Source: Thermomicrobiales bacterium (lineage in GTDB: Bacteria; Chloroflexota; Chloroflexia; Thermomicrobiales; UBA6265). Taken from it: a DNA stretch of 64,000 bases. This document shows, in pieces, positions 1 through 64,000 of the stretch; positions within the stretch are counted from its first letter, which is position 1, and the number at the start of each line of letters is the position of its first letter. The DNA lies in NCBI GenBank assembly GCA_019637585.1, contig JAHBVL010000002.1, positions 630,023 through 694,022 on the forward strand, written 5' to 3'. Below the pieces are notes generated by a model, which saw only the letters and a list, made by a program, of their open reading frames with translations, was not told the DNA's origin and ran no database searches. Position numbers and translations under genes: made by a program.

Positions 1-376
1 TCGATTCGACATCCCGGCCGACGTAGCCGACTTCGGTGAACTTTGTGGCCTCGACCTTGATGAACGGCGCATCGACCATTTTGGCCACGCGCCGGGCGAT
101 CTCGGTTTTTCCGACCCCCGTGGGGCCGATCATCAGGATGTTCCGCGGCTGGACCTCTTCCCGCATCGCTTCCGGCAGCAGACTGCGCCGGTACCGATTG
201 CGAAGCGCCACGGCAACGGCTCGCTTGGCGTCGGTCTGGCCGATGATGTAGCGGTCCAGCTCCGCCACGATCTGCGTCGGCGTCAGATTCTCTACCGGAA
301 GCGGAGGGTCCGCCTGATCGCCGGGAGAACGTTTGCCGGTCTGTTTTCGTTCGTTTCTGGGCGCTGTTTCGACCAT
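1..376 (-). CDS. hslU: HslU, ATPase subunit of the HslUV protease (N-terminal part, cut by window edge)
   Basis: AAA+ unfoldase that feeds substrates to the HslV peptidase in the cytoplasm. Only the first 125 codons are inside the window. They contain the family N-terminus ([17 protein letters not shown] at about residues 31-47) and a complete Walker A, GPTGVGKT, at residues 84-91, followed by the conserved [17 protein letters not shown] run at the edge. The ATG lies 9 bases after the hslV stop, so the two genes are co-transcribed. The first 30 residues are a polar, probably disordered leader. Walker B, the sensor regions and the C-terminal tail lie outside the window. Confidence 0.95.
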
Positions 377-385
377 TGAGGGCTG

Positions 386-1021
386 CTAATCCTGCTGCGC
401 GTCGCCATCGGCGATATCGACGATATCGCCTGTAGCGTCTTCCTGAGTTTCGTCGGGATCGACCTGAACGGTTTCAATCGAGATTCGGTCGTTGGTGAAG
501 ATGCAGATCTCCGCGGCGATCAGCATCGCCGCTTCGACGATCGCCCGGGCATCGAGGTCGGTGTGCTGCATCAATGCCTTGGCCGCCGAGGTGGCATACG
601 GCGCGCCGGTGCCGATAGCCACGATCCCGTCATCCGGTTCGATGACGTCACCTTCACCTGAGATGACGAGAATCGATTCGCCGTCGGCGACGATCAATTG
701 CGCTTCGAGACGGCGCAGATAGCGGTCGGTGCGCCACTCCTTGGCCAGCTCCACCGCCGCCCGTCGCAGGTTGCCGTCCCATGCCTTCAGCTGCGTTTCG
801 AATTTGCCAAAGAGGGTCAGCGCGTCGGCCACCGCACCGGCGAAACCAGCCACGATCTGGCCGTTGTGCATGAGGCGAATCTTCCGGGCTCCCGTTTTGA
901 GTACAACATCCCCGAGCGTCACCTGACCGTCACCGGCCAGCGCGACGGTGTCGCCCCGTTTGACGCCGAGGATCGTCGTGGCGTGAATCTCGCCCCACCG
1001 GGGCACTGTCCCGTCTCTCAT
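386..1021 (-). CDS. hslV: HslV, threonine peptidase subunit of HslUV
   Basis: Proteasome-like N-terminal-nucleophile peptidase that forms the degradation chamber capped by HslU. The mature start is the conserved ATT-ILGV stretch, with the catalytic Thr at about residue 15, and the family block [20 protein letters not shown] follows. [17 protein letters not shown] and [17 protein letters not shown] are also typical. The protein is 211 aa, about 30 longer than most HslV. There is a 14-residue leader before the Thr, and an acidic C-terminal tail (about residues 186-211) beyond the usual end. A GTG six codons in could shorten the leader but would not remove it. The start is 7 bases from the topA stop. 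Confidence 0.95.
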
Positions 1022-1028
1022 GATGCGC

Positions 1029-3245
1029 CTAACTGGCGGCAGTGAGCGACGAGCCGACGTGCCCGCAGGAGGGACACTTCAGCTGACCCTTGCGACCCAT
1101 TTCGGTCATGTAGGGCGAACCACATCTCGGGCAAGACACCTCAACAGGCTTGTTCCAGGTGACAAAATCGCATTCCGGGAATCTGCTGCAGCCATAGAAG
1201 GTGCGGCCCTTCTTCGAACGCCGCTCGACAACGTCTCCCTCTTTGCAGGTGGGGCAGGTCATGCCGATTTTCAGCAGCAACGGCCGCGAATTTCGGCACT
1301 CAGGGAAGCCGCTGCAGGCCATGAACTTCCCGAACCTGCCCAGCTTGATCAGCATGGGCCGGCCGCACTTCTCGCAGTCTTCTCCCGCTGGCTCATCCTT
1401 AAGTTTGACCCGTTCGATCGTCTGCTCGGCCCGGTTGAGGGTGTCGTGAAATGGCCCGTAGAACTCCCGAATCGTCGGAACCCACTCCCGGTCGCCGGCA
1501 GCGATCTCGTCGAGCTCATCCTCCATCTGCGAGGTGAACCCGACTTCAAAGACATTCGGGAAGTGTTCGGCCAGCAAATCGCTGACCACGAACCCGAGCT
1601 CGGTGGGCACAAGCCGTTTCTCTTCCGTCGCGACATAGGATCTGGCCAGGAGAGTCGCGATCGTCGGCGCATAGGTGCTGGGCCGCCCGATTCCACATTC
1701 CTCGAGTTCCTTGACCAGCATCGCCTCGGAAAAGCGGGGCGGGGGCTGGGTAAAGTGCTGGGCTGGCGTCAGCGACTCCAGATCGAGCGATTCCTGCTCG
1801 GCAAGCGCCGGCAGCGCTCCCTTGTCCAGCTCGTCCTCGTCCCCGTCGTCCTTGCCCGCGGTGTAGACCGCCATGTAGCCCTTGAACTTGATCACCGATC
1901 CCGTGGCTCGCAAACCGAACGGCGCGTCACCACGCACCTGCTCCGGCGATCCGGCGTTGATGTCCACCGTCGTGCCATCGAGAACCGCCGGCCGCATCTG
2001 GCTGGCCAGGAACCGTTGCCAGATCAGCTGGTAGAGCCGGAACTGCTGAGCCGTCAGATACGGCTTGATGCTGGCCGGATCCCGCTGCGGCGCAGTCGGC
2101 CGAATCGCTTCGTGAGCTTCCTGGGCGCCTTTGGCCCGCTTGCGATAGACCGGCGGCTTGTCAGGAACATACTCCGGCCCGAACTTGCCGCTGATCACCG
2201 CCCGGGCGGTCTGCTGCGCACTCTCTGAGACATTGGTCGAGTCAGTACGCATGTAGGTGATCAGTCCCTGGATGCCATCACCCTTCAGATCGATTCCTTC
2301 GTAAAGCTCCTGGGCGATCTGCATCGTCCGCCTCACCGGGAAGCCCAGCTTTCGCGATGCTTCCTGCTGCAGCGTGCTGGTGGTAAAGGGTGGTTGCGGG
2401 CGGCGTTGCGATTCCCGGGTTTTGACCGACCGGACCTGATACTCCGCGCCATCGAGTCCGGCCAGCACTTTGGCCGCATCTTCTTCGGTTTTCAGATCGG
2501 CTTTGCCGCCGAACGCAGAAACGACCGTAGCCTTGATCGGCAGAGCGCGCTCCCGCTCGGTGCCGGTCTGCTTGTGCAGAGTCGCTTCGACAGTCCACGA
2601 TTCGACCGGCACGAACTCCTGAATCTGCCGCTCCCGCTCCACCACCATGCGAAGCGCTGCGGTCTGTACGCGCCCTGCGGAGAGACCCCGTTTGACTTTC
2701 TTCCAGAGCAGCGGGCTGACGCTGTAACCGACCAGACGGTCGAGCACCCGCCGCGCCTGCTGGGCGTCGACGAGATCCATGTCGATTTCGCGAGGATGTT
2801 CCATCGCCGCCGAAATCGCTTCCGGGGTGATCTCATGGAACACCACCCGGCTGACCGGTTTGTCTTCCGCCCCGGTCGCGGCAACGAGATGCCAGGCAAT
2901 CGCTTCGCCTTCGCGGTCGGGGTCGGTGGCCAGGATGATCTCCTTGGCCCCTTTCACACTCTCCCGAAGCTCTTTGACGACTTTGGATTTGTCGCGCGGG
3001 ATGAGATAGGTCGGGTCGAAGTCGCTATCGACGTTGACGCCGAGCGAACTCTTGGGCAAATCGCGGACATGCCCCATCGACGCCTTCACGGTGTACCCGC
3101 GTCCCAGATATTTGCCGATCGTTCTGGCTTTGGCCGGTGATTCGACCACGACCAGCTTGCCTCGCGGCGCTGCTTCGGCCTTCTTCGACCGGGTTGTCCG
3201 TGGCTTCGCCGCACTTTTCGGTTTTGATTCAATGGCGTCAGTCAT
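1029..3245 (-). CDS. topA: DNA topoisomerase I (type IA)
   Basis: Relaxes negative supercoils by transient single-strand cleavage. The 738 aa protein has a basic leader, a TOPRIM domain starting with [11 protein letters not shown] (catalytic Glu at about residue 35) with ATDPDREGE at about 106-114, and the active-site Tyr in [11 protein letters not shown] (Tyr331). Three C-terminal four-cysteine zinc ribbons occur in series: CEKCG...CSGFPEC, CPTCK...CSRFPEC and CPRCG...CPSC. Length and domain order match bacterial TopA. It heads a leftward topA-hslV-hslU operon, a neighbourhood seen in other bacteria, though here no xerC lies between topA and hslV. dprA lies 124 bases upstream on the same strand. 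Confidence 0.97.
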
Positions 3246-3369
3246 TCACATTTCTCAGTCGGAAGGCACAAAGACCGTCCATCGGTGGTGTGCAATTCCC
3301 ACAGTCTGTGCGGTCTTCCTATTACTACGTTAGGAACCAAAAGGATGCGGTGTCAAGGTAGCCCAGCAT

Positions 3370-4488
3370 TCAGCGTGAAGCCCGCCCTCCTCCTCGCGTC
3401 GCAACATAGTGCTGCGAACCAACATTTCTGACAAGGTCCCGCAGCTCGAGCATCGTCATGATAGCGGCCCCCTGCGAGATCGACAGACCGGCCGTGACGA
3501 CGATTTCGTCCATATGTCTCGGTTCGGAGCCGATCACCGCGAGAATCCGCCGCTCGTCGTCGGAAAGATGCTCGACCGGGGAGTCTGGTTCGCTCTCCTC
3601 CCTCGCCGCGAGCCCCAGATCTTCCAGAATATCAGCGGCGCACGTCACAGCGCGGGCGCCATCGCGCAGCAATCGATTCGACCCTTCCCCAGCCGCCGAA
3701 TCGACATTCGACGGGACGACGAAGACATCCCTCCCCTGGTCGGCGGCGAAGTTTACCGTGATCAATGCCCCGCTCCGCCTGGGAGCTTCGACCACCACCG
3801 TGGCCAGCGACAGTCCGGAGATCAGTCTGTTGCGCGCCGGAAAGTGGGGCGCGTCTGGTTTGGTCCCGGGTGGATAGTCGGAAATGAGCGCGCCCGAGGC
3901 AGTGATCCGTTCGGCCAGCGAGCGGTGCTCTGACGGATAGATCACATCGACGCCGCCGGCCAGCACGGCAACCGTCCGCCCGCCCCGCTCGAGCGCACCC
4001 TGATGAGCCGCTCCGTCGATGCCGAGCGCCAGTCCGGAAACGACCGTCACCCCTGCCGCGGCCAGATCACCGGCGAGTTTGGCGACAACGTGCCGTCCGT
4101 AGGCAGTCGACCGTCGTGTGCCGACAAACGCGACCGCCGTGTCATCTTCCGGCAGGAGTTTGCCCCGAACGTAGAGAACGGGCGGGGCGCCGGAGATTTG
4201 GGCGAGCAGGCGAGGGTACTCCGCATCGACCTGCGTGATCACGGTAATCCCCAGACGTGTTGTCGATTCCAGCAACGCTTCGGGATCGACGCTGGCTCTG
4301 CCGGCCAGAACCTGCTGGAGGGTGCGGCTGTCGAGCACCGTCGCCAACTCGCGTTCGGGCGCTCGCCACGCTTCCGACAGATTGCCGAAATGCTGATAGA
4401 GGGCTACAGCGCGGACCGGGCCGATACCCGGAATCTGGCTCATTGCCAGCCAGCAGGCACGCTCCAGATGGTCGATCGGCTGATTCAT
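3370..4488 (-). CDS. dprA: DNA processing protein DprA
   Basis: Loads RecA on incoming single-stranded DNA during natural transformation. The Rossmann-like core contains VAFVGTRRSTAYGR, VVSGLALGIDGAAH, VAVLAGGVDVIYPSEH and FPARNRLISGLSLATVVVEA. An N-terminal helix-hairpin-helix-like region reads IPGIGPVRAVALYQ. A winged-helix DprA C-terminus (EPRHMDEIVVTAGLSI...) closes it. The start is placed at the ATG at 4488, which has an AGGAAT Shine-Dalgarno-like stretch. An in-frame TTG at 4545 would add 19 poorly conserved residues. No other competence genes are in view. Confidence 0.93.
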   Translation of the reverse strand: MNQPIDHLERACWLAMSQIPGIGPVRAVALYQHFGNLSEAWRAPERELATVLDSRTLQQVLAGRASVDPEALLESTTRLGITVITQVDAEYPRLLAQISGAPPVLYVRGKLLPEDDTAVAFVGTRRSTAYGRHVVAKLAGDLAAAGVTVVSGLALGIDGAAHQGALERGGRTVAVLAGGVDVIYPSEHRSLAERITASGALISDYPPGTKPDAPHFPARNRLISGLSLATVVVEAPRRSGALITVNFAADQGRDVFVVPSNVDSAAGEGSNRLLRDGARAVTCAADILEDLGLAAREESEPDSPVEHLSDDERRILAVIGSEPRHMDEIVVTAGLSISQGAAIMTMLELRDLVRNVGSQHYVATRGGGRASR

Positions 4489-4648
4489 CCCATTCCTGTG
4501 AAAAACCTGTGAACGTACGACCTCGTCGGGGGACTGCGAATTCAATATACTGGGCCGGCTCCGAGTTTCGGATGCTGTCTTACGCTCTGGCGCGTGCTGG
4601 TGCGTCCTGCGTGTTCTTCAACGCCAACCCTTGCTCCAGATTCGCTCT

Positions 4649-5857
4649 ATGCACCTACCGTCCCGGTATTCTAATGTGCCGCATCGCCTCCTTCGCCTGA
4701 TCGGTCCGGGGCTGGCGCTCTGTGTGCTCCTCGCCGGTTGTTCGATCGGCGGATCTTCGAACACCAGCGATGAACCGGCCGAGACCGTTTCGGAGGTGCC
4801 CGCATCCACGCCAACCATCCCGCCGACGCCGCTAACCCTGCAGGTCGACACGCCGACCCCCGAACCAACCGCACTGCCCACTGAGACGCCCGAGCAACCG
4901 GCGCTCGAACCGACCCAGACGATCATCCAGACCAGTCTGGTTTCGACAATCGATACCTTTCTGGCCGATGAGCCGGGCATGTACGGCGTCGTGATTCTCG
5001 ATGCCGACGGGCAATACCTCTACTCGCGCAACGCCGATGTCCCATTCGTGGCCGCCAGTCTCTACAAGTTGGTGCTGCTGGCGGATATCTACGCGCGGAT
5101 CGAGGCTGGCGAGCTGTCGCTCGACATGACCCTGCCCCTTCTGTCCGAGTATTTCGACGATCAGTTCGCGGCGGAAGATGGATTTTTCGTGCTGGAGGAC
5201 GAAGGTGACGAGACAACGCTCGAAATGGCGTTGTTCGGCGCCGGCGCCTACTCCAGCAACATCGCGGCGAAGGTTCTTCTCAGTCTGACCTCAACCGCCA
5301 GTCTGCGCGACACCGCAGAGGGGCTGGAAATGTGGGATACCTGGTTCAACGTCGTTCCGGCGACCGATGTTCCCAACTGGCCAGATCGATATCTGGGCAC
5401 CTCCAACCCAGTTGCCGAACAGGCGATCGCCTTTATCGACGAGCAGGCCGAGTACAACCTCCTGCACCTGACAACGCCCAACGATGTCGCGCACTACTGG
5501 CGTCTTCTTCTCGCTGGTCAGGTGATCTCTCCTGAGAGCAGCGCCGCTATTCTGGCCATCCTCCGGGAGCAGGTCGTCACCGACAGAATCCCGTATCTCC
5601 TGCCCGCCGAGTTCACAACCGCCAACAAAACCGGCAATCTCTACCATGTGGTGCACGATTCGGGAACGATCGACGGTCCCACCGGCACGGTGATCATCGC
5701 CGCCCTCTCCCAGAACGAGTCGGATGACGATCACGGCGCGCAAGTCATCCAGCGCGTCGCGCTCGCCGCCATCGGTGAGACCACTCTGCCCCCCTTCACG
5801 ACCGATCATTTCTCCTACCCCGACGACGAAGCAACTCCCGAGCAATTGGACGACTGA
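4649..5857 (+). CDS. Lipoprotein serine hydrolase of the class A beta-lactamase fold
   Basis: Predicted outer-surface lipoprotein with a penicillin-recognising fold; the substrate is unknown. A signal peptide ends in a lipobox, LLAGC, with the lipidated Cys at residue 31. A long Thr/Pro/Glu-rich linker (about 40-95) follows. The catalytic domain shows SLYK (Ser137, Lys140), a YSSN motif (about 201-204, SxN-like) and KTG at 327-329, the three active-site elements of this superfamily. It could be a carboxypeptidase-like or esterase-like enzyme rather than an antibiotic-resistance enzyme. The ATG at 4649 is used; a TTG 18 bases upstream is also open. It is divergent from dprA. Confidence 0.85.
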   Translation: MHLPSRYSNVPHRLLRLIGPGLALCVLLAGCSIGGSSNTSDEPAETVSEVPASTPTIPPTPLTLQVDTPTPEPTALPTETPEQPALEPTQTIIQTSLVSTIDTFLADEPGMYGVVILDADGQYLYSRNADVPFVAASLYKLVLLADIYARIEAGELSLDMTLPLLSEYFDDQFAAEDGFFVLEDEGDETTLEMALFGAGAYSSNIAAKVLLSLTSTASLRDTAEGLEMWDTWFNVVPATDVPNWPDRYLGTSNPVAEQAIAFIDEQAEYNLLHLTTPNDVAHYWRLLLAGQVISPESSAAILAILREQVVTDRIPYLLPAEFTTANKTGNLYHVVHDSGTIDGPTGTVIIAALSQNESDDDHGAQVIQRVALAAIGETTLPPFTTDHFSYPDDEATPEQLDD

Positions 5858-5869
5858 TACCAGTCGCCT

Positions 5870-6061
5870 GTTGATTTCGGGGTGAACGTACAGTTGTTCG
5901 ACAAAACAACGCAGCGCTATCATGCTGATGGGGTCCGCGTAACCGCCTTCGCATCTCGCCTCGGCGAAGACGGCAAACTTCCAGTGGTCCGATTCCTGCG
6001 TGGAAATCGGCGGCACGAACGTCCGGTGTAGGTCGGAAAAGACTTCAGGGAAGCCGTTCAG
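5870..6061 (-). pseudogene. Possible protein-gene remnant between two rightward genes
   Basis: The gap between the lipoprotein hydrolase and the M50 gene translates on the minus strand into a natural-looking stretch of about 64 residues with high third-position GC, including HRTFVPPISTQESDHWKFA and IALRCFVEQLYVHPEINR. It has no start of its own; the frame only stays open beyond it as antisense of the two flanking genes. I read it as a decayed internal piece of a gene of unknown family, but it may be chance. Confidence 0.25.
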
Positions 6062-6064
6062 GCG

Positions 6065-7222
6065 ATGCGCTCCTTCACTCTTGGCACCATTCAGGGCATC
6101 GAGATCAAGACCCATCCGACGATGGCGTTGGTTCTCCTCTGGGCGCTCTATCGCTGGGGCTTCGGTCCGGGCGGTGGCCTCACTGGCGCGGCCTACGGGT
6201 TGCTCTTCGTCGCGGCCATCTTTGGGCTGGTGTTGCTGCACGAGCTCGGCCACGGTTTGATGGCCCGGCAGTACGGTCTGGCGGTGCGGGACGTCACGCT
6301 GCTTCCATTCGGTGGTGTGGCACGGGTCGAGCAGATGCCGGCCAGCACACGGGTGGAGACGCTCGTGGCGATGGCTGGGTCACTCGTCAATCTGGCTATC
6401 GCCATGGTGACGTTGCCCATCATGCTCGTCCTGTTCGTGCTGAGCGACACCTCGTTTTCGCAGCTCTTTCAACGATTCCGTTTCGACACCCCCTCGTTTG
6501 GCAGCTTTGTTCTCTATCTCTATCTGGCCAATCTGCTTCTCGCGCTTGTCAACCTGCTGCCCATTTTCCCCATGGATGGCGGGCGGGTTCTGCGTTCGGT
6601 CCTGACCGAGTTCGTTGGCCGGGCCAACGCGACACGCATCGCTGTTTTCGTCACCGCCCTCATTGCTGCCATCGCCGGGGCGATTGCACTGGCCAATGGC
6701 GAATGGCTGATGACCCTCGTGTTCCTGATGCTCGTCCTCTTTGCACTGGCTGAGGGACGCGCTGTTCGCCTGGAAGAACACCTGCGGCGGATGGAGGTCG
6801 GGCACTTTGCCGTCTGGGACCGGGGGGGCATCGCTCCCAATGAACCGCTGGCCATCGCGCTGCGTGATGGTCCGCGCGATATGGTGGTGACCGCGCACGG
6901 CGCCGTGCTGGGCATGATCTGGAAATCCGATCTGCAGCGCGCACTGCAAAGCGGCATGTTGCACAAAACCGCCTCCGAGATCATGGATCGCAGTATTGTG
7001 ACCGCCGATGTCGAGAGCTCGGTCTACGATGTTCACTCGATGATGGCCGCCAACAACCAGTGGTCGCTCCCGATCACCGAGCATGGCGCCTATCGGGGCA
7101 TGTTCGACGGTGAGCGCCTCTCGCACGTGCATACGATGCTGCGAAGCCGCACTCCCGAACACCGCCATCTGACGACGATCACAGGCTCGTTGAGCCAGGC
7201 GCTGCGGGGATTTGTTCGCTAG
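6065..7222 (+). CDS. M50 family site-2-type intramembrane metalloprotease with C-terminal CBS pair
   Basis: Membrane zinc protease predicted to cut transmembrane substrates. The zinc motif HELGH is at residues 59-63 in a hydrophobic segment (LLFVAAIFGLVLLHELGHG). The second motif, NLLPIFPMDGGR, puts the third ligand Asp at about 171. About four to six membrane segments occupy residues 15-225. The soluble C-terminal part (about 230-385) carries two CBS-like halves (PLAIALRDGPRDMVVTAHG and SVYDVHSMMAANNQWSLPI), which in this subfamily bind adenosyl ligands. The ribosome-binding site is weak. The substrate is unknown, and no anti-sigma factor gene is adjacent. Confidence 0.88.
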   Translation: MRSFTLGTIQGIEIKTHPTMALVLLWALYRWGFGPGGGLTGAAYGLLFVAAIFGLVLLHELGHGLMARQYGLAVRDVTLLPFGGVARVEQMPASTRVETLVAMAGSLVNLAIAMVTLPIMLVLFVLSDTSFSQLFQRFRFDTPSFGSFVLYLYLANLLLALVNLLPIFPMDGGRVLRSVLTEFVGRANATRIAVFVTALIAAIAGAIALANGEWLMTLVFLMLVLFALAEGRAVRLEEHLRRMEVGHFAVWDRGGIAPNEPLAIALRDGPRDMVVTAHGAVLGMIWKSDLQRALQSGMLHKTASEIMDRSIVTADVESSVYDVHSMMAANNQWSLPITEHGAYRGMFDGERLSHVHTMLRSRTPEHRHLTTITGSLSQALRGFVR

Positions 7223-7351
7223 GCCACACCGGCGCGAACCAGCACGCCCCTCCGGGCATCCAACCGGTTCGATGAACGATCGATGGCTGGTGGGCGCACC
7301 AGAAACGGGAGGCAGCACCAACATTGACACATACGTTATGCTGAGTGGAGC

Positions 7352-7373
7352 ATGGCGATGAAGAAGTCGCCAT
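7352..7373. promoter_or_regulatory. Inverted repeat in the leader of the Rrf2-type regulator gene
   Basis: ATGGCGA (7352-7358) and TCGCCAT (7367-7373) form a perfect 7-bp inverted repeat with an 8-base centre, 14 bases upstream of the regulator's start codon. The AGGAAG ribosome-binding site (7376-7381) follows immediately. A TTGACA hexamer sits at 7324-7329, but I see no convincing -10 element at the right distance. The repeat could be an autoregulatory operator or an mRNA hairpin next to the ribosome-binding site. Confidence 0.4.
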
Positions 7374-7387
7374 TCAGGAAGTGACCC

Positions 7388-7846
7388 ATGAAGGTATCCA
7401 CCCGCGGCGAATATGGAGTCCGCGCGATGGTCGCGCTGGCTAAGCGCTACGGTACGGGGCCAGCGTCGATCTCCACGATTTCCCAGGAATCCTCGATTCC
7501 CTATGCCTATCTCGAGCAGTTGATCGCGCCACTACGGCAAGCCGGTCTGGTCGAGAGCCGGCGCGGTGCCGCTGGGGGCTACTTCCTGGCGCACTCCCCC
7601 TCCGAAACGCGGGTTGGGGACATCTACCGCGCTATGGAAGGACCTATCGCGCCGATGGACTGCGTGTCCGAGGATGTCGACGTCCAGACATGCCCATTGA
7701 TCCCCAACTGCGAAACACGACCCGTCTGGATGCGTGTGCGCGATTCGATCGCCGAGACACTCGACTCGATGACCCTCGCCGATCTCATCGATGAGCCTGT
7801 GATGCCGGCCGGCACGCAGGCGCTCACGGTGGCCACGCTTCCCTAG
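7388..7846 (+). CDS. Rrf2/IscR-family transcriptional regulator
   Basis: Winged-helix repressor/activator of the Rrf2 family. The N-terminal block MKVSTRGEYGVRAMVALAK and the recognition region (SIPYAYLEQLIAPLRQAGLVES, RGAAGGYFLA) are characteristic. Three cysteines in DCVSEDVDVQTCPLIPNC lie where IscR binds its iron-sulfur cluster, with spacing C-x9-C-x5-C, wider than the C-x5-C-x5-C of E. coli IscR. The gene is followed by a cysteine desulfurase, so it probably senses iron-sulfur cluster status and controls cluster building or cysteine metabolism. The start is set by AGGAAG eight bases upstream. Cluster binding is inferred. Confidence 0.9.
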   Translation: MKVSTRGEYGVRAMVALAKRYGTGPASISTISQESSIPYAYLEQLIAPLRQAGLVESRRGAAGGYFLAHSPSETRVGDIYRAMEGPIAPMDCVSEDVDVQTCPLIPNCETRPVWMRVRDSIAETLDSMTLADLIDEPVMPAGTQALTVATLP

Positions 7847-7864
7847 CTTTCAGACTGAGCACCT

Positions 7865-9052
7865 CTGAGCACCCATATTCCGACAACTGACATCTATCTC
7901 GATCACGCCGCGACGACGCCGGTCGATCCGGTTGTGACCGCCGCGATGCACCCCTGGTTCACCGAGCGGTTTGGCAACCCGTCCAGCATCTACCAGCTCG
8001 GCCAGGATGCCCGCGCTGCGATCGAGCTCAGCCGTCAGCAATGTGCAACGGTGCTGGGGTGTCATCCGTCTGAGATCGTCTTCACCAGTGGAGCGACCGA
8101 AAGCAACAATCAGACATTGCTCAATATCATGCTCGATCCCGCGTCGAAAGCGGATGAACGCCCGCATCTGATCACCTCGGCGGTCGAGCACCACGCGGTG
8201 CTGCATCCGGCGGAGTGGTTGGAGCATCGGGGCATCGACATCACGGTCCTGCCGGTGGTTACAAACGGCATCGTCGATCCCGACGATGTGCGCCGGGCCA
8301 TCCGGCCATCGACACGGATGATCTCGCTGATGTATGCCAACAACGAAGTCGGCTCGGTGCAGCCGATCGCGGAGGTCGGGGCGATTGCGCGTGAGCGCGG
8401 CATCCTCTTTCACACCGATGCGGTTCAGGCAGCCGGTCAGTTGCCGCTGAATGTCAACGCCCTTGGCGTCGATTTCCTGTCCCTTTCCGCCCACAAGTTC
8501 TACGGGCCGAAAGCCGTCGGCATACTCTTTGCCCGCAAGGGAACCCCTCTTGCCCATCTGCAGATGGGTGGAGGACAGGAAAGCGGCCGCCGGGGCGGAA
8601 CAGAGAACGTTCCGGGAATCGTGGGGCTGGGTATGGCTCTCCAGATCGCCGAGTCGGGACGTGAATCCTATGGAGAGCACTGCCGCACGATCCGTGATGG
8701 ACTCTGGGAAGGTCTACAGGAGCAGATCGGCGGAATCACCCTCAACGGCGTGCCGACTCAGAACGGCCCTGCCAGACTGGCGAACAATCTCAACGTGGCT
8801 ATCGAGGGGGTACAGGGCGAAACGGTGCTGCTCAACCTGGATATGCTCGGTATCGCCGCGTCGGCCGGCTCGGCCTGCACCACCGGAAACACCCAGCCAA
8901 GTCACGTGCTGACGGCGATGGGCTTCTCCGCCGAGCATGCACGCTCCAGCATCCGGCTGACGACCGGTCGCTGCAACACGGTCGAGGACGTGGCGGAAGT
9001 CGTCGACGCTTTCGCCTCGAGCGTCTCACGCATTCGCCAGCTCGCCGGCTGA
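7865..9052 (+). CDS. Cysteine desulfurase, NifS/IscS type (start codon uncertain)
   Basis: PLP enzyme that takes sulfur from cysteine for iron-sulfur clusters and thio-cofactors. The conserved N-terminus IYLDHAATTPVDPVV begins near 7892. The PLP-binding Lys is in SLSAHKFYGPKA and the catalytic Cys in SAGSACTTGN. TSGATESNN and HTDAVQAAG are also present. The conserved N-terminus lies upstream of the first GTG (7934). Between it and an in-frame TGA at 7856 there is no ATG, GTG or TTG, so the start given is the only CTG (7865); an ATT at 7877 is the alternative. It follows the Rrf2 gene by 18 bases, and its 3' end overlaps the convergent scpB by 27 bases. Confidence 0.88.
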   Translation: MSTHIPTTDIYLDHAATTPVDPVVTAAMHPWFTERFGNPSSIYQLGQDARAAIELSRQQCATVLGCHPSEIVFTSGATESNNQTLLNIMLDPASKADERPHLITSAVEHHAVLHPAEWLEHRGIDITVLPVVTNGIVDPDDVRRAIRPSTRMISLMYANNEVGSVQPIAEVGAIARERGILFHTDAVQAAGQLPLNVNALGVDFLSLSAHKFYGPKAVGILFARKGTPLAHLQMGGGQESGRRGGTENVPGIVGLGMALQIAESGRESYGEHCRTIRDGLWEGLQEQIGGITLNGVPTQNGPARLANNLNVAIEGVQGETVLLNLDMLGIAASAGSACTTGNTQPSHVLTAMGFSAEHARSSIRLTTGRCNTVEDVAEVVDAFASSVSRIRQLAG

Positions 9053-9775
9053 AGCCTCCTGAATCATCGTTCCAGCCAGTTCGAGCTCTGGCTCCGCGCG
9101 CTCCGCTTCGTCGACCGCCGACGCAAGAGCCTGCCCCAGATCCGACCCATCTGGCCCGCTGAGATCCGGCAAGTCGCTCAGCGACCGGATGCCGAAGTGT
9201 TGAAGGAACGCCGAGGTGGTTCGGTATTCGAAAGGCTGACCTGGCAAATCGGTTCGCTGCCTGGGTTCGACCAATCCACGGCTCATCAACGTGGTCAGTA
9301 CACCTGAGGAATCGACGCCGCGCACGGCCTCGATTGCGGCGCGCGTCACCGGTTGCTGATAGGCAACAATGGCCAACGTTTCCAGGGCTGCGGCCGACAG
9401 GCGCGCTTCGCGTTCGAATCCAAGCAACCGCCTCACCTGTTCAGCAAAGCGAGGATTGGTCGCCAGCTGGACTGATTGACCGTGCCGCTGGACCACCCAG
9501 CCTCGCTCGCCGGCGGATTCGAGCTCGTCGAGTGCTTCCCTGACCGCCGCCAACGGCCAGCCCGACGCCCCGCTCAGCTCATGCAGCGACACCGCGGCAG
9601 GCGCCGCCAGTAGGAGCGCCTCGATCAGGAGTGGCAGCTCTTCCCTGGGCACATCGGGGTCGTCGAACCCAAACCCGGCCATGCGCTGGTCGATCAGCTG
9701 GTCCTGTCCAGAGGCGGAGGGCATGGCGTGTTCCGAAACGAGGCCCTCGGCAATCGGGCTGACGTCGAGATCCAT
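9026..9775 (-). CDS. scpB: Segregation and condensation protein B
   Basis: Winged-helix partner of the SMC-ScpA condensin complex for chromosome compaction. The core reads LPLLIEALLLAAPAAVSLHEL, then LSAAALETLAIVAYQQPVTRAAIEAVRGVDSSGVLTTLMSRGLVE, the most diagnostic ScpB block. A family hallmark, FEYRTTSAFLQHFGI, follows. At 249 aa it is slightly long, with a variable N-terminal leader of about 45 residues and an acidic tail. The ATG follows the scpA stop by 3 bases and is preceded by GAGGAG. The last 27 bases overlap the end of the convergent cysteine desulfurase gene. Confidence 0.94.
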   Translation of the reverse strand: MDLDVSPIAEGLVSEHAMPSASGQDQLIDQRMAGFGFDDPDVPREELPLLIEALLLAAPAAVSLHELSGASGWPLAAVREALDELESAGERGWVVQRHGQSVQLATNPRFAEQVRRLLGFEREARLSAAALETLAIVAYQQPVTRAAIEAVRGVDSSGVLTTLMSRGLVEPRQRTDLPGQPFEYRTTSAFLQHFGIRSLSDLPDLSGPDGSDLGQALASAVDEAERAEPELELAGTMIQEASAGELANA

Positions 9776-9778
9776 CGG

Positions 9779-10555
9779 TTACATCTCCTCGGGGTTGAGA
9801 GACATGTCGTAGTGCGCACCGGGAATGCGCTGTATCGAGATCGGGCCAAATGGCTCATCCTGTTCCGCTTCGACCACATTGCGCCGAGCCAGAACGAGGA
9901 GCGCCAGAAAGAGCGCGCGCGTCTCGTGATCGTCCGCACACGCGTCGTCAGCAACACGCTGGAACACGAGCCGGCGATTGTCCATCACATCGAGCAGCCG
10001 GTCGATCATGGTTCGTAGCGGAATCATCGGCCGGACGGCGACCAGTCGCGTCACCGCGCGATTGCTGACGAGACGCCGGCTGATCGCTCTGGCCAGCTGG
10101 CGAGGTTCATGCAACGCCAGGGGAAGCTCCTGCGGCTTTCCAGGCAGATCGACTGCCTGCTGCCCCTTGGCGAAGGCATTCAGACCAAGCTTGTCCCAGG
10201 CAGCGAATTCCTGAGCGGCGGCTTTGATTGTCCGGTACTCGATCAGCTGGACGACGAGATCGGACGGTTCGGCGTCTTCATCGTCCTCATCCGGGCGAGG
10301 CAGCAGCGAGCGCGCTTTCAGCGCGACGAGCCGGGCTCCGACAGCCGCGAACTCAGCGACCGACTCGGGACGCTCGACGCCAATGCCGCGGGTCGCCTCC
10401 AGGAACTGATCGGTGACCATCACTAGGCTGATGTCGGTGATCGGCAACTGCTCCCGGTCGATCAACCGGAGCAACAGATCGAGCGGCCCCTCGAAGGTCG
10501 GGAGCCGCAGCTGATAGGTAAATGCAGTTCGATTGTCGAGTGCTATTGCGGACAT
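9779..10555 (-). CDS. scpA: Segregation and condensation protein A (kleisin)
   Basis: Kleisin that bridges SMC heads. The N-terminal signature FTYQLRLPTFEGPLDLLLRLIDREQLPITDISLVMVTDQFL is textbook ScpA. FAAVGARLVALKARSLLPRPDEDDEDAE is the helical SMC-neck segment and acidic linker, and the C-terminal winged helix includes RALFLALLVLARRNVVEAEQ. Length 258 aa is normal. It lies 29 bases after the HD-domain gene and directly before scpB, in a leftward operon that begins with oppD. Confidence 0.95.
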   Translation of the reverse strand: MSAIALDNRTAFTYQLRLPTFEGPLDLLLRLIDREQLPITDISLVMVTDQFLEATRGIGVERPESVAEFAAVGARLVALKARSLLPRPDEDDEDAEPSDLVVQLIEYRTIKAAAQEFAAWDKLGLNAFAKGQQAVDLPGKPQELPLALHEPRQLARAISRRLVSNRAVTRLVAVRPMIPLRTMIDRLLDVMDNRRLVFQRVADDACADDHETRALFLALLVLARRNVVEAEQDEPFGPISIQRIPGAHYDMSLNPEEM

Positions 10556-10584
10556 ATCCCGTGCATTCTACCGCGAACAGGTGT

Positions 10585-11109
10585 CTAGCAGACACCGTCG
10601 GCGCGTTGAAGCGCGGCCAGCTGTGGATCGGACCCGTCAACCTTGTCGCCATGACGGGCGATCAACTCCTGAACCCTGCTGGTACACCCCATCTCGGCAG
10701 CAATCTCCGCTCCCACCGCTGAATGCCGGGCCAGGAGCACGAGCCCCCGATTCCACCACCTCGCCCGCGCAGTGACCCGATCGACCAATGCCGGCGACAC
10801 TCCGCTCAGGAGTACAAAACCCGCTCGCGCGGCCAGACTGGGCCGCTTTCCCTCCGGGAACTTGCCGATATCGTGGAGCAACGCCGCGACCACGACGTCG
10901 CGATCATTCCAGCCATCGGCCAGCAATGCACTGGCAACACAGCAATGATGTGTCTGGTCACGGACGGGCATGGTTCGAAAGACTTCGAGTTGCGAGGAGT
11001 CGAGGAATCGAGTCGCAACGGACAGATCAGCTCCCGCGATCGCACCGGGGAAAAGCGTGGAGAGCCCCTGGCCCACCCGGTAGCGGATCTGTTTCGCTAT
11101 GGAGCGCAC
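10585..11109 (-). CDS. HD-domain phosphohydrolase-like protein
   Basis: Small (174 aa) metal-dependent HD protein. A first His pair in RDQTHHCCVASALL, the HD doublet in VVAALLHDIGKF and a C-terminal ARHGDKVDGSDPQLAALQRAD give the usual ligand order. The family hydrolyses phosphoesters, often of nucleotides; the substrate cannot be told here. The start is a GTG. It sits in the oppDF-M50-HD-scpAB operon, 13 bases after the M50 gene stop. It is commonly found as a stand-alone HD gene in Chloroflexota. Confidence 0.8.
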   Translation of the reverse strand: MRSIAKQIRYRVGQGLSTLFPGAIAGADLSVATRFLDSSQLEVFRTMPVRDQTHHCCVASALLADGWNDRDVVVAALLHDIGKFPEGKRPSLAARAGFVLLSGVSPALVDRVTARARWWNRGLVLLARHSAVGAEIAAEMGCTSRVQELIARHGDKVDGSDPQLAALQRADGVC

Positions 11110-11122
11110 CGGTGACCTGCCG

Positions 11123-11887
11123 TCAGGGCAGCAACCGGTAGATGAGCTCGCTAATCGGCGAGATCATGGCATTGGTCACTGACGACGAACCGACCCGGTT
11201 GCCAATGAAGAAGAGCAGGATCAGGATGAGGAACCCGTAGCGTTCCAGCGGCGCCAGGATGCGCGTCCAGAAAGCGGGCAGGATACCGACAAGGATGCGG
11301 TAGCCATCCAGCGGCGGAATCGGGATGGCATTGAACGAGGCGAGCAGCGCATTGACCCAGAAAAACCAGAGCATCACCCGGAAGACCTCACTGGGATTTC
11401 CGGCGTTTTGATCCCAAATCATCCGCAGCGGAATGGCGACCAGAATGGCCATTGCCACATTCGACAGAGGCCCGGCCAAAGCGACCAGCACCATCCCCCG
11501 GCGACCGTTGAAGAATCCGGGAGCTCGCAAGCGGGAAGGATTGACCGGCACCGGCTTGCCCCAGCCGATGAAGTTGTAGCCCAGCGAAATCATGAGCATA
11601 CCGAAAAAGCCAAAGGGCTCGAAGTGCGAGACGGGATTGAGCGTCACACGCCCTTGCCGCTCAGCGGTATCGTCACCGAGCTTCATGGCCACGAAGGCGT
11701 GCATGAACTCGTGCACGGCCACGGCGATGACAAAGCAGCCCAGAACGGTGACGATTTGTTTGGCTGGAGGCAGCTGCCTGCCGCCGAGGACCTGTGATCC
11801 CAGCAGCAGGAGCATGATGATGTAGAGTCCGGAATTCGGATCGTTCCGATTGACGAAGCCTACACGCCCATTGAGCCTGTCAGACAC
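11123..11887 (-). CDS. M50 family intramembrane zinc protease (short form)
   Basis: Integral membrane site-2-type protease. The zinc motif HEFMH is at residues 59-63 within VTVLGCFVIAVAVHEFMHAFVAMKLGDD. The second motif, NAIPIPPLDGYRIL, has its Asp at about 194. Conserved GRVTLNPVSHFEPFGF and FIGWGKPVPVN match the compact M50 subfamily without PDZ or CBS domains. About five or six membrane helices are predicted. The start is GTG, 3 bases after the oppF stop. It differs from the CBS-containing M50 protease at 6.1-7.2 kb, so the window encodes two distinct site-2-type proteases. Confidence 0.88.
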   Translation of the reverse strand: MSDRLNGRVGFVNRNDPNSGLYIIMLLLLGSQVLGGRQLPPAKQIVTVLGCFVIAVAVHEFMHAFVAMKLGDDTAERQGRVTLNPVSHFEPFGFFGMLMISLGYNFIGWGKPVPVNPSRLRAPGFFNGRRGMVLVALAGPLSNVAMAILVAIPLRMIWDQNAGNPSEVFRVMLWFFWVNALLASFNAIPIPPLDGYRILVGILPAFWTRILAPLERYGFLILILLFFIGNRVGSSSVTNAMISPISELIYRLLP

Positions 11888-11890
11888 TCG

Positions 11891-12928
11891 CTACGCGCCA
11901 GAACCCGGGTAGAGATGGCACGCAACAAAGTGCTCACCCCCCTGATCCGCCAGAATTGGGTCGATCTGCTTGCAGACATCCATCACATACGCGCAGCGCG
12001 TATGGAAGTGGCAACCAGTCGGCGGATTGATGGGACTCGGCACGTCACCGGTCAGAATGATGCGCTCGCGTTGTCGTTCAATGACCGGGTCAGGAATCGG
12101 CACCGCTGAGAGGAGCGCCTTCGTGTACGGATGGAGCGGGTTATCGTAGAGCATATTGCGATCGGCAAGCTCGACGATCTTGCCCAGGTACATCACCGCC
12201 ACACGGTCGGAAATGTGCCGAACGACCGAGAGGTCGTGGGCGATGAAGAGATAGGTGAGGCCCAGCCGGTCCTGCAGCTCTTCCAGCAGATTGACGATCT
12301 GCGCCTGAATCGACACGTCGAGCGCGGAAACCGGCTCGTCGCAGACGATGAAGTCGGGATTCGCCGCCAGCGCCCGGGCGATACCGATGCGCTGCCGCTG
12401 ACCGCCGGAGAACTCGTGCGGATAGCGATTGGCGAAGTAGGGATTGAGACCGACGGTCTGCAGAAGTTCCTGCACACGACCGTTGCGCTCGTTTTTCGGC
12501 ACCAGATTGTGAATCTGCATCGGTTCGGACACGATGCTGCCAACCGTCATGCGCGGATTGAGCGAGGCATAGGGGTCCTGAAAGATCATCTGCAGGTGAC
12601 GGCGCATCTTGCGCATATCGCCACCATTCAGCTTGGTCAGGTCCTTGCCATCGAACACCACTTCACCGGACGTCGGCTTGTAGAGCTGGAGAATGGCCCG
12701 GCCCGTCGTCGACTTGCCGCAACCAGACTCGCCCACCAGGCCGAGCGTTTCGCCCTTCTTGACGTTGAAGGAAACACCGTCGACGGCCTGAACGGCGCCA
12801 ACCTTGCGCTGGAAGATAATGCCCTGGGTCAGCGGAAAATGCATGACCAGGTTTCGAACATCGAGGAGCGGCGCATCGCCGTTCACGGTTGGGGAGCTGG
12901 CTGCCCCTGTCGCCTGTGTTGCGGTCAT
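11891..12928 (-). CDS. oppF: Oligopeptide/dipeptide ABC transporter ATP-binding protein (OppF type)
   Basis: Cytoplasmic ATPase of a peptide or nickel type importer. Walker [10 protein letters not shown], signature [14 protein letters not shown] and Walker [15 protein letters not shown] are intact. The C-terminal [14 protein letters not shown]...ACH cysteine cluster is the oligopeptide-transporter signature, a site that binds a 4Fe-4S cluster in some members. The ATG directly abuts the oppD stop (TAAATG) and is preceded by AGGTGAG. No permease or binding-protein gene is near, so the pair must serve membrane components encoded elsewhere. Confidence 0.93.
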
Positions 12929-14023
12929 TTACTCACCTGCTCTCAAACGCTGTTCGGTCCGCTCCGCATCATCGGCCAGTGAGACTTCTTCCCAGAACCA
13001 GCATGCGCTGTAGTGATCTGGTCCCACTTCCATCAACGGTGGTCGCTTCTGCTCGCACTTCTCACGCGCGTAGTTGCAGCGTGGCACAAACGGGCACATA
13101 TCGGGAAGGTCGATGAGGTCTGGCGGGAGTCCGCGAATCGGTTCCAGCTTTTCCTTCTGCCGCGCGTCGAGCCGCGGAATCGACTTCATCAAACCAACGG
13201 TATAGGGGTGCCGCGGATTGGCGAAAACCTCCTCGGTCGAGGAGGTTTCGACGATCGAACCGGCGTACATGACCTGCACCCGGTCGGCCATCCCGGCGAC
13301 CACGCCCATCGAGTGGGTGATCATGATCACGCCGGTGTCGCGCTCCGACTGCAGATTCCGCATCAGATCGAGAATCTGCGCCTGAATCGTCACGTCCAGC
13401 GCGGTGGTCGGTTCGTCGGCGATGATGAGCTGTGGGTTGCAGGAGAGGGCCATAGCGATCATCACGCGCTGGCGCATACCGCCGGAGAACTGGTGAGGAT
13501 ACTGGTCGATTCGTTCCTCGGCGTTGGGAATACCGACCATCTGCAGGAGCTCGATCGCTCGCGCCTTGGCCTGATCCTTGTTCATTCCCATGTGAAGCTG
13601 CAGCGCTTCGCTGATCTGCCGGTTGATGGTGAGAACCGGATTGAGCGACGTCATCGGGTCCTGGAAGATCATGGCGATGCGATTGCCACGAATGCGGCGA
13701 ATCTGATCGTCGCTCAGTTTCCGCAGGTCCTGACCCTCGAAGAGAATCTCGCCGTCGACGATCTTTCCGGGCGGATCGGGAATCAACCGCATGATGGAAA
13801 GCCCGGTAATGCTCTTGCCGCATCCCGACTCACCCACCACACCCAGCGTTTCGCCGGGCATGACATAGAAGGAAACATCCTCCACGGCCTTGACGACGCC
13901 GTCCTGCGTGAAGAACTGGGTTCTGAGACCCTTCACTTCCAACAGGGGTTCGGCAACCGAGCCATCCTTCCGGGTTCGTGCTCTGCCGATTGCTTTGGTT
14001 CCAGTCGCGGCTGCCTGGGACAT
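12929..14023 (-). CDS. oppD: Oligopeptide/dipeptide ABC transporter ATP-binding protein (OppD type)
   Basis: Partner ATPase of OppF. Walker [10 protein letters not shown], signature [15 protein letters not shown] and Walker [15 protein letters not shown] are present. It has the C-terminal cysteine cluster [14 protein letters not shown]...SACW. The ATG at 14023 has a GAGG box 7 bases upstream and is preferred to an in-frame GTG four codons earlier. This is the first gene of a leftward run through oppF, M50, HD, scpA and scpB, with gaps of 0-30 bases. The upstream 220 bases show no clear promoter. Confidence 0.93.
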
Positions 14024-14247
14024 ACGTTTCCTCACTCGGGTTTCGGATGAGTGTCCGATTTCTTTCCTTTGATCCCTGCCTGTACGGCGTTCCCGTAATA
14101 ATACGCACTTTCTACAGGCTTGGAAACCAGGTCAACATCGACCCGGCACAATTCGCTCAGACGCTGGCATGGTAGCACAGCAGTTTCCAGAGCGGGCGCC
14201 GACGACCAGGCAACCCTGTCAATGGCGCTGGCCCAAACGGCCGCTGG

Positions 14248-14826
14248 TCACCTGCGTAGGCATTGCCATGGCCCATGAGATGGGTTGCCTTCAGACGGAC
14301 GCGTGCGAGAGGAAGGAGTCTCGGATTGAGCATTGAAGACAACGTCGGCGCCATGCTCGGCGAGGTGATGCGCTTGACTTTCGTAGAGACGACGAATGTC
14401 GTGAAATCCGCTTCGGTAGAAATTCGCACCTCGCTGAAGCTCCTCCGGCTGAACGCCATCGAGTCTTGTGAGGGCCGCGTCGAACGCGGAGTCATAGCGA
14501 TGTCGCAGTGACGCGATTGATTGATGCTTCCCGAGAACGCTCGCAATCGTGGCATTGACGGGATCGAAGACGGGCGCCGGTAGATTGAACATCCCTCTGC
14601 CTCGCTTTGCCGACGCCACGGCGAGTGGCAAGAATCTGAGGCTGACGATGATGTGAGAAAGCAGCGCGCCATTCGTCCACTTCGGATTCAGGCTTGGCTG
14701 CTGGAGGTCATCGTCACTCAGCTTGTCGAGCAGTGAGTGAAAAGCTTCACGCGTCGCTGCCAGTTGCGCTCGCATCTCGTCGTGCGCTGGCTGCCGATCG
14801 TACGGTGTCCCATCACGCTCCGCCAT
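14248..14826 (-). CDS. DinB/maleylpyruvate-isomerase-like helical bundle protein
   Basis: Four-helix-bundle protein of the DinB superfamily (192 aa), whose members bind a divalent metal and often act as thiol-dependent enzymes. The fold pattern includes LDKLSDDDLQQPSLNPKWTNGALLSHIIVSLRFLPLAV, with the first candidate His, and ESQAHHLAEHGADVV near the end with the later His residues. The last 25 residues (SETPSSRTRPSEGNPSHG...) look unlike the family and may reflect a frameshift or a worn 3' end. An AAGGA box precedes the ATG. No partner genes suggest a role. Confidence 0.6.
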   Translation of the reverse strand: MAERDGTPYDRQPAHDEMRAQLAATREAFHSLLDKLSDDDLQQPSLNPKWTNGALLSHIIVSLRFLPLAVASAKRGRGMFNLPAPVFDPVNATIASVLGKHQSIASLRHRYDSAFDAALTRLDGVQPEELQRGANFYRSGFHDIRRLYESQAHHLAEHGADVVFNAQSETPSSRTRPSEGNPSHGPWQCLRR

Positions 14827-14970
14827 CGTTTGCGATCCTTACTGATGTGCGCATTCGATCCGCGACCTCTCGCCGGAGGCGCCCCGACCAGACAATCGGT
14901 GGAGACGACAAGAAGTCCTGCCGGGTAGCAGATGAGAGCCGCCGGCCGGCAGGATTCACCGGCCGCGCCG

Positions 14971-16437
14971 TTAGTGCATAACGGGCGCTCCCTCGCCGGT
15001 CGCCGCCACGGAAACGCGGGGCGAGATCATGACGAATGCCACAATTGCAACCAGCACCGCGATACCTGACGCCCAGAGGAACGCCGTCGTATATCCCTCG
15101 ACGGCGGCCGACAGATACGTGTCGGGACCGGGCGTGGCCGACGCGAGGTAGTTCGCCGCCGCGGTGGCTGCGATCGTCGAGAGCAGTGGAACGCCAAGCG
15201 ATCCGCCGATCTGCTGAATGGTGTTGATCATCGCGCTCCCGACGCCGGAGTCGTTGGCGGAGAGCCCGGAGAGCGCGGTCACTGTTACGCTGATGAAGAG
15301 CATTCCCATCCCGACCGCCATGATCACGGCCGGTCCGAAAATGTGGGTCCAGTAATTCGAAGCGACGCCGAGCTGCGCCATCCAGAACAGGCCAACTGCC
15401 ATCAGGAGAGGCCCGGCGGTCATCAGAATACGGGGGCCGAGGATCGGCAGCAAGCGGCCCATCGAGGTCGCTGTGATGACGATTGCGACGGTAAAGGGCA
15501 GGAATGCGAATCCGGTGCGAATCGGCGAATAGCTCAGATTCTGCTGCATGTAGAACGTCAGGAAGAAGAACATGGCGAAGACCGCCACGCCGATTCCCAA
15601 CATCGTCAAATAGGCGCCTGCACGATTGCGATCGAGCAGAATGCGCAAGGGCAGGAGCGGATAGGCGGCACGCTGTTCCTGAATGATGAATCCAACCAGG
15701 AGCACGACCGCTAGGGTAAGGAATCCAATGGTGGAAGCCGCTCCCCATCCGTCCTGCTCTGCCCTGGAAAAGCCGTAGACCAGCGAGGCAAGTCCGGTTG
15801 TCGCCAGGACCGCGCCGGGAACGTCATATTGGGTGGAGCCAGTTGCCTTGCTCTCCTGGAGCACGATCAAGGCCATCGCGATGCCGAACAGCGCGATGGG
15901 GATGTTCACGTAGAGGCACCATCGCCAGCTGAGATACTCCGTGAGCACGCCGCCAAGCAACAGGCCGACAGCCGATCCGGCGCCGGATACCGCACCGTAG
16001 ATGCCGAAAGCGCGCGCGCGCTCGTTCGGTCCGACGAATATGACCGCCAACTGTGAAAGCGCGGCCGGCGCGAGCAACGCGCCAAATACGCCCTGCAAAG
16101 CACGCGCGAGAAAGAGAACCTCAGGGTTCGGCGCCGCCCCGCCGATGGCGGAAGCGACCGCAAAGCCCGCCAAACCCGTGATAAAGGCTTTGCGGCGTCC
16201 CCAGAAATCAGAAATGCGCCCGCCCAGCAACAAGAGACTTCCGAAGGACAGCGCATATGCCGTCACCACCCACTGACGTTGAGAATCGGTGATACCCAGG
16301 TCTTCCTGAGCGGTGGGCAGAGCGATGTTGACAATGGTCGCATCAAGGACCACCATGAGCTGGGCCAGCGAGATGATCAGCAACGCCAGCAGTTTGTTTC
16401 GGTCCGACGCCTCTTGCTCAGACAGTGAAATCGACAC
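14971..16437 (-). CDS. MFS drug/proton antiporter, DHA2 (14-TM, EmrB/QacA) family
   Basis: Cytoplasmic-membrane exporter. About 14 hydrophobic segments span the 488 residues. Family motifs include LDATIVNIALP in helix 1, WVVTAYALSFGSLLLLGGRISDFWGRR (motif A) and motif C-like GAVSGAGSAVGLLLGGVLTEYLSWRWCLYVNIPI. The GTG start at 16437 has an AAGGAG box at ideal distance; a TTG 21 bases upstream is less likely. A MarR regulator gene lies 146 bases upstream on the same strand, so the pump is probably MarR-controlled. Substrates cannot be deduced. Confidence 0.92.
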   Translation of the reverse strand: MSISLSEQEASDRNKLLALLIISLAQLMVVLDATIVNIALPTAQEDLGITDSQRQWVVTAYALSFGSLLLLGGRISDFWGRRKAFITGLAGFAVASAIGGAAPNPEVLFLARALQGVFGALLAPAALSQLAVIFVGPNERARAFGIYGAVSGAGSAVGLLLGGVLTEYLSWRWCLYVNIPIALFGIAMALIVLQESKATGSTQYDVPGAVLATTGLASLVYGFSRAEQDGWGAASTIGFLTLAVVLLVGFIIQEQRAAYPLLPLRILLDRNRAGAYLTMLGIGVAVFAMFFFLTFYMQQNLSYSPIRTGFAFLPFTVAIVITATSMGRLLPILGPRILMTAGPLLMAVGLFWMAQLGVASNYWTHIFGPAVIMAVGMGMLFISVTVTALSGLSANDSGVGSAMINTIQQIGGSLGVPLLSTIAATAAANYLASATPGPDTYLSAAVEGYTTAFLWASGIAVLVAIVAFVMISPRVSVAATGEGAPVMH

Positions 16438-16583
16438 GCGCGCTCCTTCTCTTCCCAAACGAACCCGACTTGAAACGAACTCGCCGCGGCGGCGTCAGCT
16501 GCTGGCAGCGATGCTCTTGCGTGGTCTGCACCTCAATCGCACGTCATTCCGATGCATCGATGTCGCAGACGCATGGCGACCCT

Positions 16584-17159
16584 TCACGTTCCCTTGGAGT
16601 CCGACTCCTCCACGAACGCTCTGCCCCAGGTGACCCGTTCCGGAGGGGCGCCCGGGGAATTGACGGACGCAGCGGCGACCTTGGACAGGATGTGCTGCAG
16701 GGTCGCTCGTTCGTCGTGACTCAGCGCCGACGCGAGCGACGTGAACTCTTCACCAAAGACGGTGTCAACCTCTTCGACCTTTTGCCGGCCAGTTGCTGTC
16801 AACGTCAGGCGCTTCTGCCGGCGATCGACCGGATCTTCCTCGCGACTGACGAATTCGCCAGCCACGAGTCGATCGACTGCGCGACTCGCCGATGAATGAC
16901 AGAGTCCGAGCATTTCCGCGACCTCTGAGACGTTTAAGGGCCGCATCATCAGCATTTGCAATACGAAAGTCTCCGGGAACCCCAACTCCATAGTCTCCAG
17001 ATGGCGGAAGACCGGCCAAACCGAAATCCACCAGGTCAGCCGGTTCCACGTGCCGAGGAACGGTGGAAATGCCAGTCGCTCCAGGGCTTCGGACAGCTGT
17101 TTCTCCAGGACAACGGCATCATTGAGCTCGTTAGACGCGGCGCGAGCATCAGGTTCCAT
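16584..17159 (-). CDS. MarR-family transcriptional regulator of the adjacent efflux pump
   Basis: Winged-helix repressor. The DNA-binding core reads LNVSEVAEMLGLCHSSASRAVDRLVAGEFVSREEDPVDRRQKRLTLTATGRQKVEEV, with the DRRQKRL wing typical of MarR. The start at ATG 17159 is chosen because an upstream in-frame start (17201) would place the first codons inside a long inverted repeat that looks like the operator. At 191 aa it is somewhat long, with an extra N-terminal helix region. It precedes the DHA2 exporter on the same strand, consistent with autoregulated control of both genes. Confidence 0.88.
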   Translation of the reverse strand: MEPDARAASNELNDAVVLEKQLSEALERLAFPPFLGTWNRLTWWISVWPVFRHLETMELGFPETFVLQMLMMRPLNVSEVAEMLGLCHSSASRAVDRLVAGEFVSREEDPVDRRQKRLTLTATGRQKVEEVDTVFGEEFTSLASALSHDERATLQHILSKVAAASVNSPGAPPERVTWGRAFVEESDSKGT

Positions 17160-17165
17160 CAAGGT

Positions 17166-17206
17166 ATTGTATGCGCGAACGCATATATTGCCAATCGGCA
17201 TACAAT
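17166..17206. promoter_or_regulatory. Probable MarR operator: nested inverted repeats
   Basis: ATTGTATGC (17166-17174) and GCATACAAT (17198-17206) form a perfect 9-bp inverted repeat. Inside it are a second perfect repeat, TATGCG-CGAA-CGCATA (17170-17185), and TGCC-AATC-GGCA (17189-17200). The block lies 7 to 47 bases upstream of the marR ATG, where a repressor would cover the promoter. Binding by the neighbouring MarR protein is inferred. Confidence 0.6.
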
Positions 17207-17282
17207 CGCCGCCGCATTGCCGGACGCGCCTGATAGATTTCCGAGAAGCGTTCTACCGATTCCGCCTACCTTCATTTTTTAT

Positions 17283-17665
17283 GTGCGCAACGAGAACGTC
17301 ACGCTGGGATGGTTGCCGGAGACGCCGACCGTGTTCGTCGTCACCCATCAGGTCATCCGCTGCGCCGCCAATGTGGTCCGATGGATACTTTCTCCAGTCG
17401 GTCCTGATTTCGCTAATGACGAGATCGTGCATGCTGTGCGTGGCGTGCTCAGGGCAGCCAAGTACACCGGCGTGAGGTGGTATGAGGATCTCGAACGCGC
17501 CAGCTGGTATGGCAACCTGATGCTCGAGTGGTATGGCCCCACCCACGACGCCTACCGACCCGCATTTCTCGCACAAGATGCGGATGGCCAGTATCTGCCG
17601 ATGATGCACGGCGATTCACGCTTGGCTCAGATAGCGACTGGCCCTCCGGTGCAGAAGCATTGTAA
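17283..17665 (+). pseudogene. Degraded gene of unknown family beside tRNA-Arg
   Basis: From a GTG at 17283 the plus strand reads a natural protein of about 115 residues with biased codons (GWLPETPTVFVVTHQVIRCA, RWYEDLERASWYGNLMLEWY, YRPAFLAQDADGQYLPMMHG). The frame then runs on without a stop through the tRNA gene, which cannot be real. A shift near 17627 reaches a TAA at 17663. There is no ribosome-binding site at the GTG and no recognisable family. I take it as a remnant with a lost 5' end and a frameshift, possibly debris from integration at the tRNA. Confidence 0.4.
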
Positions 17666-17754
17666 TTGGCCGAGGCACAAGCCGCGGATTCAGGCTTCCC
17701 CATGCAGTAGAATGAAACTGCTTTGCCGGAGTGCCACTCTGGTGAAGAGCAAAC

Positions 17755-17830
17755 GCGCCCGTAGCTCAGCGGATAGAGCGTCTGCCTCCGGAGCAGAAGG
17801 TCCCGTGTTCGAGTCACGGCGGGCGTACCA
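17755..17830 (+). tRNA. tRNA-Arg (anticodon CCG)
   Basis: A full 76-base cloverleaf including an encoded CCA end. The acceptor stem GCGCCCG pairs with CGGGCGT (one G-T pair). The D stem is GCTC/GAGC, the anticodon stem TCTGC/GCAGA encloses loop CTCCGGA with anticodon CCG, and the T stem CCGTG/CACGG encloses TTCGAGT. It decodes CGG. Its 3' half is repeated at 18264-18308, marking it as an integration target. Confidence 0.96.
17786..17830 (+). repeat. Left copy of a 45-bp direct repeat (att-like, tRNA-Arg 3' half)
   Basis: The segment from the anticodon loop to the CCA end of tRNA-Arg is repeated at 18264-18308 with 43 of 45 identical bases. In this copy it is part of the functional tRNA. The two copies enclose 433 bp carrying an AbrB-PIN toxin-antitoxin remnant. 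The pattern is that of attachment sites left by a tyrosine-recombinase element that restores the tRNA 3' end. Confidence 0.8.
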
Positions 17831-17863
17831 AAACCTCTTTGGCTCCTTATCGAAGAGCGCGCC

Positions 17864-18097
17864 ATGTCTGTCCGCGTTGAGCTCAACAAAGATGGTCTGA
17901 TTGAAATCCCAGTGGCGGTTCGCGAACGGCTGGCGATCGAGACTGGCGACTCCATGCTACTGGACGTCAAAGACGGCGCGATTGTCCTCGTACCCATCGA
18001 CTTGAATCCGGTGGAGGCCCTTCGTGGGCTAGGACGCGGTCTTTGGGGAGACGAAGACGCCCAAGACTACGTCGATCGAATTCGAGACGAACGGTGA
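17864..18097 (+). CDS. AbrB/SpoVT-type antitoxin
   Basis: 77-residue swapped-hairpin DNA-binding protein (VELNKDGLIEIPVAVRERLAIETGDSMLLDVKDGAIVLVPI), followed by a toxin-binding tail (VEALRGLGRGLWGDEDAQDYVDRIRDER). It begins 33 bases after the tRNA-Arg end, inside the att-like repeats. The following PIN toxin gene starts at a GTG overlapping this stop (GTGA), the normal antitoxin-toxin coupling, but that toxin is internally deleted. The antitoxin itself is intact. Confidence 0.85.
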   Translation: MSVRVELNKDGLIEIPVAVRERLAIETGDSMLLDVKDGAIVLVPIDLNPVEALRGLGRGLWGDEDAQDYVDRIRDER

Positions 18098-18254
18098 CTC
18101 TCGAGGGGAAACTGGCTCAGCACCAATTGGTCGGGATCGACATATCGCCGTTCATCTACCACATCGAAGGCGGCTCGCGTTCATCACCAATGACGCGAGG
18201 CTCCGTCGTGCCTCCGAGCTCGACGTCGTAGTCCTGGCCGACTATCCCAACTAA
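18094..18254 (+). pseudogene. PIN-domain toxin (VapC type), internally deleted and frameshifted
   Basis: The first 26 codons (VTLEGKLAQHQLVGIDISPF then IYHIEGG) match a PIN toxin N-terminus with its first catalytic Asp. In the next reading frame, from 18174, follows LAFITNDARLRRASELDVVV then LADYPN and TAA, a typical PIN C-terminus with the last catalytic Asp. About 80 residues of the middle are missing and the frame changes at the junction, so no toxin can be made. It overlaps the antitoxin stop and ends 9 bases before the right att-like repeat. Confidence 0.8.
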
Positions 18255-18263
18255 ATCGCTTGT

Positions 18264-18308
18264 CTCCGGAGCAGAAGGTCCCGTGTTCGAGTCGCGGCGG
18301 GCGTATCA
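18264..18308 (+). repeat. Right copy of the tRNA-Arg 3'-half direct repeat (att-like)
   Basis: Repeats 17786-17830 with two substitutions (A to G in the T stem, C to T in the CCA). There is no matching 5' tRNA half upstream, so it is not a tRNA gene. It bounds a 433-bp insert on its right and is the expected trace of site-specific integration. No integrase gene is nearby, so the element is a remnant or was mobilised in trans. Confidence 0.8.
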
Positions 18309-18332
18309 ATTGCCTATCATTTCGGACTACGT

Positions 18333-18725
18333 CTAGAGGGCGGCAATCAAATCTGTATGCACGAAATCGTTGCCAACGAAGAGTAGCGGCTCGTTGCGCT
18401 CCTTCGCGAGCGCATAGGCGAAGCAGTCACCGAAATTGAGGCGGGCCGGATGCCCAGATCCTTTGCCAAACCGGCTCCACGCCTCTCGGGCGATCTCCAC
18501 GTGTGCGCTGGTGACAGATTCGACGACCATCTCGAATCGCACGATTGATTCCTCAATCGATCGCACCGCATCGTGATCGTTTCGACGGTCGACAACGGCG
18601 AGAGCTTCGAACAGGTTCGCCGCCGAAACCCGCTTGATCTCCGGCTCTGCGAGGACATCAAGAATGCGGGCCGCAGTCTCCTCACCGAACGCTATCGCCA
18701 GGAGCGCGGACGTATCGACAATCAC
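18333..18725 (-). CDS. VapC-type PIN-domain ribonuclease toxin
   Basis: 130 aa PIN toxin with the complete acidic set: Asp4 (MIVDTSALLA), Glu40 (VSAANLFEALAVVD), Asp100 (LNFGDCFAYALAKE) and Asp120 (LLFVGNDFVHTDL). The architecture, including GHPARLNFGDCFAYA, is that of intact VapC, expected to cut tRNA or rRNA in cells when freed from its antitoxin. The ATG overlaps the antitoxin stop by 4 bases. It lies just outside the att-like repeats and faces the defunct module head-on. Confidence 0.92.
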   Translation of the reverse strand: MIVDTSALLAIAFGEETAARILDVLAEPEIKRVSAANLFEALAVVDRRNDHDAVRSIEESIVRFEMVVESVTSAHVEIAREAWSRFGKGSGHPARLNFGDCFAYALAKERNEPLLFVGNDFVHTDLIAAL

Positions 18726-18994
18726 GCCGGCAGTCCATCCTCACCGTAAAGCACGACACCGTGGTCGATTGGGAGCTGATCCTTCAGTCGTGCTCGAACA
18801 CGTCGCCCTCGTTCGAGGAATTCGTGTTTCAGCTGCTCGCGTTCTTCGGGCGTCATTGAGCTGATCGGTCTCAGCGATGCAGAGAGTCCCGGATCCGGCG
18901 AACCCTCCAGCACCACCGTAACGATGCGCCCGGGCTGTCCATTGGGAATGTCCACTTTGCCGTCAGATCCGATGACGAGTCGATAAGATTGCAT
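18722..18994 (-). CDS. VapB-like antitoxin
   Basis: 90-residue partner of the PIN toxin. The start is fixed by a strong CTGGAGGAAATTT Shine-Dalgarno region before ATG 18994; longer readings upstream lack support. The N-terminal half (MQSYRLVIGSDGKVDIPNGQ) is a beta-rich putative DNA-binding part. The C-terminal half (MTPEEREQLKHEFLERGRRVRARLKDQLP) is a charged helix suited to wrap the toxin. Its stop overlaps the vapC start by 4 bases, so translation is coupled. The family assignment rests mainly on position and size. Confidence 0.75.
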   Translation of the reverse strand: MQSYRLVIGSDGKVDIPNGQPGRIVTVVLEGSPDPGLSASLRPISSMTPEEREQLKHEFLERGRRVRARLKDQLPIDHGVVLYGEDGLPA

Positions 18995-19187
18995 AAATTT
19001 CCTCCAGGGACTCATCGTGACGAGTATACGCCGCGCCCTGGTTCGACACGAGCGCCCGTGGCACAGTGAAAGCGCTCGCCTCAAGGGGGGGTTCATACCG
19101 TCGGAATCGATAAGATCCTGCAGATGACCATCTGCATCATGCAATCAAAGCCGGGCAAATGTGTCCCGAGCAAGGAAAGCAACTGAT

Positions 19188-19715
19188 ATGGCAAAACTCG
19201 TCTTCGGAATGAACCAGTCGCTGGACGGCTACGTCGACCATACGGAGTTCGGGCCGAGCCCGACGCTCTTCCGCCACTTCATCGAAGAAGCGCAGGGGCA
19301 GGCTGGCAGCGTCTACGGTCGTCACATGTACGAGATCATGCGTTACTGGGACGATGATCGTCCTGAATGGGACGCGGATGAACGCGCCTTCGCGGCCGCG
19401 TGGCGGAAGCAGCCGAAGTGGGTGGTCTCGCGCTCGCTGAAGTCGGTCGGCCCCAACGCGAGGCTTGTCGCGGATGATCTTGAGAGCGCGATCCGCGGGC
19501 TGAAGGCGCAGTATGACGGGGAGATCGAGGTTGCCGGCCCGAAGCTGGCGCGAAGTCTCACGGACCTGGGCCTGATCGACGAGTATCGAATCTATCTCCA
19601 CCCCGTCGTGCTTGGTCACGGTAAGCCCTATTTCGCCGGTCCGCGGCCGCCTCTCCGCCTTGTGTCTCATGACCGGATTGACGATGTGGTCAGGCTGACC
19701 TACGTTCCTGCCTAG
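19188..19715 (+). CDS. Dihydrofolate-reductase-like (RibD C-terminal fold) protein
   Basis: 175 aa member of the RibD_C/DHFR-like reductase family, NADPH-binding proteins of mostly unknown substrate. LVFGMNQSLDGYVDH, VYGRHMYEIMRYWDD, KWVVSRSL, EIEVAGPKLARSLTDLGLIDEYRIYLHPVVLGHGKPYF and the terminal LTYVPA are diagnostic. The ATG at 19188 follows AAGGAAAG. It stands alone between the vapBC module and the Tat protein cluster. Such genes are often exchanged between soil bacteria. Confidence 0.88.
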   Translation: MAKLVFGMNQSLDGYVDHTEFGPSPTLFRHFIEEAQGQAGSVYGRHMYEIMRYWDDDRPEWDADERAFAAAWRKQPKWVVSRSLKSVGPNARLVADDLESAIRGLKAQYDGEIEVAGPKLARSLTDLGLIDEYRIYLHPVVLGHGKPYFAGPRPPLRLVSHDRIDDVVRLTYVPA

Positions 19716-19826
19716 GCGGGCGCTTGGCGGCGGACGGCGAACAGCTTGACGACGCGGACGAACCGGACCGGCTCCACCGGTGGGGGAAAACGGGCGCACA
19801 GAGAAGGTTTGTAAATCCTCTCCAAT

Positions 19827-20663
19827 CTAGAAACACGTCGGCTTGAACGGCCAACTCCAGCTCGGACTGCACCCGCCGTCGCCGCAACGAGCACCGAAAC
19901 GGCTGTCGCACATCTGCTTCCAGTAGCGCCACGCGGCGCAGTGATCGGGGTAGGTGTGTCCGTAGGGTTCGCAGGGTTGGCAGAGCATGTAGTTCCAGCA
20001 CATCTCGACGTTGGCCTTGATGACTCCGACGGTGGTCGCCCCTTGATACCCGGTTACGCAATAGATCGGGCTATTGGGGCAATCGTCGATGAAGAGGTGA
20101 GCGGCGCCGAAGGCGGGCGCCAGGGTGGCCAAGTCAGTCGGCGCCTCCTCGAACTCCATCCCCAGGTCCGACTGCCAGTTTTCCAGGACCTCGATTTCGT
20201 AGGTCACCCCTTGAGAGACCGGGTCGTAGATCGGACTGAACAGCTCAACTACCGCGACATCGGTTTCCCCCGGAGCGGTCTCGACGACCAGGGCGGCATT
20301 GGGCGGGTTGTCGTCGAGGAAGCCCAGGCCCTCGAGGAACTCTGGGGTGGGGCTGGCGCCGACGACGCGGTCTGGGCGATCGGAAAAGTAGATCGTCTGG
20401 CCGTGGCCCGCTTGCAGGGAGAGGGTATAGCGGTCTTCGACGCCCTCGGTCGGCACGATCGTGCCGGACTGGTAGGTCTGGACGAAGAGGAACGGGACCT
20501 TGCCGGGCGTTGCGGGATCGGCGGCGTCCTGGGCCTCAGCAGAGCTCAAGGCGGCAAGCGACGCGGCGGCGAGGCCTGCCCCACCCTGTGCCAGGGCCTG
20601 GCGCCGCGACACGCGGCGCTCCGCGAGCTGCTTGGTGATCCGGTCGAAACGAGACGGTTCCAT
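19827..20663 (-). CDS. Tat-exported cysteine-rich protein of unknown function (paralogue 1)
   Basis: 278 aa. The N-terminus RRVSRRQALAQGGAGLAAAS is a twin-arginine signal peptide with cleavage expected near AEAQDA (about residue 45). The central domain (about 55-195) includes GHGQTIYFSDRPDRVVG, FLDDNPPNAALVVETAPGET and VAVVELFSPIYDPVSQGVTY, a conserved but uncharacterised module I recall from other high-GC bacteria. The C-terminal 85 residues hold ten cysteines and many Trp and Pro, suggesting several disulfides or metal binding after folded export. GGAGGTG precedes the ATG. A second copy with the same plan is encoded at 23.5-24.4 kb. Confidence 0.8.
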   Translation of the reverse strand: MEPSRFDRITKQLAERRVSRRQALAQGGAGLAAASLAALSSAEAQDAADPATPGKVPFLFVQTYQSGTIVPTEGVEDRYTLSLQAGHGQTIYFSDRPDRVVGASPTPEFLEGLGFLDDNPPNAALVVETAPGETDVAVVELFSPIYDPVSQGVTYEIEVLENWQSDLGMEFEEAPTDLATLAPAFGAAHLFIDDCPNSPIYCVTGYQGATTVGVIKANVEMCWNYMLCQPCEPYGHTYPDHCAAWRYWKQMCDSRFGARCGDGGCSPSWSWPFKPTCF

Positions 20664-20692
20664 GCTAATGCACCTCCGATTCAGTGTCGCAA

Positions 20693-22300
20693 CTACCCCG
20701 CGCTGACTCGCGGCGACGAACGCACGCTGGTGCGTATCCAGCCGATTTCTCCATCCGGCTTGCGGATGAACGACGCGACCATGTTGGAACCGACCGCCAG
20801 CCGGTCGCCGCGGATGACCGAGACGGGATAGTCGACGACCGGATCGCTGGACACGTCATCCGAGATATAGCCGGCCATCTCGAGCGCTTCGATGGAAATG
20901 AGTAGTTGATCGTCTTCGACGCGAAGGTTGATCGCGTCGACGGGAGTGGCGAAGCGCCCGGCATACTTGGAAAGTTCTGATGAAGAAAGCTGGAGTGGGG
21001 TTGTGTCGGACGCGAAGGATGACCCTCCCGAGACCCCAACCAGCGCCGCCTCTTCGCCCATCCCGAGGTAGGTCCGTGCCGCGGCGGCGAGCACTGCTCC
21101 CGCCGCGGCGCCCCCGCCGGGTTCGGCATTGGTCAGCAGCACTAGAGCGAATCCCCTGTCTGGAGCGACGATCAATGTCGTGTGCTGGCCGAACGTATCG
21201 CCGATATGGGTCGCGAAGCGGATACCGCCGACCTCTTGCACGAACCAGATCAATCCAATCTGAATCGCCGAAACACCACTGAAGGACGACTGCGCCCTCC
21301 TCATCAGCTGTGTGGTGTAAGCAGGCAGGAGCCGCGTGCCGTCCGGCGCCATGCCATCAGAAAGCTGAAGACGGGCAAACCGGAGCTGTTCCGGCGTCGT
21401 CGACCAGAAATTTCCCCCGGCAGGTTCGAGACTGCGCGGCAGATGCAGGGGTGATTGCAGCACCGTGCCGTTCGGACCACTGTGGTACCCGAGCGAATAT
21501 GGACGAGCTTCGACCTCAGTCACATCGTAGGTGGAGTAGGTCATGCCAAGTGGATCGAGTGTGAGATCCTGGATGACGTCGCGATATCGCTTGCCCTCAA
21601 CGACCTCGAGGACTCGACCGAGCAGGATCGTCGCGGCGTTGTTGTAGCTGGCAAACATGCCGAGCGGCGCGTGCTGCGGCAGCTCCGGAAGAACCTCCTC
21701 GACAAGCCGGCTGATGGCGTCATCGCCCTCGCCGGTGTCGAAGAACGTTTCTCCCCACCAGCCTGAGGTGTGGGTCATCAGGTGGTGGACGGTTACGCGA
21801 GCGGCGACGCTTTCGTCCTGCAACCGGAGACCGGGCAGGTACGTCCGGACCGGCGCATACAAGTCGATTTTGCCCGCGGCAACCAGCTGCATGATGGCGG
21901 TGGCGGTGTACGTCTTGCCGACCGAACCGATCTGAAAGCGGGTCTCGGGAGCGACCTCAACACCTGCGTCGAGATCGGCCATGCCGAAGACGGCGTGCTC
22001 TTCTCTCCCATCCATGAGAATGCCAAGCGCCGTCCCCGGGACGCCGTTCTGGGCCATAGCCGCCATCAGGGCATCGGCCACAGCGCTGAACTGCGGCGAA
22101 GGATCGCCGGCATACGTCGCTGGGATCGACTCAGCATCCGGCCATGGGCTCGTTGGGTTCGCTTGCATTGTGGCCGATGGGCGGGAGAGGGTCGTCCACG
22201 GACTGAATACCTGAGCGGCGGTCGCGGTTGCGGCAGCAGCGAGCAAGCGACGACGCGGCATACGAAGCGTTTGCATTTTTGACAGTGTTCCGGCCAGCAT
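20693..22300 (-). CDS. Exported serine hydrolase, class C beta-lactamase family
   Basis: 535 aa secreted hydrolase. The N-terminal signal (MPRRRLLAAAATATAAQVFS) may be Tat-type. The catalytic domain shows SVGK (the SxxK nucleophile) in FQIGSVGKTYTATAIMQLVA, the YNN element in ASYNNAATILLG, and HIG in FATHIGDTFGQHTTLIV in place of KTG. This is the usual set for esterase, peptidase or AmpC-like members. A C-terminal beta-rich extension (about 430-535) is typical of standing-alone serine hydrolases. ATG 22300 with GGGGGA upstream is preferred to a TTG at 22327. It is flanked by other exported proteins on the same strand. Confidence 0.87.
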   Translation of the reverse strand: MLAGTLSKMQTLRMPRRRLLAAAATATAAQVFSPWTTLSRPSATMQANPTSPWPDAESIPATYAGDPSPQFSAVADALMAAMAQNGVPGTALGILMDGREEHAVFGMADLDAGVEVAPETRFQIGSVGKTYTATAIMQLVAAGKIDLYAPVRTYLPGLRLQDESVAARVTVHHLMTHTSGWWGETFFDTGEGDDAISRLVEEVLPELPQHAPLGMFASYNNAATILLGRVLEVVEGKRYRDVIQDLTLDPLGMTYSTYDVTEVEARPYSLGYHSGPNGTVLQSPLHLPRSLEPAGGNFWSTTPEQLRFARLQLSDGMAPDGTRLLPAYTTQLMRRAQSSFSGVSAIQIGLIWFVQEVGGIRFATHIGDTFGQHTTLIVAPDRGFALVLLTNAEPGGGAAAGAVLAAAARTYLGMGEEAALVGVSGGSSFASDTTPLQLSSSELSKYAGRFATPVDAINLRVEDDQLLISIEALEMAGYISDDVSSDPVVDYPVSVIRGDRLAVGSNMVASFIRKPDGEIGWIRTSVRSSPRVSAG

Positions 22301-22363
22301 CGTTTCCCCCAGTTCCGGTTGATCCAATAGGTCCGTGAAGGAACTCGCGCAGCAATCTGCTCC

Positions 22364-23410
22364 TCAGCCCATGCAACAGTTGGTCAGGGAGTGCCAGGTG
22401 TCTGGGCTGCGAACGCCCGCGACTACTTGCCGAATCGCCTCGACCACGAGTTCGGGCTGATCCTGATGGATGTCGTGGCCGCTCTCGGCGGCGACGCTGA
22501 AGCGCGCATTCGGGACGAGCGTCGCCAGGTCCTCATTCGTTTGCCGGAGGTACAGCTCCAACTGCTCAGACGTGATCCCTTGCAGATCCGCCGGGAGAGG
22601 GAATGGAATGCCATGGGCGAGGACAAACAGGGGCATCGGCCGCAGCGGCGTGGCAGCCTCCGCCTCACGCATGACGTCGTTGTCCGCTCCCCAGGGCAGC
22701 GTCTCGACGTCGCCGTAATCCGGAATCTCGAGGACCGTGTCGGTGCCGCCCGCTTGATTGAGCTGCTTCAGCGACTCGTAGAGATCGGGAGGCAGAATGG
22801 TCTCCAGCCGTTCCGAGAACGAGTCCACCAGGACGATGCCCACAACGTCGTCGGGGTAAGTGCTGGCATAGAGCCGGGCGAAGAAGCCACCCAGTGAGTG
22901 GCCGGCGAGGACATAGGGACCAGCAACACCCGCGGCCTGGAGCAGCGCATGGAGCTCATCAACGACGTCCAGGGCGGTGCGGGGCTGGGGAATGGCGTCA
23001 CTGCGACTGGGGAACATCTCCTCGCCGATGTACGCGTACGTCCCAGGGCGGTCGTAGGCGACGACATGGGTGAACTCGGCTACGGCTGGCATCACCATCG
23101 TGCGGGGCGTGTCGTGCTGCAGGAGATCGTCGGTCCAGTACATGGCAGATGTGCGGTACCCGTTCAGGAGTACGACGGTGGGCGAGCCGGAGCCGCGCGT
23201 CTCCATGTAGAGGGTCCGTCCGCCGATATCGACCATGCCCTCCCAGTCGTCGGGCATTTCCCTGGCGGCCTCCTCAGCCGTGGGCGTCTGCGCCGTCGCG
23301 AGCATGGGCACCCTAGAGGTCAGTACGGCGCCGATCGCGGCAGATGTCGCGAGGACGCGGCGACGCGAGAAGCGGGATGGCTGATCCGGGAGTTTCGGAA
23401 GGGTGTCCAT
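22364..23410 (-). CDS. Tat-exported alpha/beta hydrolase
   Basis: 348 aa exported hydrolase. The signal is SRFSRRRVLATSAAIGAVL, a twin-arginine type, with cleavage expected near LATAQT. The mature domain shows GSGSPTVVLLNGYRTSAMYW (oxyanion region), VVAYDRPGTYAY, the nucleophile elbow GHSLGG, LVDSFSERLE and the catalytic His in AAESGHDIHQDQPELVVEAI. Physiological substrates are unknown. The start at ATG 23410 has GGAGGCT upstream; longer readings up to 23602 lack support. It is the middle member of a leftward set of exported proteins. Confidence 0.87.
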   Translation of the reverse strand: MDTLPKLPDQPSRFSRRRVLATSAAIGAVLTSRVPMLATAQTPTAEEAAREMPDDWEGMVDIGGRTLYMETRGSGSPTVVLLNGYRTSAMYWTDDLLQHDTPRTMVMPAVAEFTHVVAYDRPGTYAYIGEEMFPSRSDAIPQPRTALDVVDELHALLQAAGVAGPYVLAGHSLGGFFARLYASTYPDDVVGIVLVDSFSERLETILPPDLYESLKQLNQAGGTDTVLEIPDYGDVETLPWGADNDVMREAEAATPLRPMPLFVLAHGIPFPLPADLQGITSEQLELYLRQTNEDLATLVPNARFSVAAESGHDIHQDQPELVVEAIRQVVAGVRSPDTWHSLTNCCMG

Positions 23411-23541
23411 AGTGAGCCTCCGGTTCGTCGAAATGTTCTGGCGTCTCGCATCGGGAGCCGCGGCTCGGGGAGAGGACGGCGCCATGTTGGCGCCGCCGCG
23501 CTGGTCATTCGCAGGCTCTGCCCCGTTCTGGCGCCTGGCGA

Positions 23542-24423
23542 TCAGGTCCATCCATCGAGCGAGTTGAAACTGTTGGGCCAGGCGCGGCACTGCCCGTTGC
23601 ATTCATCGGCGAACCGCCGGTTGCACTCGTCCGACCAGCTGCCACGAGCAGCCGGCCCCTGGCAGGGGGCGCACCAGAGCTGGGGTCGTTGGACACAGAA
23701 GCCATCATGTTCGGCGTTGGAGATCGTGCCGACCGAGCTGTTCGGCTGCCCACCTCCTCGGGTCGGGTCGTACGGATCGGTGGTGCAGACCAGGTCATGG
23801 TCAGGACAGTCGAAGAGGCCATCAATGAAGAGGTGGGCGGAGCCGAAGCTCGACTCAAGGGCAGAGAGGTCGGTCGGCGCCTCCTGAAACTCCATGTCCA
23901 GTTCCGCCGCCCAGTTTTGCAGCACGGCGATATCGTAGGTGATCCCCTGTGTCGCCTCGTCGTAGACCGGGCTGAACAGTTCGAGCACTGCGACATCGGT
24001 CTCGCCGGGTGCGGTCTCCACCACCAACGCGGCGTTGGGCGGGTTATCGTCGGGGAAGCCAAGTGTGTCGAGGAACACATCGGTGGGCCACGCCCCTACG
24101 ACGCGATCCGGACGGTCGGAGAAGAAGATCGTCTGACCAGCGCCCGCTTCCAGGGTCAGCGTGTAGCGGCCATCGGTCCCATCTTTGGGGGCAATGCTGC
24201 CCGCCCGGTACGCCTGGACGTAGAGCATTTCCACCCCGTCCGAACCCGGGCTCGCGCCGGCGGCCGGGGTGGCCTCCTGGGCACTGGCCGTCCGGGTGGA
24301 CGCAATCTCGGTTACCGCAAGACCGGCGGCAGCGAGAGCGGCGCCCTGTGCCAGGGCCTTACGGCGCGACAGGCGACGGTCGGCGAACAACTTGGCGATG
24401 GTGTCGAGACGTCTGGGGTCCAT
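23542..24423 (-). CDS. Tat-exported cysteine-rich protein of unknown function (paralogue 2)
   Basis: 293 aa homologue of the protein at 19827-20663. The Tat signal is RRLSRRKALAQGAALAAAGL. The shared domain contains GAGQTIFFSDRPDRVVG, FPDDNPPNAALVVETAPGET and VAVLELFSPVYDEATQGITY, which is near identity over the core. The C-terminal tail carries eight cysteines but is otherwise unlike the ten-cysteine tail of the paralogue. The start at ATG 24423 follows GAGAGGAGAG. The pair brackets two exported hydrolases on the same strand. No enzymatic motif is visible. Confidence 0.8.
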   Translation of the reverse strand: MDPRRLDTIAKLFADRRLSRRKALAQGAALAAAGLAVTEIASTRTASAQEATPAAGASPGSDGVEMLYVQAYRAGSIAPKDGTDGRYTLTLEAGAGQTIFFSDRPDRVVGAWPTDVFLDTLGFPDDNPPNAALVVETAPGETDVAVLELFSPVYDEATQGITYDIAVLQNWAAELDMEFQEAPTDLSALESSFGSAHLFIDGLFDCPDHDLVCTTDPYDPTRGGGQPNSSVGTISNAEHDGFCVQRPQLWCAPCQGPAARGSWSDECNRRFADECNGQCRAWPNSFNSLDGWT

Positions 24424-24671
24424 GACTCTCCTCTCGATCTTGTGTGAACGACGACTCAAACCGGTAGCAGGGCGCCGACAGCCGGCATCACCTCCGATGG
24501 CTCCCGGCGGTGCGGACGATCTGGCTGCTGTCTGTGTGGTGGGCGCTTTGTCCCGATACGTCTACAACGTAGCTGGGCCCGACTCGGGCAAGAATCCGTA
24601 CATGTACTCAGATGAGGAAACACGAGGTACTCATTCGGGGCGTGGGTGGCCCGAGACCGCGACCGGGGCTC

Positions 24672-27113
24672 CTACTTTGTCGAAGGCAGCGGCCGATCGG
24701 ACGGGCCGGACCCTGCGGCGAAGGCGGCCGAGACGGCCGCCGTCCTGGTTCGGACACCGAGCTTGGTCAGTATGTGGGCGACGTGATTCTCGACGGTGCG
24801 GACGCTGATGAAGAGCACAGCGGCGATCTCGGGGTCGGTCATCCCGCTGGCCAGCAGGCCCAGCACTTCTCGCTCGCGCGCGGTCAGCAACCCAGCGAAC
24901 ACGCCGGCAGGTACGTTCTTGGGCAGCCCGGGCGGCGCCATCGCCTCCGCCACCGCCTGCCCCGCCCGCAGGGTTCGTCCGGCAGCCCAAGCGGCGGCGA
25001 ATGCCGGTTCGCCGAGGGCGGCTCGGGCTGTGGCCATTGCTCGCTCCAGCGCCGCCTGCGTCATTGCCAGGCGATACCGCAACCCGATCCGCTCGCGCTG
25101 CGCCTCGGATGAGCCAAGGAGCCGGGCGCCGAGCTCCATCTGTCCAACGCCAACCGTGGCGATTCCCAGTGCTTCGATCAATTCGGTGACCACACGTGTG
25201 CCGGGGTTTCCTTCCACCAGGCCCAACGCTTCCCGATAGAACTCCAGGGCTCGCACGTGCTCGCCCTGGTCGCGCGCCAGTTCACCGAGATCCTTGAGCA
25301 TCAGGATCATTCCTCCGGCGTACCCGGCTTCACGATGGCGTTGGAGTCCGGTTTCGAGACGCTCGACGGCCAGCGCGCGATCGCCGCGCATCCGGGCCAC
25401 CTCCGCCAGATTGGCCAGAGCCCACCCCACCACAATTCCCGCCAGCCGGGCGTCGGGCAGTTCGTCGGCAACATCAATGGCCTCTTCAAGCAGGATCGAA
25501 CCACGGTCCAGATCGCCCCGCTGACCGACCAACCAGCCCAGCAGGATCAATGCGAGCGCTGAGTGCAACACAGCACCCGCTTCCCGGCTGCTGGCCAGTC
25601 CCTCCGTCAGGCGAGCCTCCGCTTCCGGATTCGCCGACTGCAACGCTTCGATCATGCCAAGGTGGACGAGCGCTTTGGCCCGCTCGGTCTCCGTCGCACC
25701 ACTCCCAGGCGCCGTGACGCGTTCCAGCCATTCACTGCCCTCCTGGTAATAGCCTTGATCGGCCCAGAAACGACCCAGCGCAACGGACAGGCGAGAGAGC
25801 ATTTCGGTCTCGCCTGCCTCCAGAAACCAGTCCAGCGCCTCTCGCAGGTTTCCGTGTTCCGCCTCGAGATCCTCCAGGATCCGGTTGCCATCCGGCAGCA
25901 GGTCAGTGAGTTCATTGCGCTCGGCGAGAGACAGGAAGTCCGCCGCGTGGGCGTGGCGGACAGCGGCTGTTTCTCCGCTCGTCTCCAGCTGATCCAGGGC
26001 GAATTCCCGAATGGTTTCCAGCATGCGGTAGCGGGTGGCGCCGTCGGTTCGGATTTCGGTTTGCAGCAGGCTGGCGTCGATGAGCGTGGCCAGGCCGTCA
26101 AGAACATCAGGCGTCCAGTACCTATTGTCCGCACCTGTCCGGCGAGCCGTCTCGATCGCGACCTGTTCGGCTGCTTCCAACGTGAACCCGCCGGTGAAAA
26201 CGGCGAGGCGACGGAACATCACCTGCACGGCGGGCGCGAGGAGGTCGTGACTCCAGGCGATGGCGCTTCGCATCGTCCGCAACCGGCTCGGTTGGTCTCG
26301 CGAGCCGCCGGTGAGCAAGGGCAATCGCCGGTCGAGCCGGTCAAGCAGATCGGGCAGTGCCAGATGGCGAACTCGGTGCGCAACCAACTCGATAGCGAGT
26401 GGCAGTCCGTCGACCCGCCGGCAGATTTCCGCAACCTGCGGCGCAGTGACCTCAGTCAGGGCGAACGATGCCGCCACCGATTGGGCTCGATGGGCGAACA
26501 ACTGAATCGCCGAAGACTGAACCAACTCCTCAAGGGAGGCCACGGCGTGGGGATCTGGAACCGTCAGGGGAGGTACTGCAAGAGCGTGCTCACCTTCCAC
26601 CCGCAGCAGGACCCTGCTCGTCACCAGGATCTTCAACCGCGGGCACGCTGCCAGCAAGTCAGAAAGAATTGACGCCGCACCATGGACCTGCTCGAAGTTG
26701 TCCACCACCAGGAGGGTGTCGGCCGCGCCGAGTGCCGATGTCAAAGCGTCGAGTGCGCGAGTTCGGCCGGGCGGCTCAACGCCGATCGCGTGGGCGATTG
26801 ACGCAGTCACCAGATCGGCGTCGCGGACGGACGCCAGTGGGACAAAGCGCACGCCACCGGCGAAAGCGCCCCCCAAATCAGCGGCGAGGCGAAGCGCGAG
26901 GCGGGTCTTGCCGATGCCGCCGGGTCCCGTCAGGGTCAGCAGGCGCACGTCGGCACGGCGGATCAGCTCCTGGGCCAGCGCCAGCTCCCGCTCGCGGCCG
27001 ACGAGCGAGGTCAAGGGAACAGGCAGGCTGACCGTCCCGCCTGGGAGCAACGAGAACTCGGGGCGAGGCGTCAGCGCGAGTATGGAGAGATTATTGGATG
27101 TGGGCGTCCCCAT
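24672..27113 (-). CDS. ATPase-TPR-LuxR transcriptional regulator
   Basis: About 813 aa signal-dependent activator of the type with an N-terminal P-loop ATPase (LTSLVGRERELALAQ, then Walker A LTLTGPGGIGKTRLALRLA and Walker B-like DTLLVVDNFEQVH). A long helical TPR-like region covers about residues 370-730. A C-terminal LuxR helix-turn-helix reads LLTAREREVLGLLASGMTDP then EIAAVLFISVRTVENHVAHI. The first ATG that gives a normal leader is 27113; upstream ATGs at 27155, 27158 and 27218 remain possible and none has a clear ribosome-binding site. It lies upstream of four exported-protein genes on the same strand and is divergent from the enolase-superfamily gene, so either may be its target. Confidence 0.88.
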   Translation of the reverse strand: MGTPTSNNLSILALTPRPEFSLLPGGTVSLPVPLTSLVGRERELALAQELIRRADVRLLTLTGPGGIGKTRLALRLAADLGGAFAGGVRFVPLASVRDADLVTASIAHAIGVEPPGRTRALDALTSALGAADTLLVVDNFEQVHGAASILSDLLAACPRLKILVTSRVLLRVEGEHALAVPPLTVPDPHAVASLEELVQSSAIQLFAHRAQSVAASFALTEVTAPQVAEICRRVDGLPLAIELVAHRVRHLALPDLLDRLDRRLPLLTGGSRDQPSRLRTMRSAIAWSHDLLAPAVQVMFRRLAVFTGGFTLEAAEQVAIETARRTGADNRYWTPDVLDGLATLIDASLLQTEIRTDGATRYRMLETIREFALDQLETSGETAAVRHAHAADFLSLAERNELTDLLPDGNRILEDLEAEHGNLREALDWFLEAGETEMLSRLSVALGRFWADQGYYQEGSEWLERVTAPGSGATETERAKALVHLGMIEALQSANPEAEARLTEGLASSREAGAVLHSALALILLGWLVGQRGDLDRGSILLEEAIDVADELPDARLAGIVVGWALANLAEVARMRGDRALAVERLETGLQRHREAGYAGGMILMLKDLGELARDQGEHVRALEFYREALGLVEGNPGTRVVTELIEALGIATVGVGQMELGARLLGSSEAQRERIGLRYRLAMTQAALERAMATARAALGEPAFAAAWAAGRTLRAGQAVAEAMAPPGLPKNVPAGVFAGLLTAREREVLGLLASGMTDPEIAAVLFISVRTVENHVAHILTKLGVRTRTAAVSAAFAAGSGPSDRPLPSTK

Positions 27114-27285
27114 GCGGCGGCAACCAATCGCTGCTGGGCGGCTTGTCGCGCTCATCATGAGGGAGGGTCGCCGTCCCGTCAACGCACCCGCTTGTTCCAG
27201 CGTATCGGGCACATCCATGTGATGCCCATTGCGTACAATTGGGCTGTTTCGACAACCGATTTCTCAATCCAAAGGGGTGGGCGCT

Positions 27286-28491
27286 TTGAGAATCACGGAT
27301 ATCAAGTGCGCTGTGATCGCCGACAGTCCGGTTGTGCGCATCGTCACCGACGAAGGCATCGACGGCTGGAGCCAGATCGAAACGCCGAAACCCTACGTGC
27401 AACCGATGGTGCTCCAGCTGAAGCCCTGGCTGGTCGGGGAAGACCCTACGAACGTCGAACGGGTGATGAAGCGCATCCGCAGCCGGGGTGGCTTCAAACC
27501 TTGGGGTTCCGCGGTCAGCGCGATCGAGATCGCGCTCTGGGATCTCGCCGGAAAAGCGCTCGGGACGCCGGTCTACAAGCTGCTGGGCGGCAAGGTGCGG
27601 GACAAGGTTCGCACCTATCGCACCTTCTACCATCATGAGATCGCCGCGGAGCACACCGCGGCCGATTACACCCGCTGGGCGGCCGAAGCGAAAGCGCTGC
27701 CGGGCGGCTACAAGATGTTCAAGCTGCCGTCGAGTTTTCATTCCGACATGGCTGTGGATATGCCCGACTACTTCTACGGAGAAGCTCACAAGAAAGCGCC
27801 CTACCCCTACCCGAATCGCGGGCTCGTGACCGAAGCCGGATTCGAGCACGCGGTGGGGGCGATCACGGCGGCGAAAGAAGCGCTCGGTCCGGGATATGGA
27901 CTGGCGGTTGATGCCGGGCCTGGCTATCTCGCCTATGACGCGCTCCGCTTCGCGAAAGCGGTCGAGCCGCTGCATCTGCTCTGGGTCGAGGACATGATCA
28001 CCGGCGACTACTCACCCTTCGTGAATGCGGACGTTTATCGCGACGTGACGCACGCCACCACCACGCCGATTCACACTGGCGAGCAAATCTACCTTCGGCA
28101 GAACTACAAAGACCTGATCGAGAAGCATGCGGTGAATGTGATCGGTCCCGACCCCTGCGATGTCGGCGGCATTGCCGAGCTGAAATGGATCGCCGAGTAC
28201 GCCGACTTGCACGGCATTGCGATCGCGCCGCACGGAACGGCGAATGGCGTTTTCGGATTGGCGAGCCTCATTCAGGTTTGCGCCTGTTTGCCCGACAACT
28301 ACCTCGCGTTCGAGTATCCGGCCCGGTTCGAGGCGGAGGGATTCTGGTACGACATCGTCGATGGGTTCGATGGCAATCCAGTGGTCGACGGAATGATCGA
28401 CGTCCCGGATCGGCCCGGTCTTGGGGTGAATCTCATCCCGGAGGCGGCGAAAACCCACCTGCTCCCCGAGGACGCCGGTTTCTTCGATTGA
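27286..28491 (+). CDS. Enolase-superfamily dehydratase/racemase (mandelate racemase group)
   Basis: About 402 aa TIM-barrel enzyme that abstracts an alpha-proton from a carboxylate, most likely an acid sugar. WGSAVSAIEIALWDLAGKALGTPVYKLLGGKVRDKVRTY is the family hallmark. Metal ligands are visible in GLAVDAGPGY (Asp), LLWVEDMITG (Glu) and HTGEQIYLRQ (Glu), and a catalytic His in IAPHGTANGVFG. This set resembles galactonate/mannonate-type dehydratases. The TTG at 27286 (following AAAGGGGTGG) is preferred; an upstream TTG at 27229 is open. A TACAAT hexamer at 27234-27239 could be a -10 element. The exact substrate is unknown. Confidence 0.85.
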   Translation: MRITDIKCAVIADSPVVRIVTDEGIDGWSQIETPKPYVQPMVLQLKPWLVGEDPTNVERVMKRIRSRGGFKPWGSAVSAIEIALWDLAGKALGTPVYKLLGGKVRDKVRTYRTFYHHEIAAEHTAADYTRWAAEAKALPGGYKMFKLPSSFHSDMAVDMPDYFYGEAHKKAPYPYPNRGLVTEAGFEHAVGAITAAKEALGPGYGLAVDAGPGYLAYDALRFAKAVEPLHLLWVEDMITGDYSPFVNADVYRDVTHATTTPIHTGEQIYLRQNYKDLIEKHAVNVIGPDPCDVGGIAELKWIAEYADLHGIAIAPHGTANGVFGLASLIQVCACLPDNYLAFEYPARFEAEGFWYDIVDGFDGNPVVDGMIDVPDRPGLGVNLIPEAAKTHLLPEDAGFFD

Positions 28492-28520
28492 GTGAATCGC
28501 AATCGGCCAGAACAAAAACA

Positions 28521-28546
28521 GAGGAGAGCGCGATCGCGCTCTCCTC
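28521..28546. terminator. Strong palindromic terminator, best oriented for the minus strand
   Basis: GAGGAGAGCGC-GATC-GCGCTCTCCTC is a perfect 11-bp stem with a four-base loop, 29 bases beyond the enolase-family stop and 27 bases beyond the small cysteine protein's stop on the opposite strand. On the minus strand it is followed by a T-rich run (28509-28520), giving an intrinsic terminator for the small gene. It may act in both directions. Confidence 0.8.
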
Positions 28547-28573
28547 TTGGCAGTACCGGGTCTACCGCGTGCG

Positions 28574-28783
28574 TTATGCCTGCGGAGCCGCCTGGAATGC
28601 CTGGCAACCGCTGATCGGCGTCACCATGAGGTTCAGCTTCTCATGCTCCGGCAGGCCGCACGGAACCACCAGTTTCTCTGGCGCCTCATGCTTGAGCCGG
28701 ATCTGAATCAGCTGCACATCGTTCGCCTGCTTTTCGCCGAAGTGAACGCAGAGTCCACACTGTCCATCTTGTACCTGAAGCAT
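28574..28783 (-). CDS. Small four-cysteine protein, putative zinc binder
   Basis: 69 aa protein beginning MLQVQDGQCGLCVHFGE, with a C-x2-C pair at 9 and 12 and two further cysteines near VVPCGLP and ISGCQAF. The pattern suggests a small zinc ribbon. The ribosome-binding site AAGGAGGT is a perfect match to the anti-Shine-Dalgarno seven or eight bases before the ATG, the strongest in the window, and a strong terminator follows, so it is probably well expressed as a single gene. I recall similar unnamed small proteins in Planctomycetes and other phyla; the function is unknown. The 301 bases upstream of it (28784-29084) hold no other gene. Confidence 0.75.
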   Translation of the reverse strand: MLQVQDGQCGLCVHFGEKQANDVQLIQIRLKHEAPEKLVVPCGLPEHEKLNLMVTPISGCQAFQAAPQA

Positions 28784-29084
28784 CGAAGTAACCTCCTTGT
28801 TACGTGCCCGCCCAGTTGATTCCTGAACGTCTGAGTTCAGCGTAGCACCTTTTCGAGATAATTTCCATAGGTTAATAATCTGACTCGCTGGGTCGGAATT
28901 TGCCTCATCAATGGCTTCTTTTCCAAGGTATGAATCTGCTGTTTGCGCTGCGCGCAGCGAAGCTGTCCCCCTGCTCGGTTCACGCAGGTTGCATGCCAAC
29001 CAGATGCTCAGACTGGCGGGCAGCAGCACCAGGCTAGCCCGGCCTATTGATCATGTAGACCCCGGCACAGCGCTGGGTTCGACG

Positions 29085-30065
29085 TTACTGGAGAGTGGGT
29101 CTCACAATGCACCGAAACGTGATGTGATTGGTCCCGGTGTCGACCGGATGACTCATACGGGCGGCTGGTCGGTAGCGTTTGCAGTAGTTTTCGGCACAGG
29201 CGAACGATCCCCCCTTCAAAACGCGACGGGGAATGCTCGCCGGATCGGTTGGATCGACACTTCCTCCGATGTCGGTGTTGAGCGGATTGCGCCTCTCCCC
29301 ACCGCAACACGGGGAGGCCGGGGTATGGACATTTGCGTAGAAGTCGCTGGTCCATTCCCAGGCATTGCCGATCATGTCGAAGAGGCCATAGCCGTTGGGT
29401 GGAAACGACCCGATCGGCGCGGTTCGGGCGAAACCGTCCAGCTCCAGGTTCTCCCAGGGGAACTGCCCCTGCCAGAAATTGGCCAGATGGCGTCCTTTCG
29501 GGGTCAGTTCGTCTCCCCAGGCGAACTCGGCTCCATCCACCCCACCGCGCGCCGCAAATTCCCACTCCGCTTCGGTCGGAAGTTCCTTGCCTGCCCATTT
29601 GGCATACGCTTCGACATCCTCCCACGCCACATGGACAACCGGATGCCGGTCTCGTCCATGCAACGTACTACCAGGACCATCGGGCGCCCGCCAGTTGGCC
29701 CCGGCAACCCACGCCCACCAGTTGAAGTGACTATTCAGCGGCACCGGCCCCGGCGGCGGTGTGAACACCACTGATCCCGCCACCAGCATGTCTGGCAGCG
29801 CACCGGGATAGTCCTCGGCCCGAGGAACCTGCTCGGCTACCGTGACGTACCCGGTCTCCTTGACGAAGCGGCGAAAGTCGGCGTTGGTCACCTGATGTCG
29901 ATCGATCCAGAAACCATCAACCGACACCCGATGCGCGGGAGCCTCCTCCGGATAGTGATGGTCGGAGCCCATCGTGAAACTCCCGCCGTCGATCCAGATC
30001 ATGTTCCTGGGGGCGGCTGCCGACCGGCTGGACACTCCGGGATTGATCGTCTGTTTCGAGCTCAT
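29085..30065 (-). CDS. Formylglycine-generating enzyme (SUMF1/FGE family)
   Basis: About 326 aa. The FGE fold is recognised by MIWIDGGSFTMGS, FWIDRHQVTNADFRRFVKETGY, HPVVHVAWEDVEAYAKWAGKELPTEAEWEFAARGG and GLFDMIGNAWEWTSD. The C-terminal RVLKGGSFACAENYCKRYRP contains both active-site cysteines five residues apart, as in catalytic FGE that oxidises a sulfatase Cys to formylglycine with copper and oxygen. Other relatives (EgtB, NirV) lack this pair. ATG 30065 follows AGAGGAGC. No sulfatase gene is in the window, so its client lies elsewhere. It is divergent from the sarcosine-oxidase-like gene. Confidence 0.88.
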   Translation of the reverse strand: MSSKQTINPGVSSRSAAAPRNMIWIDGGSFTMGSDHHYPEEAPAHRVSVDGFWIDRHQVTNADFRRFVKETGYVTVAEQVPRAEDYPGALPDMLVAGSVVFTPPPGPVPLNSHFNWWAWVAGANWRAPDGPGSTLHGRDRHPVVHVAWEDVEAYAKWAGKELPTEAEWEFAARGGVDGAEFAWGDELTPKGRHLANFWQGQFPWENLELDGFARTAPIGSFPPNGYGLFDMIGNAWEWTSDFYANVHTPASPCCGGERRNPLNTDIGGSVDPTDPASIPRRVLKGGSFACAENYCKRYRPAARMSHPVDTGTNHITFRCIVRPTLQ

Positions 30066-30249
30066 GGCCGCTCCTCTGCGCAACCGCTTTGCCCGAACGC
30101 ACGTCTGGCGCATCCGGGCAGTCCTACGGTACCCGAGGATCGCTGAGTCGTCATCCGTCAATGGTGGTAGCGTGTCGCACGCGGCTATTCCTTCGCCGCC
30201 GTTGTACACCGTTCCGATTGCGCGACCATCGCGACACTACGGAGGGCTG

Positions 30250-31443
30250 ATGTCAGTGCGACGATCCTACGATGTCATCGTGATTGGTTGCGGGGGTATC
30301 GGAAGCGCCGCCGCCTACTGGCTGGCCCGTGCAGGAGCCAGCGTCCTCTGTCTCGAACAATTCGAGCTTGGTCACCACAACGGCAGCTCGCAGGACCACT
30401 CCCGCATCATCCGTCGCTCCTACCACGATCCCAACTACACGGTGCTCGCCCGACCGGCATACGAGCTCTGGGACCAGATCGAGCAAGAATCAGGGGTGCA
30501 TCTGGTCACCAAGTGTGGCGGGCTCGACTTCGAGCGCCTCGGCACGACAGGACCGAAAGACCTCAGCCATTGCGCGGCGGCAATGACCGAGCAGGGCGTT
30601 CCTTTCGAGGAGCTCGACGCCAAAGCGCTGATGGAACGCTGGCCACAATTGACACTCGACAGCGATGTCCGCGGGCTCTTCCAGCCGGACGGTGGACTGG
30701 TCGATCCCGGCAAGTCGATCGCCGTTCACGTGGCGCTGGCCAGACTTCATGGAGCCGAGATCAAAGAGAGCACGGCGGTCACCGGACTGAAGTCGACCAG
30801 CGCCGGCGTCGAAGTCGTCACTTCTGGAGGAACGTTCGGCGCGCAGCATGTCGTGCTGACCTGCGGAGCCTGGACCAACGATCTCCTGGGACATCTTGGC
30901 CTGCGCTGGCCTCTCACGATCACCCAGGAACAGGTCACCTACTTCGCCACGCCCCACATTGCCGACTTCGCACCGAACCGGTTTCCGGTCTGGATCTGGC
31001 GGGCGCCCACCGAGTTCTATGGATTTCCGGTCTACGGCGAGGTGGCCACAAAAGCCGGGCAGGATGTCGGCGGTCCGGAGGTCACTACGGAAACCCGCAC
31101 ATTCGAACCCGACGCTCCGACGCGACAGCGCCTCGTCGACTTCCTGCTCCAAACGATGCCGGGGTTCGTTGGCCCGGAGCTCTATACGAAAACCTGCCTC
31201 TACACGATGCCGCCCGATCGCAATTTCGTCATCGATTTCGTGCCGGGCTACGAGAACGTCAGCGTCGTTGCCGACGCGGCGCATGCGTTCAAGTTCGCCA
31301 CGTTGATCGGCAAGATCATGAGCGAGCTGGCGCTGGATGGCGCTACCGGTTACCCGATCGACGCATTCCGGGCCGACCGCCCAGCGCTGACTGGGGATTT
31401 CGCACCGATTTTCCGCAACGAAGCCGTGATGAATCACGGTTGA
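30250..31443 (+). CDS. Monomeric sarcosine oxidase-like flavoprotein
   Basis: 397 aa amine oxidase of the MSOX/N-methyltryptophan oxidase group, which demethylates secondary amines such as sarcosine with formation of H2O2. The dinucleotide site is VIVIGCGGIGSAAAYWLARA. HHNGSSQDHSRIIRRSYHD is the flavin-loop signature. Cys316 in YTKTCLYTMPPDRNFVIDF matches the cysteine that covalently holds FAD in MSOX. The start at ATG 30250 has GGAGGG just upstream. It is followed 14 bases later by a BHMT-like methyltransferase gene, which supports a role in methylamine or betaine breakdown. Confidence 0.88.
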   Translation: MSVRRSYDVIVIGCGGIGSAAAYWLARAGASVLCLEQFELGHHNGSSQDHSRIIRRSYHDPNYTVLARPAYELWDQIEQESGVHLVTKCGGLDFERLGTTGPKDLSHCAAAMTEQGVPFEELDAKALMERWPQLTLDSDVRGLFQPDGGLVDPGKSIAVHVALARLHGAEIKESTAVTGLKSTSAGVEVVTSGGTFGAQHVVLTCGAWTNDLLGHLGLRWPLTITQEQVTYFATPHIADFAPNRFPVWIWRAPTEFYGFPVYGEVATKAGQDVGGPEVTTETRTFEPDAPTRQRLVDFLLQTMPGFVGPELYTKTCLYTMPPDRNFVIDFVPGYENVSVVADAAHAFKFATLIGKIMSELALDGATGYPIDAFRADRPALTGDFAPIFRNEAVMNHG

Positions 31444-31457
31444 CAAGGAGCCACAAC

Positions 31458-32513
31458 GTGTCTGCGAACGCATCAAAACGAGGACCGGGTTTGCTGGAAC
31501 GCCTGGAGGCCGGACCAGTCATCTGCGCCGAGGGCTATCTCTTCGAGTTCGAACGGCGCGGCTATCTCCAAGCCGGCGCCTATGTGCCCGAGGTCGTCCT
31601 CGAATACCCAGATGAGGTCAGCGAGCTGCATCGCACGTTCGTCCGGGCCGGGTCCGATGTGGTGGAAGCCTTCACCTATTACGCTCACCGCGAAAAACTG
31701 AAGCTGATCGGCCGCGAGAATGATCTGGAAGCGATCAACCGGAAGGCGCTCGACCTGGCCCGGGAGATCGCCGACGATACGGGAGCGCTCCTGGCCGGGA
31801 ACATCTGCAACACCAATGTCTTTCTCGGCGACGATGCCTCCCGCACCGCCGTTCGGGCCATGTTCGACGAGCAGATCGGCTGGGCAGTCGATGCGGGCGT
31901 CGATTTCATCATCGGCGAAACCTTCTCCTGGGGCGAAGAAGCCTTGATCGCCCTGGAAGCGATCCGCGCAACGGGCAAACCCTCGGTGATCACCCTGTCG
32001 ATCCATCAGCAACCACAGGTGCGGGAGGGATGGTCGCCTGCCGAAACGTGCCGGCGCCTCGAAGCGGCCGGAGCAGACGTGGTCGGCATGAACTGCATTC
32101 GGGGACCGCAAACCATGCTCCCGGAAATCCGCGCGATTCGGGAAACGGTCTCCTGCCACGTGGCGGCGCTCCCCGTTCCCTACCGAACGACCGAGTCGGA
32201 ACCGACCTTTCAGTCATTGCGCGACCCCGACTATCCCGATCCACCGGGTGGCCGCCCATTTCCCACCGCGCTCGATCCATTCACCTGCAATCGCTACGAG
32301 CTTGCCGATTTCGCCCGCGACGCCCACGCACTCGGCGTGAATTACCTGGGCGTCTGTTGCGGCGCCGGACCACATCACATTCGCAGCGTCGCCGAAGCGC
32401 TCGGCAGAACGCCGCCGGCCAGTCGCTACTCACCCGACATGTCCAAACATGCCTTCCTGGGAACCGACAAGCAGTTGAAATCAGCCAATCAGCAGTACGC
32501 GCGGGAGCTCTGA
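31458..32513 (+). CDS. Homocysteine S-methyltransferase family protein, BHMT-like
   Basis: 351 aa zinc methyltransferase of the family that moves a methyl group from betaine or S-methylmethionine to homocysteine. The zinc-binding cysteines are Cys213 (GMNCIRGP) and Cys300-Cys301 (LGVCCGAGPHHIRSVAEAL). The N-terminal region (EGYLFEFERRGYLQAGAYVP, LHRTFVRAGSDVVEAFTYYA) is closest by eye to betaine-homocysteine methyltransferase. The start is GTG 31458 with AAGGAG seven bases upstream. Its place between a sarcosine-oxidase-like gene and a gamma-glutamyltransferase-like gene suggests linked betaine, sarcosine and methionine metabolism. The methyl donor is inferred. Confidence 0.88.
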   Translation: MSANASKRGPGLLERLEAGPVICAEGYLFEFERRGYLQAGAYVPEVVLEYPDEVSELHRTFVRAGSDVVEAFTYYAHREKLKLIGRENDLEAINRKALDLAREIADDTGALLAGNICNTNVFLGDDASRTAVRAMFDEQIGWAVDAGVDFIIGETFSWGEEALIALEAIRATGKPSVITLSIHQQPQVREGWSPAETCRRLEAAGADVVGMNCIRGPQTMLPEIRAIRETVSCHVAALPVPYRTTESEPTFQSLRDPDYPDPPGGRPFPTALDPFTCNRYELADFARDAHALGVNYLGVCCGAGPHHIRSVAEALGRTPPASRYSPDMSKHAFLGTDKQLKSANQQYAREL

Positions 32514-32516
32514 GGC

Positions 32517-34244
32517 ATGACCGGATCATCCGTGCCCATTCCGACGTCGAAAACAGCACGCCCGCAAATCACCGCGCAGCGAGGCGTTGTGGCAGGTGGC
32601 GATCAGCGGGAAGCGGACGCCGGAGTCCGGATCATGCAGGAGGGAGGCAACGCCGTCGACGCGCTGGTCGCCGCGGCCTTCGTGGGCTACGTCGTCGAAC
32701 CCGACAGCTGCGGAATCGGCGGCTACGGCCGGCTGGCCATCTACCTGGAAGAGCAGCAGGAACTCGTCACCGTCGACCATTATGTTCGCGCGCCGCTGGC
32801 CGCAACAGATACGATGTTCAAGGTGATCGACGGGGGCGACAGACTCTACTACGGCTGGCCGCAGGTGGTCGATCGGGCCAACGAATGGGGGTATCGCTCC
32901 ATCGCCGTTCCCGGAGCGGTAGCTGGTCTCTATGAAGCCCACCGGCAGTTCGGTCAGCTAGCCTGGGAGCGAGTGCTCACCCCGGCTATCGAAGCGGCGG
33001 AGGCGGGCCTCGAAGTCACCTGGGATCTGGTTCTCTCGATTTCCGGCCGTATTCGGGAGATTCGGTCGCTGCCCTGCGTCGCAGAGTTTCTCTTGCCTGG
33101 CGGCGAACCACCCAGGCACCGGAACGGCTTCAATCAGGGTGGACATCATCTCGATCTCTCCGACCTGGCCCGAACCCTGCGCCGGATCGCCTCGGAAGGA
33201 CCAACCGGGTTCTATGACGGTCCGGTCGCCGATGCGATCGTGACCGAGGTGCAGTCACACGGCGGGATTCTCTCTCACGACGACCTGACCTCCTACCGGC
33301 CAAAGGTCATGCGAGAGAAAGCACAGCGATTCGCCGGTGTGGACTACATCACCGCCTGGGACCAGGTCGGATACGAAGCGCTGAACATCCTCGATCAGTT
33401 CGATCTTCCCAACTTCGATCCAAACGGTCTCCCATTCCGGCATCTGATGGCCGAGGCGCTCGGAGCAGCATTTGTCGACAACATGTTCTGGTATGGCGAT
33501 CCGGAATATGTCGACAGTCCAGTCAGCGGCCTCTCCAGCCAGGCCTTCGCCGCCGAGCGAGCCGGATCGATCAGCTTCGAACGGGCGATGAACCGGCCAA
33601 TCCCGGTTGCCGATCCCCGGCCACACGACGACGAATCGCTCGATCCCGACTTCGATCCCCAAGTCCCATCCGTCGGAGGCACGCACGGCACGTCGCAAAT
33701 GGCGGCCATGGATGGGGCCGGAAACATCGCCACCCTTTGCACCAGCCTTTCGAGCGCATTCGGATCGCTCGTGCGTGTGCCCGGCACCGGCATCTTCCTG
33801 AACAACTCGATGCAGAATTTCGATCCCCGGCCGGGCCGGGCCAATGCGATCGCTCCAGGCAAGATGCCGATCTTCGCCGCGCCCACCATCGCCGCGGCCC
33901 AGAACGGCAAGGGGCGCTTCGGGGCAGCCGGCTCGGGAGGATACCGAATCGAAACTGCCGTCCTTCATACAACAGTCGGTCATCTCACTCATGGCATGAG
34001 TCTGCAAGACGCCATCGATCTGCCCCGCGTGCACTGCCAGGGCCGGGAGACCGTCGTCGACTCCCGCATTCCAGAGGCGATCAGACACGAACTCGCGGCA
34101 CTGGGACATCAGGTCGTCGATGCCGAGGAAACGCCCGGCGCGCTGAACTTCGCCCGGGTTGTGGCGGTCGGACGAGATCCGCAGACCGGAGAGCTGATCG
34201 CCTCCAGCGGGCCATTCTGGTCGACGGCAGTAGCGGGTTGGTGA
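32517..34244 (+). CDS. Gamma-glutamyltransferase-family (Ntn hydrolase) protein
   Basis: 575 aa. The family block QRGVVAGGDQREADAGVRIM then QEGGNAVDALVAAAFV is at the N-terminus. The self-cleavage and catalytic Thr are expected in VGGTHGTSQMAAMDGAGNIA, and GSGGYRIETAVL with GMSLQDAIDLPRVHCQG is near the end. No signal peptide is visible, so it is probably cytoplasmic, unlike classic GGT. It starts 3 bases after the BHMT-like stop and is translationally close to it. Substrates may be gamma-glutamyl amines or amides, but this is only suggested by context. Confidence 0.87.
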   Translation: MTGSSVPIPTSKTARPQITAQRGVVAGGDQREADAGVRIMQEGGNAVDALVAAAFVGYVVEPDSCGIGGYGRLAIYLEEQQELVTVDHYVRAPLAATDTMFKVIDGGDRLYYGWPQVVDRANEWGYRSIAVPGAVAGLYEAHRQFGQLAWERVLTPAIEAAEAGLEVTWDLVLSISGRIREIRSLPCVAEFLLPGGEPPRHRNGFNQGGHHLDLSDLARTLRRIASEGPTGFYDGPVADAIVTEVQSHGGILSHDDLTSYRPKVMREKAQRFAGVDYITAWDQVGYEALNILDQFDLPNFDPNGLPFRHLMAEALGAAFVDNMFWYGDPEYVDSPVSGLSSQAFAAERAGSISFERAMNRPIPVADPRPHDDESLDPDFDPQVPSVGGTHGTSQMAAMDGAGNIATLCTSLSSAFGSLVRVPGTGIFLNNSMQNFDPRPGRANAIAPGKMPIFAAPTIAAAQNGKGRFGAAGSGGYRIETAVLHTTVGHLTHGMSLQDAIDLPRVHCQGRETVVDSRIPEAIRHELAALGHQVVDAEETPGALNFARVVAVGRDPQTGELIASSGPFWSTAVAGW

Positions 34245-34321
34245 GGGCTTCTCACAAGGGCAACCCATGCACGTCATACCCACCATACGCGGCCGTCGAT
34301 CGGCAAAATGGAGGTAGGGCG

Positions 34322-34996
34322 ATGGGCCAGACAACGACGATCACACCTGATGGGCAACCCGCATACCTGGCTGTGCCGGCTATCGGCTCAGGCCCAGGTG
34401 TGCTCATGCTGCATGCCTGGTGGGGACTCAATGACGATGTCACCGGTTTCTGCGACCGCCTGGCGGCAGAGGGATTTGTCGTTCTGGCCCCGTCCCTCTA
34501 TCCCGGCGGCAAAACGGCCGGGACGATACCCGAAGCGGAAGCCCTCATCGAAGAACATGACAGCGACGCCGGCGTGGCCACCGGTTTTCTGCTGGCCGGG
34601 CTCGACACATTGCTGGAGCGACCAGAAGTCTCCAGCGACCAGATCGGCGTCATTGGGTTCTCCATGGGCGCATATTGGGCGCTTTGGCTGTCGGAGAAAC
34701 GCCCTGAGCAGATCGCGGCAACGGTCGCCGTTTACGGAAGCAGCGACGGCGATTTCACCTCCGCGTCGTCGGACTATCTGCTCCATCACGCGGAACGGGA
34801 CGACTACGAGCCGCCGCAGGTCCAGCAGGCAATCGAGCAGACCATTCGGGACGCCGGGCGTCAGGTGACGTCATACGTCTATCCGGACACAGGCCACTGG
34901 TTCGCCGAACCCAGCCGCTCCGACGCCTACAACGCCGAAGCAGCCGAGCTTCTCTGGGAGCGAACAGTCGAGTTTCTCCGAGACCTGGTGAACTAG
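34322..34996 (+). CDS. Dienelactone hydrolase-family protein
   Basis: 224 aa alpha/beta hydrolase. GSGPGVLMLHAWWGLNDDVT and GFVVLAPSLYPGGKTAGTIP are family marks. The nucleophile position is Ser114 in GVIGFSMGAYWALW, where classic dienelactone hydrolase has Cys. His192 in YPDTGHWFAEP and Asp at about 160-161 complete a triad. The Ser form points to an esterase-type member rather than a chlorocatechol-pathway enzyme. The ATG follows GGAGGT. It ends the sarcosine oxidase-BHMT-GGT run after a 77-base gap and may be co-transcribed. Confidence 0.85.
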   Translation: MGQTTTITPDGQPAYLAVPAIGSGPGVLMLHAWWGLNDDVTGFCDRLAAEGFVVLAPSLYPGGKTAGTIPEAEALIEEHDSDAGVATGFLLAGLDTLLERPEVSSDQIGVIGFSMGAYWALWLSEKRPEQIAATVAVYGSSDGDFTSASSDYLLHHAERDDYEPPQVQQAIEQTIRDAGRQVTSYVYPDTGHWFAEPSRSDAYNAEAAELLWERTVEFLRDLVN

Positions 34997-35043
34997 CCCA
35001 GATTATTCATTCGGCGGGAAGGGAGCGCGCCCCCCGAACCGGC

Positions 35044-35165
35044 GTAGCGGCGACGGCTTGTCCTCGCCGGTGGCGGAACGGAGCGAAGCGGAGTGGAGCC
35101 ACAAGTGCCGTCAATCGCCAACGACATTGCATATGGCGGCGGTTTACGGCCCTTCGGGCCGTGAG
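35044..35165. repeat. GTAGCG-ended intergenic repeat, copy 1
   Basis: This begins GTAGCGGCGACGGCTTGTCC and continues with CCGGTGGCGGAACGGAGCG, a segment shared with the element at 56.5 kb and, in variant inverted form, with the one at 59.5 kb. Internal palindromes include ACGGCCC-TTC-GGGCCGT (35145-35161). It fills most of the 181-base gap between a hydrolase gene and a convergent methyltransferase gene. No open frame is convincing. Confidence 0.65.
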
Positions 35166-35177
35166 CGCGTCCCCGGT

Positions 35178-35912
35178 CTATCGGCCAAAAACCGAGATGT
35201 GTTTGATGCTCCTGGCGTCGAACGGATCGCGTTTCCAGCTCGACCATCGCTCCCGGACGCGCAAACCAGCGATTCTGGCCATCAGGTCGAGCTCGCTCGT
35301 CCAGCAGTAGCGGGTGACGATCGGGCCAAACCGCGGACCTTCCTCGGAGATCGTCACGTGGTTCTCCGTCAGAAGCTGTGTGGCGACGTCATATGTCGCG
35401 ACATCAAAAGTGACGGAATGCACCTCCACAGCGTCGACATTGACATACTCTCTGACACCCCTTCCGAAAAACTCATTCGGCAGACCAGCCTCGATGACGA
35501 AAACACCATCATCCGCCAGATGCTTGGCCACATTTTCGAAGCACCGAACCTGCTCCTCCTGGGTCAGCAGATTGTGGAAGGTGTTGAACACGATGTAGAT
35601 CAGACGGAATGTTCCCTCGACCGGGACCTCGGCGAAGTCGCCCAGAACAACCGGGATGCCGCCTCCACCCGGTTTGCGTTTGAGTTGCTCCAGCATGGCC
35701 GAGGAGAGATCGATGCCCGTCACGGCGATTCCTCGCTCGGCGAGGGGCAACGCGATCCTGCCGGTGCCGATAGCCAGCTCGAGCGCCGGCCCCTCTCCAG
35801 CCAGCGAGACCAGAAAAGCGACCGCATCCTCTTCATCACCCCGGAGATAGTCGTCGTACGACGCCGCGGCTTCCGGTCCGAAACTATCGACAGGGCGATA
35901 TCCACGCATCAA
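35178..35912 (-). CDS. Class I SAM-dependent methyltransferase
   Basis: 244 aa methyltransferase. The SAM motif is GPALELAIGTGRIALPLAER, followed by GIAVTGIDLSSAMLEQLKRK, VVLGDFAEVPVEGTFRLIYI and a C-terminal beta region (IVTRYCWTSELDLMARIAGL). The acceptor substrate is unknown. The start may be either of two consecutive ATG codons. It stands alone, leftward, upstream of the GTAGCG repeat and downstream of the amylase gene. Confidence 0.9.
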   Translation of the reverse strand: MMRGYRPVDSFGPEAAASYDDYLRGDEEDAVAFLVSLAGEGPALELAIGTGRIALPLAERGIAVTGIDLSSAMLEQLKRKPGGGGIPVVLGDFAEVPVEGTFRLIYIVFNTFHNLLTQEEQVRCFENVAKHLADDGVFVIEAGLPNEFFGRGVREYVNVDAVEVHSVTFDVATYDVATQLLTENHVTISEEGPRFGPIVTRYCWTSELDLMARIAGLRVRERWSSWKRDPFDARSIKHISVFGR

Positions 35913-35969
35913 AGCATTCCTTCCTGCAAGGGGTCATCGGGTTCGAAAGTTTGCCGGTAGCCTCGCCAT

Positions 35970-37661
35970 TTATGGCGCTGAAGGCGACGCCACAGGGGAT
36001 GCATCGAGGCCCAGGACCGACACATCGAGAACCAGCGCACTCTGTGCCGCCAGCGTGACGCGCGATCCCGCCCCGAACTGGATCACTCCGTCAACAACGT
36101 TGACATCCGCCACGGGGAGACCACCCAGCAGAGTGTCGACGCCGTACGTCCCAGATGCCAGATCGTCCGTGCCAAACGTCAGCGGTTCGAGCTCCACGGC
36201 ATCACGCCCGAAATTCAGGATCACCAAGGTCACTTCATCTCCTGCGACACGCAGATATGCCAGCAGATTCGACGTGGTGCCGGTCGCTGCGACAAATGAT
36301 CCGTGGGCAATCGAGGGACGGCTGGTATGCAGATCGATCAGTCGTTGATAGAGGGAGAGGAGCGAATATGGATCGCCGGACTGGTTCTCGACGGTCACCC
36401 ACCCCGCGTCCGCCTGGAACGGCTGCCAGGGCGTACCTGCGGTGAATCCGGTCGCTGGATCGCGACTCCATTGCATCGGCGACCGAATCTGCTCGTCCGG
36501 TTTCGATCCCCACATGCCGATCTCTTCGCCGTAGTAGATGAACGGCAATCCGGGCAGCGTCAATAGCGCGATAGCCGCCAGTTTCGCTTCGGCCAGATCA
36601 CCATCAAGTTCGACCATGACCCGATTCTGGTCGTGATTGGTCAGGAAGGTCCCCCACTCCTGACCGGGCGATCCCTCGAGCGCATCTCGAACGACCGATC
36701 GAATCCCACCGGCTCCACCGCCGCCTGCCGCGGTCAGAATCTGATAGGCGATGTCGAACTGGAAATAGGCATGTAGCTGTTCGGGATCGTAATAGGGCGC
36801 CAGGACGAACGCTCCGGCGCCAAAGATCTCACCGATCAGAAAGGCATCCGGATAGGACTCGTCGAGAAACTGGCGATACTGCTCCAACCAGGCATGGGTC
36901 GATGGGGTGTTCTCCTGGTTCTGTTCTTCTTCGATCAGATGCTTGGCCGCATCGATTCGAAATCCGGCGACTCCCCGGTCGAGCCAGAATGCCGAAATCC
37001 GCTCGATTTCCGCGGTCACGTCCGGGTTGGCCAGGTTGAGGTCGGGCATGTGCTCGCCGAAGAACCCGTAGTACCAGGATTCGTCCGCAGGCGACTGATG
37101 CCAGACGCGCTCGCCGGACGGACCACCCCAAGCCGGTTTGTCGTCCGACCATGAGTACCAATCCCGGAAGGAGGGATCGCGGTCTGCGGCCGCCAGAAAC
37201 CAGGGGTGCTCATTGCTGGTGTGGTTGATCGGCACATCGAGAAGAACGCGAACACCCCGGTCGGCTGCGGCAGCGATCAGGGCATCCATCTCTTCGAGGG
37301 TTCCGTAGTCAGGGTCGACGTCGTAGTAGTCGGTGACGTCGTAGCCGTGATAGCTCGGTGACGGAAAAACCGGCATCAACCAGATGCAGGTCACGCCCAG
37401 GTCGCTGCCGCCCGGCTCTCCGTCGTTCAGATAGTCGAGGCGTGAGATCAACCCTGCCAGATCGCCGATGCCGTCGCCGTCGCTATCCTGGAATGAGCGG
37501 ACGAAAATCTCGTAGCAAACGGCATCATCCCACCATTGCTCCTGCGATTCGGCGCTTCCCGGCTGGGCAATGACGCCAACGGTCGCCAGGAGAAGGCAGG
37601 CGACGATGAGCAGTCGCGCCACGTGTGTATTCGCATGTCGATGGTGGAGAGCGTGGGTCAT
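35970..37661 (-). CDS. Secreted GH13 alpha-amylase/alpha-glucosidase-type enzyme
   Basis: 563 aa exported glycoside hydrolase. A Sec signal (ARLLIVACLLLATVGVIAQP) is followed by the TIM barrel: VCYEIFVRSFQDSDGDGIGD, DVPINHTSNEHPWF, the nucleophile Asp in AGFRIDAAKH, the acid Glu in FLIGEIFG and the third Asp in TNHDQNRV. A calcium-site-like loop occurs early. The C-terminal beta domain (about 480-550) is present. The subfamily looks like alpha-glucosidase or neopullulanase type. ATG 37661 is used; an upstream start at 37736 would put charged residues before the signal. It is divergent from the three-repeat secreted protein. Confidence 0.92.
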   Translation of the reverse strand: MTHALHHRHANTHVARLLIVACLLLATVGVIAQPGSAESQEQWWDDAVCYEIFVRSFQDSDGDGIGDLAGLISRLDYLNDGEPGGSDLGVTCIWLMPVFPSPSYHGYDVTDYYDVDPDYGTLEEMDALIAAAADRGVRVLLDVPINHTSNEHPWFLAAADRDPSFRDWYSWSDDKPAWGGPSGERVWHQSPADESWYYGFFGEHMPDLNLANPDVTAEIERISAFWLDRGVAGFRIDAAKHLIEEEQNQENTPSTHAWLEQYRQFLDESYPDAFLIGEIFGAGAFVLAPYYDPEQLHAYFQFDIAYQILTAAGGGGAGGIRSVVRDALEGSPGQEWGTFLTNHDQNRVMVELDGDLAEAKLAAIALLTLPGLPFIYYGEEIGMWGSKPDEQIRSPMQWSRDPATGFTAGTPWQPFQADAGWVTVENQSGDPYSLLSLYQRLIDLHTSRPSIAHGSFVAATGTTSNLLAYLRVAGDEVTLVILNFGRDAVELEPLTFGTDDLASGTYGVDTLLGGLPVADVNVVDGVIQFGAGSRVTLAAQSALVLDVSVLGLDASPVASPSAP

Positions 37662-37767
37662 AGCAACCGATTGTAGCGCGCGCCCTCCTCCGCCGGGCGG
37701 CAACGACAGCCCTGTGCTACGATCGAGGCCAAACACATGATGTCAACCTGTGAAAGGAAGGAACCCG

Positions 37768-38466
37768 ATGGGTATGCGGCGGGGTGTTCGCGTGTGGCGC
37801 TTCATGGCGGTCCTGCTTGGACTCGGCATTGGTCTGGTCGTTCCCGGGTTGTCGAACGTCGACGCGCAGGATCAGCCGGTTTGGTTCAGCAATGTGCTCT
37901 GGTATCCCTCACTCGAAGAGGCCGGCATCGGTCTGGCCGAGTTCGTCAACCAGATCGACGCGGCGTGCAATGTCGATGTCGACCCGGTCACCTCGACGAA
38001 TGGCTCCGGAAGTGACGGTCCCGTCTATGGATTCGCGGTCAACTGGCACTGCCTGCCCGGCAGCGCGCCGTTTGGCGTCGACTCCTGGTACAGCACGATG
38101 CTCTGGAGACCCACGATCGCCGACACGGGAATCGCGCTGGCCGAGATCCTCAACCAGATCGACGGATCGTGCACCGTCGACATCGATCCGGTTTTGGCTT
38201 CCAACGGTTCCGGTCCCGAGGGACCTGTCTACGCTCTCGCGGTGACCTGGGCCTGCCGGCAGGGCGCGCCGCAGGCGACGGGAGCGTGGTTGAGCAACAC
38301 CGTCTGGGAACCAACCTTCGGCGATGCCGGCATCGCGCTGGCCGGGCTGGTCAACCAGATCGAAGCCGGCTGCGCGGTCGATGTCGATCAGGTCGTCGCC
38401 ACGAATGGCGCAGCGGCGGATGGCCCGATTGTGGCATTCGCGGTGAGCTGGTCCTGTCCGGTTTGA
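37768..38466 (+). CDS. Secreted protein made of three tandem 57-residue repeats, unknown function
   Basis: 232 aa. A signal peptide (FMAVLLGLGIGLVVPGLSNV) is followed by three copies of one module at about residues 39-95, 107-163 and 174-230. Each copy reads roughly W-S-x2-W-x-P-x5-GIALAEhhNQID-x2-C-xVDhDxV-x2-NG-x4-GPhhxhAVxW-x-C, where h is hydrophobic. Every module has two cysteines at the same places, so one disulfide per module is likely. Linkers of 10-11 residues separate them. I know no named domain with this sequence. ATG 37768 follows AAAGGAAGGAA. The gene is divergent from the secreted amylase, so both may act outside the cell. Confidence 0.82.
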   Translation: MGMRRGVRVWRFMAVLLGLGIGLVVPGLSNVDAQDQPVWFSNVLWYPSLEEAGIGLAEFVNQIDAACNVDVDPVTSTNGSGSDGPVYGFAVNWHCLPGSAPFGVDSWYSTMLWRPTIADTGIALAEILNQIDGSCTVDIDPVLASNGSGPEGPVYALAVTWACRQGAPQATGAWLSNTVWEPTFGDAGIALAGLVNQIEAGCAVDVDQVVATNGAAADGPIVAFAVSWSCPV

Positions 38467-38552
38467 GCAGGCGGCGGGCAGTTGGCAGCCGGTAGCTAGA
38501 TAGTTCGGGCACCTGTTGCCCGCGGACGTGGTCCGGAGCACGGAACTAAGTG

Positions 38553-38662
38553 ATTCCGAGCGAAGTCGAGGAATCTCTGGTTAGCGTTGGGCTGCGCGTT
38601 CATGTGCAGCGTTCCCAGACCCGACCGAGAGATCCCTCCACTCCGCTTCGCTCCGGTCGGGA
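38553..38662. repeat. Interspersed repeat with inverted arms (TTCGCTCGG type)
   Basis: ATTCCGAGCGAAGTCGAGGA (from 38553) and GAGATCCCTCCACTCCGCTT (from 38629) are imperfect inverted arms around about 45 bases. The same arm type recurs at 54765-54867 (CCTGAGCGAAGCGAAGGATC) and inside the elements at 56.6 and 59.5 kb (CCTGAGCGAAGTCGAAGGAT). It fills the gap between convergent genes and encodes nothing evident. Confidence 0.6.
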
Positions 38663-38756
38663 TGACGATACGGGTGTCGACCCGGATGACGATGGGCGAC
38701 GCAAAGCCTCCGGATGGCAATGCCATCCGGTGGTTAACTCTGACCCTCACCCAGCG

Positions 38757-40172
38757 CTAGACCGCCGGTTTGATGTTCTGGTTGAAGTGGAAGACGTTCT
38801 GAGGATCGTAGATCGCTTTCACTGCCGCCAGTCTGGCGTAGGTCTCAGCCGGGTATGCGTCCTGGACCCGGGTCTCGCCTTCGGCTTCCAGGAAGTTCAC
38901 ATACGCTCCCCGTCCGCACGGCTGGAGCTTGGCAAAGAGCGCATCGGTCCACGCCCGGTGAACCTGCGGATCGTCCGCCGGATCGATCCAGACGTTGATG
39001 ATCGAGACGAAGTACTTCTGCGACCGATGGGCGAACGCAGTCGCTCCTTCCGCCACCCTGCTCACAGCACCGCCCATCGCCCGAAACTGCATCATCGTGG
39101 CCGGTGACGACGCAGTGCCCATCGCCTCGAACACGTCGTCGATCATGGCATCGGTCACGTCATCGGCGAACATCATCCGCACCGCCGCGCCATGCTGTCC
39201 CGAATACTGATCGGTGTAGAGATACATGTTCTCGTACGGAATCGGCGCGATCGTGTCGGCAACCGGCTCCGCCAGCGCGCGAAGCGGCGCCACAGCATCC
39301 AGACCCTCTTCCAGCGTACCCGTCCAGGTCACCATCAACACCGCCACTCGCTCACCAATCCGCTCTTCCGGAATGAATGGCGCCGGCGGCGCGTGCATCA
39401 CGTCGGCGATCACGGTGAGCCCGTCGGGAGCCGCGTACGCATAGTCGAGCACTTCACGCATCAGCTTCGGAGATGCCGGCAGCACCAGCAGTCCACCCAG
39501 CACCATACCGACCTGCGCCAGCCGGAAGGTGAACTCGGTCACGATTCCGAAGTTGCCGCCACCGCCACGAACAGCCCAGAAAAGGTCCGGGTGTTCGGTT
39601 TCCGATGCTCGCACAATGCGGCCATCCGCCAGCACCACCTCGGCCGAAACCAGACTGTCGATCGTCAGACCATGCTTGCGGGCCAGCAATCCGATACCGC
39701 CACCGGTTGTCAGCCCACCAATCCCGACCGACCGCGTGTCGCCGGTCGAGAGCGCCAGACCAAGTGGCTGCGCCGCCGCAACGATGTCGCCAGAGGTCGC
39801 GCCGCCCTGGACGCGAGCGATCTGCGTGAGGGGGTCGACTTTCACCTTTTTCATCGCCGACAGGTCGATGACCATCGCACCCTGAACAACGCTGTGAGCG
39901 GCAAGACTGTGGCCGCCGCTGCGTACCGCGATCTCGAGGTCGTGCTCCTGGGCGAAGAGCACCGCAGTCGAAACGTCCTCCGCAGTCACCGGCCGCACGA
40001 TCACCGCGGGCCGCCTGTCGACGGTGAAAAAGCCCACCGCGCGAGCGGCATCGTACTGGTCGGTCTCCGGCAGGATGACCTCGCCGAGCACCTGATCTTT
40101 CAACAATGCCAGAGGATTCTCTAGTATCAGTTTCCCATGCGCAACAGCAACCGACTCCATTGCAACCGACAT
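38757..40172 (-). CDS. FAD-linked oxidoreductase, berberine-bridge/hexose-oxidase type
   Basis: 471 aa flavoprotein of the FAD_binding_4/BBE family. IAVRSGGHSLAAHSVVQGAM carries the His88 that usually holds FAD covalently. LALSTGDTRSVGIGGLTTGG then GIGLLARKHGLTIDSLVSAE forms the FAD cradle without the second covalent Cys of bicovalent members. The C-terminal BBE segment AYVNFLEAEGE...YDPQNVFHFNQNIKP is complete. Substrates in the family include sugars, alkaloids and nicotine derivatives. No leader is seen, so it is probably cytoplasmic. The 200 bases upstream hold nothing recognisable. Confidence 0.9.
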   Translation of the reverse strand: MSVAMESVAVAHGKLILENPLALLKDQVLGEVILPETDQYDAARAVGFFTVDRRPAVIVRPVTAEDVSTAVLFAQEHDLEIAVRSGGHSLAAHSVVQGAMVIDLSAMKKVKVDPLTQIARVQGGATSGDIVAAAQPLGLALSTGDTRSVGIGGLTTGGGIGLLARKHGLTIDSLVSAEVVLADGRIVRASETEHPDLFWAVRGGGGNFGIVTEFTFRLAQVGMVLGGLLVLPASPKLMREVLDYAYAAPDGLTVIADVMHAPPAPFIPEERIGERVAVLMVTWTGTLEEGLDAVAPLRALAEPVADTIAPIPYENMYLYTDQYSGQHGAAVRMMFADDVTDAMIDDVFEAMGTASSPATMMQFRAMGGAVSRVAEGATAFAHRSQKYFVSIINVWIDPADDPQVHRAWTDALFAKLQPCGRGAYVNFLEAEGETRVQDAYPAETYARLAAVKAIYDPQNVFHFNQNIKPAV

Positions 40173-40373
40173 ATCCGTTTGCTCCTTACGATCAATTCCC
40201 GGCGGTCACAATCAATGTATTGCCGGGTTCCGACCGCCTGAGCACCCGACAGCCATAGGATGCCGGATCACATGGAAGCTGCCATGCGGAGAACAACGTA
40301 ATTGGCTGCAAGGCTGGTGAGCAGGCTTACGTACGTCGTTTGATGGACGGGTGACGTAGGGAGTCGCCGGGGG

Positions 40374-41198
40374 TCAGCTGGGGTCGGTGGCGTATTGATC
40401 CCGGTTCAGCCGGTGGGCGTAGAAGCCAGTGGCCAGATCGAGATCGATGTCGGCGACGAGGAGGGCCTCGTCACCATACGGAACCCAGGCCACAACCTCG
40501 CCTTCCGGGTCGACGAGGGTGGTGGCCGATTCCTGAAAGGTCATCGCGTAGTTGATGCTGGCAAAGTAGATCGTGTTCTCCACCGCCCGGGCCACCATCG
40601 CTTTCTCGTAGTACGGGGCGGCAGGGTCGCCCCACCGGTGGAGAGACGGACCGGTCAGGTCGATGCCCGTCATCTGCGGGTGAAAGACGATCTTCGCGCC
40701 GTTCGCGGCCGCCCAGCGAACCGATTCCGGAAATCTCCAGCCTTCATGGCAGATCGTGATACCGACCGGGACACCGTCGATCTCGAAGAGCTGTCTGGCA
40801 TTCCCCGGTGTATAGAACGGTTCTTCCGAGGGCGGAATCTGGTTCTTGGTCTGCATGCCCAACACGTCGCCCTGCCCGGAGACGACAACGGCGACGTTCT
40901 GCAGCGCGCCATCCACTTCCCACTCCATCCCGACGATCACCGCTACGCCATACCGTCCGGCCGACTGAGATATCCGGTCGAGTGCTCGCTCCTGTCGTTG
41001 CTGATCGTGGGCGGGAACGTCGAAGTCGAGCCCGCGCAAACCGGGGATGTAGCATTCCGGGAAGGCCACGACCGCCACCTGGCGATCGGCCGCTTCATCC
41101 AGGAAACGATCCAGCCGGTCGAGCCGCTCATCGACGGTGGCGGCATTGCGCGGCGAGGCCAGTCCTATTCTCAGTGTTCTGGCTGGTAGTTCTGTCAT
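40374..41198 (-). CDS. Carbon-nitrogen hydrolase (nitrilase superfamily)
   Basis: 274 aa amidase-type enzyme. The catalytic triad is visible: Glu48 in VVAFPECYIPG, Lys118 in MQTKNQIPPSEEPFY and Cys150 in GITICHEGWRFPE. NGAKIVFHPQ and RAVENTIYFASIN are family blocks. Start ATG 41198, preceded by GGGGAAA, is preferred to an in-frame GTG at 41273. It most resembles amidase-like branches rather than true nitrilases; the substrate is unknown. It stands alone and leftward. Confidence 0.9.
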   Translation of the reverse strand: MTELPARTLRIGLASPRNAATVDERLDRLDRFLDEAADRQVAVVAFPECYIPGLRGLDFDVPAHDQQRQERALDRISQSAGRYGVAVIVGMEWEVDGALQNVAVVVSGQGDVLGMQTKNQIPPSEEPFYTPGNARQLFEIDGVPVGITICHEGWRFPESVRWAAANGAKIVFHPQMTGIDLTGPSLHRWGDPAAPYYEKAMVARAVENTIYFASINYAMTFQESATTLVDPEGEVVAWVPYGDEALLVADIDLDLATGFYAHRLNRDQYATDPS

Positions 41199-41395
41199 CG
41201 GCGTTTCCCCGTTTGCGACGACGATCTCGATATCTGGCGCTGATTCTCGCACCACCGCGGTGACACGGCCCACAATTCGACAAAAGACGAATTGTCGAAT
41301 TCAGGATCAGTCCAGCGACAACCCAGTGAGCGCACTGGTGGTGCGCACCTATGCTGACGCCACACCCGTGGCGACACACATCGACGAGGAGTTGA

Positions 41396-41893
41396 ATGAT
41401 GGCCAAAAAAGCTCGACCATGTCTCTGGTTCAATTTCAACGTGGAAGAAGCGGTGGACTTCTACCGCTCGGTCTTCAAGGACTTCGAGGTGCTCGACGAG
41501 CAGCGGTACCCCGATCCCAACCCCTTCCCGGGGGGTGAAGAGGTCGCCGGCAAAGTGCTGACGATGGTCGCCCGCATTTTCGATGAGGAGATCCTCTTTC
41601 TCAACGGCGGTCCCTACTTCCAGCTCTCTGAGGCGTTTTCGCTCGCGATCGAAACCGTCGATCAGGAGGAAACCGACTATTACTGGTACGCCCTGATCGC
41701 TGATGGCGGCCAGGAGCAACCATGTGGCTGGTTGAAGGATAGATTCGGGCTCTCCTGGCAGATCACCCCGGCCCGCCTGAACGAGCTGACGACCGATCCC
41801 GACCCAGCTCGCGCAATGCGGGCAAATCAGGCGATGCTGCAGATGACGCGTATCGACATCGCTGTCATCGAAGCCGCCGCGGACGCGGCATAG
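41396..41893 (+). CDS. VOC-superfamily protein, PhnB/3-demethylubiquinone-methyltransferase-like
   Basis: 165 aa protein of the two-module vicinal-oxygen-chelate fold commonly called PhnB-like. PCLWFNFNVEEAVDFYRSVF, ILFLNGGPYFQLSEAFSLAI and CGWLKDRFGLSWQITPARLN are typical. The two consecutive ATG codons at 41396 and 41399 follow GAGGAG. Members bind metals and have varied, mostly unassigned roles. A strong terminator follows at once, so it is a single-gene unit. Confidence 0.88.
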   Translation: MMAKKARPCLWFNFNVEEAVDFYRSVFKDFEVLDEQRYPDPNPFPGGEEVAGKVLTMVARIFDEEILFLNGGPYFQLSEAFSLAIETVDQEETDYYWYALIADGGQEQPCGWLKDRFGLSWQITPARLNELTTDPDPARAMRANQAMLQMTRIDIAVIEAAADAA

Positions 41894-41901
41894 GCAAGGT
41901 C

Positions 41902-41935
41902 GCAATGAACCCGGCGCTCCCGCCGGGTTCATTGC
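41902..41935 (+). terminator. Intrinsic terminator after the PhnB-like gene
   Basis: A perfect 15-bp stem, GCAATGAACCCGGCG (41902-41916) with CGCCGGGTTCATTGC (41921-41935), encloses loop CTCC. It starts 8 bases after the stop codon and is followed by ATCTCGTTT. It is the longest simple hairpin next to a gene in the window. Confidence 0.85.
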
Positions 41936-41999
41936 ATCTCGTTTCCTGGCATGGCAGGATGGCGCCACGTGCCGAGACGTCTCAAACTGGTGTCAAACG

Positions 42000-42806
42000 A
42001 TGGATCACGACTGGTCAGCGATGGATCCGGACGGCGTGCTGGCGAATGCCGTTACGCCTCCCGCACTCCCACGCGTCTTGATCCTGACCCCGGTCAAGGA
42101 TGCAGCCCGCTGGCTGCCTGGCTATTTCTCCCTCCTGAACAAACTGACATACCCCGCCAGGCTCATCTCCCTGGGGATGCTGGAAAGCGACAGCCAGGAC
42201 GGCACCTGGAAGATCGCCAGCGCTCACATCGAACGAGCCAACAGACACTTCCGCCGGGCTCGTATCTGGAAAACCGATTTCGACTATCGCATTCCCCGCG
42301 GCAAGGCGCGCTATGCGGACGCCATCCAGGCTGATCGGCGCTCGATTCTCGCCCGCAGTCGCAATCACCTCCTCTTCCACGCGCTGGACGATGAGGAATG
42401 GGTGCTCTGGCTCGATTCCGACGTCGTTGACTTTCCCCCCGATCTGATCGAACGGCTGCTGGCGGCAGGACGCGACATCGTTCAGCCCCACTGCGTGCTC
42501 GACTATGGTGGACCAACCTTCGATCGGAACGGATGGCGCGACCGCGGCGCGCTTCACCTCGACGATCTCAGACATGAAGGGACCTTCGCCGAACTCCATT
42601 CGGTCGGGGGCACGGTGCTCTGGATTCGGGCCGACCTGCATCGCGATGGACTGATCTTCCCTCCCTTCTACTACGGGCAGGCGAGCCAGTATGCGCGGAG
42701 CGCCCAGGGTGAAATCGAAACCGAGGGTCTGGGCATGATGGCGCTCGATATGGGCTATGCGATGTGGGGTATGCCCCATCTCGAAGTGCGGCACCGGCGG
42801 GGATGA
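42000..42806 (+). CDS. Glycosyltransferase, Anp1/GT62-like
   Basis: 268 aa GT-A type transferase. RVLILTPVKDAARWLPGYFS, RSILARSRNHLLFHALDDEE, the metal-binding DSD in WVLWLDSDVVDFPPDLIERL and DIVQPHCVLDYGG follow the pattern of the Anp1 family, best known from fungal mannan synthesis and also scattered in bacteria. It is soluble with no membrane segment. Its stop overlaps the start of the next glycosyltransferase (ATGA), so the two are co-translated and probably act in one pathway. Donor and acceptor are unknown. Confidence 0.8.
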   Translation: MDHDWSAMDPDGVLANAVTPPALPRVLILTPVKDAARWLPGYFSLLNKLTYPARLISLGMLESDSQDGTWKIASAHIERANRHFRRARIWKTDFDYRIPRGKARYADAIQADRRSILARSRNHLLFHALDDEEWVLWLDSDVVDFPPDLIERLLAAGRDIVQPHCVLDYGGPTFDRNGWRDRGALHLDDLRHEGTFAELHSVGGTVLWIRADLHRDGLIFPPFYYGQASQYARSAQGEIETEGLGMMALDMGYAMWGMPHLEVRHRRG

Positions 42807-43930
42807 CAGCCAATCAGCGCATTCTGATGGTCAGTCCTGTACTCCCGGCGACAACCGGCAACGGTCTGGCCATGCGCGCGGCGATGTCGGTCAAAGCCCT
42901 CAGCCGGCACGGGCGGCTGTCGCTGCTGGTGCACCAGCTCTACCCGTCGATGCGCCGCGGCGGTCTGGAACCAGAGCTGGCATCGCTGGTCGAGACGCTC
43001 GTCGTCCAGGATCCCCGGCATCCCTCTACCGGACTCGATCGTCTGTGCGGTCCATACGATCGGGTGCACGCGTTCCGCCTGTCGACCATCCCGGTCGCGG
43101 AATCAGTTCGGCACCGCGCCGGCGCACTCCATGTCGATTTCGACGATCTCGAGTCGCGAAGTCATCTGCGCATAGCCGGACTGCTCCGGTCGCGACAGCG
43201 GCATGGCGAGGCAGCGGTCGCCGAACGCCAATCGGCAACTTCGCTCGCCGCCGAAATCGAGGCGCTCTCCCAATTCGATCGGGTCTATCTGGCCAATCTC
43301 GCCGATATCGATCATCTCCCTTTCTGCGGTCGCGCGGACGTCCGTGTCCTGCCGAATGTCGTCGATCCGGTAGCGCTTTCGCCGGGCGAAACAACGCGCA
43401 GTGGAGCGCAATCACTGGATCGCCCCTTCACCTTTCTCTTTGTCGGCACATTGACCTACTTTCCCAATGAAGATGGCGTTCGCTTTTTCTGCGAGGAAGT
43501 CCTGCCTCTGCTGCGAGAGCAAGCCGGCCAGGAGTTCCGGGTGAAGGTCGTCGGCCTGGCTCCTCCCTCGGTCACATCGCTCCGGGGGCTGCCGAATGTC
43601 GAGATCACGGGAATGGTTCCGGCTATCGAGCCCCACTACGCCACAGCCGGCGCGGTGATCGTGCCGCTGCGGGCGGGCGGCGGCACGCGGATCAAACTCC
43701 TGGAAGCATTCGCCTTTGGAGCGCCTGCTGTGTCGACCACCATCGGGGCCGAAGGCATCGCCGTTCGCCCCGGTGTCGAATGCCTGATCGCCGACAAACC
43801 TGAGTCCTTCGCCGCGGCCTGCCTGAATCTGATGAATGACGCCTCATTGCGCCAGCGGCTCTCCGTCGAGGCACTCGCCTACGTCCAGACTCACCACTCG
43901 CTGGACGTGGCGATCGCCGCATTGTCCTGA
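42803..43930 (+). CDS. Glycosyltransferase, GT4-like (GT-B fold)
   Basis: 375 aa. ILMVSPVLPATTGNGLAMRA at the N-terminus, FTFLFVGTLTYFPNEDGVRF in the linker and the C-terminal donor site AVIVPLRAGGGTRIKLLEAF then AFGAPAVSTTIGAEGIAV place it in the GT-B group of family 4 with the usual E-x7-E-like region. The ATG overlaps the upstream gene stop by 4 bases. Probable NDP-sugar transferase in the same glycan pathway as the GT62-like enzyme. Confidence 0.88.
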   Translation: MTANQRILMVSPVLPATTGNGLAMRAAMSVKALSRHGRLSLLVHQLYPSMRRGGLEPELASLVETLVVQDPRHPSTGLDRLCGPYDRVHAFRLSTIPVAESVRHRAGALHVDFDDLESRSHLRIAGLLRSRQRHGEAAVAERQSATSLAAEIEALSQFDRVYLANLADIDHLPFCGRADVRVLPNVVDPVALSPGETTRSGAQSLDRPFTFLFVGTLTYFPNEDGVRFFCEEVLPLLREQAGQEFRVKVVGLAPPSVTSLRGLPNVEITGMVPAIEPHYATAGAVIVPLRAGGGTRIKLLEAFAFGAPAVSTTIGAEGIAVRPGVECLIADKPESFAAACLNLMNDASLRQRLSVEALAYVQTHHSLDVAIAALS

Positions 43931-43973
43931 TCACCGGCTAACCAGGGCTGTCCAGGAAAAGCGCCCGTCCTTC

Positions 43974-44120
43974 GTAGCCGCAGACCCCCGTGTCTGCTTT
44001 CTCATGGGAAACGCTGTTATCAGTTTCCCCTGTGGACATTGACTTGTTTGCAGATGCGTACGCACACATCACCGGGTGCCGCCCGCGTGAGATTCGGCAG
44101 ACACGGGGGTCTGCGGCTAC
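43974..44120. repeat. 147-bp MITE-like element with 24-bp perfect inverted ends
   Basis: GTAGCCGCAGACCCCCGTGT... (43974-43997) is repeated exactly in reverse complement at 44097-44120, and the match extends a few bases outward (TCCTT/AAGGA) with a one-base bulge. The 99 bases between contain no open frame of note. It lies between convergent glycosyltransferase genes. The GTAGC ends resemble the GTAGCG ends of the other repeats in the window. No transposase is in view. Confidence 0.75.
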
Positions 44121-44167
44121 AAGGAGAGAGGCACGTTCTGACGAATCCGCTCCGTGAACAATTCGGA

Positions 44168-45304
44168 TCAACGAGGCTGTTCGAGTTCGGACAGAATGTC
44201 GATGAGGCGGGCCGCGGCGTGGCGCCAGGTGAAGTTGCCGAGAATCCAGTCGCGTGCCGAGGCGACCGTCGTCTCATTGCCGTCGATGGCAGCACGGATT
44301 GCCCGCCGCGCCGCGTCGAGATCGGGCTCCCACCAGACAGCGTCCCCGGTGAAATAGACCTCGGTATCACCCTCCGCCCGGGCGGCGATTTCGCGCACCG
44401 GCAGAAGCGTCGCCGTCTCCGGAGTGAGGTAAGTTCGGTAGGCGGTATGGTCGGGTGCAATCAAATGCAGCCCGCTGGCGGCGGCTTCCATCATCGGCAG
44501 ATCCCACCCCTCCCCCAGCGACATACTCAGATAGTGGGTGGTCGAGGCGTAGAGTCTGGGCATCTCGGCGTCGGCGTAGATATCGGTAATGATGTGCACC
44601 GGCGCAGCATCGGCGAATCGCTTGCCATGCTCCAGCTCGAGCGCTTGCGTCACCGGCTGGAGAACCTGCGCCGAATCGTGTGGGCCGATCCCCACCTTGA
44701 GCAGGAGAACCGCATCATCCGAACGATTCGTTTCCAGAAGCCACGCGCGAAGGAGTCCTTTCTGATTCTTCCGGGGCACGACTTCCGAGATGTTGAGCAC
44801 TCGGGTGCGACGGCGAGTGAGATCCTCTCCATCCGGCCCCAGAAACGGCAAAGGCTCGGCTCCAGGCGAGAAGAGCGTGTCGTCGACGCCCAGAGGACAG
44901 ATACGCAACCGCTGCTCATCGATACCAGCCGCCAGCCAGATCGCATACGACGATTCCGCAGGCACGATCGTCAGCTGGCTCGATTTGGTTGCCTTCACCC
45001 AGAACGGCGGGACCCGTGATGCCTCGAACATCGTGTAGTTGGCCACCGCCATCTGCCGAGCGGGCTCGACCTGGTGCGGCATGCAGAACTGGAGATAGAC
45101 CGAGGCGGCGACCGGCCGCCGGAGCGAGGTGAACCACGGATCCCGCATCTCGGGCGGCAGCCGGCGGGGACTCCAGTAGGGCATGTCGACCAGCTGCACA
45201 TCGACCCCAGCAGCAGCGATCGCCCGGGTGTACTCCCGTACCTGGTGATCGTAGCCCGTCGGCCCCTGATATGGTCCCCGGATTTTGAGTGCAGTCAGCG
45301 TCAC
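44168..45304 (-). CDS. Glycosyltransferase, GT4-like
   Basis: 378 aa GT-B transferase. ALKIRGPYQGPTGYDHQVRE at the N-terminus is the acceptor-side glycine-rich loop, RVLNISEVVPRKNQKGLLRA is the linker, and YLSMSLGEGWDLPMMEAAAS is the donor-site GEGWDLPxxEA element with the conserved Glu pair. The start is GTG with GGGGAG upstream. It is leftward, divergent from the double-thioredoxin gene. Its end faces the MITE-like element. Confidence 0.88.
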   Translation of the reverse strand: MTLTALKIRGPYQGPTGYDHQVREYTRAIAAAGVDVQLVDMPYWSPRRLPPEMRDPWFTSLRRPVAASVYLQFCMPHQVEPARQMAVANYTMFEASRVPPFWVKATKSSQLTIVPAESSYAIWLAAGIDEQRLRICPLGVDDTLFSPGAEPLPFLGPDGEDLTRRRTRVLNISEVVPRKNQKGLLRAWLLETNRSDDAVLLLKVGIGPHDSAQVLQPVTQALELEHGKRFADAAPVHIITDIYADAEMPRLYASTTHYLSMSLGEGWDLPMMEAAASGLHLIAPDHTAYRTYLTPETATLLPVREIAARAEGDTEVYFTGDAVWWEPDLDAARRAIRAAIDGNETTVASARDWILGNFTWRHAAARLIDILSELEQPR

Positions 45305-45345
45305 GTCCCGTGCTCCCCGTGTGGGAATGCTCTATCCTGCGGAGT

Positions 45346-46272
45346 ATGACGACTGGACGCAAGCAACCCCGAACCTGGACCGGTAAACCAGCAGATGGCG
45401 CCGCCCAGACGGCTCCTGGCGCGGCGCCTGGCACCTTTCTGTCCGACTTCGCGCTGCCGAACCTGGACGGCCACATGCTTCGGGTTTCGGACCAGGTCGG
45501 ACATCCCTACATTCTGCTCTTCGTCGACACCACCTGCGGGCCATCCGAGGATGTTCTGCGCGAACTGGCCAGGTTGCGCCGCAAACCAGGTTCGACCATA
45601 CCCAAGGTGATCATCGCCGCCGCCGGCGACGGCATGGCCATTCGCGAGCTTGCTCTTCGATACGAAACCGGACCAGATGTCGTCTGTCAGGACGATCACG
45701 AACTGATCACCTTTTACCAGGTTCCGGCCACGCCAGCCGCCTATCTGGTCGACGAAGGGCGCCGCACGGTTGGCAACCTCGCTATCGGCAAACATGCGGT
45801 CATCGGTTCGTTGCGCGGCAAACGCGAGCCGGGCCCGGCGAAGAACCGCGCCGGAGATGCCACACCCGTGGGTCGCAATCAGCGGATTCGCCTGACCGGT
45901 GGTGATTGGGCGCCAGAGGTCACCTTCTCGGCGCCGGAGGGGTACTCGATTTCCCTGACCGCACAACGCGGCCGCAGAATCCTCCTGGTTTTCTGGTCCA
46001 CAGCCTGCCCCTTCTGCGACGACATTGCAGCACCGATCGCCAGATTGCCCAAAGAGATCACGCCGGTCATCATCGGACGGAGCGGCGAAACCAGGTCCGC
46101 CGCGTTTGCGGGCCTGCTCTACGGCACGCAGGAGCGGTCGGAGGTCTCGGATGCCTTCAATCTCTACGCGACGCCATCCGCTGTGCTGATCGACCCTTCT
46201 GGCCGGCTCGAACGGGATCCCGTCTCAGGCGTCAGCGCGGTCAGGGCGCTGCTGGCGTCGCTCCCCGCGTAG
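45346..46272 (+). CDS. Tandem thioredoxin-fold protein (AhpC/TSA-TlpA type)
   Basis: 308 aa soluble protein with two thioredoxin-like domains. Domain 1 (about 28-150) begins GTFLSDFALPNLDGHMLRVS and has CGPS where the active pair would be, so the second Cys is missing. Domain 2 (about 185-300) has an intact CPFC in LLVFWSTACPFCDDIAAPIA. No signal peptide or membrane anchor is visible. The first domain may be structural or peroxiredoxin-like. It sits among glycosyltransferase genes. The last 32 bases overlap the convergent cytidylyltransferase-FkbM gene. Confidence 0.85.
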   Translation: MTTGRKQPRTWTGKPADGAAQTAPGAAPGTFLSDFALPNLDGHMLRVSDQVGHPYILLFVDTTCGPSEDVLRELARLRRKPGSTIPKVIIAAAGDGMAIRELALRYETGPDVVCQDDHELITFYQVPATPAAYLVDEGRRTVGNLAIGKHAVIGSLRGKREPGPAKNRAGDATPVGRNQRIRLTGGDWAPEVTFSAPEGYSISLTAQRGRRILLVFWSTACPFCDDIAAPIARLPKEITPVIIGRSGETRSAAFAGLLYGTQERSEVSDAFNLYATPSAVLIDPSGRLERDPVSGVSAVRALLASLPA

Positions 46273-47503
46273 CCTCGGACCGGAAGATATACAGCGGCAC
46301 CGGATTGCCGAACCGGGCGATCGGGCGGTATCCGAGCTGGCCAAGATGCGCGTTGACGGCATTGAATGTGAAGTCGTGCACCAGCTCGGCAGCGATGACT
46401 GGCCGGTGCGTTTCGATGGTTCGCGCGGCTCCCCGGAGCACAGCATGCTCGTTCCCCTCGACATCGACTTTCAGCAGCGTGATGGGCATGTCACCGATGC
46501 GGGCGGCCAGTTCGTCGATGATGTCATCGATTGTCCGCACCTCGACGGTCTGCGCGTTCTCGTCTGTTCTCCATTTACCGCCGGCGCGAACCTGAATGCT
46601 CCCGGCATTTCGTTCCCATCCGGGTGGCCGGTGGATGACCGCGGTCTCCGCTTTCGAACCGGCGGCGACACGCAGCGCAACGACGGAAGTCAGGCCATTC
46701 GCCGCAAGATTGTGCTGAAGCAGCCGGTAGTTCTCGGATACCGGTTCGAGCGCGATGACCAGATCGGCAAGATATGCCGAGAGATAGACGGTGTGGTTTC
46801 CGATGTTCGCGCCGACATCGATCGCCACGCCGCGCCGCCTGACGACATAATGCAGAAATGTCAGCACATCGATCTCGTAGAAGGTTCCGTATTCGCGCAT
46901 GGTGCCGAAGATGAGATCGTCGGGGCCGGCCCCGGCGAAGGTGAAAACACGGGAGGCGGTCTGATCGGTCCGTCCCCGCGGAGCGAACGAGAAAGAGAAT
47001 TCCAGGGCATCGGACTGCGCTGGCGACGGTCGGAAGGGCTCTTGCCCAACCGGAAAGTCGACGCCTTCAGCAATGACGGCAGCGACCTGACTGGCGCTCA
47101 CGCCAGGCAGTTCCGGCAAGACCGAAACCGGGAACGGCACATCGGGGCAATCGTCATCGGCCGTGAAGATCATGTCGGGACCGAGTACGCCAATCTCCTG
47201 CGCCAGAGACAATCCATCGACGATGACCACGGCATCGACGTCGCGGAGGGCCCCGACAAGGCGGGCCCGCTCCCTTTCCGGCGTGAATGGGCGACCCGGC
47301 CCCTTCAGCACACGAGTCGAGGAGTCGTCGAAGAGCGCGACCACGAGACGATCACTCGATTGCGCCGCCCGCTCGATCAGCGCGATATGGCCGCTGTGCA
47401 GGAGGTCGAACGCCCCATGGACGAGCCCGACCCGTTGTCCCTCCTGCTGCCAGCTCTTCACGCGGCCCGCGACGCTCTCGAGATGGGTTGCATCGATCGC
47501 CAT
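46241..47503 (-). CDS. Fusion of a cytidylyltransferase-like domain and an FkbM methyltransferase
   Basis: 420 aa. The N-terminal domain (about 1-150) shows the nucleotidyltransferase site in VGLVHGAFDLLHSGHIALIE (HSGH), as in TagD/RfaE2-type enzymes that activate sugar or glycerol phosphates. The C-terminal domain (about 180-410) is an FkbM-type SAM methyltransferase: VAIDVGANIGNHTVYLSAYL, LVIALEPVSENYRLLQHNLA and ITLLKVDVEGNEHAVLRGA. I do not recall this pairing as a standard fusion. It suggests one protein that both activates and O-methylates a glycan building block. The start is ATG 47503 with AAGGAT upstream. Confidence 0.85.
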   Translation of the reverse strand: MAIDATHLESVAGRVKSWQQEGQRVGLVHGAFDLLHSGHIALIERAAQSSDRLVVALFDDSSTRVLKGPGRPFTPERERARLVGALRDVDAVVIVDGLSLAQEIGVLGPDMIFTADDDCPDVPFPVSVLPELPGVSASQVAAVIAEGVDFPVGQEPFRPSPAQSDALEFSFSFAPRGRTDQTASRVFTFAGAGPDDLIFGTMREYGTFYEIDVLTFLHYVVRRRGVAIDVGANIGNHTVYLSAYLADLVIALEPVSENYRLLQHNLAANGLTSVVALRVAAGSKAETAVIHRPPGWERNAGSIQVRAGGKWRTDENAQTVEVRTIDDIIDELAARIGDMPITLLKVDVEGNEHAVLRGAARTIETHRPVIAAELVHDFTFNAVNAHLGQLGYRPIARFGNPVPLYIFRSEATRGATPAAP

Positions 47504-47561
47504 TCAGGATCCTTCGCCGGACGAGCAGGTCCATGAGAGAATCGCACCACCAAGAAGCGGG

Positions 47562-48383
47562 GTGAACAACCGTCATGATATCGCTGAGCTGAGCACGTAC
47601 GTGGTTCTACGACACACCCATCAACCCTGGAATGCCAGTCCGCCCAAGGTCTCCATGATTCTGACCACCCGGGACCGGCCGAAGTTCATGGAAATGGCTC
47701 TGGCCTGTTTCCAGCATCAGACCTATCCCAACCGGGAGTTGATCATTGTCGACGACGGCGATGCGCAGCCAGTCGACGAGCAAAGCGCAAGGCGTGTGGG
47801 GGCGACGTTGATCCGCACGCCACCTGGCACGCCCCTCGGTGACAAGCTCAACATCGGATGCGACGCCGCCACCGGGCTCCTCTGTCAGAAGATGGACGAC
47901 GACGACTGGTACGGTCCCGATTTCGAGATCACCATGGTGCAAGCAGCACTCAGCCGCTGGACCGACGCCTGCCGCCCGATCGTGGGAATCGTCACACCCT
48001 TCCGGTTCTTCAACCTGGTGAGCTGGGAGGTCCGGCAAACCCCACAGGGGAACGTACCGGGCGCGACATTGATCTTCGCCAGGCAGGACTGGCGCGAGCA
48101 CCCCTTCCGGTCGCTGCCGGGGGATGAGGATGTCTGGTTCTTTCTCGACCACCTGGCGCACGGCGCGGCCGTGGCGCGAGTCAATGGTCTGCAGCACTAC
48201 CTGGCGATCCGGCATCGGGGACTGAACACCGAACGGGGCCATACATGGGTCAATCAGTGGACTGGTCAGGCGCTGGAGGACGATCTGCTGTCGCTCGATC
48301 TCGTTCCCGGCGGACCGGAATCGATCCTGCCCCGCTGGGCAATCGATTTCTATCAGGGCATGCTCATTTCACCACCGGCGTGA
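47562..48383 (+). CDS. Glycosyltransferase family 2-like protein
   Basis: About 273 aa GT-A transferase. KVSMILTTRDRPKFMEMALA, CFQHQTYPNRELIIVDDGDA (first acidic pair), LCQKMDDDDWYGPDFEITMV (DxD-type metal site) and LPGDEDVWFFLDHL (ED-x-W-like) follow the GT2 plan. The GTG at 47562 is the best start with a weak AGAAG box; a GTG at 47601 is possible. It is rightward and its last 20 bases overlap the convergent LLM-family gene. Likely part of the same cell-surface or extracellular glycan set. Confidence 0.85.
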   Translation: MNNRHDIAELSTYVVLRHTHQPWNASPPKVSMILTTRDRPKFMEMALACFQHQTYPNRELIIVDDGDAQPVDEQSARRVGATLIRTPPGTPLGDKLNIGCDAATGLLCQKMDDDDWYGPDFEITMVQAALSRWTDACRPIVGIVTPFRFFNLVSWEVRQTPQGNVPGATLIFARQDWREHPFRSLPGDEDVWFFLDHLAHGAAVARVNGLQHYLAIRHRGLNTERGHTWVNQWTGQALEDDLLSLDLVPGGPESILPRWAIDFYQGMLISPPA

Positions 48384-49296
48384 ATCCTCGTTCGCTCCGG
48401 ATAGCCGCCACCCGCTCCCGTACCGCTGGCGCGATCTCGTCGATGAACATTCTCAACCGGGGAGCCGTCGGCACACCCCAGAGAATGAACGAGGAGAACC
48501 CAATATCGACTGCGAGATGGGTCAACACCTCGACCCAGTGATCGCGAGGCCCGACGATCTGACTGTCGTCATCGGAGCTGCCTGACTCGACGAGGGGAGC
48601 CACGTCGCCGCCGACGTTGTAGATGCGGCGAATCGCCGCGGGGTCCCGTCCAGCGGTTTGGGCAGCCAGGTCGATGATCGCGTTCGACGTGATTGCCTGC
48701 GCTGGAGACACATATGCCATGGACGGCACCCAGCCATCCCCCGTCTCACCAGTCAGCTGCAGCGCGCGCGGACCGATGACGCCCAGCCAGATCTGCATGT
48801 CGTGCGCCGGGATCGGTCCCGGTCGCGCTCCCATCGCTCTGTAGTGTTCGCCCGAGATGCGCAGCGAGCGACCCGTGTTCCAGGCCCGAATGAGCTCGAT
48901 CGACTCCCGAAGCGCACCCAATGCTTCTTTCGGCTGGCGTACGGGTCCGCCCATCCCTTTGATGGCATCCCAGAATGCGCCGGCGCCCAAACCCAGCTCG
49001 AATCGGCCATTGCTCAGCTGATCGAGGGTCGCCGCCTGCTTGGCCAGCATCGCCGGTGGCCGCAGCGGCAGGTTGGCGACATCGGGGAAAATCCGGACCC
49101 GCGTCGTCTGGGCCAGGATGAATGCCGATAGCGTCAGCGCGTCGAAATGCTTCGCCTGGTAGGGGTGATCCTGGATACCGATCAGGTCGTAGCCCAGCTC
49201 GTCGATGATGCCGGCGATCTCCAGTGTCCGCTGCGGATCGCCGCTTGCCGGGTCCAGAAAAAACCCGAATTCAATGTCATGACCATAGTCGGGCAT
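48364..49296 (-). CDS. LLM-class flavin-dependent oxidoreductase
   Basis: 310 aa luciferase-like TIM-barrel oxidoreductase using FMN or F420. FGFFLDPASGDPQRTLEIAG, DLIGIQDHPYQAKHFDALTL, RVRIFPDVANLPLRPPAMLA then KQAATLDQLSNGRFELGLGA are typical of the F420/FMN LLM group. ATG 49296 is selected by GGAGAGGA upstream. No F420 biosynthesis gene is in the window, so the cofactor is open. It is divergent from the hemerythrin gene. Confidence 0.9.
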   Translation of the reverse strand: MPDYGHDIEFGFFLDPASGDPQRTLEIAGIIDELGYDLIGIQDHPYQAKHFDALTLSAFILAQTTRVRIFPDVANLPLRPPAMLAKQAATLDQLSNGRFELGLGAGAFWDAIKGMGGPVRQPKEALGALRESIELIRAWNTGRSLRISGEHYRAMGARPGPIPAHDMQIWLGVIGPRALQLTGETGDGWVPSMAYVSPAQAITSNAIIDLAAQTAGRDPAAIRRIYNVGGDVAPLVESGSSDDDSQIVGPRDHWVEVLTHLAVDIGFSSFILWGVPTAPRLRMFIDEIAPAVRERVAAIRSERGFTPVVK

Positions 49297-49395
49297 CGTA
49301 TGTCCTCTCCAAGAATCGATCGATGGCAACCATCAATCGCTGTATGATATATTCATGCGCATGTATCTAACAAGATCGCCCAGGATTGACTATTG

Positions 49396-49920
49396 GTGAC
49401 AGACACATCGATCTACCACAACACTGAACGCGCAGAGGGGATGCTCCGCGAGCTCCTCTATATCCACACCCTTCTCAGACGTGACCTGGCGAGAGTCAAC
49501 AAGCTGGCCGAAGAGGTTCGGTCTGGTCATCCCGTCCAGCATATCGTCGACACGGTCCGCGATCTGGAAACGAATAGCCCGCTCTGGCGATTGCGCGATG
49601 GTTGCTGGCGATACTGCCGCTTCGTGCATGGTCATCACACGCTGGAAGACGCCGCACTCTTTCCCATGGCCCGGCGCGCCGATCCTTCCCTCCATTCCGT
49701 CATCGACAAACTCGAGGAAGACCATCTGGTCGTGCACCACATCACCGAGCGCATCGCCGAGCTTGCCGCAACCGTTGCGGAACAGGACAGCTTCGAACGT
49801 CGCGCCGACCTCACGGAAGCGCTGAACGATCTGGAGCACCATCTACTAACCCATCTGACATTCGAGGAAGCCTCGCTCGGACCACTTCTCTCATCGTGGG
49901 ACAGCTGGCCGAGGGGGTGA
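49396..49920 (+). CDS. Hemerythrin-like (HHE) domain protein
   Basis: About 174 aa four-helix bundle with a likely di-iron site. Candidate ligands are His in ELLYIHTLLRRDLARV, the run RFVHGHHTLEDAALFP, LEEDHLVVHHITERI and HHLLTHLTFEEASLGP. Such proteins sense or detoxify oxygen, nitric oxide or peroxide. The start is GTG 49396, with a TTG one codon upstream. The downstream marR gene begins 4 bases after the stop, so the two form an operon and the regulator may respond to the same stress. The region upstream holds a palindrome, CATGCGCATG, at 49354-49363. Confidence 0.85.
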   Translation: MTDTSIYHNTERAEGMLRELLYIHTLLRRDLARVNKLAEEVRSGHPVQHIVDTVRDLETNSPLWRLRDGCWRYCRFVHGHHTLEDAALFPMARRADPSLHSVIDKLEEDHLVVHHITERIAELAATVAEQDSFERRADLTEALNDLEHHLLTHLTFEEASLGPLLSSWDSWPRG

Positions 49921-49924
49921 TCAG

Positions 49925-50389
49925 ATGGCCAATGACGCCGAGAACACCCCAGTCGCCTGTATCCGGGCGTGGCATGCGCTCCGGGAGATGCACGATCGCG
50001 TTTCCCGGCAGATCGAAGCAGCACTTGCCGCCTGCTGCACGCTGTCGTCGACCGAGCTCCGGGCGCTTGTTGTCATCCAGGAGCATGGCGCCGGCGGCAT
50101 TCGTCTGACGTCGCTCTGCCAGCACACTGATCTCAGCCAGCCGGCTGTGTCACGACTCGTCGAGCGGCTGGAAGAGCGGGGGCTGATCGAGCGGCACATC
50201 GATGACCTCGACCGGCGCAGTGTCCTCCTCCGTCTCACCGCCGAAGGCGAAACGCTCACCCAGCGGGCCTCAGAAGTCCACGCAGCAACAGTCAGCGACG
50301 CACTCGGCACGCTGCTGGCCAGCGAAGACCAGCAACGGTTGCTCGAAGCACTCCAGCCGCCAAGCAACAGTCAGAATCCCACCCTGTAG
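49925..50389 (+). CDS. MarR-family transcriptional regulator (hemerythrin operon)
   Basis: 154 aa winged-helix regulator. IRLTSLCQHTDLSQPAVSRL then VERLEERGLIERHIDDLDRR is the DNA-binding domain with the DDLDRRSVLLRLTAEG wing. It contains a few cysteines (CCTLSS, SLCQH), which could sense thiol stress, but this is conjecture. Its TAG stop lies inside the GTAGCG end of the first cloverleaf repeat unit, so the present C-terminus (QPPSNSQNPTL) may have been set by repeat insertion. Confidence 0.88.
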   Translation: MANDAENTPVACIRAWHALREMHDRVSRQIEAALAACCTLSSTELRALVVIQEHGAGGIRLTSLCQHTDLSQPAVSRLVERLEERGLIERHIDDLDRRSVLLRLTAEGETLTQRASEVHAATVSDALGTLLASEDQQRLLEALQPPSNSQNPTL

Positions 50390-50694
50390 CGGCGAGGCCT
50401 GCCTCGCTCGTCCACAACGACGCGCAACGCAGGCGTTGCCGCTACACGCCCGACCACACCGCCACCTGTAGCGGCGAGGCCCGCCTCGCTCGTCCATAAC
50501 GACGGGCAACGCAGGCGTTGCCGCTACACCCCGGACCGCACCGCCACCTGTACCGGCGGGGCCTGCCTCGCTCGTCCGCAACGACGCGCAACGCAGGCGT
50601 TGCCGCCACACCCCGGACCGCACCGCCGCCACCTGTAGCGGCGAGGCCCGCCTCGCTCGTCCACAACAACGGGCAACGCAGGCGTCGCCGCTAC
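50386..50694. repeat. Array of four 60-bp cloverleaf-forming repeats
   Basis: Units at 50386-50445, 50468-50527, 50550-50609 and 50635-50694 are separated by near-identical 22-25 base spacers. Each is built as GTAGCG / hairpin GCGAGGC-ct-GCCTCGC / hairpin TCGT-ccaca-ACGA / hairpin GCAACGC-ag-GCGTTGC / CGCTAC, where the first and last blocks pair to close a cloverleaf (not in unit 3). Differences between units mostly leave the hairpins paired. The array fills the gap between marR and the MFS gene and supplies the marR stop codon. It is not CRISPR. Confidence 0.9.
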
Positions 50695-50716
50695 ATCAAG
50701 ACGGCGCTGCTGCTGA

Positions 50717-52339
50717 TCAATGGCTTGCCGGCACGATCAGCGACGCGTCGACCTCGGAGTCCTGCTCCTCAGCCGTCTTCTGGCTCGTCGCCACGACGTG
50801 ACCGGTCCGCAGGGGAATCTCTTTCAGGAAGAGCACGACGATCAACGCCAGCACGATGATCGGTATAGCGAACAGAAAGATATCGGTGATCGCATCGGTG
50901 TAGGCCGTCAGGACGAGCGTGCGGGTCGGCTCTTCGAGCTGTTGAATCGCCTGGACATCGTTCGTGTTGATCTCTCCACCGGTCAGCGTCAGACCTGAAC
51001 CGGCGAATTCGTCAGCCAGATAGGCGGCCAAACGGGATGTCAGCACCGCACCAAAGAGGGCCGCGCCGATGGCGCCGCCCAGCGAGCGCCCGAAGGTCGT
51101 CGCACTGGTGGCCACACCCATATCCCGCATCTCGACCGCGTTCTGGATCGGCGTGACGATCGTCATCATGGCCAGACCGAGACCGGTGCCGAAGAGGAAG
51201 GCGTAGATCGCCACCTGCCAATAGGGCGTATCCATCGAAATCTGGCTGAGCAGGAAGAGGGCGATGAGCAGAGTGACCGACCCGATGATCGGAAAGATCT
51301 TGTACTTGCCGGTTCGGGTGATGAGCTGTCCGGAAACGATCGACATGGAAAACATGCCGACCACCATCGGCAACATCCCCATTCCCGATTGCGTCGGGGT
51401 GAACCCCTTGACCGCCTGCAGATAGAGCGGCAGATAGATGGCTCCGCCAAAGATTGCGAACCCGATCAGAAAGCCGAAGGCATTGCCGACGGAGAAGATC
51501 GGGTTGCGGAAGAGTCGCATCGGAATGATCGGTTCTTCGGCGCGCAGCTCGATGAAGACGAATAGCACCGCCAGCACAGCCGCCGCAATGACCAACGCCA
51601 GTGCCTGGGGTTCGGTCCAGCCGTAGTGCTCGCCCGCCCAGTTGAGATAGAGGAGCAACGACGTGACGGCAGCAACGATCGTGGCCGCGCCCAGATAGTC
51701 GATCTTCTGCTTGCGTTTGATCACCGGCATCTTCAGCACCATCGAGGTGATCACCAGCGCCGCGATACCCACCGGCAGATTGATATAGAAAATCCATCGC
51801 CAGCTGATGGCATCGGTGAGCCAGCCGCCCAGCAGCGGTCCGGCGATGCTCGAAACCCCGAACACCGCGCCGAAATACCCTTGATAGCGCCCTCGTTCGC
51901 GGGCCGGAATGACATCGCCGATGATGGCGAAGGCAATCGCCATCAGACCGCCGCCGCCGATGCCCTGAATCGCCCGAAACGCGATCAGCTGCGGCATGGT
52001 CTGGGCCAGACCGCAGAGCATCGATCCGATCAGGAAGATGATGATCGTCGCCTGAAAGATGATCCGGCGGCCATACAGGTCGGAAATCTTGCCCCAGAGT
52101 GGTGTCGAGGCCGTTGAGGTGAGCAGATAGGCCGTGACCACCCAGGCCAGATGGTTCAGCCCACCGAGATCACTGACGATGCGGGGCAGTGCCGTGCCGA
52201 CGATGCTCTGGTCGAGAGCGGCCAGCAGCATGCCCGACATCAGCCCTATCAGGATGATCTGAATCTCACGGTGAGAGAATGACGGCATCTGGATATCGGC
52301 TGGATCGGCCGTTCCGGCTGCCGCGGACTTCGATGACAT
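50717..52339 (-). CDS. MFS drug exporter, DHA2 (14-TM) family
   Basis: 540 aa membrane exporter. The N-terminal LIGLMSGMLLAALDQSIVGT, LAWVVTAYLLTSTASTPLWG then KISDLYGRR (motif A), and GAVFGVSSIAGPLLGGWLTD (motif C) followed by AISWRWIFYINLPVGIAAL are the DHA2 hallmarks, with about 14 hydrophobic segments. ATG 52339 follows AGGGGG. It is divergent from a TetR gene, with a perfect 20-bp palindrome between them, and so is almost certainly TetR-repressed. The substrate is unknown. Confidence 0.93.
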   Translation of the reverse strand: MSSKSAAAGTADPADIQMPSFSHREIQIILIGLMSGMLLAALDQSIVGTALPRIVSDLGGLNHLAWVVTAYLLTSTASTPLWGKISDLYGRRIIFQATIIIFLIGSMLCGLAQTMPQLIAFRAIQGIGGGGLMAIAFAIIGDVIPARERGRYQGYFGAVFGVSSIAGPLLGGWLTDAISWRWIFYINLPVGIAALVITSMVLKMPVIKRKQKIDYLGAATIVAAVTSLLLYLNWAGEHYGWTEPQALALVIAAAVLAVLFVFIELRAEEPIIPMRLFRNPIFSVGNAFGFLIGFAIFGGAIYLPLYLQAVKGFTPTQSGMGMLPMVVGMFSMSIVSGQLITRTGKYKIFPIIGSVTLLIALFLLSQISMDTPYWQVAIYAFLFGTGLGLAMMTIVTPIQNAVEMRDMGVATSATTFGRSLGGAIGAALFGAVLTSRLAAYLADEFAGSGLTLTGGEINTNDVQAIQQLEEPTRTLVLTAYTDAITDIFLFAIPIIVLALIVVLFLKEIPLRTGHVVATSQKTAEEQDSEVDASLIVPASH

Positions 52340-52403
52340 GTGCGTTGTCCCCCTGATGTATGGTGACCTCAGCGCGGGTCAGCGATCGACGCCTAGAAGT
52401 CAC

Positions 52404-52423
52404 CCAACCAACCGGTTGGTTGG
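52404..52423. promoter_or_regulatory. TetR operator, perfect 20-bp palindrome
   Basis: CCAACCAACCGGTTGGTTGG reads the same on both strands and lies between the divergent MFS and tetR genes, 58 bases from the tetR start and 64 from the MFS start. It overlaps the predicted -35 box of tetR, so repressor binding would block both promoters. The ACCAACCGGTTGGT core is of the kind bound by TetR-type drug regulators. Confidence 0.88.
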
Positions 52424-52445
52424 TGCGCAGGCAGAAGACTATACT
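52416..52445 (+). promoter_or_regulatory. Predicted tetR promoter
   Basis: TTGGTT (52416-52421) and TATACT (52440-52445) are spaced by 18 bases and resemble sigma-70-type -35 and -10 boxes. The -35 box is part of the palindromic operator. The transcript would start near 52452, about 30 bases before the tetR ATG. Confidence 0.55.
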
Positions 52446-52481
52446 GACCGGGTTGAAGCATGTCAATAGGTCGAACGGGAA

Positions 52482-53102
52482 ATGATGGAAACGAGTCGAA
52501 ACTGCGAATCTGAGAGCCGCAACCGCATTCTGCAGGCGGCCTATCCCCTCTTCGTCGAGCATGGGTACAACGCCGTCTCGATGCAGCAGGTGGCAGACGC
52601 GGTTTCGGTGAACAAAGCGACGCTCTATCACCATTTCCGCAACAAAGACGCGATGTTTCTGGCCGTCGTTCAGGTGGCATTGCGGCGTACCCACGAAAAC
52701 GTCGCCGCGATCGTCCGGGAAGGGGGGCCAGCGCAGGAGCAGATGGTTCGCGTGGCCACCATGATGTTTCAGTCACATCAGAGTGACCTCGGACGCCTGA
52801 TGACCGACCTCTACGAGAATCTGCCTGCAGAAGCCCGGTTGTCGATGATGAAGGAATCCGCCCCCTGGGATCTCTACGACCAGGTATTCACCAGCGCGGT
52901 GCAGTCGGGAGAGCTGCCGGCGCTCGACGTCCCCATGGCCACGAACATGTTCATCGGTCTCGTCCACGGACAGGCCTGGGCCCGCAAGGTCGGGCGGATC
53001 GCCGCTCCACCGGGAGAAACGGAAGCGCGCACTCTGATCGACGTCCTCTTCGCCGGTCTCCGCGGTTCACCACTGATCGCCCCACCACCAGGCAGCGCGT
53101 AG
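52482..53102 (+). CDS. TetR-family transcriptional repressor
   Basis: 206 aa. The N-terminal helix-turn-helix region NRILQAAYPLFVEHGYNAVS then MQQVADAVSVNKATLYHHFR and NKDAMFLAVVQVAL is a clear TetR domain. The C-terminal ligand domain (about 70-200) is helical and variable. Two consecutive ATG codons begin the gene. It is divergent from the DHA2 exporter and almost certainly binds the palindrome between them, controlling the pump and itself in response to an inducer. Confidence 0.93.
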   Translation: MMETSRNCESESRNRILQAAYPLFVEHGYNAVSMQQVADAVSVNKATLYHHFRNKDAMFLAVVQVALRRTHENVAAIVREGGPAQEQMVRVATMMFQSHQSDLGRLMTDLYENLPAEARLSMMKESAPWDLYDQVFTSAVQSGELPALDVPMATNMFIGLVHGQAWARKVGRIAAPPGETEARTLIDVLFAGLRGSPLIAPPPGSA

Positions 53103-53150
53103 CCTCGCCATTCATGGCGCTTTTCGCACCCCTGCGTTCGTGTCGCAGGT

Positions 53151-54092
53151 TCAGTCGATCGATTTCAGGTTGGCGATGATCTCCGCCCGGCGCGGTTCGA
53201 GGAACGGGGGAAGGACGACTTTTTCGCCGAGGGTTTCCTCATCCTCGTCCACCCCAAAACCCGGGCCGTCCGTGGCGATCTCGAACAGAATCCCGTTCGG
53301 CTCGCGGAAGTAGAGACTGCGGAACCAGTAGCGATCGACCTTGCCGCTGTTGCGCACACCCATCTCGTTCAACCGCTCGGCCCAGGCGTCGTAGTCACCG
53401 TCCGGTGTGCGAAAAGCAACATGGTGGGCGCCTCCGGCGCCCTGTCGCGACGAAGGCAGGTCGGGTTGGTCCACGACGTGCAGCTCAGCGCCGGCGCCGC
53501 CCGGTCCCATCTCGTAGACGTGGACCTGCTCGCTGGCATCGTTGGGGTAGGTGCGCGCCGGACGCATATTCATGACCGATTGGAGAATATGATCGGTCCG
53601 CTCCAGTGTCGGCACACTCAGGGAGATCGGTCCCAGACCGCGAATCTGGTACTCGCTCGGAACAGGACTCCGATCCCACGGAAAGACCTCTCCCGCGCCC
53701 CCATCGTCGATCAACGCCAGTCGCTGTCCCTCCGGATCCTCGAACTCCAGGGTGGCGCGGCCATCCCGTTCCTCGACCGATCCGATCGTCACACCAAGCG
53801 CTCGTAGTCGTTCCTGCCACCAGGCAAACGCATCATCTCCCGCAATCCGCAGTGCCGTGCGGACGATCGACCGGCCACCCCGTCGCTCTGGTTGGACCGG
53901 CCAATCGAAAAAGGTCATGTCCGTGCCGGGACTGCCCTTGGCGTCGGCATAGAAGAGATGGTAGGCAGAGACATCGTCCTGATTGACGCTCCGCTTGACC
54001 AGCCGCATCCCCAGACCCTCGGTGTAGAAGCGCTTGTTCTCGCGGATCTGCGCCGAAATGGCGGTCAGATGGTGAATACCCGTGAAGTCCAT
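53151..54092 (-). CDS. Ring-cleaving dioxygenase of the VOC superfamily (MhqO-like)
   Basis: 313 aa extradiol-type dioxygenase. [60 protein letters not shown] and [20 protein letters not shown] are typical of the MhqO/LinE-like group that opens hydroquinones. The likely iron ligands are His7 or His8, the His of GGAHHVAF and a Glu in [19 protein letters not shown]. It is convergent with tetR and may belong to quinone detoxification with the TetR-controlled pump. That link is by proximity only. Confidence 0.88.
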
Positions 54093-54188
54093 TGATGTAC
54101 TCGCTTTCCAGGAGCTGGTTCTTGAAACCTGCTCCCACCTCCGGCAATAGTAGTCGCCGGGTCACTGACTGACGCTACACTGCCGGTC

Positions 54189-54701
54189 ATGACAGACGCC
54201 CTCTCCCAATCGACCACCGCCGAGAACGAACCCTCGATCTATCTGGACGCCGACGCGTGTCCAGTCAAGGACACCATCTACAAAGTGGCGGAACGCTACA
54301 ACGTTCCCCTCTTCGTCGTGGCCAACGCACCGATGCGCATACCGTCATCGTCCGGATTGCGAGCGAAGCTGGTGGTCGTCCCCGGCGCAATGGACGCTGC
54401 GGACGACTGGATCGCGGAACGCGCCATTCCCGGCGATCTGGTGTTGACCGCCGACATCCCGCTGGCGTCGCGGACCGTGACCAACGGAATCAAAACGCTC
54501 GACTTCAGGGGACGAGAGTTCACAGACGCCAGCATCGGCAACGCCCTCGCCTCCCGCGAGATCAACGCCTACCTCCGGGCTCTGGGCGAGGGAGGCGGCG
54601 GCCCGCCAGCATTCAGCACCAAGGATCGCGGCAAATTCGCTTCCCTCCTGGACAACGTCGTGAGCAATCTGGCCCGCCACCGGGGCACAAACAACGCCTG
54701 A
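54189..54701 (+). CDS. DUF188/UPF0178 (YaiI/YqxD) family protein
   Basis: 170 aa PIN-like fold protein of unknown role. YLDADACPVKDTIYKVAERY, VVPGAMDAADDWIAERAIPG then DLVLTADIPLASRTV and ASREINAYLRALGEGGGGPP are family signatures with the conserved acidic residues of a nuclease-like site. No convincing ribosome-binding site precedes the ATG; a TACACT hexamer about 12 bases upstream might give a nearly leaderless transcript. It stands alone. Confidence 0.9.
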   Translation: MTDALSQSTTAENEPSIYLDADACPVKDTIYKVAERYNVPLFVVANAPMRIPSSSGLRAKLVVVPGAMDAADDWIAERAIPGDLVLTADIPLASRTVTNGIKTLDFRGREFTDASIGNALASREINAYLRALGEGGGGPPAFSTKDRGKFASLLDNVVSNLARHRGTNNA

Positions 54702-54764
54702 GAAAGACGGTCATCCCGAGTCAACATGCCGGGCGCCGGCACCAGCGTGGCATCAAGAAGCACC

Positions 54765-54867
54765 GTCATCCTGAGCGAAGCGAAGGATCTCCTGCCGAGG
54801 CAGTTCTCAGGGGGACGACGATCGCGGCGGAGACGGCGGAGAGATTCTTCACTCCGTTCAGAATGAC
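54765..54867. repeat. Interspersed repeat with inverted arms (GTCATCCTGAGC type)
   Basis: GTCATCCTGAGCGAAGCGAA (from 54765) is mirrored by the imperfect inverse GATTCTTCACTCCGTTCAGA (ending 54867 with ATGAC) around about 45 bases. A partial copy, GGTCATCCCGAG, lies at 54711. The same arms recur at 38553-38662. It occupies the 277-base gap between the DUF188 and M81 genes, where I see no other gene. Confidence 0.6.
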
Positions 54868-54978
54868 TGGAGCCTCCGGCCTATCCGCCTCTCCGCCTTC
54901 CCCCCTCTCCGCCTCCGTCGCGGTACGCTGTCGCACATTGAAGCGGCTTCATCGCGATTCGCAGAAAAAAGGTGGGGA

Positions 54979-56469
54979 ATGAAGGTCCTTATCGCGGAAA
55001 TGATCCAGGAAGTCTCGACGTTCAATCCGGCCGTCTGTGACACAAGCGCCTTCGACTTCCACGAAGGGCAGGATGTTCTCGACTACTACCGCCACCGGCC
55101 GCTCGAAGTCGGCGGGGCATTGTCGGTGTTCGAGGCCGAGGGGTTCGAGGTCGTCGGAGCATTCGCCGCCCGGGCCAAGACGTCCAATGGGCTGCTGACT
55201 GCGGAAGCGTGGAACGAGGTGTCCTCCCGGTTCCTCAACGCGATCCGCAATGCCCCACCGGTCGACGGGGTCTACTTCGCCATGCACGGCGCCATGGGCG
55301 CCGAGAACGAGCTCGATCCGGAAGGCTACCTGCTCCAGGAAGCACGCAAGATCCTGGGCGACGATATGCCGATCACCCTGTCGCTCGATCTGCACGGCAT
55401 CGTCACCGACCGCATGTTGCAGGCGGTCAATGCCGTGACGATGTACCAGACCTATCCGCATTGCGACATGTACGAAACCGGCGCTCGCGGCGCGAAACTC
55501 CTCGTGGGACTCCTCAAGGAGGGCACCAAACCGGTCATCGCCATGGTCCGAATCCCGGCGCTGGTCCGCGGCGACGAGATGATCACCGAAACGGGTCTGA
55601 TCGGCCACCGCATCCGCGAGAGCCAGGCATTCGAAGAAACGGAAGGCGGACTTGCGGCCGGTATGTTTTGGGGCAACCCCTTCACCGACGTTCCCGACCT
55701 CTGTTCCAACAGTGTCGTTGTCACTGACGGCGACCCCGAACGGGCCGCCGATCTGGCGGTCGATCTCGCCCTGAAATTCTGGGAAGACCGAGCCACGATG
55801 CAGGTTCCCCTGGTCAGCCTGGACGACGCCGTCGCGATTGCCAAAGCCAACGAAGAAGGCACGGTGGTGATGGTCGACGCCGCCGACGCCACCAGCTCCG
55901 GCGCATCGGGCGACAGCAACGCCATCCTCCGGGCGCTGGTCGAAGGCGGGTATGAAGGAAGTGGCCTCTTTCCCGTCGTCGACGCGCCAGCGGCTCATGC
56001 TGCGGCCGAAGCTGGTATCGGCGCGACCATCGAGGTCACCGTCGGCGGCACCCTCGATCCCGCCCGGTTTACCCCATTGCCAGTCACGGCACGGGTGAAA
56101 ATGCTGTCGGATGGCGCGTTCATCAACGAATCTTGGGGAACCATCTGGGAAGGGGGGCTCTCCGCGGTCCTGGAAGTCGGCAAGCATGTGGTCATCGTCA
56201 CCAGCCAACCCGTGCACCTCTTCGACCGGTCGCTCTTTCTGGCGCACGGCCAGGATCCGCAGCGATTCGACGTCGTCGTCCAGAAATCACCACACTGCCA
56301 ACCACAGTTTTTCCGCGACTGGGCGGCGAAGCTGGTCGACGTCGACGCACCCGGTTCGACAAGCGCCAACCTTCCCTACCTGGGACACACGATCTGCCGC
56401 CGCCCGATGTTCCCCATGGAGCGCGACACCCAGTTTGAACCGGAAGTGCTCATCTTTCAGCGAGGCTAA
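54979..56469 (+). CDS. M81 family metallopeptidase (MlrC-like)
   Basis: 496 aa. MKVLIAEMIQEVSTFNPAVC, VYFAMHGAMGAENELDPEGY, ITLSLDLHGIVTDRML and TYPHCDMYETGARGAKLL are the conserved M81 blocks that supply the zinc ligands, and the C-terminal MlrC domain (VVDAADATSSGASGDSNAIL then GGYEGSGLFPVVDAPAA) is complete. The family is named for microcystin linear-peptide cleavage, but most members act on unknown peptides or amides. GGTGGGGA precedes the ATG. It is convergent with a GH4 gene across a repeat. Confidence 0.92.
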   Translation: MKVLIAEMIQEVSTFNPAVCDTSAFDFHEGQDVLDYYRHRPLEVGGALSVFEAEGFEVVGAFAARAKTSNGLLTAEAWNEVSSRFLNAIRNAPPVDGVYFAMHGAMGAENELDPEGYLLQEARKILGDDMPITLSLDLHGIVTDRMLQAVNAVTMYQTYPHCDMYETGARGAKLLVGLLKEGTKPVIAMVRIPALVRGDEMITETGLIGHRIRESQAFEETEGGLAAGMFWGNPFTDVPDLCSNSVVVTDGDPERAADLAVDLALKFWEDRATMQVPLVSLDDAVAIAKANEEGTVVMVDAADATSSGASGDSNAILRALVEGGYEGSGLFPVVDAPAAHAAAEAGIGATIEVTVGGTLDPARFTPLPVTARVKMLSDGAFINESWGTIWEGGLSAVLEVGKHVVIVTSQPVHLFDRSLFLAHGQDPQRFDVVVQKSPHCQPQFFRDWAAKLVDVDAPGSTSANLPYLGHTICRRPMFPMERDTQFEPEVLIFQRG

Positions 56470-56498
56470 CCGAGTTCGCGCATTTATCCCACCGCATC

Positions 56499-56654
56499 GT
56501 AGCGGCGGCACCTGTGGCCGCCGGTGGCGGAACGGAGCGCAACGAAGTGAAGCGGAGTGCAGCCACAACCGGCTCGCTGTGGCTGCGGGCAGGTATGGCC
56601 CTCCGGGCCATCCTTCGACTTCGCTCAGGACCGACCACAAGGGATCGCCGCTAC
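56499..56654. repeat. GTAGCG-ended intergenic repeat, copy 2
   Basis: The element starts GTAGCGGCGGCACCTGTGGC and ends GATCGCCGCTAC, so both ends carry GTAGCGGCG facing inward. Its right 61 bases (56594-56654) are, in reverse complement, identical but for one base to 59462-59522. Its left arm (CCGGTGGCGGAACGGAGCG) matches copy 1 at 35.0 kb. It lies between convergent M81 and GH4 genes. Confidence 0.8.
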
Positions 56655-56685
56655 GAAGCGTTCGGTGTAGCCGCCTCCAACGGTC

Positions 56686-58122
56686 CTAGTTGAAGTCGGG
56701 TAGCCAGTCGCGGTGGGCGTCCAGCAGGTCGTCCACCATCTGCACGATCTGGTCTGGAGCGAGAACCGCCGCGGTATGCGGGTCGAGGAGCGCTGCCTGG
56801 TAGATTCGATCGCGAACACCGGTCAGCGCGGCTTCGACCGTCAGCGCCTGAACGTTGATGTTGGTCTGCATCAACGCCGCCAGCTGGGTCGGGAGGCGAC
56901 CGACCCGCACCGGCTGCACGCCGTTGGCATCGACCAGGCAGGGGACCTCGACCACACAGTCGGACGGCAGATTGTCGATGAGACCGTCGTTCATCACGTT
57001 GCCATAGACGACTCGCGGTTGTCCTGTTTCCATGCTATGGATGATGAGCGATCCGTACTCGCCTGAGTGTCCTTCTTTGCGGCGCTTGCGATGTTCGAGC
57101 TGCTGGGTACGCATACGGTCGGCCATCTCAGCGTCTTCTCTGGCCACACAAGCCAGCCGTCGCTCCCAGGCGCCGCTCAGCGTTGATGCCTGCGCGCGCT
57201 CCTGCGCGACGATCGCCGCGTCGTCCTGGCTGAGCAACGCTTCCCGCATACCAGTCCACCCGGCGATCTGCTCCTCGCAGCGCGCCGGGTACTCGTCGAG
57301 CGGAATGTTGAACTGCTCGATCAGCTCTGGCTGGTCCGGTTTGATGAACCAGGGCACATACTCGCTGAAATGCTCACTCGATTCGGTCACGAAATAGTCG
57401 AACCGGCGCAAGACTTCGTAGCGAACCCGTTCGTGCGGGGGTTCGCGGTGATCGTTGGCCAGTGCGATCAGCTCGGGGTAGAGATCGCGACCGTTGTGCT
57501 CGAAGGTCAGATAGAAGGCCATGTGATTGATGCCGGCACAGCGATAGGTGATCTCTTCGACGGGAAGCCCGAGCACACCGGCCAGCTCTTCGGCCGTTCC
57601 GAAGACGCTGTGGCAGAGTCCCACGGTCGCCGTATTGGTCGCCAGACCCATAGCGCCGGTGAGCATGGCCATCGGGTTGGTGTAGTTAAGCAGCAGCGCG
57701 TCTGGCGCCAGCTCTTCCATGTCCAGACCGATGTCGAGCATCACGGGGACCGTGCGCAACGCCCGCATGATGCCGCCGATACCGAGGGTGTCTCCAATGG
57801 TCTGCCGCAGTCCGTACTTTTTCGGAATCTCGAAATCGATCACCGTGGCCGGTTCGTATCCACCGACCTGAATCATGTTCAGCACGTAGTCGGCGCCATC
57901 GAGCGCGCTGCGCCGGTCGGTCGTGGCCCTGATCGAGGGAGAGGCATCGAGCTGCAGCGCCAACCGGTTGGCCACGATCTCGGAATCGCGCAACCGGTCG
58001 GGATCGATATCCATGAGCGCGATCTCGGCGTTCCGCAGCTCGGGAAATGTGAAGAGGTCCTGCAACAACGCCCGGGCGAAAACTGTGCTTCCCGCACCGA
58101 TGAAGGTAATCTTTGGTGGCAT
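56686..58122 (-). CDS. GH4-family NAD-dependent glycosidase (alpha-galactosidase/glucosidase type)
   Basis: 478 aa glycosidase that works by NAD-assisted oxidation and elimination with a divalent metal. The NAD site is KITFIGAGSTVFARALLQDL, with LMDIDPDRL. Metal ligands are Cys in VGLCHSVFGTAEELAG and His in RCAGINHMAFYLTFEHNGRD. NYTNPMAMLTGAM and PLDEYPARCEEQI are typical. The sugar specificity (MelA-like alpha-galactosidase is a guess) cannot be fixed. The ribosome-binding site is weak. It is divergent from the DUF3224 gene and unlinked to any sugar transporter here. Confidence 0.92.
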   Translation of the reverse strand: MPPKITFIGAGSTVFARALLQDLFTFPELRNAEIALMDIDPDRLRDSEIVANRLALQLDASPSIRATTDRRSALDGADYVLNMIQVGGYEPATVIDFEIPKKYGLRQTIGDTLGIGGIMRALRTVPVMLDIGLDMEELAPDALLLNYTNPMAMLTGAMGLATNTATVGLCHSVFGTAEELAGVLGLPVEEITYRCAGINHMAFYLTFEHNGRDLYPELIALANDHREPPHERVRYEVLRRFDYFVTESSEHFSEYVPWFIKPDQPELIEQFNIPLDEYPARCEEQIAGWTGMREALLSQDDAAIVAQERAQASTLSGAWERRLACVAREDAEMADRMRTQQLEHRKRRKEGHSGEYGSLIIHSMETGQPRVVYGNVMNDGLIDNLPSDCVVEVPCLVDANGVQPVRVGRLPTQLAALMQTNINVQALTVEAALTGVRDRIYQAALLDPHTAAVLAPDQIVQMVDDLLDAHRDWLPDFN

Positions 58123-58265
58123 ATCGAGCTTTCAGATGAAGGGCGAACCGGTTCTATACGCAGGATATCAGCGACGCCACCTGCACGGCGTCTAGAACCC
58201 GGCCCCGTGCCGGCCGTCGGCCCGCGCACGGCGGACACAGGAGTTGACGTATTTCGAAAGGAACG

Positions 58266-58706
58266 ATGATGAAGCGAACTGGCCACTACGCCATACAGAA
58301 ATGGGAGCAGACGCCGATCGAGGGCGAATCGACATTCGACCACGCGGTGGTTTCGATTGCGTTCACCGGTGACCTGACTGGCGATGGACTCACCCGGTAT
58401 CTGATGACCAGGTTGCCCGGTGGAGCCATGTCCTATACCGGATATATCCGCTTCGACGGAATACTCGACGACCGAACCGGGTCGTTTCTCCTGCTCGATA
58501 CCGGTTGGTACGACGGTGCTGAAATCGCCAGAGGGTCGTTCGAGATCGTCACTGGTTCTGGAAGTGGCGATCTGGCTGGTATCCGGGGTTCTGGTCACTA
58601 CATGGCCACGCACAAGGACGCAGTTGAGTTCGCCGGTCATACGTGGGAACCCACACCGGAAGGCACGGCTTCCTGGATCATGGATATTGAGATCGGCGAC
58701 GCGTAA
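58266..58706 (+). CDS. DUF3224-type beta-barrel protein
   Basis: 146 aa protein. FDHAVVSIAFTGDLTGDGLT, YLMTRLPGGAMSYTGYIRFD then GILDDRTGSFLLLDTGWYDG and GSFEIVTGSGSGDLAGIRGS give the repeated Gly-rich beta pattern of DUF3224 proteins, which fold like small lipocalin or allene-oxide-cyclase barrels. The function is unknown. The start is one of two consecutive ATG codons after GAAAGGAACG. It is followed by a flavin split-barrel gene 65 bases on. Confidence 0.82.
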   Translation: MMKRTGHYAIQKWEQTPIEGESTFDHAVVSIAFTGDLTGDGLTRYLMTRLPGGAMSYTGYIRFDGILDDRTGSFLLLDTGWYDGAEIARGSFEIVTGSGSGDLAGIRGSGHYMATHKDAVEFAGHTWEPTPEGTASWIMDIEIGDA

Positions 58707-58771
58707 CATAGACACCACGCCGCTCTCATTCCAGTCTGTTCGCTCACCTGAATCCTCGGAGCCTCATCGAT

Positions 58772-59413
58772 ATGACTGTCACCTATCCCCTCGCGACGAC
58801 GATCACCACTGAAGAGCAGCTCCGGGACGTGCTTGGCTATCCTGGCGAAGGAGCCGTTTCCAAAGAGCTGAGCGTCATCGACCGGCACGCGCGCTACTTC
58901 ATCGAGCGGTCACCATTCGCCCTCCTGAGCTCGGCCAATCGCGCCGGGCGCTGCGATTCGTCACCCAAAGGGGACGAACCCGGGTTCGTGAAAGTACTGG
59001 ACGACACCACCTTGCTCATTCCCGATCGGCCGGGCAACCGTCGTGGCGACACCCTGTCCAATCTCCTGGAGAACCCTCAGCTCGGCATTCTCTTTCTGAT
59101 CCCAGATGTCGAGGAAACGCTCCGGGTCAACGGCAGCGCGGCCATGACCACCGATCCTGATCTGCTGGCGATGTGCGAACACAGGGGAAAGGCGCCGAAA
59201 ATCGCCATCGTGGTCGACGCGCAGGAGGTCTATTTCCACTGCGCCAAAGCCTTCAAGCGTTCCGGATTGTGGAAACCCGACACCTGGATCGGCCGGGGCG
59301 AGCTGCCAACCCTCGGGCAGATCATGGTCGAGCAGATCAAGTTCGAAAACGGCATCTCCGGAGATGCGCTGAACTGCGAAATCGAAGAGGCGTACGTCAA
59401 GAACCTGTATTGA
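58772..59413 (+). CDS. FMN split-barrel protein, pyridoxamine 5'-phosphate oxidase family
   Basis: 213 aa. FIERSPFALLSSANRAGRCD then SSPKGDEPGFVKVLDDTTLL, IPDRPGNRRGDTLSNLLENP then QLGILFLIPDVEETLRVNGS, and EVYFHCAKAFKRSGLWKPDT match the MSMEG_1061-like branch of the family. Members bind FMN or F420, and substrates vary. It shares direction with the DUF3224 gene. No true PdxH residues can be claimed, so pyridoxal synthesis is unlikely. Confidence 0.9.
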   Translation: MTVTYPLATTITTEEQLRDVLGYPGEGAVSKELSVIDRHARYFIERSPFALLSSANRAGRCDSSPKGDEPGFVKVLDDTTLLIPDRPGNRRGDTLSNLLENPQLGILFLIPDVEETLRVNGSAAMTTDPDLLAMCEHRGKAPKIAIVVDAQEVYFHCAKAFKRSGLWKPDTWIGRGELPTLGQIMVEQIKFENGISGDALNCEIEEAYVKNLY

Positions 59414-59461
59414 GAAATTCCGGTGGCTCGTGACAACGGTCAGAATCTGATCCCGAACCTG

Positions 59462-59603
59462 GTAGCGGCGATCCCTTGTGGTCGGTCCTGAGCGAAGTCG
59501 AAGGATGGCCCGCAGGGCCATAACCACCTCGCCAGGCTTTGGCTCCGTTTCGCGCCTACGGCGCTTCACTCCACCACCGGTGGGGACAAGCCGCCACCGC
59601 TAC
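59462..59603. repeat. GTAGCG-ended intergenic repeat, copy 3
   Basis: The left 61 bases (59462-59522, GTAGCGGCGATCCCTTGTGG...) equal the reverse complement of 56594-56654 with one mismatch. The right end, read on the minus strand, is GTAGCGGTGGCGGCTTGTCC and resembles the left arm of copy 1. The TAG of this right end (59600-59602) is the stop codon of the histidine kinase gene. It lies between the convergent split-barrel and kinase genes. Confidence 0.8.
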
Positions 59604-61039
59604 GATGACGAGGTGTCTCGCACGTCCGGACAGACTGGAACCGCAATGCTGAACGTCGTGCGGCCCGGTTCGGATTCGGCGGTAATCGTGCCGCCGTGTT
59701 CCTCGGTGACGATCCTCCAGACGATGTCCAACCCCAACCCGGTGCCGCTTCCCTGCGGTTTCGTGGTGTAGAAGGGCTCGAAAATGCGAGGCAGCACCTC
59801 TTCCGGTATGCCCCCGCCCGTGTCGGTGATCTCGACAACGGCCCTATCTCCCTCTCGCCGGGTCGTGATCGTCACCCTGCCCGATTTGCCGGTGGCATCG
59901 GCAGCGTTATCCAGGATGTTCGTCCAGACCTGATTCAGTCCGCTCCCGTATGTGCGGACCGGCGGTATCGAACGATCGAAATCCTTGACGATGTCGATCC
60001 CCTTGAGCTGGTAGGCCAGGATCACCAGCGTGTTCTCGATTCCTTCGTGGATGTCGACGTCCTGCACCTGGGCCTGATCCCGGAATGAATAGGACTTCAC
60101 CGCCGCGACCAGCTGGGAAATCCGGCCCGTACTCCTGCTGACTACATCGAGCGATTCCTGAACGGAGAGCGACTCGGCGATCCAGCCGACTGCCGGTTCC
60201 AGCGCTTCCGCCGGCAACGCGGCCGCGAGGTCGGCCAGGCGATCGACCGTGACATCGGCCGACATGAGAGGCTGCGCGTACGACCAGGCCTCCGCAACCT
60301 GATGCTCCTCCAGCCAGGAACCGATCGCTTCCTCGCGGCGATTCGCGTCCATTGTCGATATCTCGGAAACGACGCGTCGCTGTTCCTCGCACCATGTGCC
60401 CAGCGACTCGATCGCCGCCCAGTTCTCCAGTGAAATCCCCTGCTCGAGCAGTTGTCGCTGCAGCGCGTCACGTGCCTGCAACGCCTGCGTGACGTTTCGG
60501 GCCGATCGGGACGCCGCGGCAGCCGGATTGTTCAGCTCATGCGACAACCCCGCTGAGAGCTTCCCCAGCGCAGCCATCTTTTCCTGATAGCGGGCTCGTT
60601 CCGCTTCCTCGAGCTTTCGATTCTCGGTTGCCAGGCGTTCGCTGTTGAGCCGCTCGGAAATGTCCCGGAAGAAGCCATGCGTGGCGATGAGCTGCCCATC
60701 GACGAACCGGCTGTGGGCGCTTCCTTCACAGGGGACCTTGCTGCCGTCCTTGTGACGGAAGTCGACCCGGATGTTCTCCAGATCGATTCCCTGCATCACC
60801 TGCATGAAATGGATTTGGCACTCCTCCAGCCTGTCCTGGTGAATCACGTCCCAGATGACCAGACCGGCCAGCTCATCTTCGCCATAGCCGAGCGCCTTGT
60901 GCCACGATCTGTTCACGAACTCGAATGTGCCATCCGGCCGGATCGACTGAATCAGGTCCGACGCACCCTCGATGATCTCCTGATAGCGTTGTTCCGATTC
61001 CTGCAAACGGGACGCCGGGCTGAATTGCTCGTCTTTCAT
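59600..61039 (-). CDS. PAS-domain sensor histidine kinase
   Basis: 479 aa cytoplasmic kinase with no membrane segment. A PAS domain covers about residues 13-130 (RYQEIIEGASDLIQSIRPDG, DGQLIATHGFFRDISERLNS). The H-box LGKLSAGLSHELNNPAAAAS puts the phospho-His at 167. The long helical dimerisation part is unusual for its length (about 150-330). The ATPase domain shows VWTNILDNAADATG, DTGGGIPEEVLPRIFEPFYT and GSGTGLGLDIVWRIV. AAGGAG precedes the ATG. It is divergent from the response-regulator/reductase fusion and is its likely partner. The last residues (CPDVRDTSSS) and the stop run into a repeat. Confidence 0.92.
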   Translation of the reverse strand: MKDEQFSPASRLQESEQRYQEIIEGASDLIQSIRPDGTFEFVNRSWHKALGYGEDELAGLVIWDVIHQDRLEECQIHFMQVMQGIDLENIRVDFRHKDGSKVPCEGSAHSRFVDGQLIATHGFFRDISERLNSERLATENRKLEEAERARYQEKMAALGKLSAGLSHELNNPAAAASRSARNVTQALQARDALQRQLLEQGISLENWAAIESLGTWCEEQRRVVSEISTMDANRREEAIGSWLEEHQVAEAWSYAQPLMSADVTVDRLADLAAALPAEALEPAVGWIAESLSVQESLDVVSRSTGRISQLVAAVKSYSFRDQAQVQDVDIHEGIENTLVILAYQLKGIDIVKDFDRSIPPVRTYGSGLNQVWTNILDNAADATGKSGRVTITTRREGDRAVVEITDTGGGIPEEVLPRIFEPFYTTKPQGSGTGLGLDIVWRIVTEEHGGTITAESEPGRTTFSIAVPVCPDVRDTSSS

Positions 61040-61087
61040 TTTGGATGCGCTCCTTCGAGCCAGACAGAGTTGCTATCATACCTGTAT

Positions 61088-61118
61088 CGAACGTGATTCG
61101 AGCGTTTGGTCTAAACGC
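61088..61118. promoter_or_regulatory. Inverted repeats in the divergent kinase/regulator promoter region
   Basis: CGAA-CGTGA-TTCG (61088-61100) and GCGTTT-GGTCT-AAACGC (61102-61118) lie side by side in the 132-base gap between the divergent kinase and response-regulator genes. They are candidate operator sites. TATGAT, read on the minus strand near 61073-61078, could be a -10 box for the kinase gene, without a good -35. Confidence 0.35.
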
Positions 61119-61171
61119 CCCAATGCACATTCCTTTGTCGCCCCAGCGCTCACCCCAAAGGCCAATCGACC

Positions 61172-62833
61172 ATGTCTGTTCCCTATATCCTGGCGGTCGA
61201 TGACGACGCCGACGTGCTTCGCGCCATCACCGGCGATCTCCGCCGTCACTATGGCAAGCAATTCCGGCTGCTCTACAGCTCGTCCGGGCAGGAAGCGCTC
61301 GAAGCGACAAAGGAAGCCAAACTCCGCAACGAGCCGATCGCGCTCTTTCTCGCCGATCAGCGCATGCCGGGCATGACCGGCGTCGAGTTTCTGACGCAAG
61401 CCCGCGACTACTTCCCCGAATCGAAACGAGCATTGCTCACCGCCTACGCTGATACGGATGCCGCAGTCCGGGCGATCAACGACGCCAAGCTCGACTACTA
61501 CCTGATGAAGCCATGGGATCCGCCGGAAGAACGCCTCTACCCGGTACTCGACGACATGCTCGACGAATGGCAAGCGTCGTTTCGCCCGCCATTTCATGGC
61601 GTTCGCATCGTGGGGCACCGCTGGTCTCCCGAATCGCACGAAATGCGCGACTTTCTGGCCCGCAATCAGGTTCCGTTCGCCTGGCACGAAACCGGAGCCG
61701 ACGAGCAGGCGGACGCGCTGCTCCAGGCCGCCGGTCTGGGTACCGATGTCCTGCCGGTCGTGATTCTGGACAACGGTGTGGTCATGACGCGTCCGTCGAT
61801 TCAGGACGTCGCCGACCAGCTCCAGCTCCGCCACAAAGCCGAATCCCCTCTTTACGATCTGGTCATCGTCGGTGGAGGTCCAGCGGGTCTGGCCGGCGCT
61901 GTCTATGGCGCGTCGGAAGGGCTGCGCACCTGCATCGTGGAGCGGCATGCCGATGGCGGACAAGCGGGAATGAGCTCTCGCATCGAAAACTATCTGGGAT
62001 TCCCACAGGGCGTCAGCGGCCAGGAGCTGGCCCGGCGGGCACGGGATCAGGTGGTGAAATTCGGCGCCGAACGGTTGCTGGCCCACGAAGCCTGCAAGCT
62101 GTGCCCCGAGCTGGGGTCCGTGGGCATCGAGATGAACGACGGCTCGCGGATTCTCGGACTGGCGGCGATCATCGCCACTGGGGTCAGCTACCGCCGGTTG
62201 GAAACACCGGGAGCCGACCGGCTCGCGGGCCGGGGGGTCTACTACGGCGCCGCTCGCGTCGAAGCCGAGTCCTACCGGGATCAGCAGATCTATGTGGTCG
62301 GCGGCGCGAATTCAGCCGGACAGGCGGCGGTCTTTTTCGCCGACCGCTGCCAGAAAGTCACGATGCTGGTGCGCGGCGACTCGCTCTCCTCCAGCATGTC
62401 CCACTACCTCATTGCCCAGATCGAAGCCATCCCGAACATCGACGTGCGCACCAACGTCTCCGTTGAAGAGTGCCTGGGAGACGAGCATCTCGAAGCGATC
62501 CGCATTCGCGACTCGGCCACGGGCGACATCGAAGAAGCGGAAACGCCCGGATTGTTCGTTTTCATCGGGGCCAAACCCTCGACCGAATGGCTAAAGGACT
62601 CACTTCTGCTCGATGACCGGGGATTCATCGTCACGGGCGCGGACATCCCCCTCGTCGACAAAAAGCGGTGGAACCTCGAACGGCCGCCCTTCCTCCTCGA
62701 AACAAGCGCACCGGGGGTATTCGCGGCAGGCGATGTCCGGCATGGATCCGGAAAACGGGTGGCAACCGCCGTGGGCGAAGGGGCCACCGCCGTGATGTCG
62801 GTCTGGCAATACCGGTCACACTACAACATCTAG
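61172..62833 (+). CDS. Response regulator fused to thiol-less glutaredoxin-like and thioredoxin-reductase-like domains
   Basis: 553 aa three-part fusion. Residues 1-130 are a receiver domain with acidic pocket DDD (10-12), phospho-Asp62 (LADQRMPG), Thr90 and Lys113 (LMKPWDP). Residues 143-220 look like a glutaredoxin (GVRIVGHRWSPESHEMRDFL), but the CxxC site is SPES. Residues 228-553 are a thioredoxin-reductase-type FAD/NADPH domain (LVIVGGGPAGLAGAVYGASE, GGANSAGQAAVFFA, GVFAAGDVRHGSGKRVATAV), in which the CATC redox site is replaced by GAAR (359-362). FAD and NAD(P)H sites look intact. I recall this architecture from actinobacterial genomes. The output may be NAD(P)H oxidation or redox sensing gated by phosphorylation; this is inference. 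Confidence 0.9.
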   Translation: MSVPYILAVDDDADVLRAITGDLRRHYGKQFRLLYSSSGQEALEATKEAKLRNEPIALFLADQRMPGMTGVEFLTQARDYFPESKRALLTAYADTDAAVRAINDAKLDYYLMKPWDPPEERLYPVLDDMLDEWQASFRPPFHGVRIVGHRWSPESHEMRDFLARNQVPFAWHETGADEQADALLQAAGLGTDVLPVVILDNGVVMTRPSIQDVADQLQLRHKAESPLYDLVIVGGGPAGLAGAVYGASEGLRTCIVERHADGGQAGMSSRIENYLGFPQGVSGQELARRARDQVVKFGAERLLAHEACKLCPELGSVGIEMNDGSRILGLAAIIATGVSYRRLETPGADRLAGRGVYYGAARVEAESYRDQQIYVVGGANSAGQAAVFFADRCQKVTMLVRGDSLSSSMSHYLIAQIEAIPNIDVRTNVSVEECLGDEHLEAIRIRDSATGDIEEAETPGLFVFIGAKPSTEWLKDSLLLDDRGFIVTGADIPLVDKKRWNLERPPFLLETSAPGVFAAGDVRHGSGKRVATAVGEGATAVMSVWQYRSHYNI

Positions 62834-63075
62834 TGTGCCGCCGGAGTGCCGAGCGAAACCGGTCTCCTGTCATAATCGTTCACTGCAATAAGAGGCACGC
62901 GAATGCGTCGTTCAGTGGTATGCTGTACGTACGCTCCGCTCGATAACCCGCATTCGATTGCATCGTACTGACGCCCGGTATCGCCGATCGTTCTCCTCTG
63001 GGTCTGGAGAACGAAAGACCGCCGGGTCGGGCAACTGTCGTGTTGCGGCGTGCCACACCGCAATGGGGGAAGGCA

Positions 63076-63738
63076 ATGGTATTCCGTCGAGAGAACAAGG
63101 GAGGCGAAGCCTTCCAGCGACAAATCAGCGCGCTCCGGCAACAGCTGGGCGGCTCCGGTGAAGACGAGATGTTCGAAGGGGACGAGGGCTCCATCGACGA
63201 AGCGTCGTACAACAATCCCGGCTACTCGCCTGGCGGCTACGAACCCGAGGATACGTCCTATCGCGACAGCGGCTATCGAGCCGAGTATGCCTACGAAGAG
63301 GAATCCGCCATCGAAAGCTACGCTGCTCCCGCCAGCGCCATTCCGGCCGCCGACGCGTCGATGACCGTCGTCAGCAACGACACCTCGTGGAAAGGCGAAG
63401 TCGACTCCGAAGGGTCGATGCATATCCACGGCAGGTACGATGGCGTTATCCGGGCCAGGGAAGATGTCTTCATCCTGGAAGAAGCGACCGTTTCCGCCGA
63501 AGTGCACGCCCGCAATGTGGTGATCGCGGGCAACTACAGTGGCGATGTCTGGTGCGAAACGCGATTCGAAGTGTTGCCGAGCGGCAGGGTGCAGGGAGCC
63601 GTGCGCGCTCCCGAACTGGTCGTCCATGACGGCGCCGTGATCAACGGCTCCATTCAGATGACCGATATCGAACCCGCTGGCTCCCGGCCCGCTGCGCCAG
63701 CGTCACTTGTGGCCCGGCGCGCCGAGTCACGTTCCTGA
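63076..63738 (+). CDS. Bactofilin-type polymer-forming protein (copy 1)
   Basis: 220 aa cytoskeletal protein. The right-handed beta-helix core (about 90-200) reads WKGEVDSEGSMHIHGRYDGV, IRAREDVFILEEATVSAEVH and ARNVVIAGNYSGDVWCETRF with LPSGRVQGAVRAPELVVHDG, the repeating G/V pattern of bactofilins. A long acidic, Tyr- and Gly-rich leader (about 30-85) and a basic tail flank it. ATG 63076 follows GGGGGAAGG. The 242 bases upstream contain an 8-bp hairpin (62989-63013) and no other gene. A second bactofilin follows 30 bases on. Confidence 0.88.
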   Translation: MVFRRENKGGEAFQRQISALRQQLGGSGEDEMFEGDEGSIDEASYNNPGYSPGGYEPEDTSYRDSGYRAEYAYEEESAIESYAAPASAIPAADASMTVVSNDTSWKGEVDSEGSMHIHGRYDGVIRAREDVFILEEATVSAEVHARNVVIAGNYSGDVWCETRFEVLPSGRVQGAVRAPELVVHDGAVINGSIQMTDIEPAGSRPAAPASLVARRAESRS

Positions 63739-63768
63739 CGCCACTGCGCAGCGGAGGGGAGAGGCACC

Positions 63769-64000
63769 ATGTCGTACACCGATCAGGACTATGGACGCGG
63801 GGGGACCACGGCATTGGATCGTGAAGATGGACGGTCGATCAGCGTAATCGATCAATATTCGACATTCGATGGCTCATTTGTGGCCGAGCGTGACCTGCGC
63901 ATCGACGGAACGGTGAAGGGCACCATCGTCTGCCATGGCACCCTCTTTGTCGCCGAAGGGGCCACAGTCAACGCGCGCATCGAAGCAGAGAACATCACCG
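63769..64000 (+). CDS. Bactofilin-type protein (copy 2, cut by window edge)
   Basis: The first 77 codons begin MSYTDQDYGRGGTTALDRED and enter the beta-helix core (ISVIDQYSTFDGSFVAERDL, RIDGTVKGTIVCHGTLFVAE, GATVNARIEAENIT). It follows copy 1 after 30 bases with GGAGGGGAGAGG upstream, so both are in one operon. Two different bactofilins may co-polymerise. The C-terminus is outside the window. Confidence 0.88.
   Translation, partial: MSYTDQDYGRGGTTALDREDGRSISVIDQYSTFDGSFVAERDLRIDGTVKGTIVCHGTLFVAEGATVNARIEAENIT

Follow-up and report, generated by a model that had tools for sequence, protein, structure and literature searches.

A tandem array of cloverleaf-like hairpins in a Thermomicrobiales genome reads as head-to-head GTAG REP dimers with a likely RAYT-type transposase of their own

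We read four tandem hairpin units between two convergent genes of a Thermomicrobiales bacterium as head-to-head dimers of a GTAG REP family, probably spread by a Y1-HUH transposase of the RAYT/TnpAREP type. We give this reading a probability of roughly 0.9. An intact RAYT-like gene lies between the same REPs elsewhere in the genome, and its homologues in relatives are flanked by GTAG hairpins of their own. The window analysed here is a stretch of 64,000 nucleotides of contig JAHBVL010000002.1 (assembly GCA_019637585.1), in which the array fills the gap between a MarR-type gene and a convergent DHA2-type MFS gene:

49925-50389, plus strand: MarR-family regulator gene, convergent neighbour, outside the element
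50387-50389, plus strand: TAG stop of the MarR-type gene upstream, from the GTAG foot of unit 1
50386-50445: unit 1
50386-50408, plus strand: unit 1 REP, type Z (GAG/CTC stem)
50423-50445, minus strand: unit 1 REP, type Y (AAC/GTT stem), opposite orientation
50468-50527: unit 2
50468-50490, plus strand: unit 2 REP, type Z
50505-50527, minus strand: unit 2 REP, type Y
50550-50609: unit 3
50550-50572, plus strand: unit 3 REP, type Z, GTAC foot, GGG/CTC stem with one G.T pair
50587-50609, minus strand: unit 3 REP, type Y, GTGG foot
50635-50694: unit 4
50635-50657, plus strand: unit 4 REP, type Z
50672-50694, minus strand: unit 4 REP, type Y, GAC/GTT stem, one G.T pair
50717-52339, minus strand: DHA2-type MFS efflux transporter gene, convergent neighbour, outside the element

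The initial annotation had described four tandem 60-bp repeats with periods of 82, 82 and 85 and near-identical spacers, and we found exactly this layout. TRF returned a period of 82, 3.8 copies and 88% matches, and scanning the window with the REP pattern gave 7 matches against 0.03 expected. Each 60-bp unit consists of two GTAG-footed palindromes (REPs) set face to face, one of type Z and one of type Y, and is a head-to-head REP dimer (BIME/REPIN). A transposable hairpin was among the options offered initially and proved the right one, with mobility inferred. The GTAGCG and CGCTAC ends were said to pair in each unit; in unit 3 this pairing is broken because the ends are degenerate (GTACCG / CGCCAC). 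The G-U pair noted in the same unit is real: its first stem is kept through one G.T pair, GCGGGGC/GCCTCGC. Recent duplication of unit plus spacer was also seen correctly. Since unit and spacer repeat together, the four-unit array probably grew later by tandem duplication of a dimer with its spacer.

The conserved object is the 23-nt REP instead of GTAGCG-N48-CGCTAC, the string singled out at first. This palindrome, GTAG-C-GGC[NNN]GC-CT-GC[NNN]GCC, has a GTAG foot at its 5′ end, followed by one spacer base and an 8-bp stem that closes on a 2-nt loop, often with CGTC 3′ of the stem. Pattern searches and fetched genome stretches, from which all REP counts are drawn, gave 96 exact matches in the organism's own 3.94-Mb genome compared with 4 for a reversed control pattern. 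A more permissive scan of these stretches found 162 REPs, spread over 42 loci, a few mid-gene matches among them being probably chance; foot and spacer read GTAGC in 144 of the 162. The assembly comprises 33 contigs, several of which begin or end in arrays of the window-type REP, and copy numbers and array sizes are therefore probably underestimated and represent lower bounds. Such arrays stand at the starts of contigs C10, C17, C18, C30 and C32 and at the end of C2.

Neighbouring REPs are arranged head to head (55), tail to tail (37) or head to tail (24). Type Y faces type Z in 40 of the 55 head-to-head dimers, and Y faces Y only across a centre of 52-54 nt. Among paired REPs a 23-nt centre is the most frequent, with CGTCGGTCGCTGGGGTTGCGGTG as its commonest sequence; the window array represents another subtype, whose centre is 14 nt long (CGTCCACAACGACG). 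REP number and order differ between loci, and REPs also occur singly. Terminal inverted GTAGCG/CGCTAC ends, along with three IS200-type TnpA genes in the genome, could point to the ends of a defective IS200/IS605 element or to a DDE-transposase MITE. Two facing REPs, each also found alone, explain the inverted ends, and no copy of these repeats lies within 1.5 kb of any of the three IS200-type genes. We rejected an IS200/IS605 origin on the latter ground and regard either kind of element as exceedingly improbable.

A cloverleaf, as initially proposed, can be drawn for each unit, but the window units fold best as a single long imperfect hairpin, which beats the cloverleaf by 10-18.5 kcal/mol under RNA parameters and by 1-12 kcal/mol under DNA parameters. 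As for the middle hairpin (CGTC..GACG), it is a trait of the subtype with the 14-nt centre and not of the family, because the commonest centre is 23 nt long and has another sequence. Covariation analysis, suggested at the outset as a check, revealed real covariation in the REP stems. Across 59 distinct REP sequences, 93.6% of cells were paired and both sides had changed in 55 cells, where cells count sequences and not independent events. The covariation score was 0.311, compared with 0.149 when shuffled (0/500 reached 0.311) and at most 0.144 with the partner slid. Whole sets of compensatory changes distinguish the stem types AAC/GTT, GAG/CTC, AAG/CTT, AAT/ATT and GAC/GTC. These patterns match selection on a single-strand hairpin, DNA or RNA alike: a hairpin-binding single-strand transposase would select such covariation, and covariation alone does not show RNA function. 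The GTAG strand carries G.T pairs at 24 loci and A.C at 6, an excess that comes largely from one basal pair (12 versus 5 without that pair, p=0.14); for telling selection on RNA from selection on DNA, this strand asymmetry is no more than suggestive.

Stem covariation and G.T pairs would also be expected of a transcribed structured RNA (tRNA-like, small RNA or riboregulator) under selection as RNA, and, as two convergent genes have their 3′ ends at the array, transcripts reading through from them would include it. However, searching Rfam over the array gave sub-threshold matches and nothing at gathering score, the sole match in the window being a tRNA at 17755. A tRNA search found none in the array, and no promoter-like site was found in it. 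The lower stability of the cloverleaf, the lack of conservation of the middle hairpin and the variation in REP number and order between loci likewise argue against a selected RNA. The tRNA-like or riboregulatory RNA first suggested thus strikes us as very unlikely.

REPs of the window family are placed between genes and towards their 3′ ends. When genes were called with a simple method based on codon usage, 155 of 162 REP midpoints fell outside them. Thirty-three clusters had both neighbours called, and these were convergent at 19, co-directional at 13 and divergent at 1; the convergent/divergent contrast departs from that of the window's own gene pairs, of which 12 are convergent and 13 divergent (Fisher p=0.0009). 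REPs sit at, or at most 30 nt from, stop codons, and a stop-codon overlap like that in the window, on one side, recurs at four other loci. On the stretches examined in relatives, homologues of the MarR gene retain an upstream hemerythrin-type gene and are not adjacent to the MFS gene, so that no empty site is readable there.

This placement, together with the strong hairpins, would fit co-option of the array as an mRNA 3′-end element that serves the MarR-type and MFS genes as a terminator, exonuclease barrier or ribosome-stalling REP, a role compatible with a mobile origin. At unit 4 the minus strand has two overlapping terminator-like matches (0.4 expected), which point the same way, and E. 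coli REPs at most 15 nt from a stop codon are reported to lower translation (PMC12306157). Yet such a role leaves copy number, heterodimers and transposase linkage unexplained, and we entertain it as a tentative possibility.

For REP dimers spread by a transposase, the candidate agent is an intact RAYT-like gene on contig C23 (C23:330755-331300, minus strand; L081 2300-1755), which encodes a Y1-HUH protein of 182 aa and has window-family REPs on both sides. A RAYT model detected it weakly and in two pieces (C23:330790-331239). Its protein scored 38.5 bits, split, with the RAYT equivalog NF047646 of NCBIfam, below the cut-off of 80, and its Pfam score of 22.2 was just under the cut-off of 23. 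The protein carries the motifs NHLH, WQ, E, H, R and YIAGNP. A weak PDB sequence match to TnpAREP 4er8 (E 0.59, query 140-170 on chain 92-122) provides an offset that places W142, Q143, E148, H149, R152 and Y163 at E. coli TnpAREP 94, 95, 100, 101, 104 and 115; the equivalents of the first five are GTAG-contacting or conserved residues in TnpAREP (PMC6006769). The AlphaFold model has a mean pLDDT of 85, and HUH and Y are separated by a segment that is variable and of low confidence.

By motif comparison alone, the protein fits best with TnpAREP subclass 2.4 (Bertels group 4) of Quentin et al. (2018), which is marked by NH[IFV]H, WQ and YIxNNP motifs and by an insertion between HUH and Y (PMC6006769). 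Like REPtrons of that subclass, the C23 gene has HUH (NHLH), WQ and YIxxNP-like motifs and a putative variable HUH-Y insertion, and lies between GTAG REPs whose stems start from G-C pairs. It differs in having YIAGNP, not YIxNNP, and in its ~160 genomic REP copies, mostly heterodimers. Homologues occur across the order, mostly at 35-46% identity and with NHLH, NHFH, NHIH or NHVH motifs. At 14 of 21 homologue loci in relatives, a GTAG-footed perfect hairpin lies at most 350 bp away, and six of these loci have one on both sides. GTAG had the top score among all 256 tetramers; unrelated tetramers scored at most 4, and the runners-up TAGG, CGTA, AGGG and TGTA overlap GTAG. These associations suggest that the C23 protein is likely the agent that spread the window REP family.

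A PF01797 search of the genome yielded six Y1 genes, namely the three IS200-type genes and three RAYTs (A, B and C) that meet the NF047646 cut-off and are only ~24-28% identical to the C23 protein. The RAYT genes map as follows:

C30 (L126 5040-6188): RAYT gene with tandem REPs, period ~60 bp, 77 genomic pattern matches
C1 (L124 4927-5848 and L125 4418-5752): two RAYT genes, each with its own GTAG REP type
C1:426916-427308: position of RAYT B, one of these three RAYTs

RAYTs A, B and C each sit amid GTAG REPs of their own, unlike the window REP in sequence, with 21, 48 and 77 pattern matches in the genome, respectively; we rejected all three as neighbours of the window REP on this basis. A fifth RAYT-like gene, at C1:547339-547767 or, more widely taken, ~C1:547279-547902 (L176 ~980-1603), is accompanied by its own GTAGGGGCGCAC REPs. 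The one downstream (GTAGGGGCGCACGGCGTGCGCC) provides the gene's TAG stop codon with its GTAG. The window also holds a second REP type, at 35044-35068 (+), 56630-56654 (-), 59462-59486 (+) and 59579-59603 (-), which reads GTAGCGGCGATC-CCTTGT-GGTCG..., as flanks RAYT B, and has 48 matches genome-wide.

We inferred the acting RAYT from adjacency because RAYT B's own REP, like the window REP, starts GTAGCGGCGA. This shared start is what would speak for mobilization of the window REPs in trans by RAYT B and not by the C23 gene. Against it, window-type REPs flank the C23 gene on both sides, whereas within ~5 kb of RAYT B there is none except one 3-mismatch match with a GGTG foot at ~4 kb, and B-type REPs have a CTTGT-type loop, not the 2-nt loop. 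Mobilization by RAYT B therefore seems quite improbable.

The window-type REP is essentially absent from relatives. Among 157 other genomes of the class it stayed at background level, except in a few where different palindromes also satisfy the loose pattern. A genome from another family of the class (G065) has a palindromic GTAGCGGCGTTGCATGCAACGCC repeat (for example C210:5607-5634; ~16 matches, both strands counted), which is possibly a 'double foot' REP family. A scan of GTDB contigs, from which the organism's own records were perhaps excluded, returned six single matches only, all in unrelated organisms, and we took these as chance or unrelated sequences and not as family members.

Together, these features place the window family within the range of known REP systems. 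The GTAG REP superfamily includes Chloroflexi and GTAG-23 of Thermomicrobium roseum, and its TAG stop codons from GTAG, convergent placement and G-T pairs have already been described (Di Nocera 2013, PMC3733652). Its defining traits are found here too: a stem of 6-13 bp with a short loop, complementary changes and many intergenic copies. The window family also shares the GTAG foot, an 8-bp stem, a 2-nt loop and a majority of head-to-head dimers, as well as tandemly reiterated clusters, an intergenic location between convergent or co-directional genes, TAG stops and G-T pairs in stems. It is set apart by many copies with CGTC 3′ of the stem and by its background level in the 157 class relatives, the comparison with GTAG-23 being one of description and not of consensus. 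E. coli BIMEs (REP Y/Z pairs) and Pseudomonas REPINs (Bertels and Rainey 2011, PMC3116915) likewise consist of inverted pairs that could form one long hairpin, and E. coli BIMEs are also heterodimers of different stem types; both differ from the window family in stem sequence, in that the latter has no bulge, and in the subclass of the transposase.

TnpAREP of E. coli and other species cuts single-stranded REP at CT or CA beside the hairpin, and in the E. coli and S. maltophilia systems the complementary strand is not acted on (PMC8266576). We surmise that the subclass 2.4-like transposase encoded on C23 would recognize the single-stranded GTAG hairpin and cut beside it, and that the strand would be transferred elsewhere. 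Insertions would be tolerated chiefly in gaps downstream of genes. Any effect on the mRNA 3′ ends of neighbouring genes would be secondary.

GTAG REPs, heterodimers, clusters, stop-codon overlap and REPtrons were already known, including T. roseum GTAG-23 (PMC3733652). What is new is the species-restricted REP sequence family and its assignment to a transposase, with GTAG-23 compared by description. It could be that a subclass 2.4-like RAYT, from a branch without reported biochemistry in the literature we found, maintains ~160 heterotypic REPs of which at least some arrays, the window array being one, are kept as mRNA 3′-end regulators of the flanking genes, but we consider this full picture unlikely. 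The C23 gene and its REPs offer a clean REP/transposase pair from a poorly studied subclass. Because the genome holds five or more RAYT-like genes, all accompanied by a REP type of their own, transposase-REP discrimination is directly testable. More generally, cloverleaf-looking tandem hairpins with GTAG ends should be read first as REP dimers.

Follow-up and report, generated by a model that had tools for sequence, protein, structure and literature searches.

Is a response regulator that ends in a thioredoxin reductase-like flavoenzyme, and that has a CxxC at neither of the expected places, a decayed enzyme or a design in its own right? The question is raised by a single gene in the 64,000-nucleotide stretch of Thermomicrobiales DNA that was analysed here (the window). 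A first-pass annotation, made from the sequence alone, had proposed that the reductase output of this regulator lost both thiol centres while the receiver and the cofactor sites were kept, and that the same loss might be shared by homologues.

One genome per species was scanned, which yielded 304 relatives; the best 80 of the 304, which are 46-56% identical, were kept as close loci. A wider set comprises 206 ORF cores, from which duplicate cores and incomplete matches (query end <520 or start >260) were removed. The rows of this set are distinguished below by whether they carry a receiver (REC), a cyclic-nucleotide-binding (CNB) domain or neither.

Domains and cofactor sites of the regulator

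The gene occupies positions 61172..62833 of the forward strand, starts with ATG, stops with TAG and encodes a protein of 553 amino acids, for which the ORF, Pfam and NCBIfam data give the order REC, glutaredoxin-like (Grx-like), thioredoxin reductase-like (TrxR-like). The receiver (aa 6-118; 61187..61525, +; Pfam Response_reg, 4.4e-13) is intact, as had been claimed: in the alignment it keeps D10, D11, D62, T90 and K113, i.e., the acidic pocket, the phospho-Asp, the Thr/Ser and the Lys of response regulators, the phospho-acceptor D62 being encoded at 61355-61357 (+). Pfam found no DNA- or RNA-binding output domain in the regulator, and a receiver followed by a TrxR-like domain assigns it to the REC-TrxB output class.

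The Grx-like domain (aa 145-218; 61604..61825, +) was identified by TIGR02200, a profile search and a structural model. The NCBIfam mycoredoxin family TIGR02200 matches aa 145-218 at 8.5e-8, which is under its cut-off. The best PDB profile match is 2lqo (Rv3198.1 glutaredoxin, E 1.1e-9), which we take to be mycoredoxin-1, and a separate model of aa 139-224 (pLDDT 90.9) is closest to the glutaredoxin-type structure 3zit (Z 12.0, rmsd 1.7 over 77). The domain has a thioredoxin-type fold, of which P195, found in 134/136 REC-type rows, would be the cis-Pro.

The TrxR-like FAD/NAD(P)H module (aa 228-547; 61853..62812, +) is supported by Pfam (Pyr_redox_2 at aa 228-537, 2e-32), by NCBIfam and by comparison of the model with TrxR 5vt3_A. 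The thioredoxin-disulfide reductase family TIGR01292 gives 222 bits over aa 228-547 and does not reach its cut-off of 343.45; AhpF gives 178.7 bits against a cut-off of 502.9, and the single Grx-like domain, being without CxxC, also does not fit AhpF. The full-length model has a mean pLDDT of 92.1 and a pTM of 0.77, and its TrxR part superimposes on 5vt3_A with Z 35.9 and rmsd 2.1 over 309. Two structures of Lactococcus lactis TrxR, compared with the window model alone, gave Z 35.8 and rmsd 1.9 (5mh4, flavin-reducing) and Z 31.3 and rmsd 7.6 (5mjk, flavin-oxidizing); the predicted structure thus matches the flavin-reducing geometry better than the flavin-oxidizing one.

The claim that both cofactor sites remain proved correct, and these sites, like the fold, are those of low-Mr TrxR. 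The FAD dinucleotide motif GGGPAG (aa 234-239; 61871..61888, +), with G234, G236 and G239, and the NAD(P)H motif GGANSAGQ (aa 377-384; 62300..62323, +), with G377 and N380-S381-A382, are present and nearly invariant in the alignment. R401 (62372..62374, +), which stands where the NADPH 2'-phosphate motif of TrxR has its first Arg, is R in 135/136 REC and 15/16 CNB rows.

Loss of both thiol centres

The alignment shows SPES (aa 152-155; 61625..61636, +) in the position of the Grx CxxC, exactly as first read, and this is neither the CxxC nor the CxxS of glutaredoxins and mycoredoxins. The place of CATC, which in low-Mr TrxR lies beside the flavin, is taken by GAARV (aa 359-363; 62246..62260, +) with one inserted residue, the CATC of relatives aligning with G359-A360-A361-(R362)-V363. 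The earlier reading of this site as GAAR holds in that CxxC is absent and GAAR is found at 359-362, but R362 is the insertion, and in the alignment it is V363 that corresponds to the second Cys of CATC. The V363 position is T in 97/136 REC rows.

None of the 81 close REC relatives (80 loci and the window) has CxxC at either site, therefore the loss is not a matter of chance. Both CxxC are absent from 136/136 REC-type rows, window included, which come from Actinobacteria, Cyanobacteria, Hymenobacter, Acidobacteria, Chloroflexi, Deinococcus and others; the conserved design that had been suggested from actinobacterial homologues is thus found in multiple phyla. The CNB type has no CxxC at either site in 16/16 rows, the Grx stretch of one of them being incompletely aligned, and over both types the presence of REC or CNB coincides with the absence of both CxxC in 152/152 rows. 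Among the Grx-TrxR fusions that have neither REC nor CNB, 27 possess both CxxC, and the Grx CxxC alone is kept in two rows, L111 and L120 (the latter with CAAS). The set is completed by 14 plain TrxRs, which have CATC, and by 11 rows that are dithiol-less or unclear and have no recognised REC or CNB. One of these 11, L118, gave a regular-expression match to CxxC at the TrxR site that was read as false, the aligned text being a T-C-T-G-C stretch past the motif.

The sole CxxC of the window protein, CKLC (aa 308-311; 62093-62104, +), was considered as a substitute dithiol and rejected: it occurs at that place in 1/81 aligned proteins and is absent from the 80 relatives. Position 368 is Tyr in the window and Cys in 91/136 REC and 13/16 CNB rows, and in the relatives that have it Cys368 could be a redox thiol.

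Flavin-site substitutions and a single origin

The dithiol at the flavin is not the only feature that distinguishes these proteins. R529 (62756..62758, +), a signature switch in the alignment, is R in 151/152 signalling members and Q in 27/27 CxxC fusions and 14/14 TrxRs (41/41). It lies within the motif RQ(A), which we take to border the flavin pyrimidine in TrxR, and its positive charge may tune the flavin. Other residues are also nearly fixed among the 152 signalling members (Q384 in 152, A365 in 148, S248 in 147, E364 in 145 and L275 in 142), and the CxxC fusions carry different residues at all six switch positions. The change of the TrxR site was thus not a simple loss, flavin-site residues having changed in step with it. 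The equivalents of F141/F142 of E. coli TrxR, presumably the thioredoxin-docking pair, are mostly P/F or F/F in CxxC relatives and variable, mostly non-aromatic, in the dithiol-less clade.

A tree of 124 rows, built by a quick method with the motif columns removed and SH-aLRT as the only support measure, unites the dithiol-less proteins in a single 86-row group (SH-aLRT 100), within which the CNB forms nest inside the REC forms. The first branch of this group is L111, which has no receiver, keeps the Grx CxxC and has a changed TrxR site with all six switch residues already in place; the remaining 85 rows group at SH-aLRT 96. The order of branching implies that the TrxR site was altered before the Grx site, and the weak point of this reconstruction is that the intermediate state is represented by one row, from the window's phylum. 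The Grx site requires one change on the tree and the TrxR site three as counted, one of them from the false match in L118; R529 requires 2 and Q384 3, and the more variable S248, L275 and E364 require 9, 11 and 7, respectively. A second match, L002/L222, reads YFAKRVE at the site and presumably resembles ferredoxin/flavodoxin-NADP+ reductases (FNRs); its branch is very long and its tree position was not used.

Homologues retaining both CxxC had been named in the first-pass annotation as the finding that would make the window copy simply degenerate. The sample does contain such homologues, namely the 27 Grx-TrxR fusions. They fall outside the 86-row clade, however, and a receiver is found in none of them, so the copy in the window is not just a degenerate one.

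The partner kinase

Upstream of the regulator, on the opposite strand, lies a divergent, presumably cognate histidine kinase gene (59600..61039, -), encoding a PAS domain (Pfam PAS_9, 6.2e-10), a HELNNPA H-box with His167, a long insert and an HATPase domain (HATPase_c, 1.9e-28). According to the ORF coordinates, 132 bases (61040..61171) separate the two genes, and no sigma-70-type match was found in 60900-63100. A kinase of the HELNNPA type adjoins 76/81 close REC loci, window included, and is located upstream, downstream or, as in the window, divergently. In the wider set such a kinase is adjacent to 114/135 REC rows and to 0/27 CxxC fusions, 0/14 TrxRs and 0/16 CNB rows. A Pfam CNB domain is found in 76/82 partner kinases; PAS is found in the window kinase only. 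H167, E168, N170, N171 and P172 are invariant in 82/82 partner kinases, about 100 residues separate the H-box block from the next conserved block, and HisKA is matched by 26/82, the window copy being without a match. PADLOC gave 0 anti-phage system matches for the regulator and the kinase.

D62 is kept in 127/136 REC rows, and the 9 others include L198, an incomplete row that was left out of the Fisher test. The residue is present in 113/113 rows scored with a kinase and absent in 8/22 without one (Fisher p 1.4e-7, inflated by related rows); with phylogenetic correction, 3 independent pairs remain and the association is not significant. The totals of 114/135 and 113 differ by L017, which is scored with a kinase under one score rule and without it under another. 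Locus flanks are often about 1.5 kb, and some kinases may be missed; among 13 kinase-less loci examined with wider flanks none gained a HELNNPA-type kinase; in L088 the edge of the locus shows an incomplete ATPase-like frame. The eight receivers without phospho-Asp (L108, L114, L178, L211, L212, L215, L216 and L219) have no such kinase nearby and are possibly pseudo-receivers.

CNB-containing forms and ATII-TrxR

The CNB domain of the CNB reductases resembles the CNB domains of the partner kinases (best E about 1e-25 to 5e-12). It seems, then, that the same type of sensor reaches the same module either through a phosphorelay or through fusion, and that in the window the sensor of the kinase was exchanged, PAS standing in place of CNB. 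Receptors of cAMP carry a phosphate-binding Arg. In an alignment of 112 CNB sequences, which leaves out the window kinase and in which a few kinase rows cut at a fixed distance misalign, this Arg is missing from 16/16 CNB reductases, and of the kinase CNB domains, about 95 in number, 20 have it (rough counts), so the ligand of the reductases may be other than cAMP.

One protein with this combination of domains has been characterised biochemically. ATII-TrxR, described as having CNB and TrxB domains, is reported to bind FAD and to oxidise both NADPH and NADH; its reported substrates are DTNB and thioredoxin, the latter reduced with a kcat of 28.4 per s, and its redox centres were named as Cys206-Cys223 and Cys376-Cys467 (PMC6544261). 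Five plasmid records from Cupriavidus, including two from C. metallidurans, encode CNB-TrxRs without CxxC, whose Cys spacing, after an offset, fits Cys206, Cys223 and Cys376 of ATII-TrxR and does not fit Cys467. From this spacing we infer that ATII-TrxR is a dithiol-less CNB member, and its reported reduction of thioredoxin and DTNB points to a disulfide as the substrate of at least one relative. On two actinobacterial plasmids (Streptomyces and Rhodococcus; L156, 174-5302, and L184, 1-4569) the gene order is clpB, trxA, UBP zinc finger, CNB-TrxR.

Genomic context

In a clustering of neighbours based on a reduced ORF set, kinase and CNB proteins are the most recurrent and UBP zinc fingers are rarer. 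On a Streptomyces plasmid (L161, 3935-7418), REC-TrxR, kinase and UBP-type zinc-finger genes overlap on the same strand, the zinc finger following the kinase. In the window, the regulator is followed by a bactofilin-family gene (63040-63738, +; Pfam 4.4e-24) and an apparent second bactofilin that starts at about 63770 and runs off the window; beyond the kinase lies a gene for an MSMEG_1061-family FMN-dependent PPOX flavoprotein (58772-59413, +; 246 bits, cut-off 170). Elsewhere, L137 (3027-5876, -) is a 950-residue frame that ends in a Grx-TrxR fusion with both CxxC, preceded by about 550 uncharacterised residues.

The genome from which the window comes encodes one clear thioredoxin and 0 thioredoxin reductases over the TIGR01292 cut-off. 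The same holds for the reductase in 19/21 genomes searched, the window's own included, and its absence from this genome therefore says little about the regulator.

Proposed mechanism and alternatives

We propose, with a probability of roughly 55%, that the two genes form a two-component system with a phosphorylation-gated, dithiol-less flavin reductase as its output, in which electrons leave FAD without a disulfide relay. Phosphorylation of D62 in the receiver by the neighbouring kinase would alter how active the C-terminal FAD/NAD(P)H module is. This module would take up hydride from NAD(P)H, and reduced FAD would pass electrons directly to an outside acceptor, with neither CATC nor the Grx CxxC as relay; candidates for the acceptor are oxygen, quinones, small sulfur compounds and partner proteins. 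The Grx-like domain, with its Ser-x-x-Ser, may have been retained for docking or regulation, and in related proteins the input would come from a CNB domain, either fused to the module or located on the partner kinase. Phosphotransfer, gating and dithiol-free turnover are what we infer here; the proposal draws its support from the double loss in a single clade, the coordinated switches, the near-invariant FAD/NAD(P) motifs and the lost docking-Phe pair, from the kinase linkage, the pattern of D62 with kinase and the resemblance to kinase CNB domains, and from the 5mh4-like model together with the FAD binding and NADPH/NADH oxidation reported for the putative CNB member ATII-TrxR. It is weakened by the reported thioredoxin reduction of ATII-TrxR, by Cys368 in relatives, by trxA beside CNB genes in L156 and L184 and by the lack of significance of the D62/kinase association after phylogenetic correction.

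The first-pass annotation had argued that, with the dithiol missing, the normal route to thioredoxin reduction is closed to the protein; with thioredoxin reduction reported for a presumably dithiol-less relative, this is unproven, and oxidase, diaphorase and sensor remain alternatives for the reaction that is left. The partner kinase, the connection with CNB domains and the coordinated switches at the flavin site are additions to that annotation. It is conceivable, although in our view unlikely, that the protein has remained a thioredoxin or disulfide reductase in which reduced FAD, or another Cys such as 368 in relatives, reduces the disulfide. ATII-TrxR is reported to reduce thioredoxin and DTNB with NADPH or NADH (PMC6544261), and the match of three of its Cys to the CxxC-less Cupriavidus proteins, the frequency of Cys368 in REC rows and the adjacent trxA genes point the same way, as does the induction by polysulfide of SCO7298, the REC-TrxB of Streptomyces coelicolor; however, SCO7298 was not among the genes overexpressed in that study (PMC9952706), and no control for co-purified E. 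coli enzymes was seen in the passages considered of the ATII-TrxR study (PMC6544261). In the window protein itself, position 368 is Tyr and the flavin-site motif contains no Cys, and the docking-Phe equivalents are lost throughout its clade.

Alternatively, the protein may turn over little and act as a redox or NAD(P)H sensor, the flavin state or nucleotide binding, together with phosphorylation, being signalled to a partner. Such a role would suit a protein in which both catalytic centres are gone while the binding sites and the signalling domain are fully retained; a possible partner gene, for a UBP-type zinc finger, lies near 23/80 close REC loci, and receivers lacking D62 persist in 8 rows. 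A zinc-finger gene of this type is nevertheless absent from the window genome, Pfam found no DNA- or RNA-binding output in the window protein, and ATII-TrxR is reported to turn over, and we consider the sensor role doubtful. That the gene is merely a degenerate, non-functional thioredoxin reductase copy, as the loss of both CxxC and the score under the TIGR01292 cut-off might suggest, is highly improbable: the loss recurs in 136/136 REC rows across many phyla, the frame is open, the cofactor motifs are invariant, and the replacement residues and the kinase linkage are conserved.

Going beyond the phosphorylation-gated flavin reductase of the window, one can tentatively envisage, at somewhat below even odds, a widespread class of signal-controlled flavin electron-transfer proteins. 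It would have arisen once from a Grx-TrxR fusion, in which the flavin-site dithiol and pocket residues were replaced and the Grx dithiol was then lost as signalling domains joined; CNB-type control would act through kinase and receiver or through fusion, and the true substrate would not be thioredoxin, the proteins being widely misnamed. CNB forms carry the names thioredoxin-disulfide reductase or trxB in public annotation, and for the REC type the database name "thioredoxin reductase" probably misstates the function. If the dithiol relay is gone throughout, trxB-type names are wrong, and an electron-transfer reaction is under two-component or ligand control across many phyla.

Comparison with known systems

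The REC-TrxB architecture is already known, being listed as an output class in two-component censuses, which in the portions considered make no mention of lost dithiols (PMC9739842, PMC9953108, PMC5847659). Reports of the dithiol loss or of the correspondence between CNB and REC forms were not found in open-licence PMC texts. SCO7298 of S. coelicolor likewise combines REC with a TrxR-like domain and has the gene of its kinase, SCO7297, adjacent; it was named trxB3 in the polysulfide study (PMC9952706) and is up after acid shock (PMC2631018). The window differs from such systems in that its kinase is divergent and carries PAS instead of CNB.

The CNB "thioredoxin-disulfide reductases" of Cupriavidus, Rhodococcus, Deinococcus and Streptomyces, and by our assignment ATII-TrxR, have the same CxxC-less Grx-like and TrxR-like core. 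They differ in that CNB replaces REC, in the absence of a HELNNPA-type kinase beside them (0/16) and in Cys368 (13/16). The Grx-TrxR fusions (WCPDC-type plus CATC; within L119-L149 and L206-L210) share the domain order and about 33-42% core identity with the window protein, but keep both dithiols, have no receiver and carry Q at 529. With low-Mr TrxR the window protein has in common the fold and the FAD and NADPH motifs, whereas it lacks CATC, stays below the TIGR01292 cut-off and possesses the additional Grx-like and REC domains. A TrxR fold without CxxC also exists in the TrxR-type ferredoxin/flavodoxin-NADP+ reductases, such as the FNRs of B. subtilis, B. cereus and R. palustris, none of which, to our knowledge, has a receiver. 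The window model superimposes on B. cereus FNR2 (8c16_B) with Z 28.6 and rmsd 3.5 over 305, and, judging from the models, the window protein appears nearer to TrxR (Z 35.9) than to FNR.
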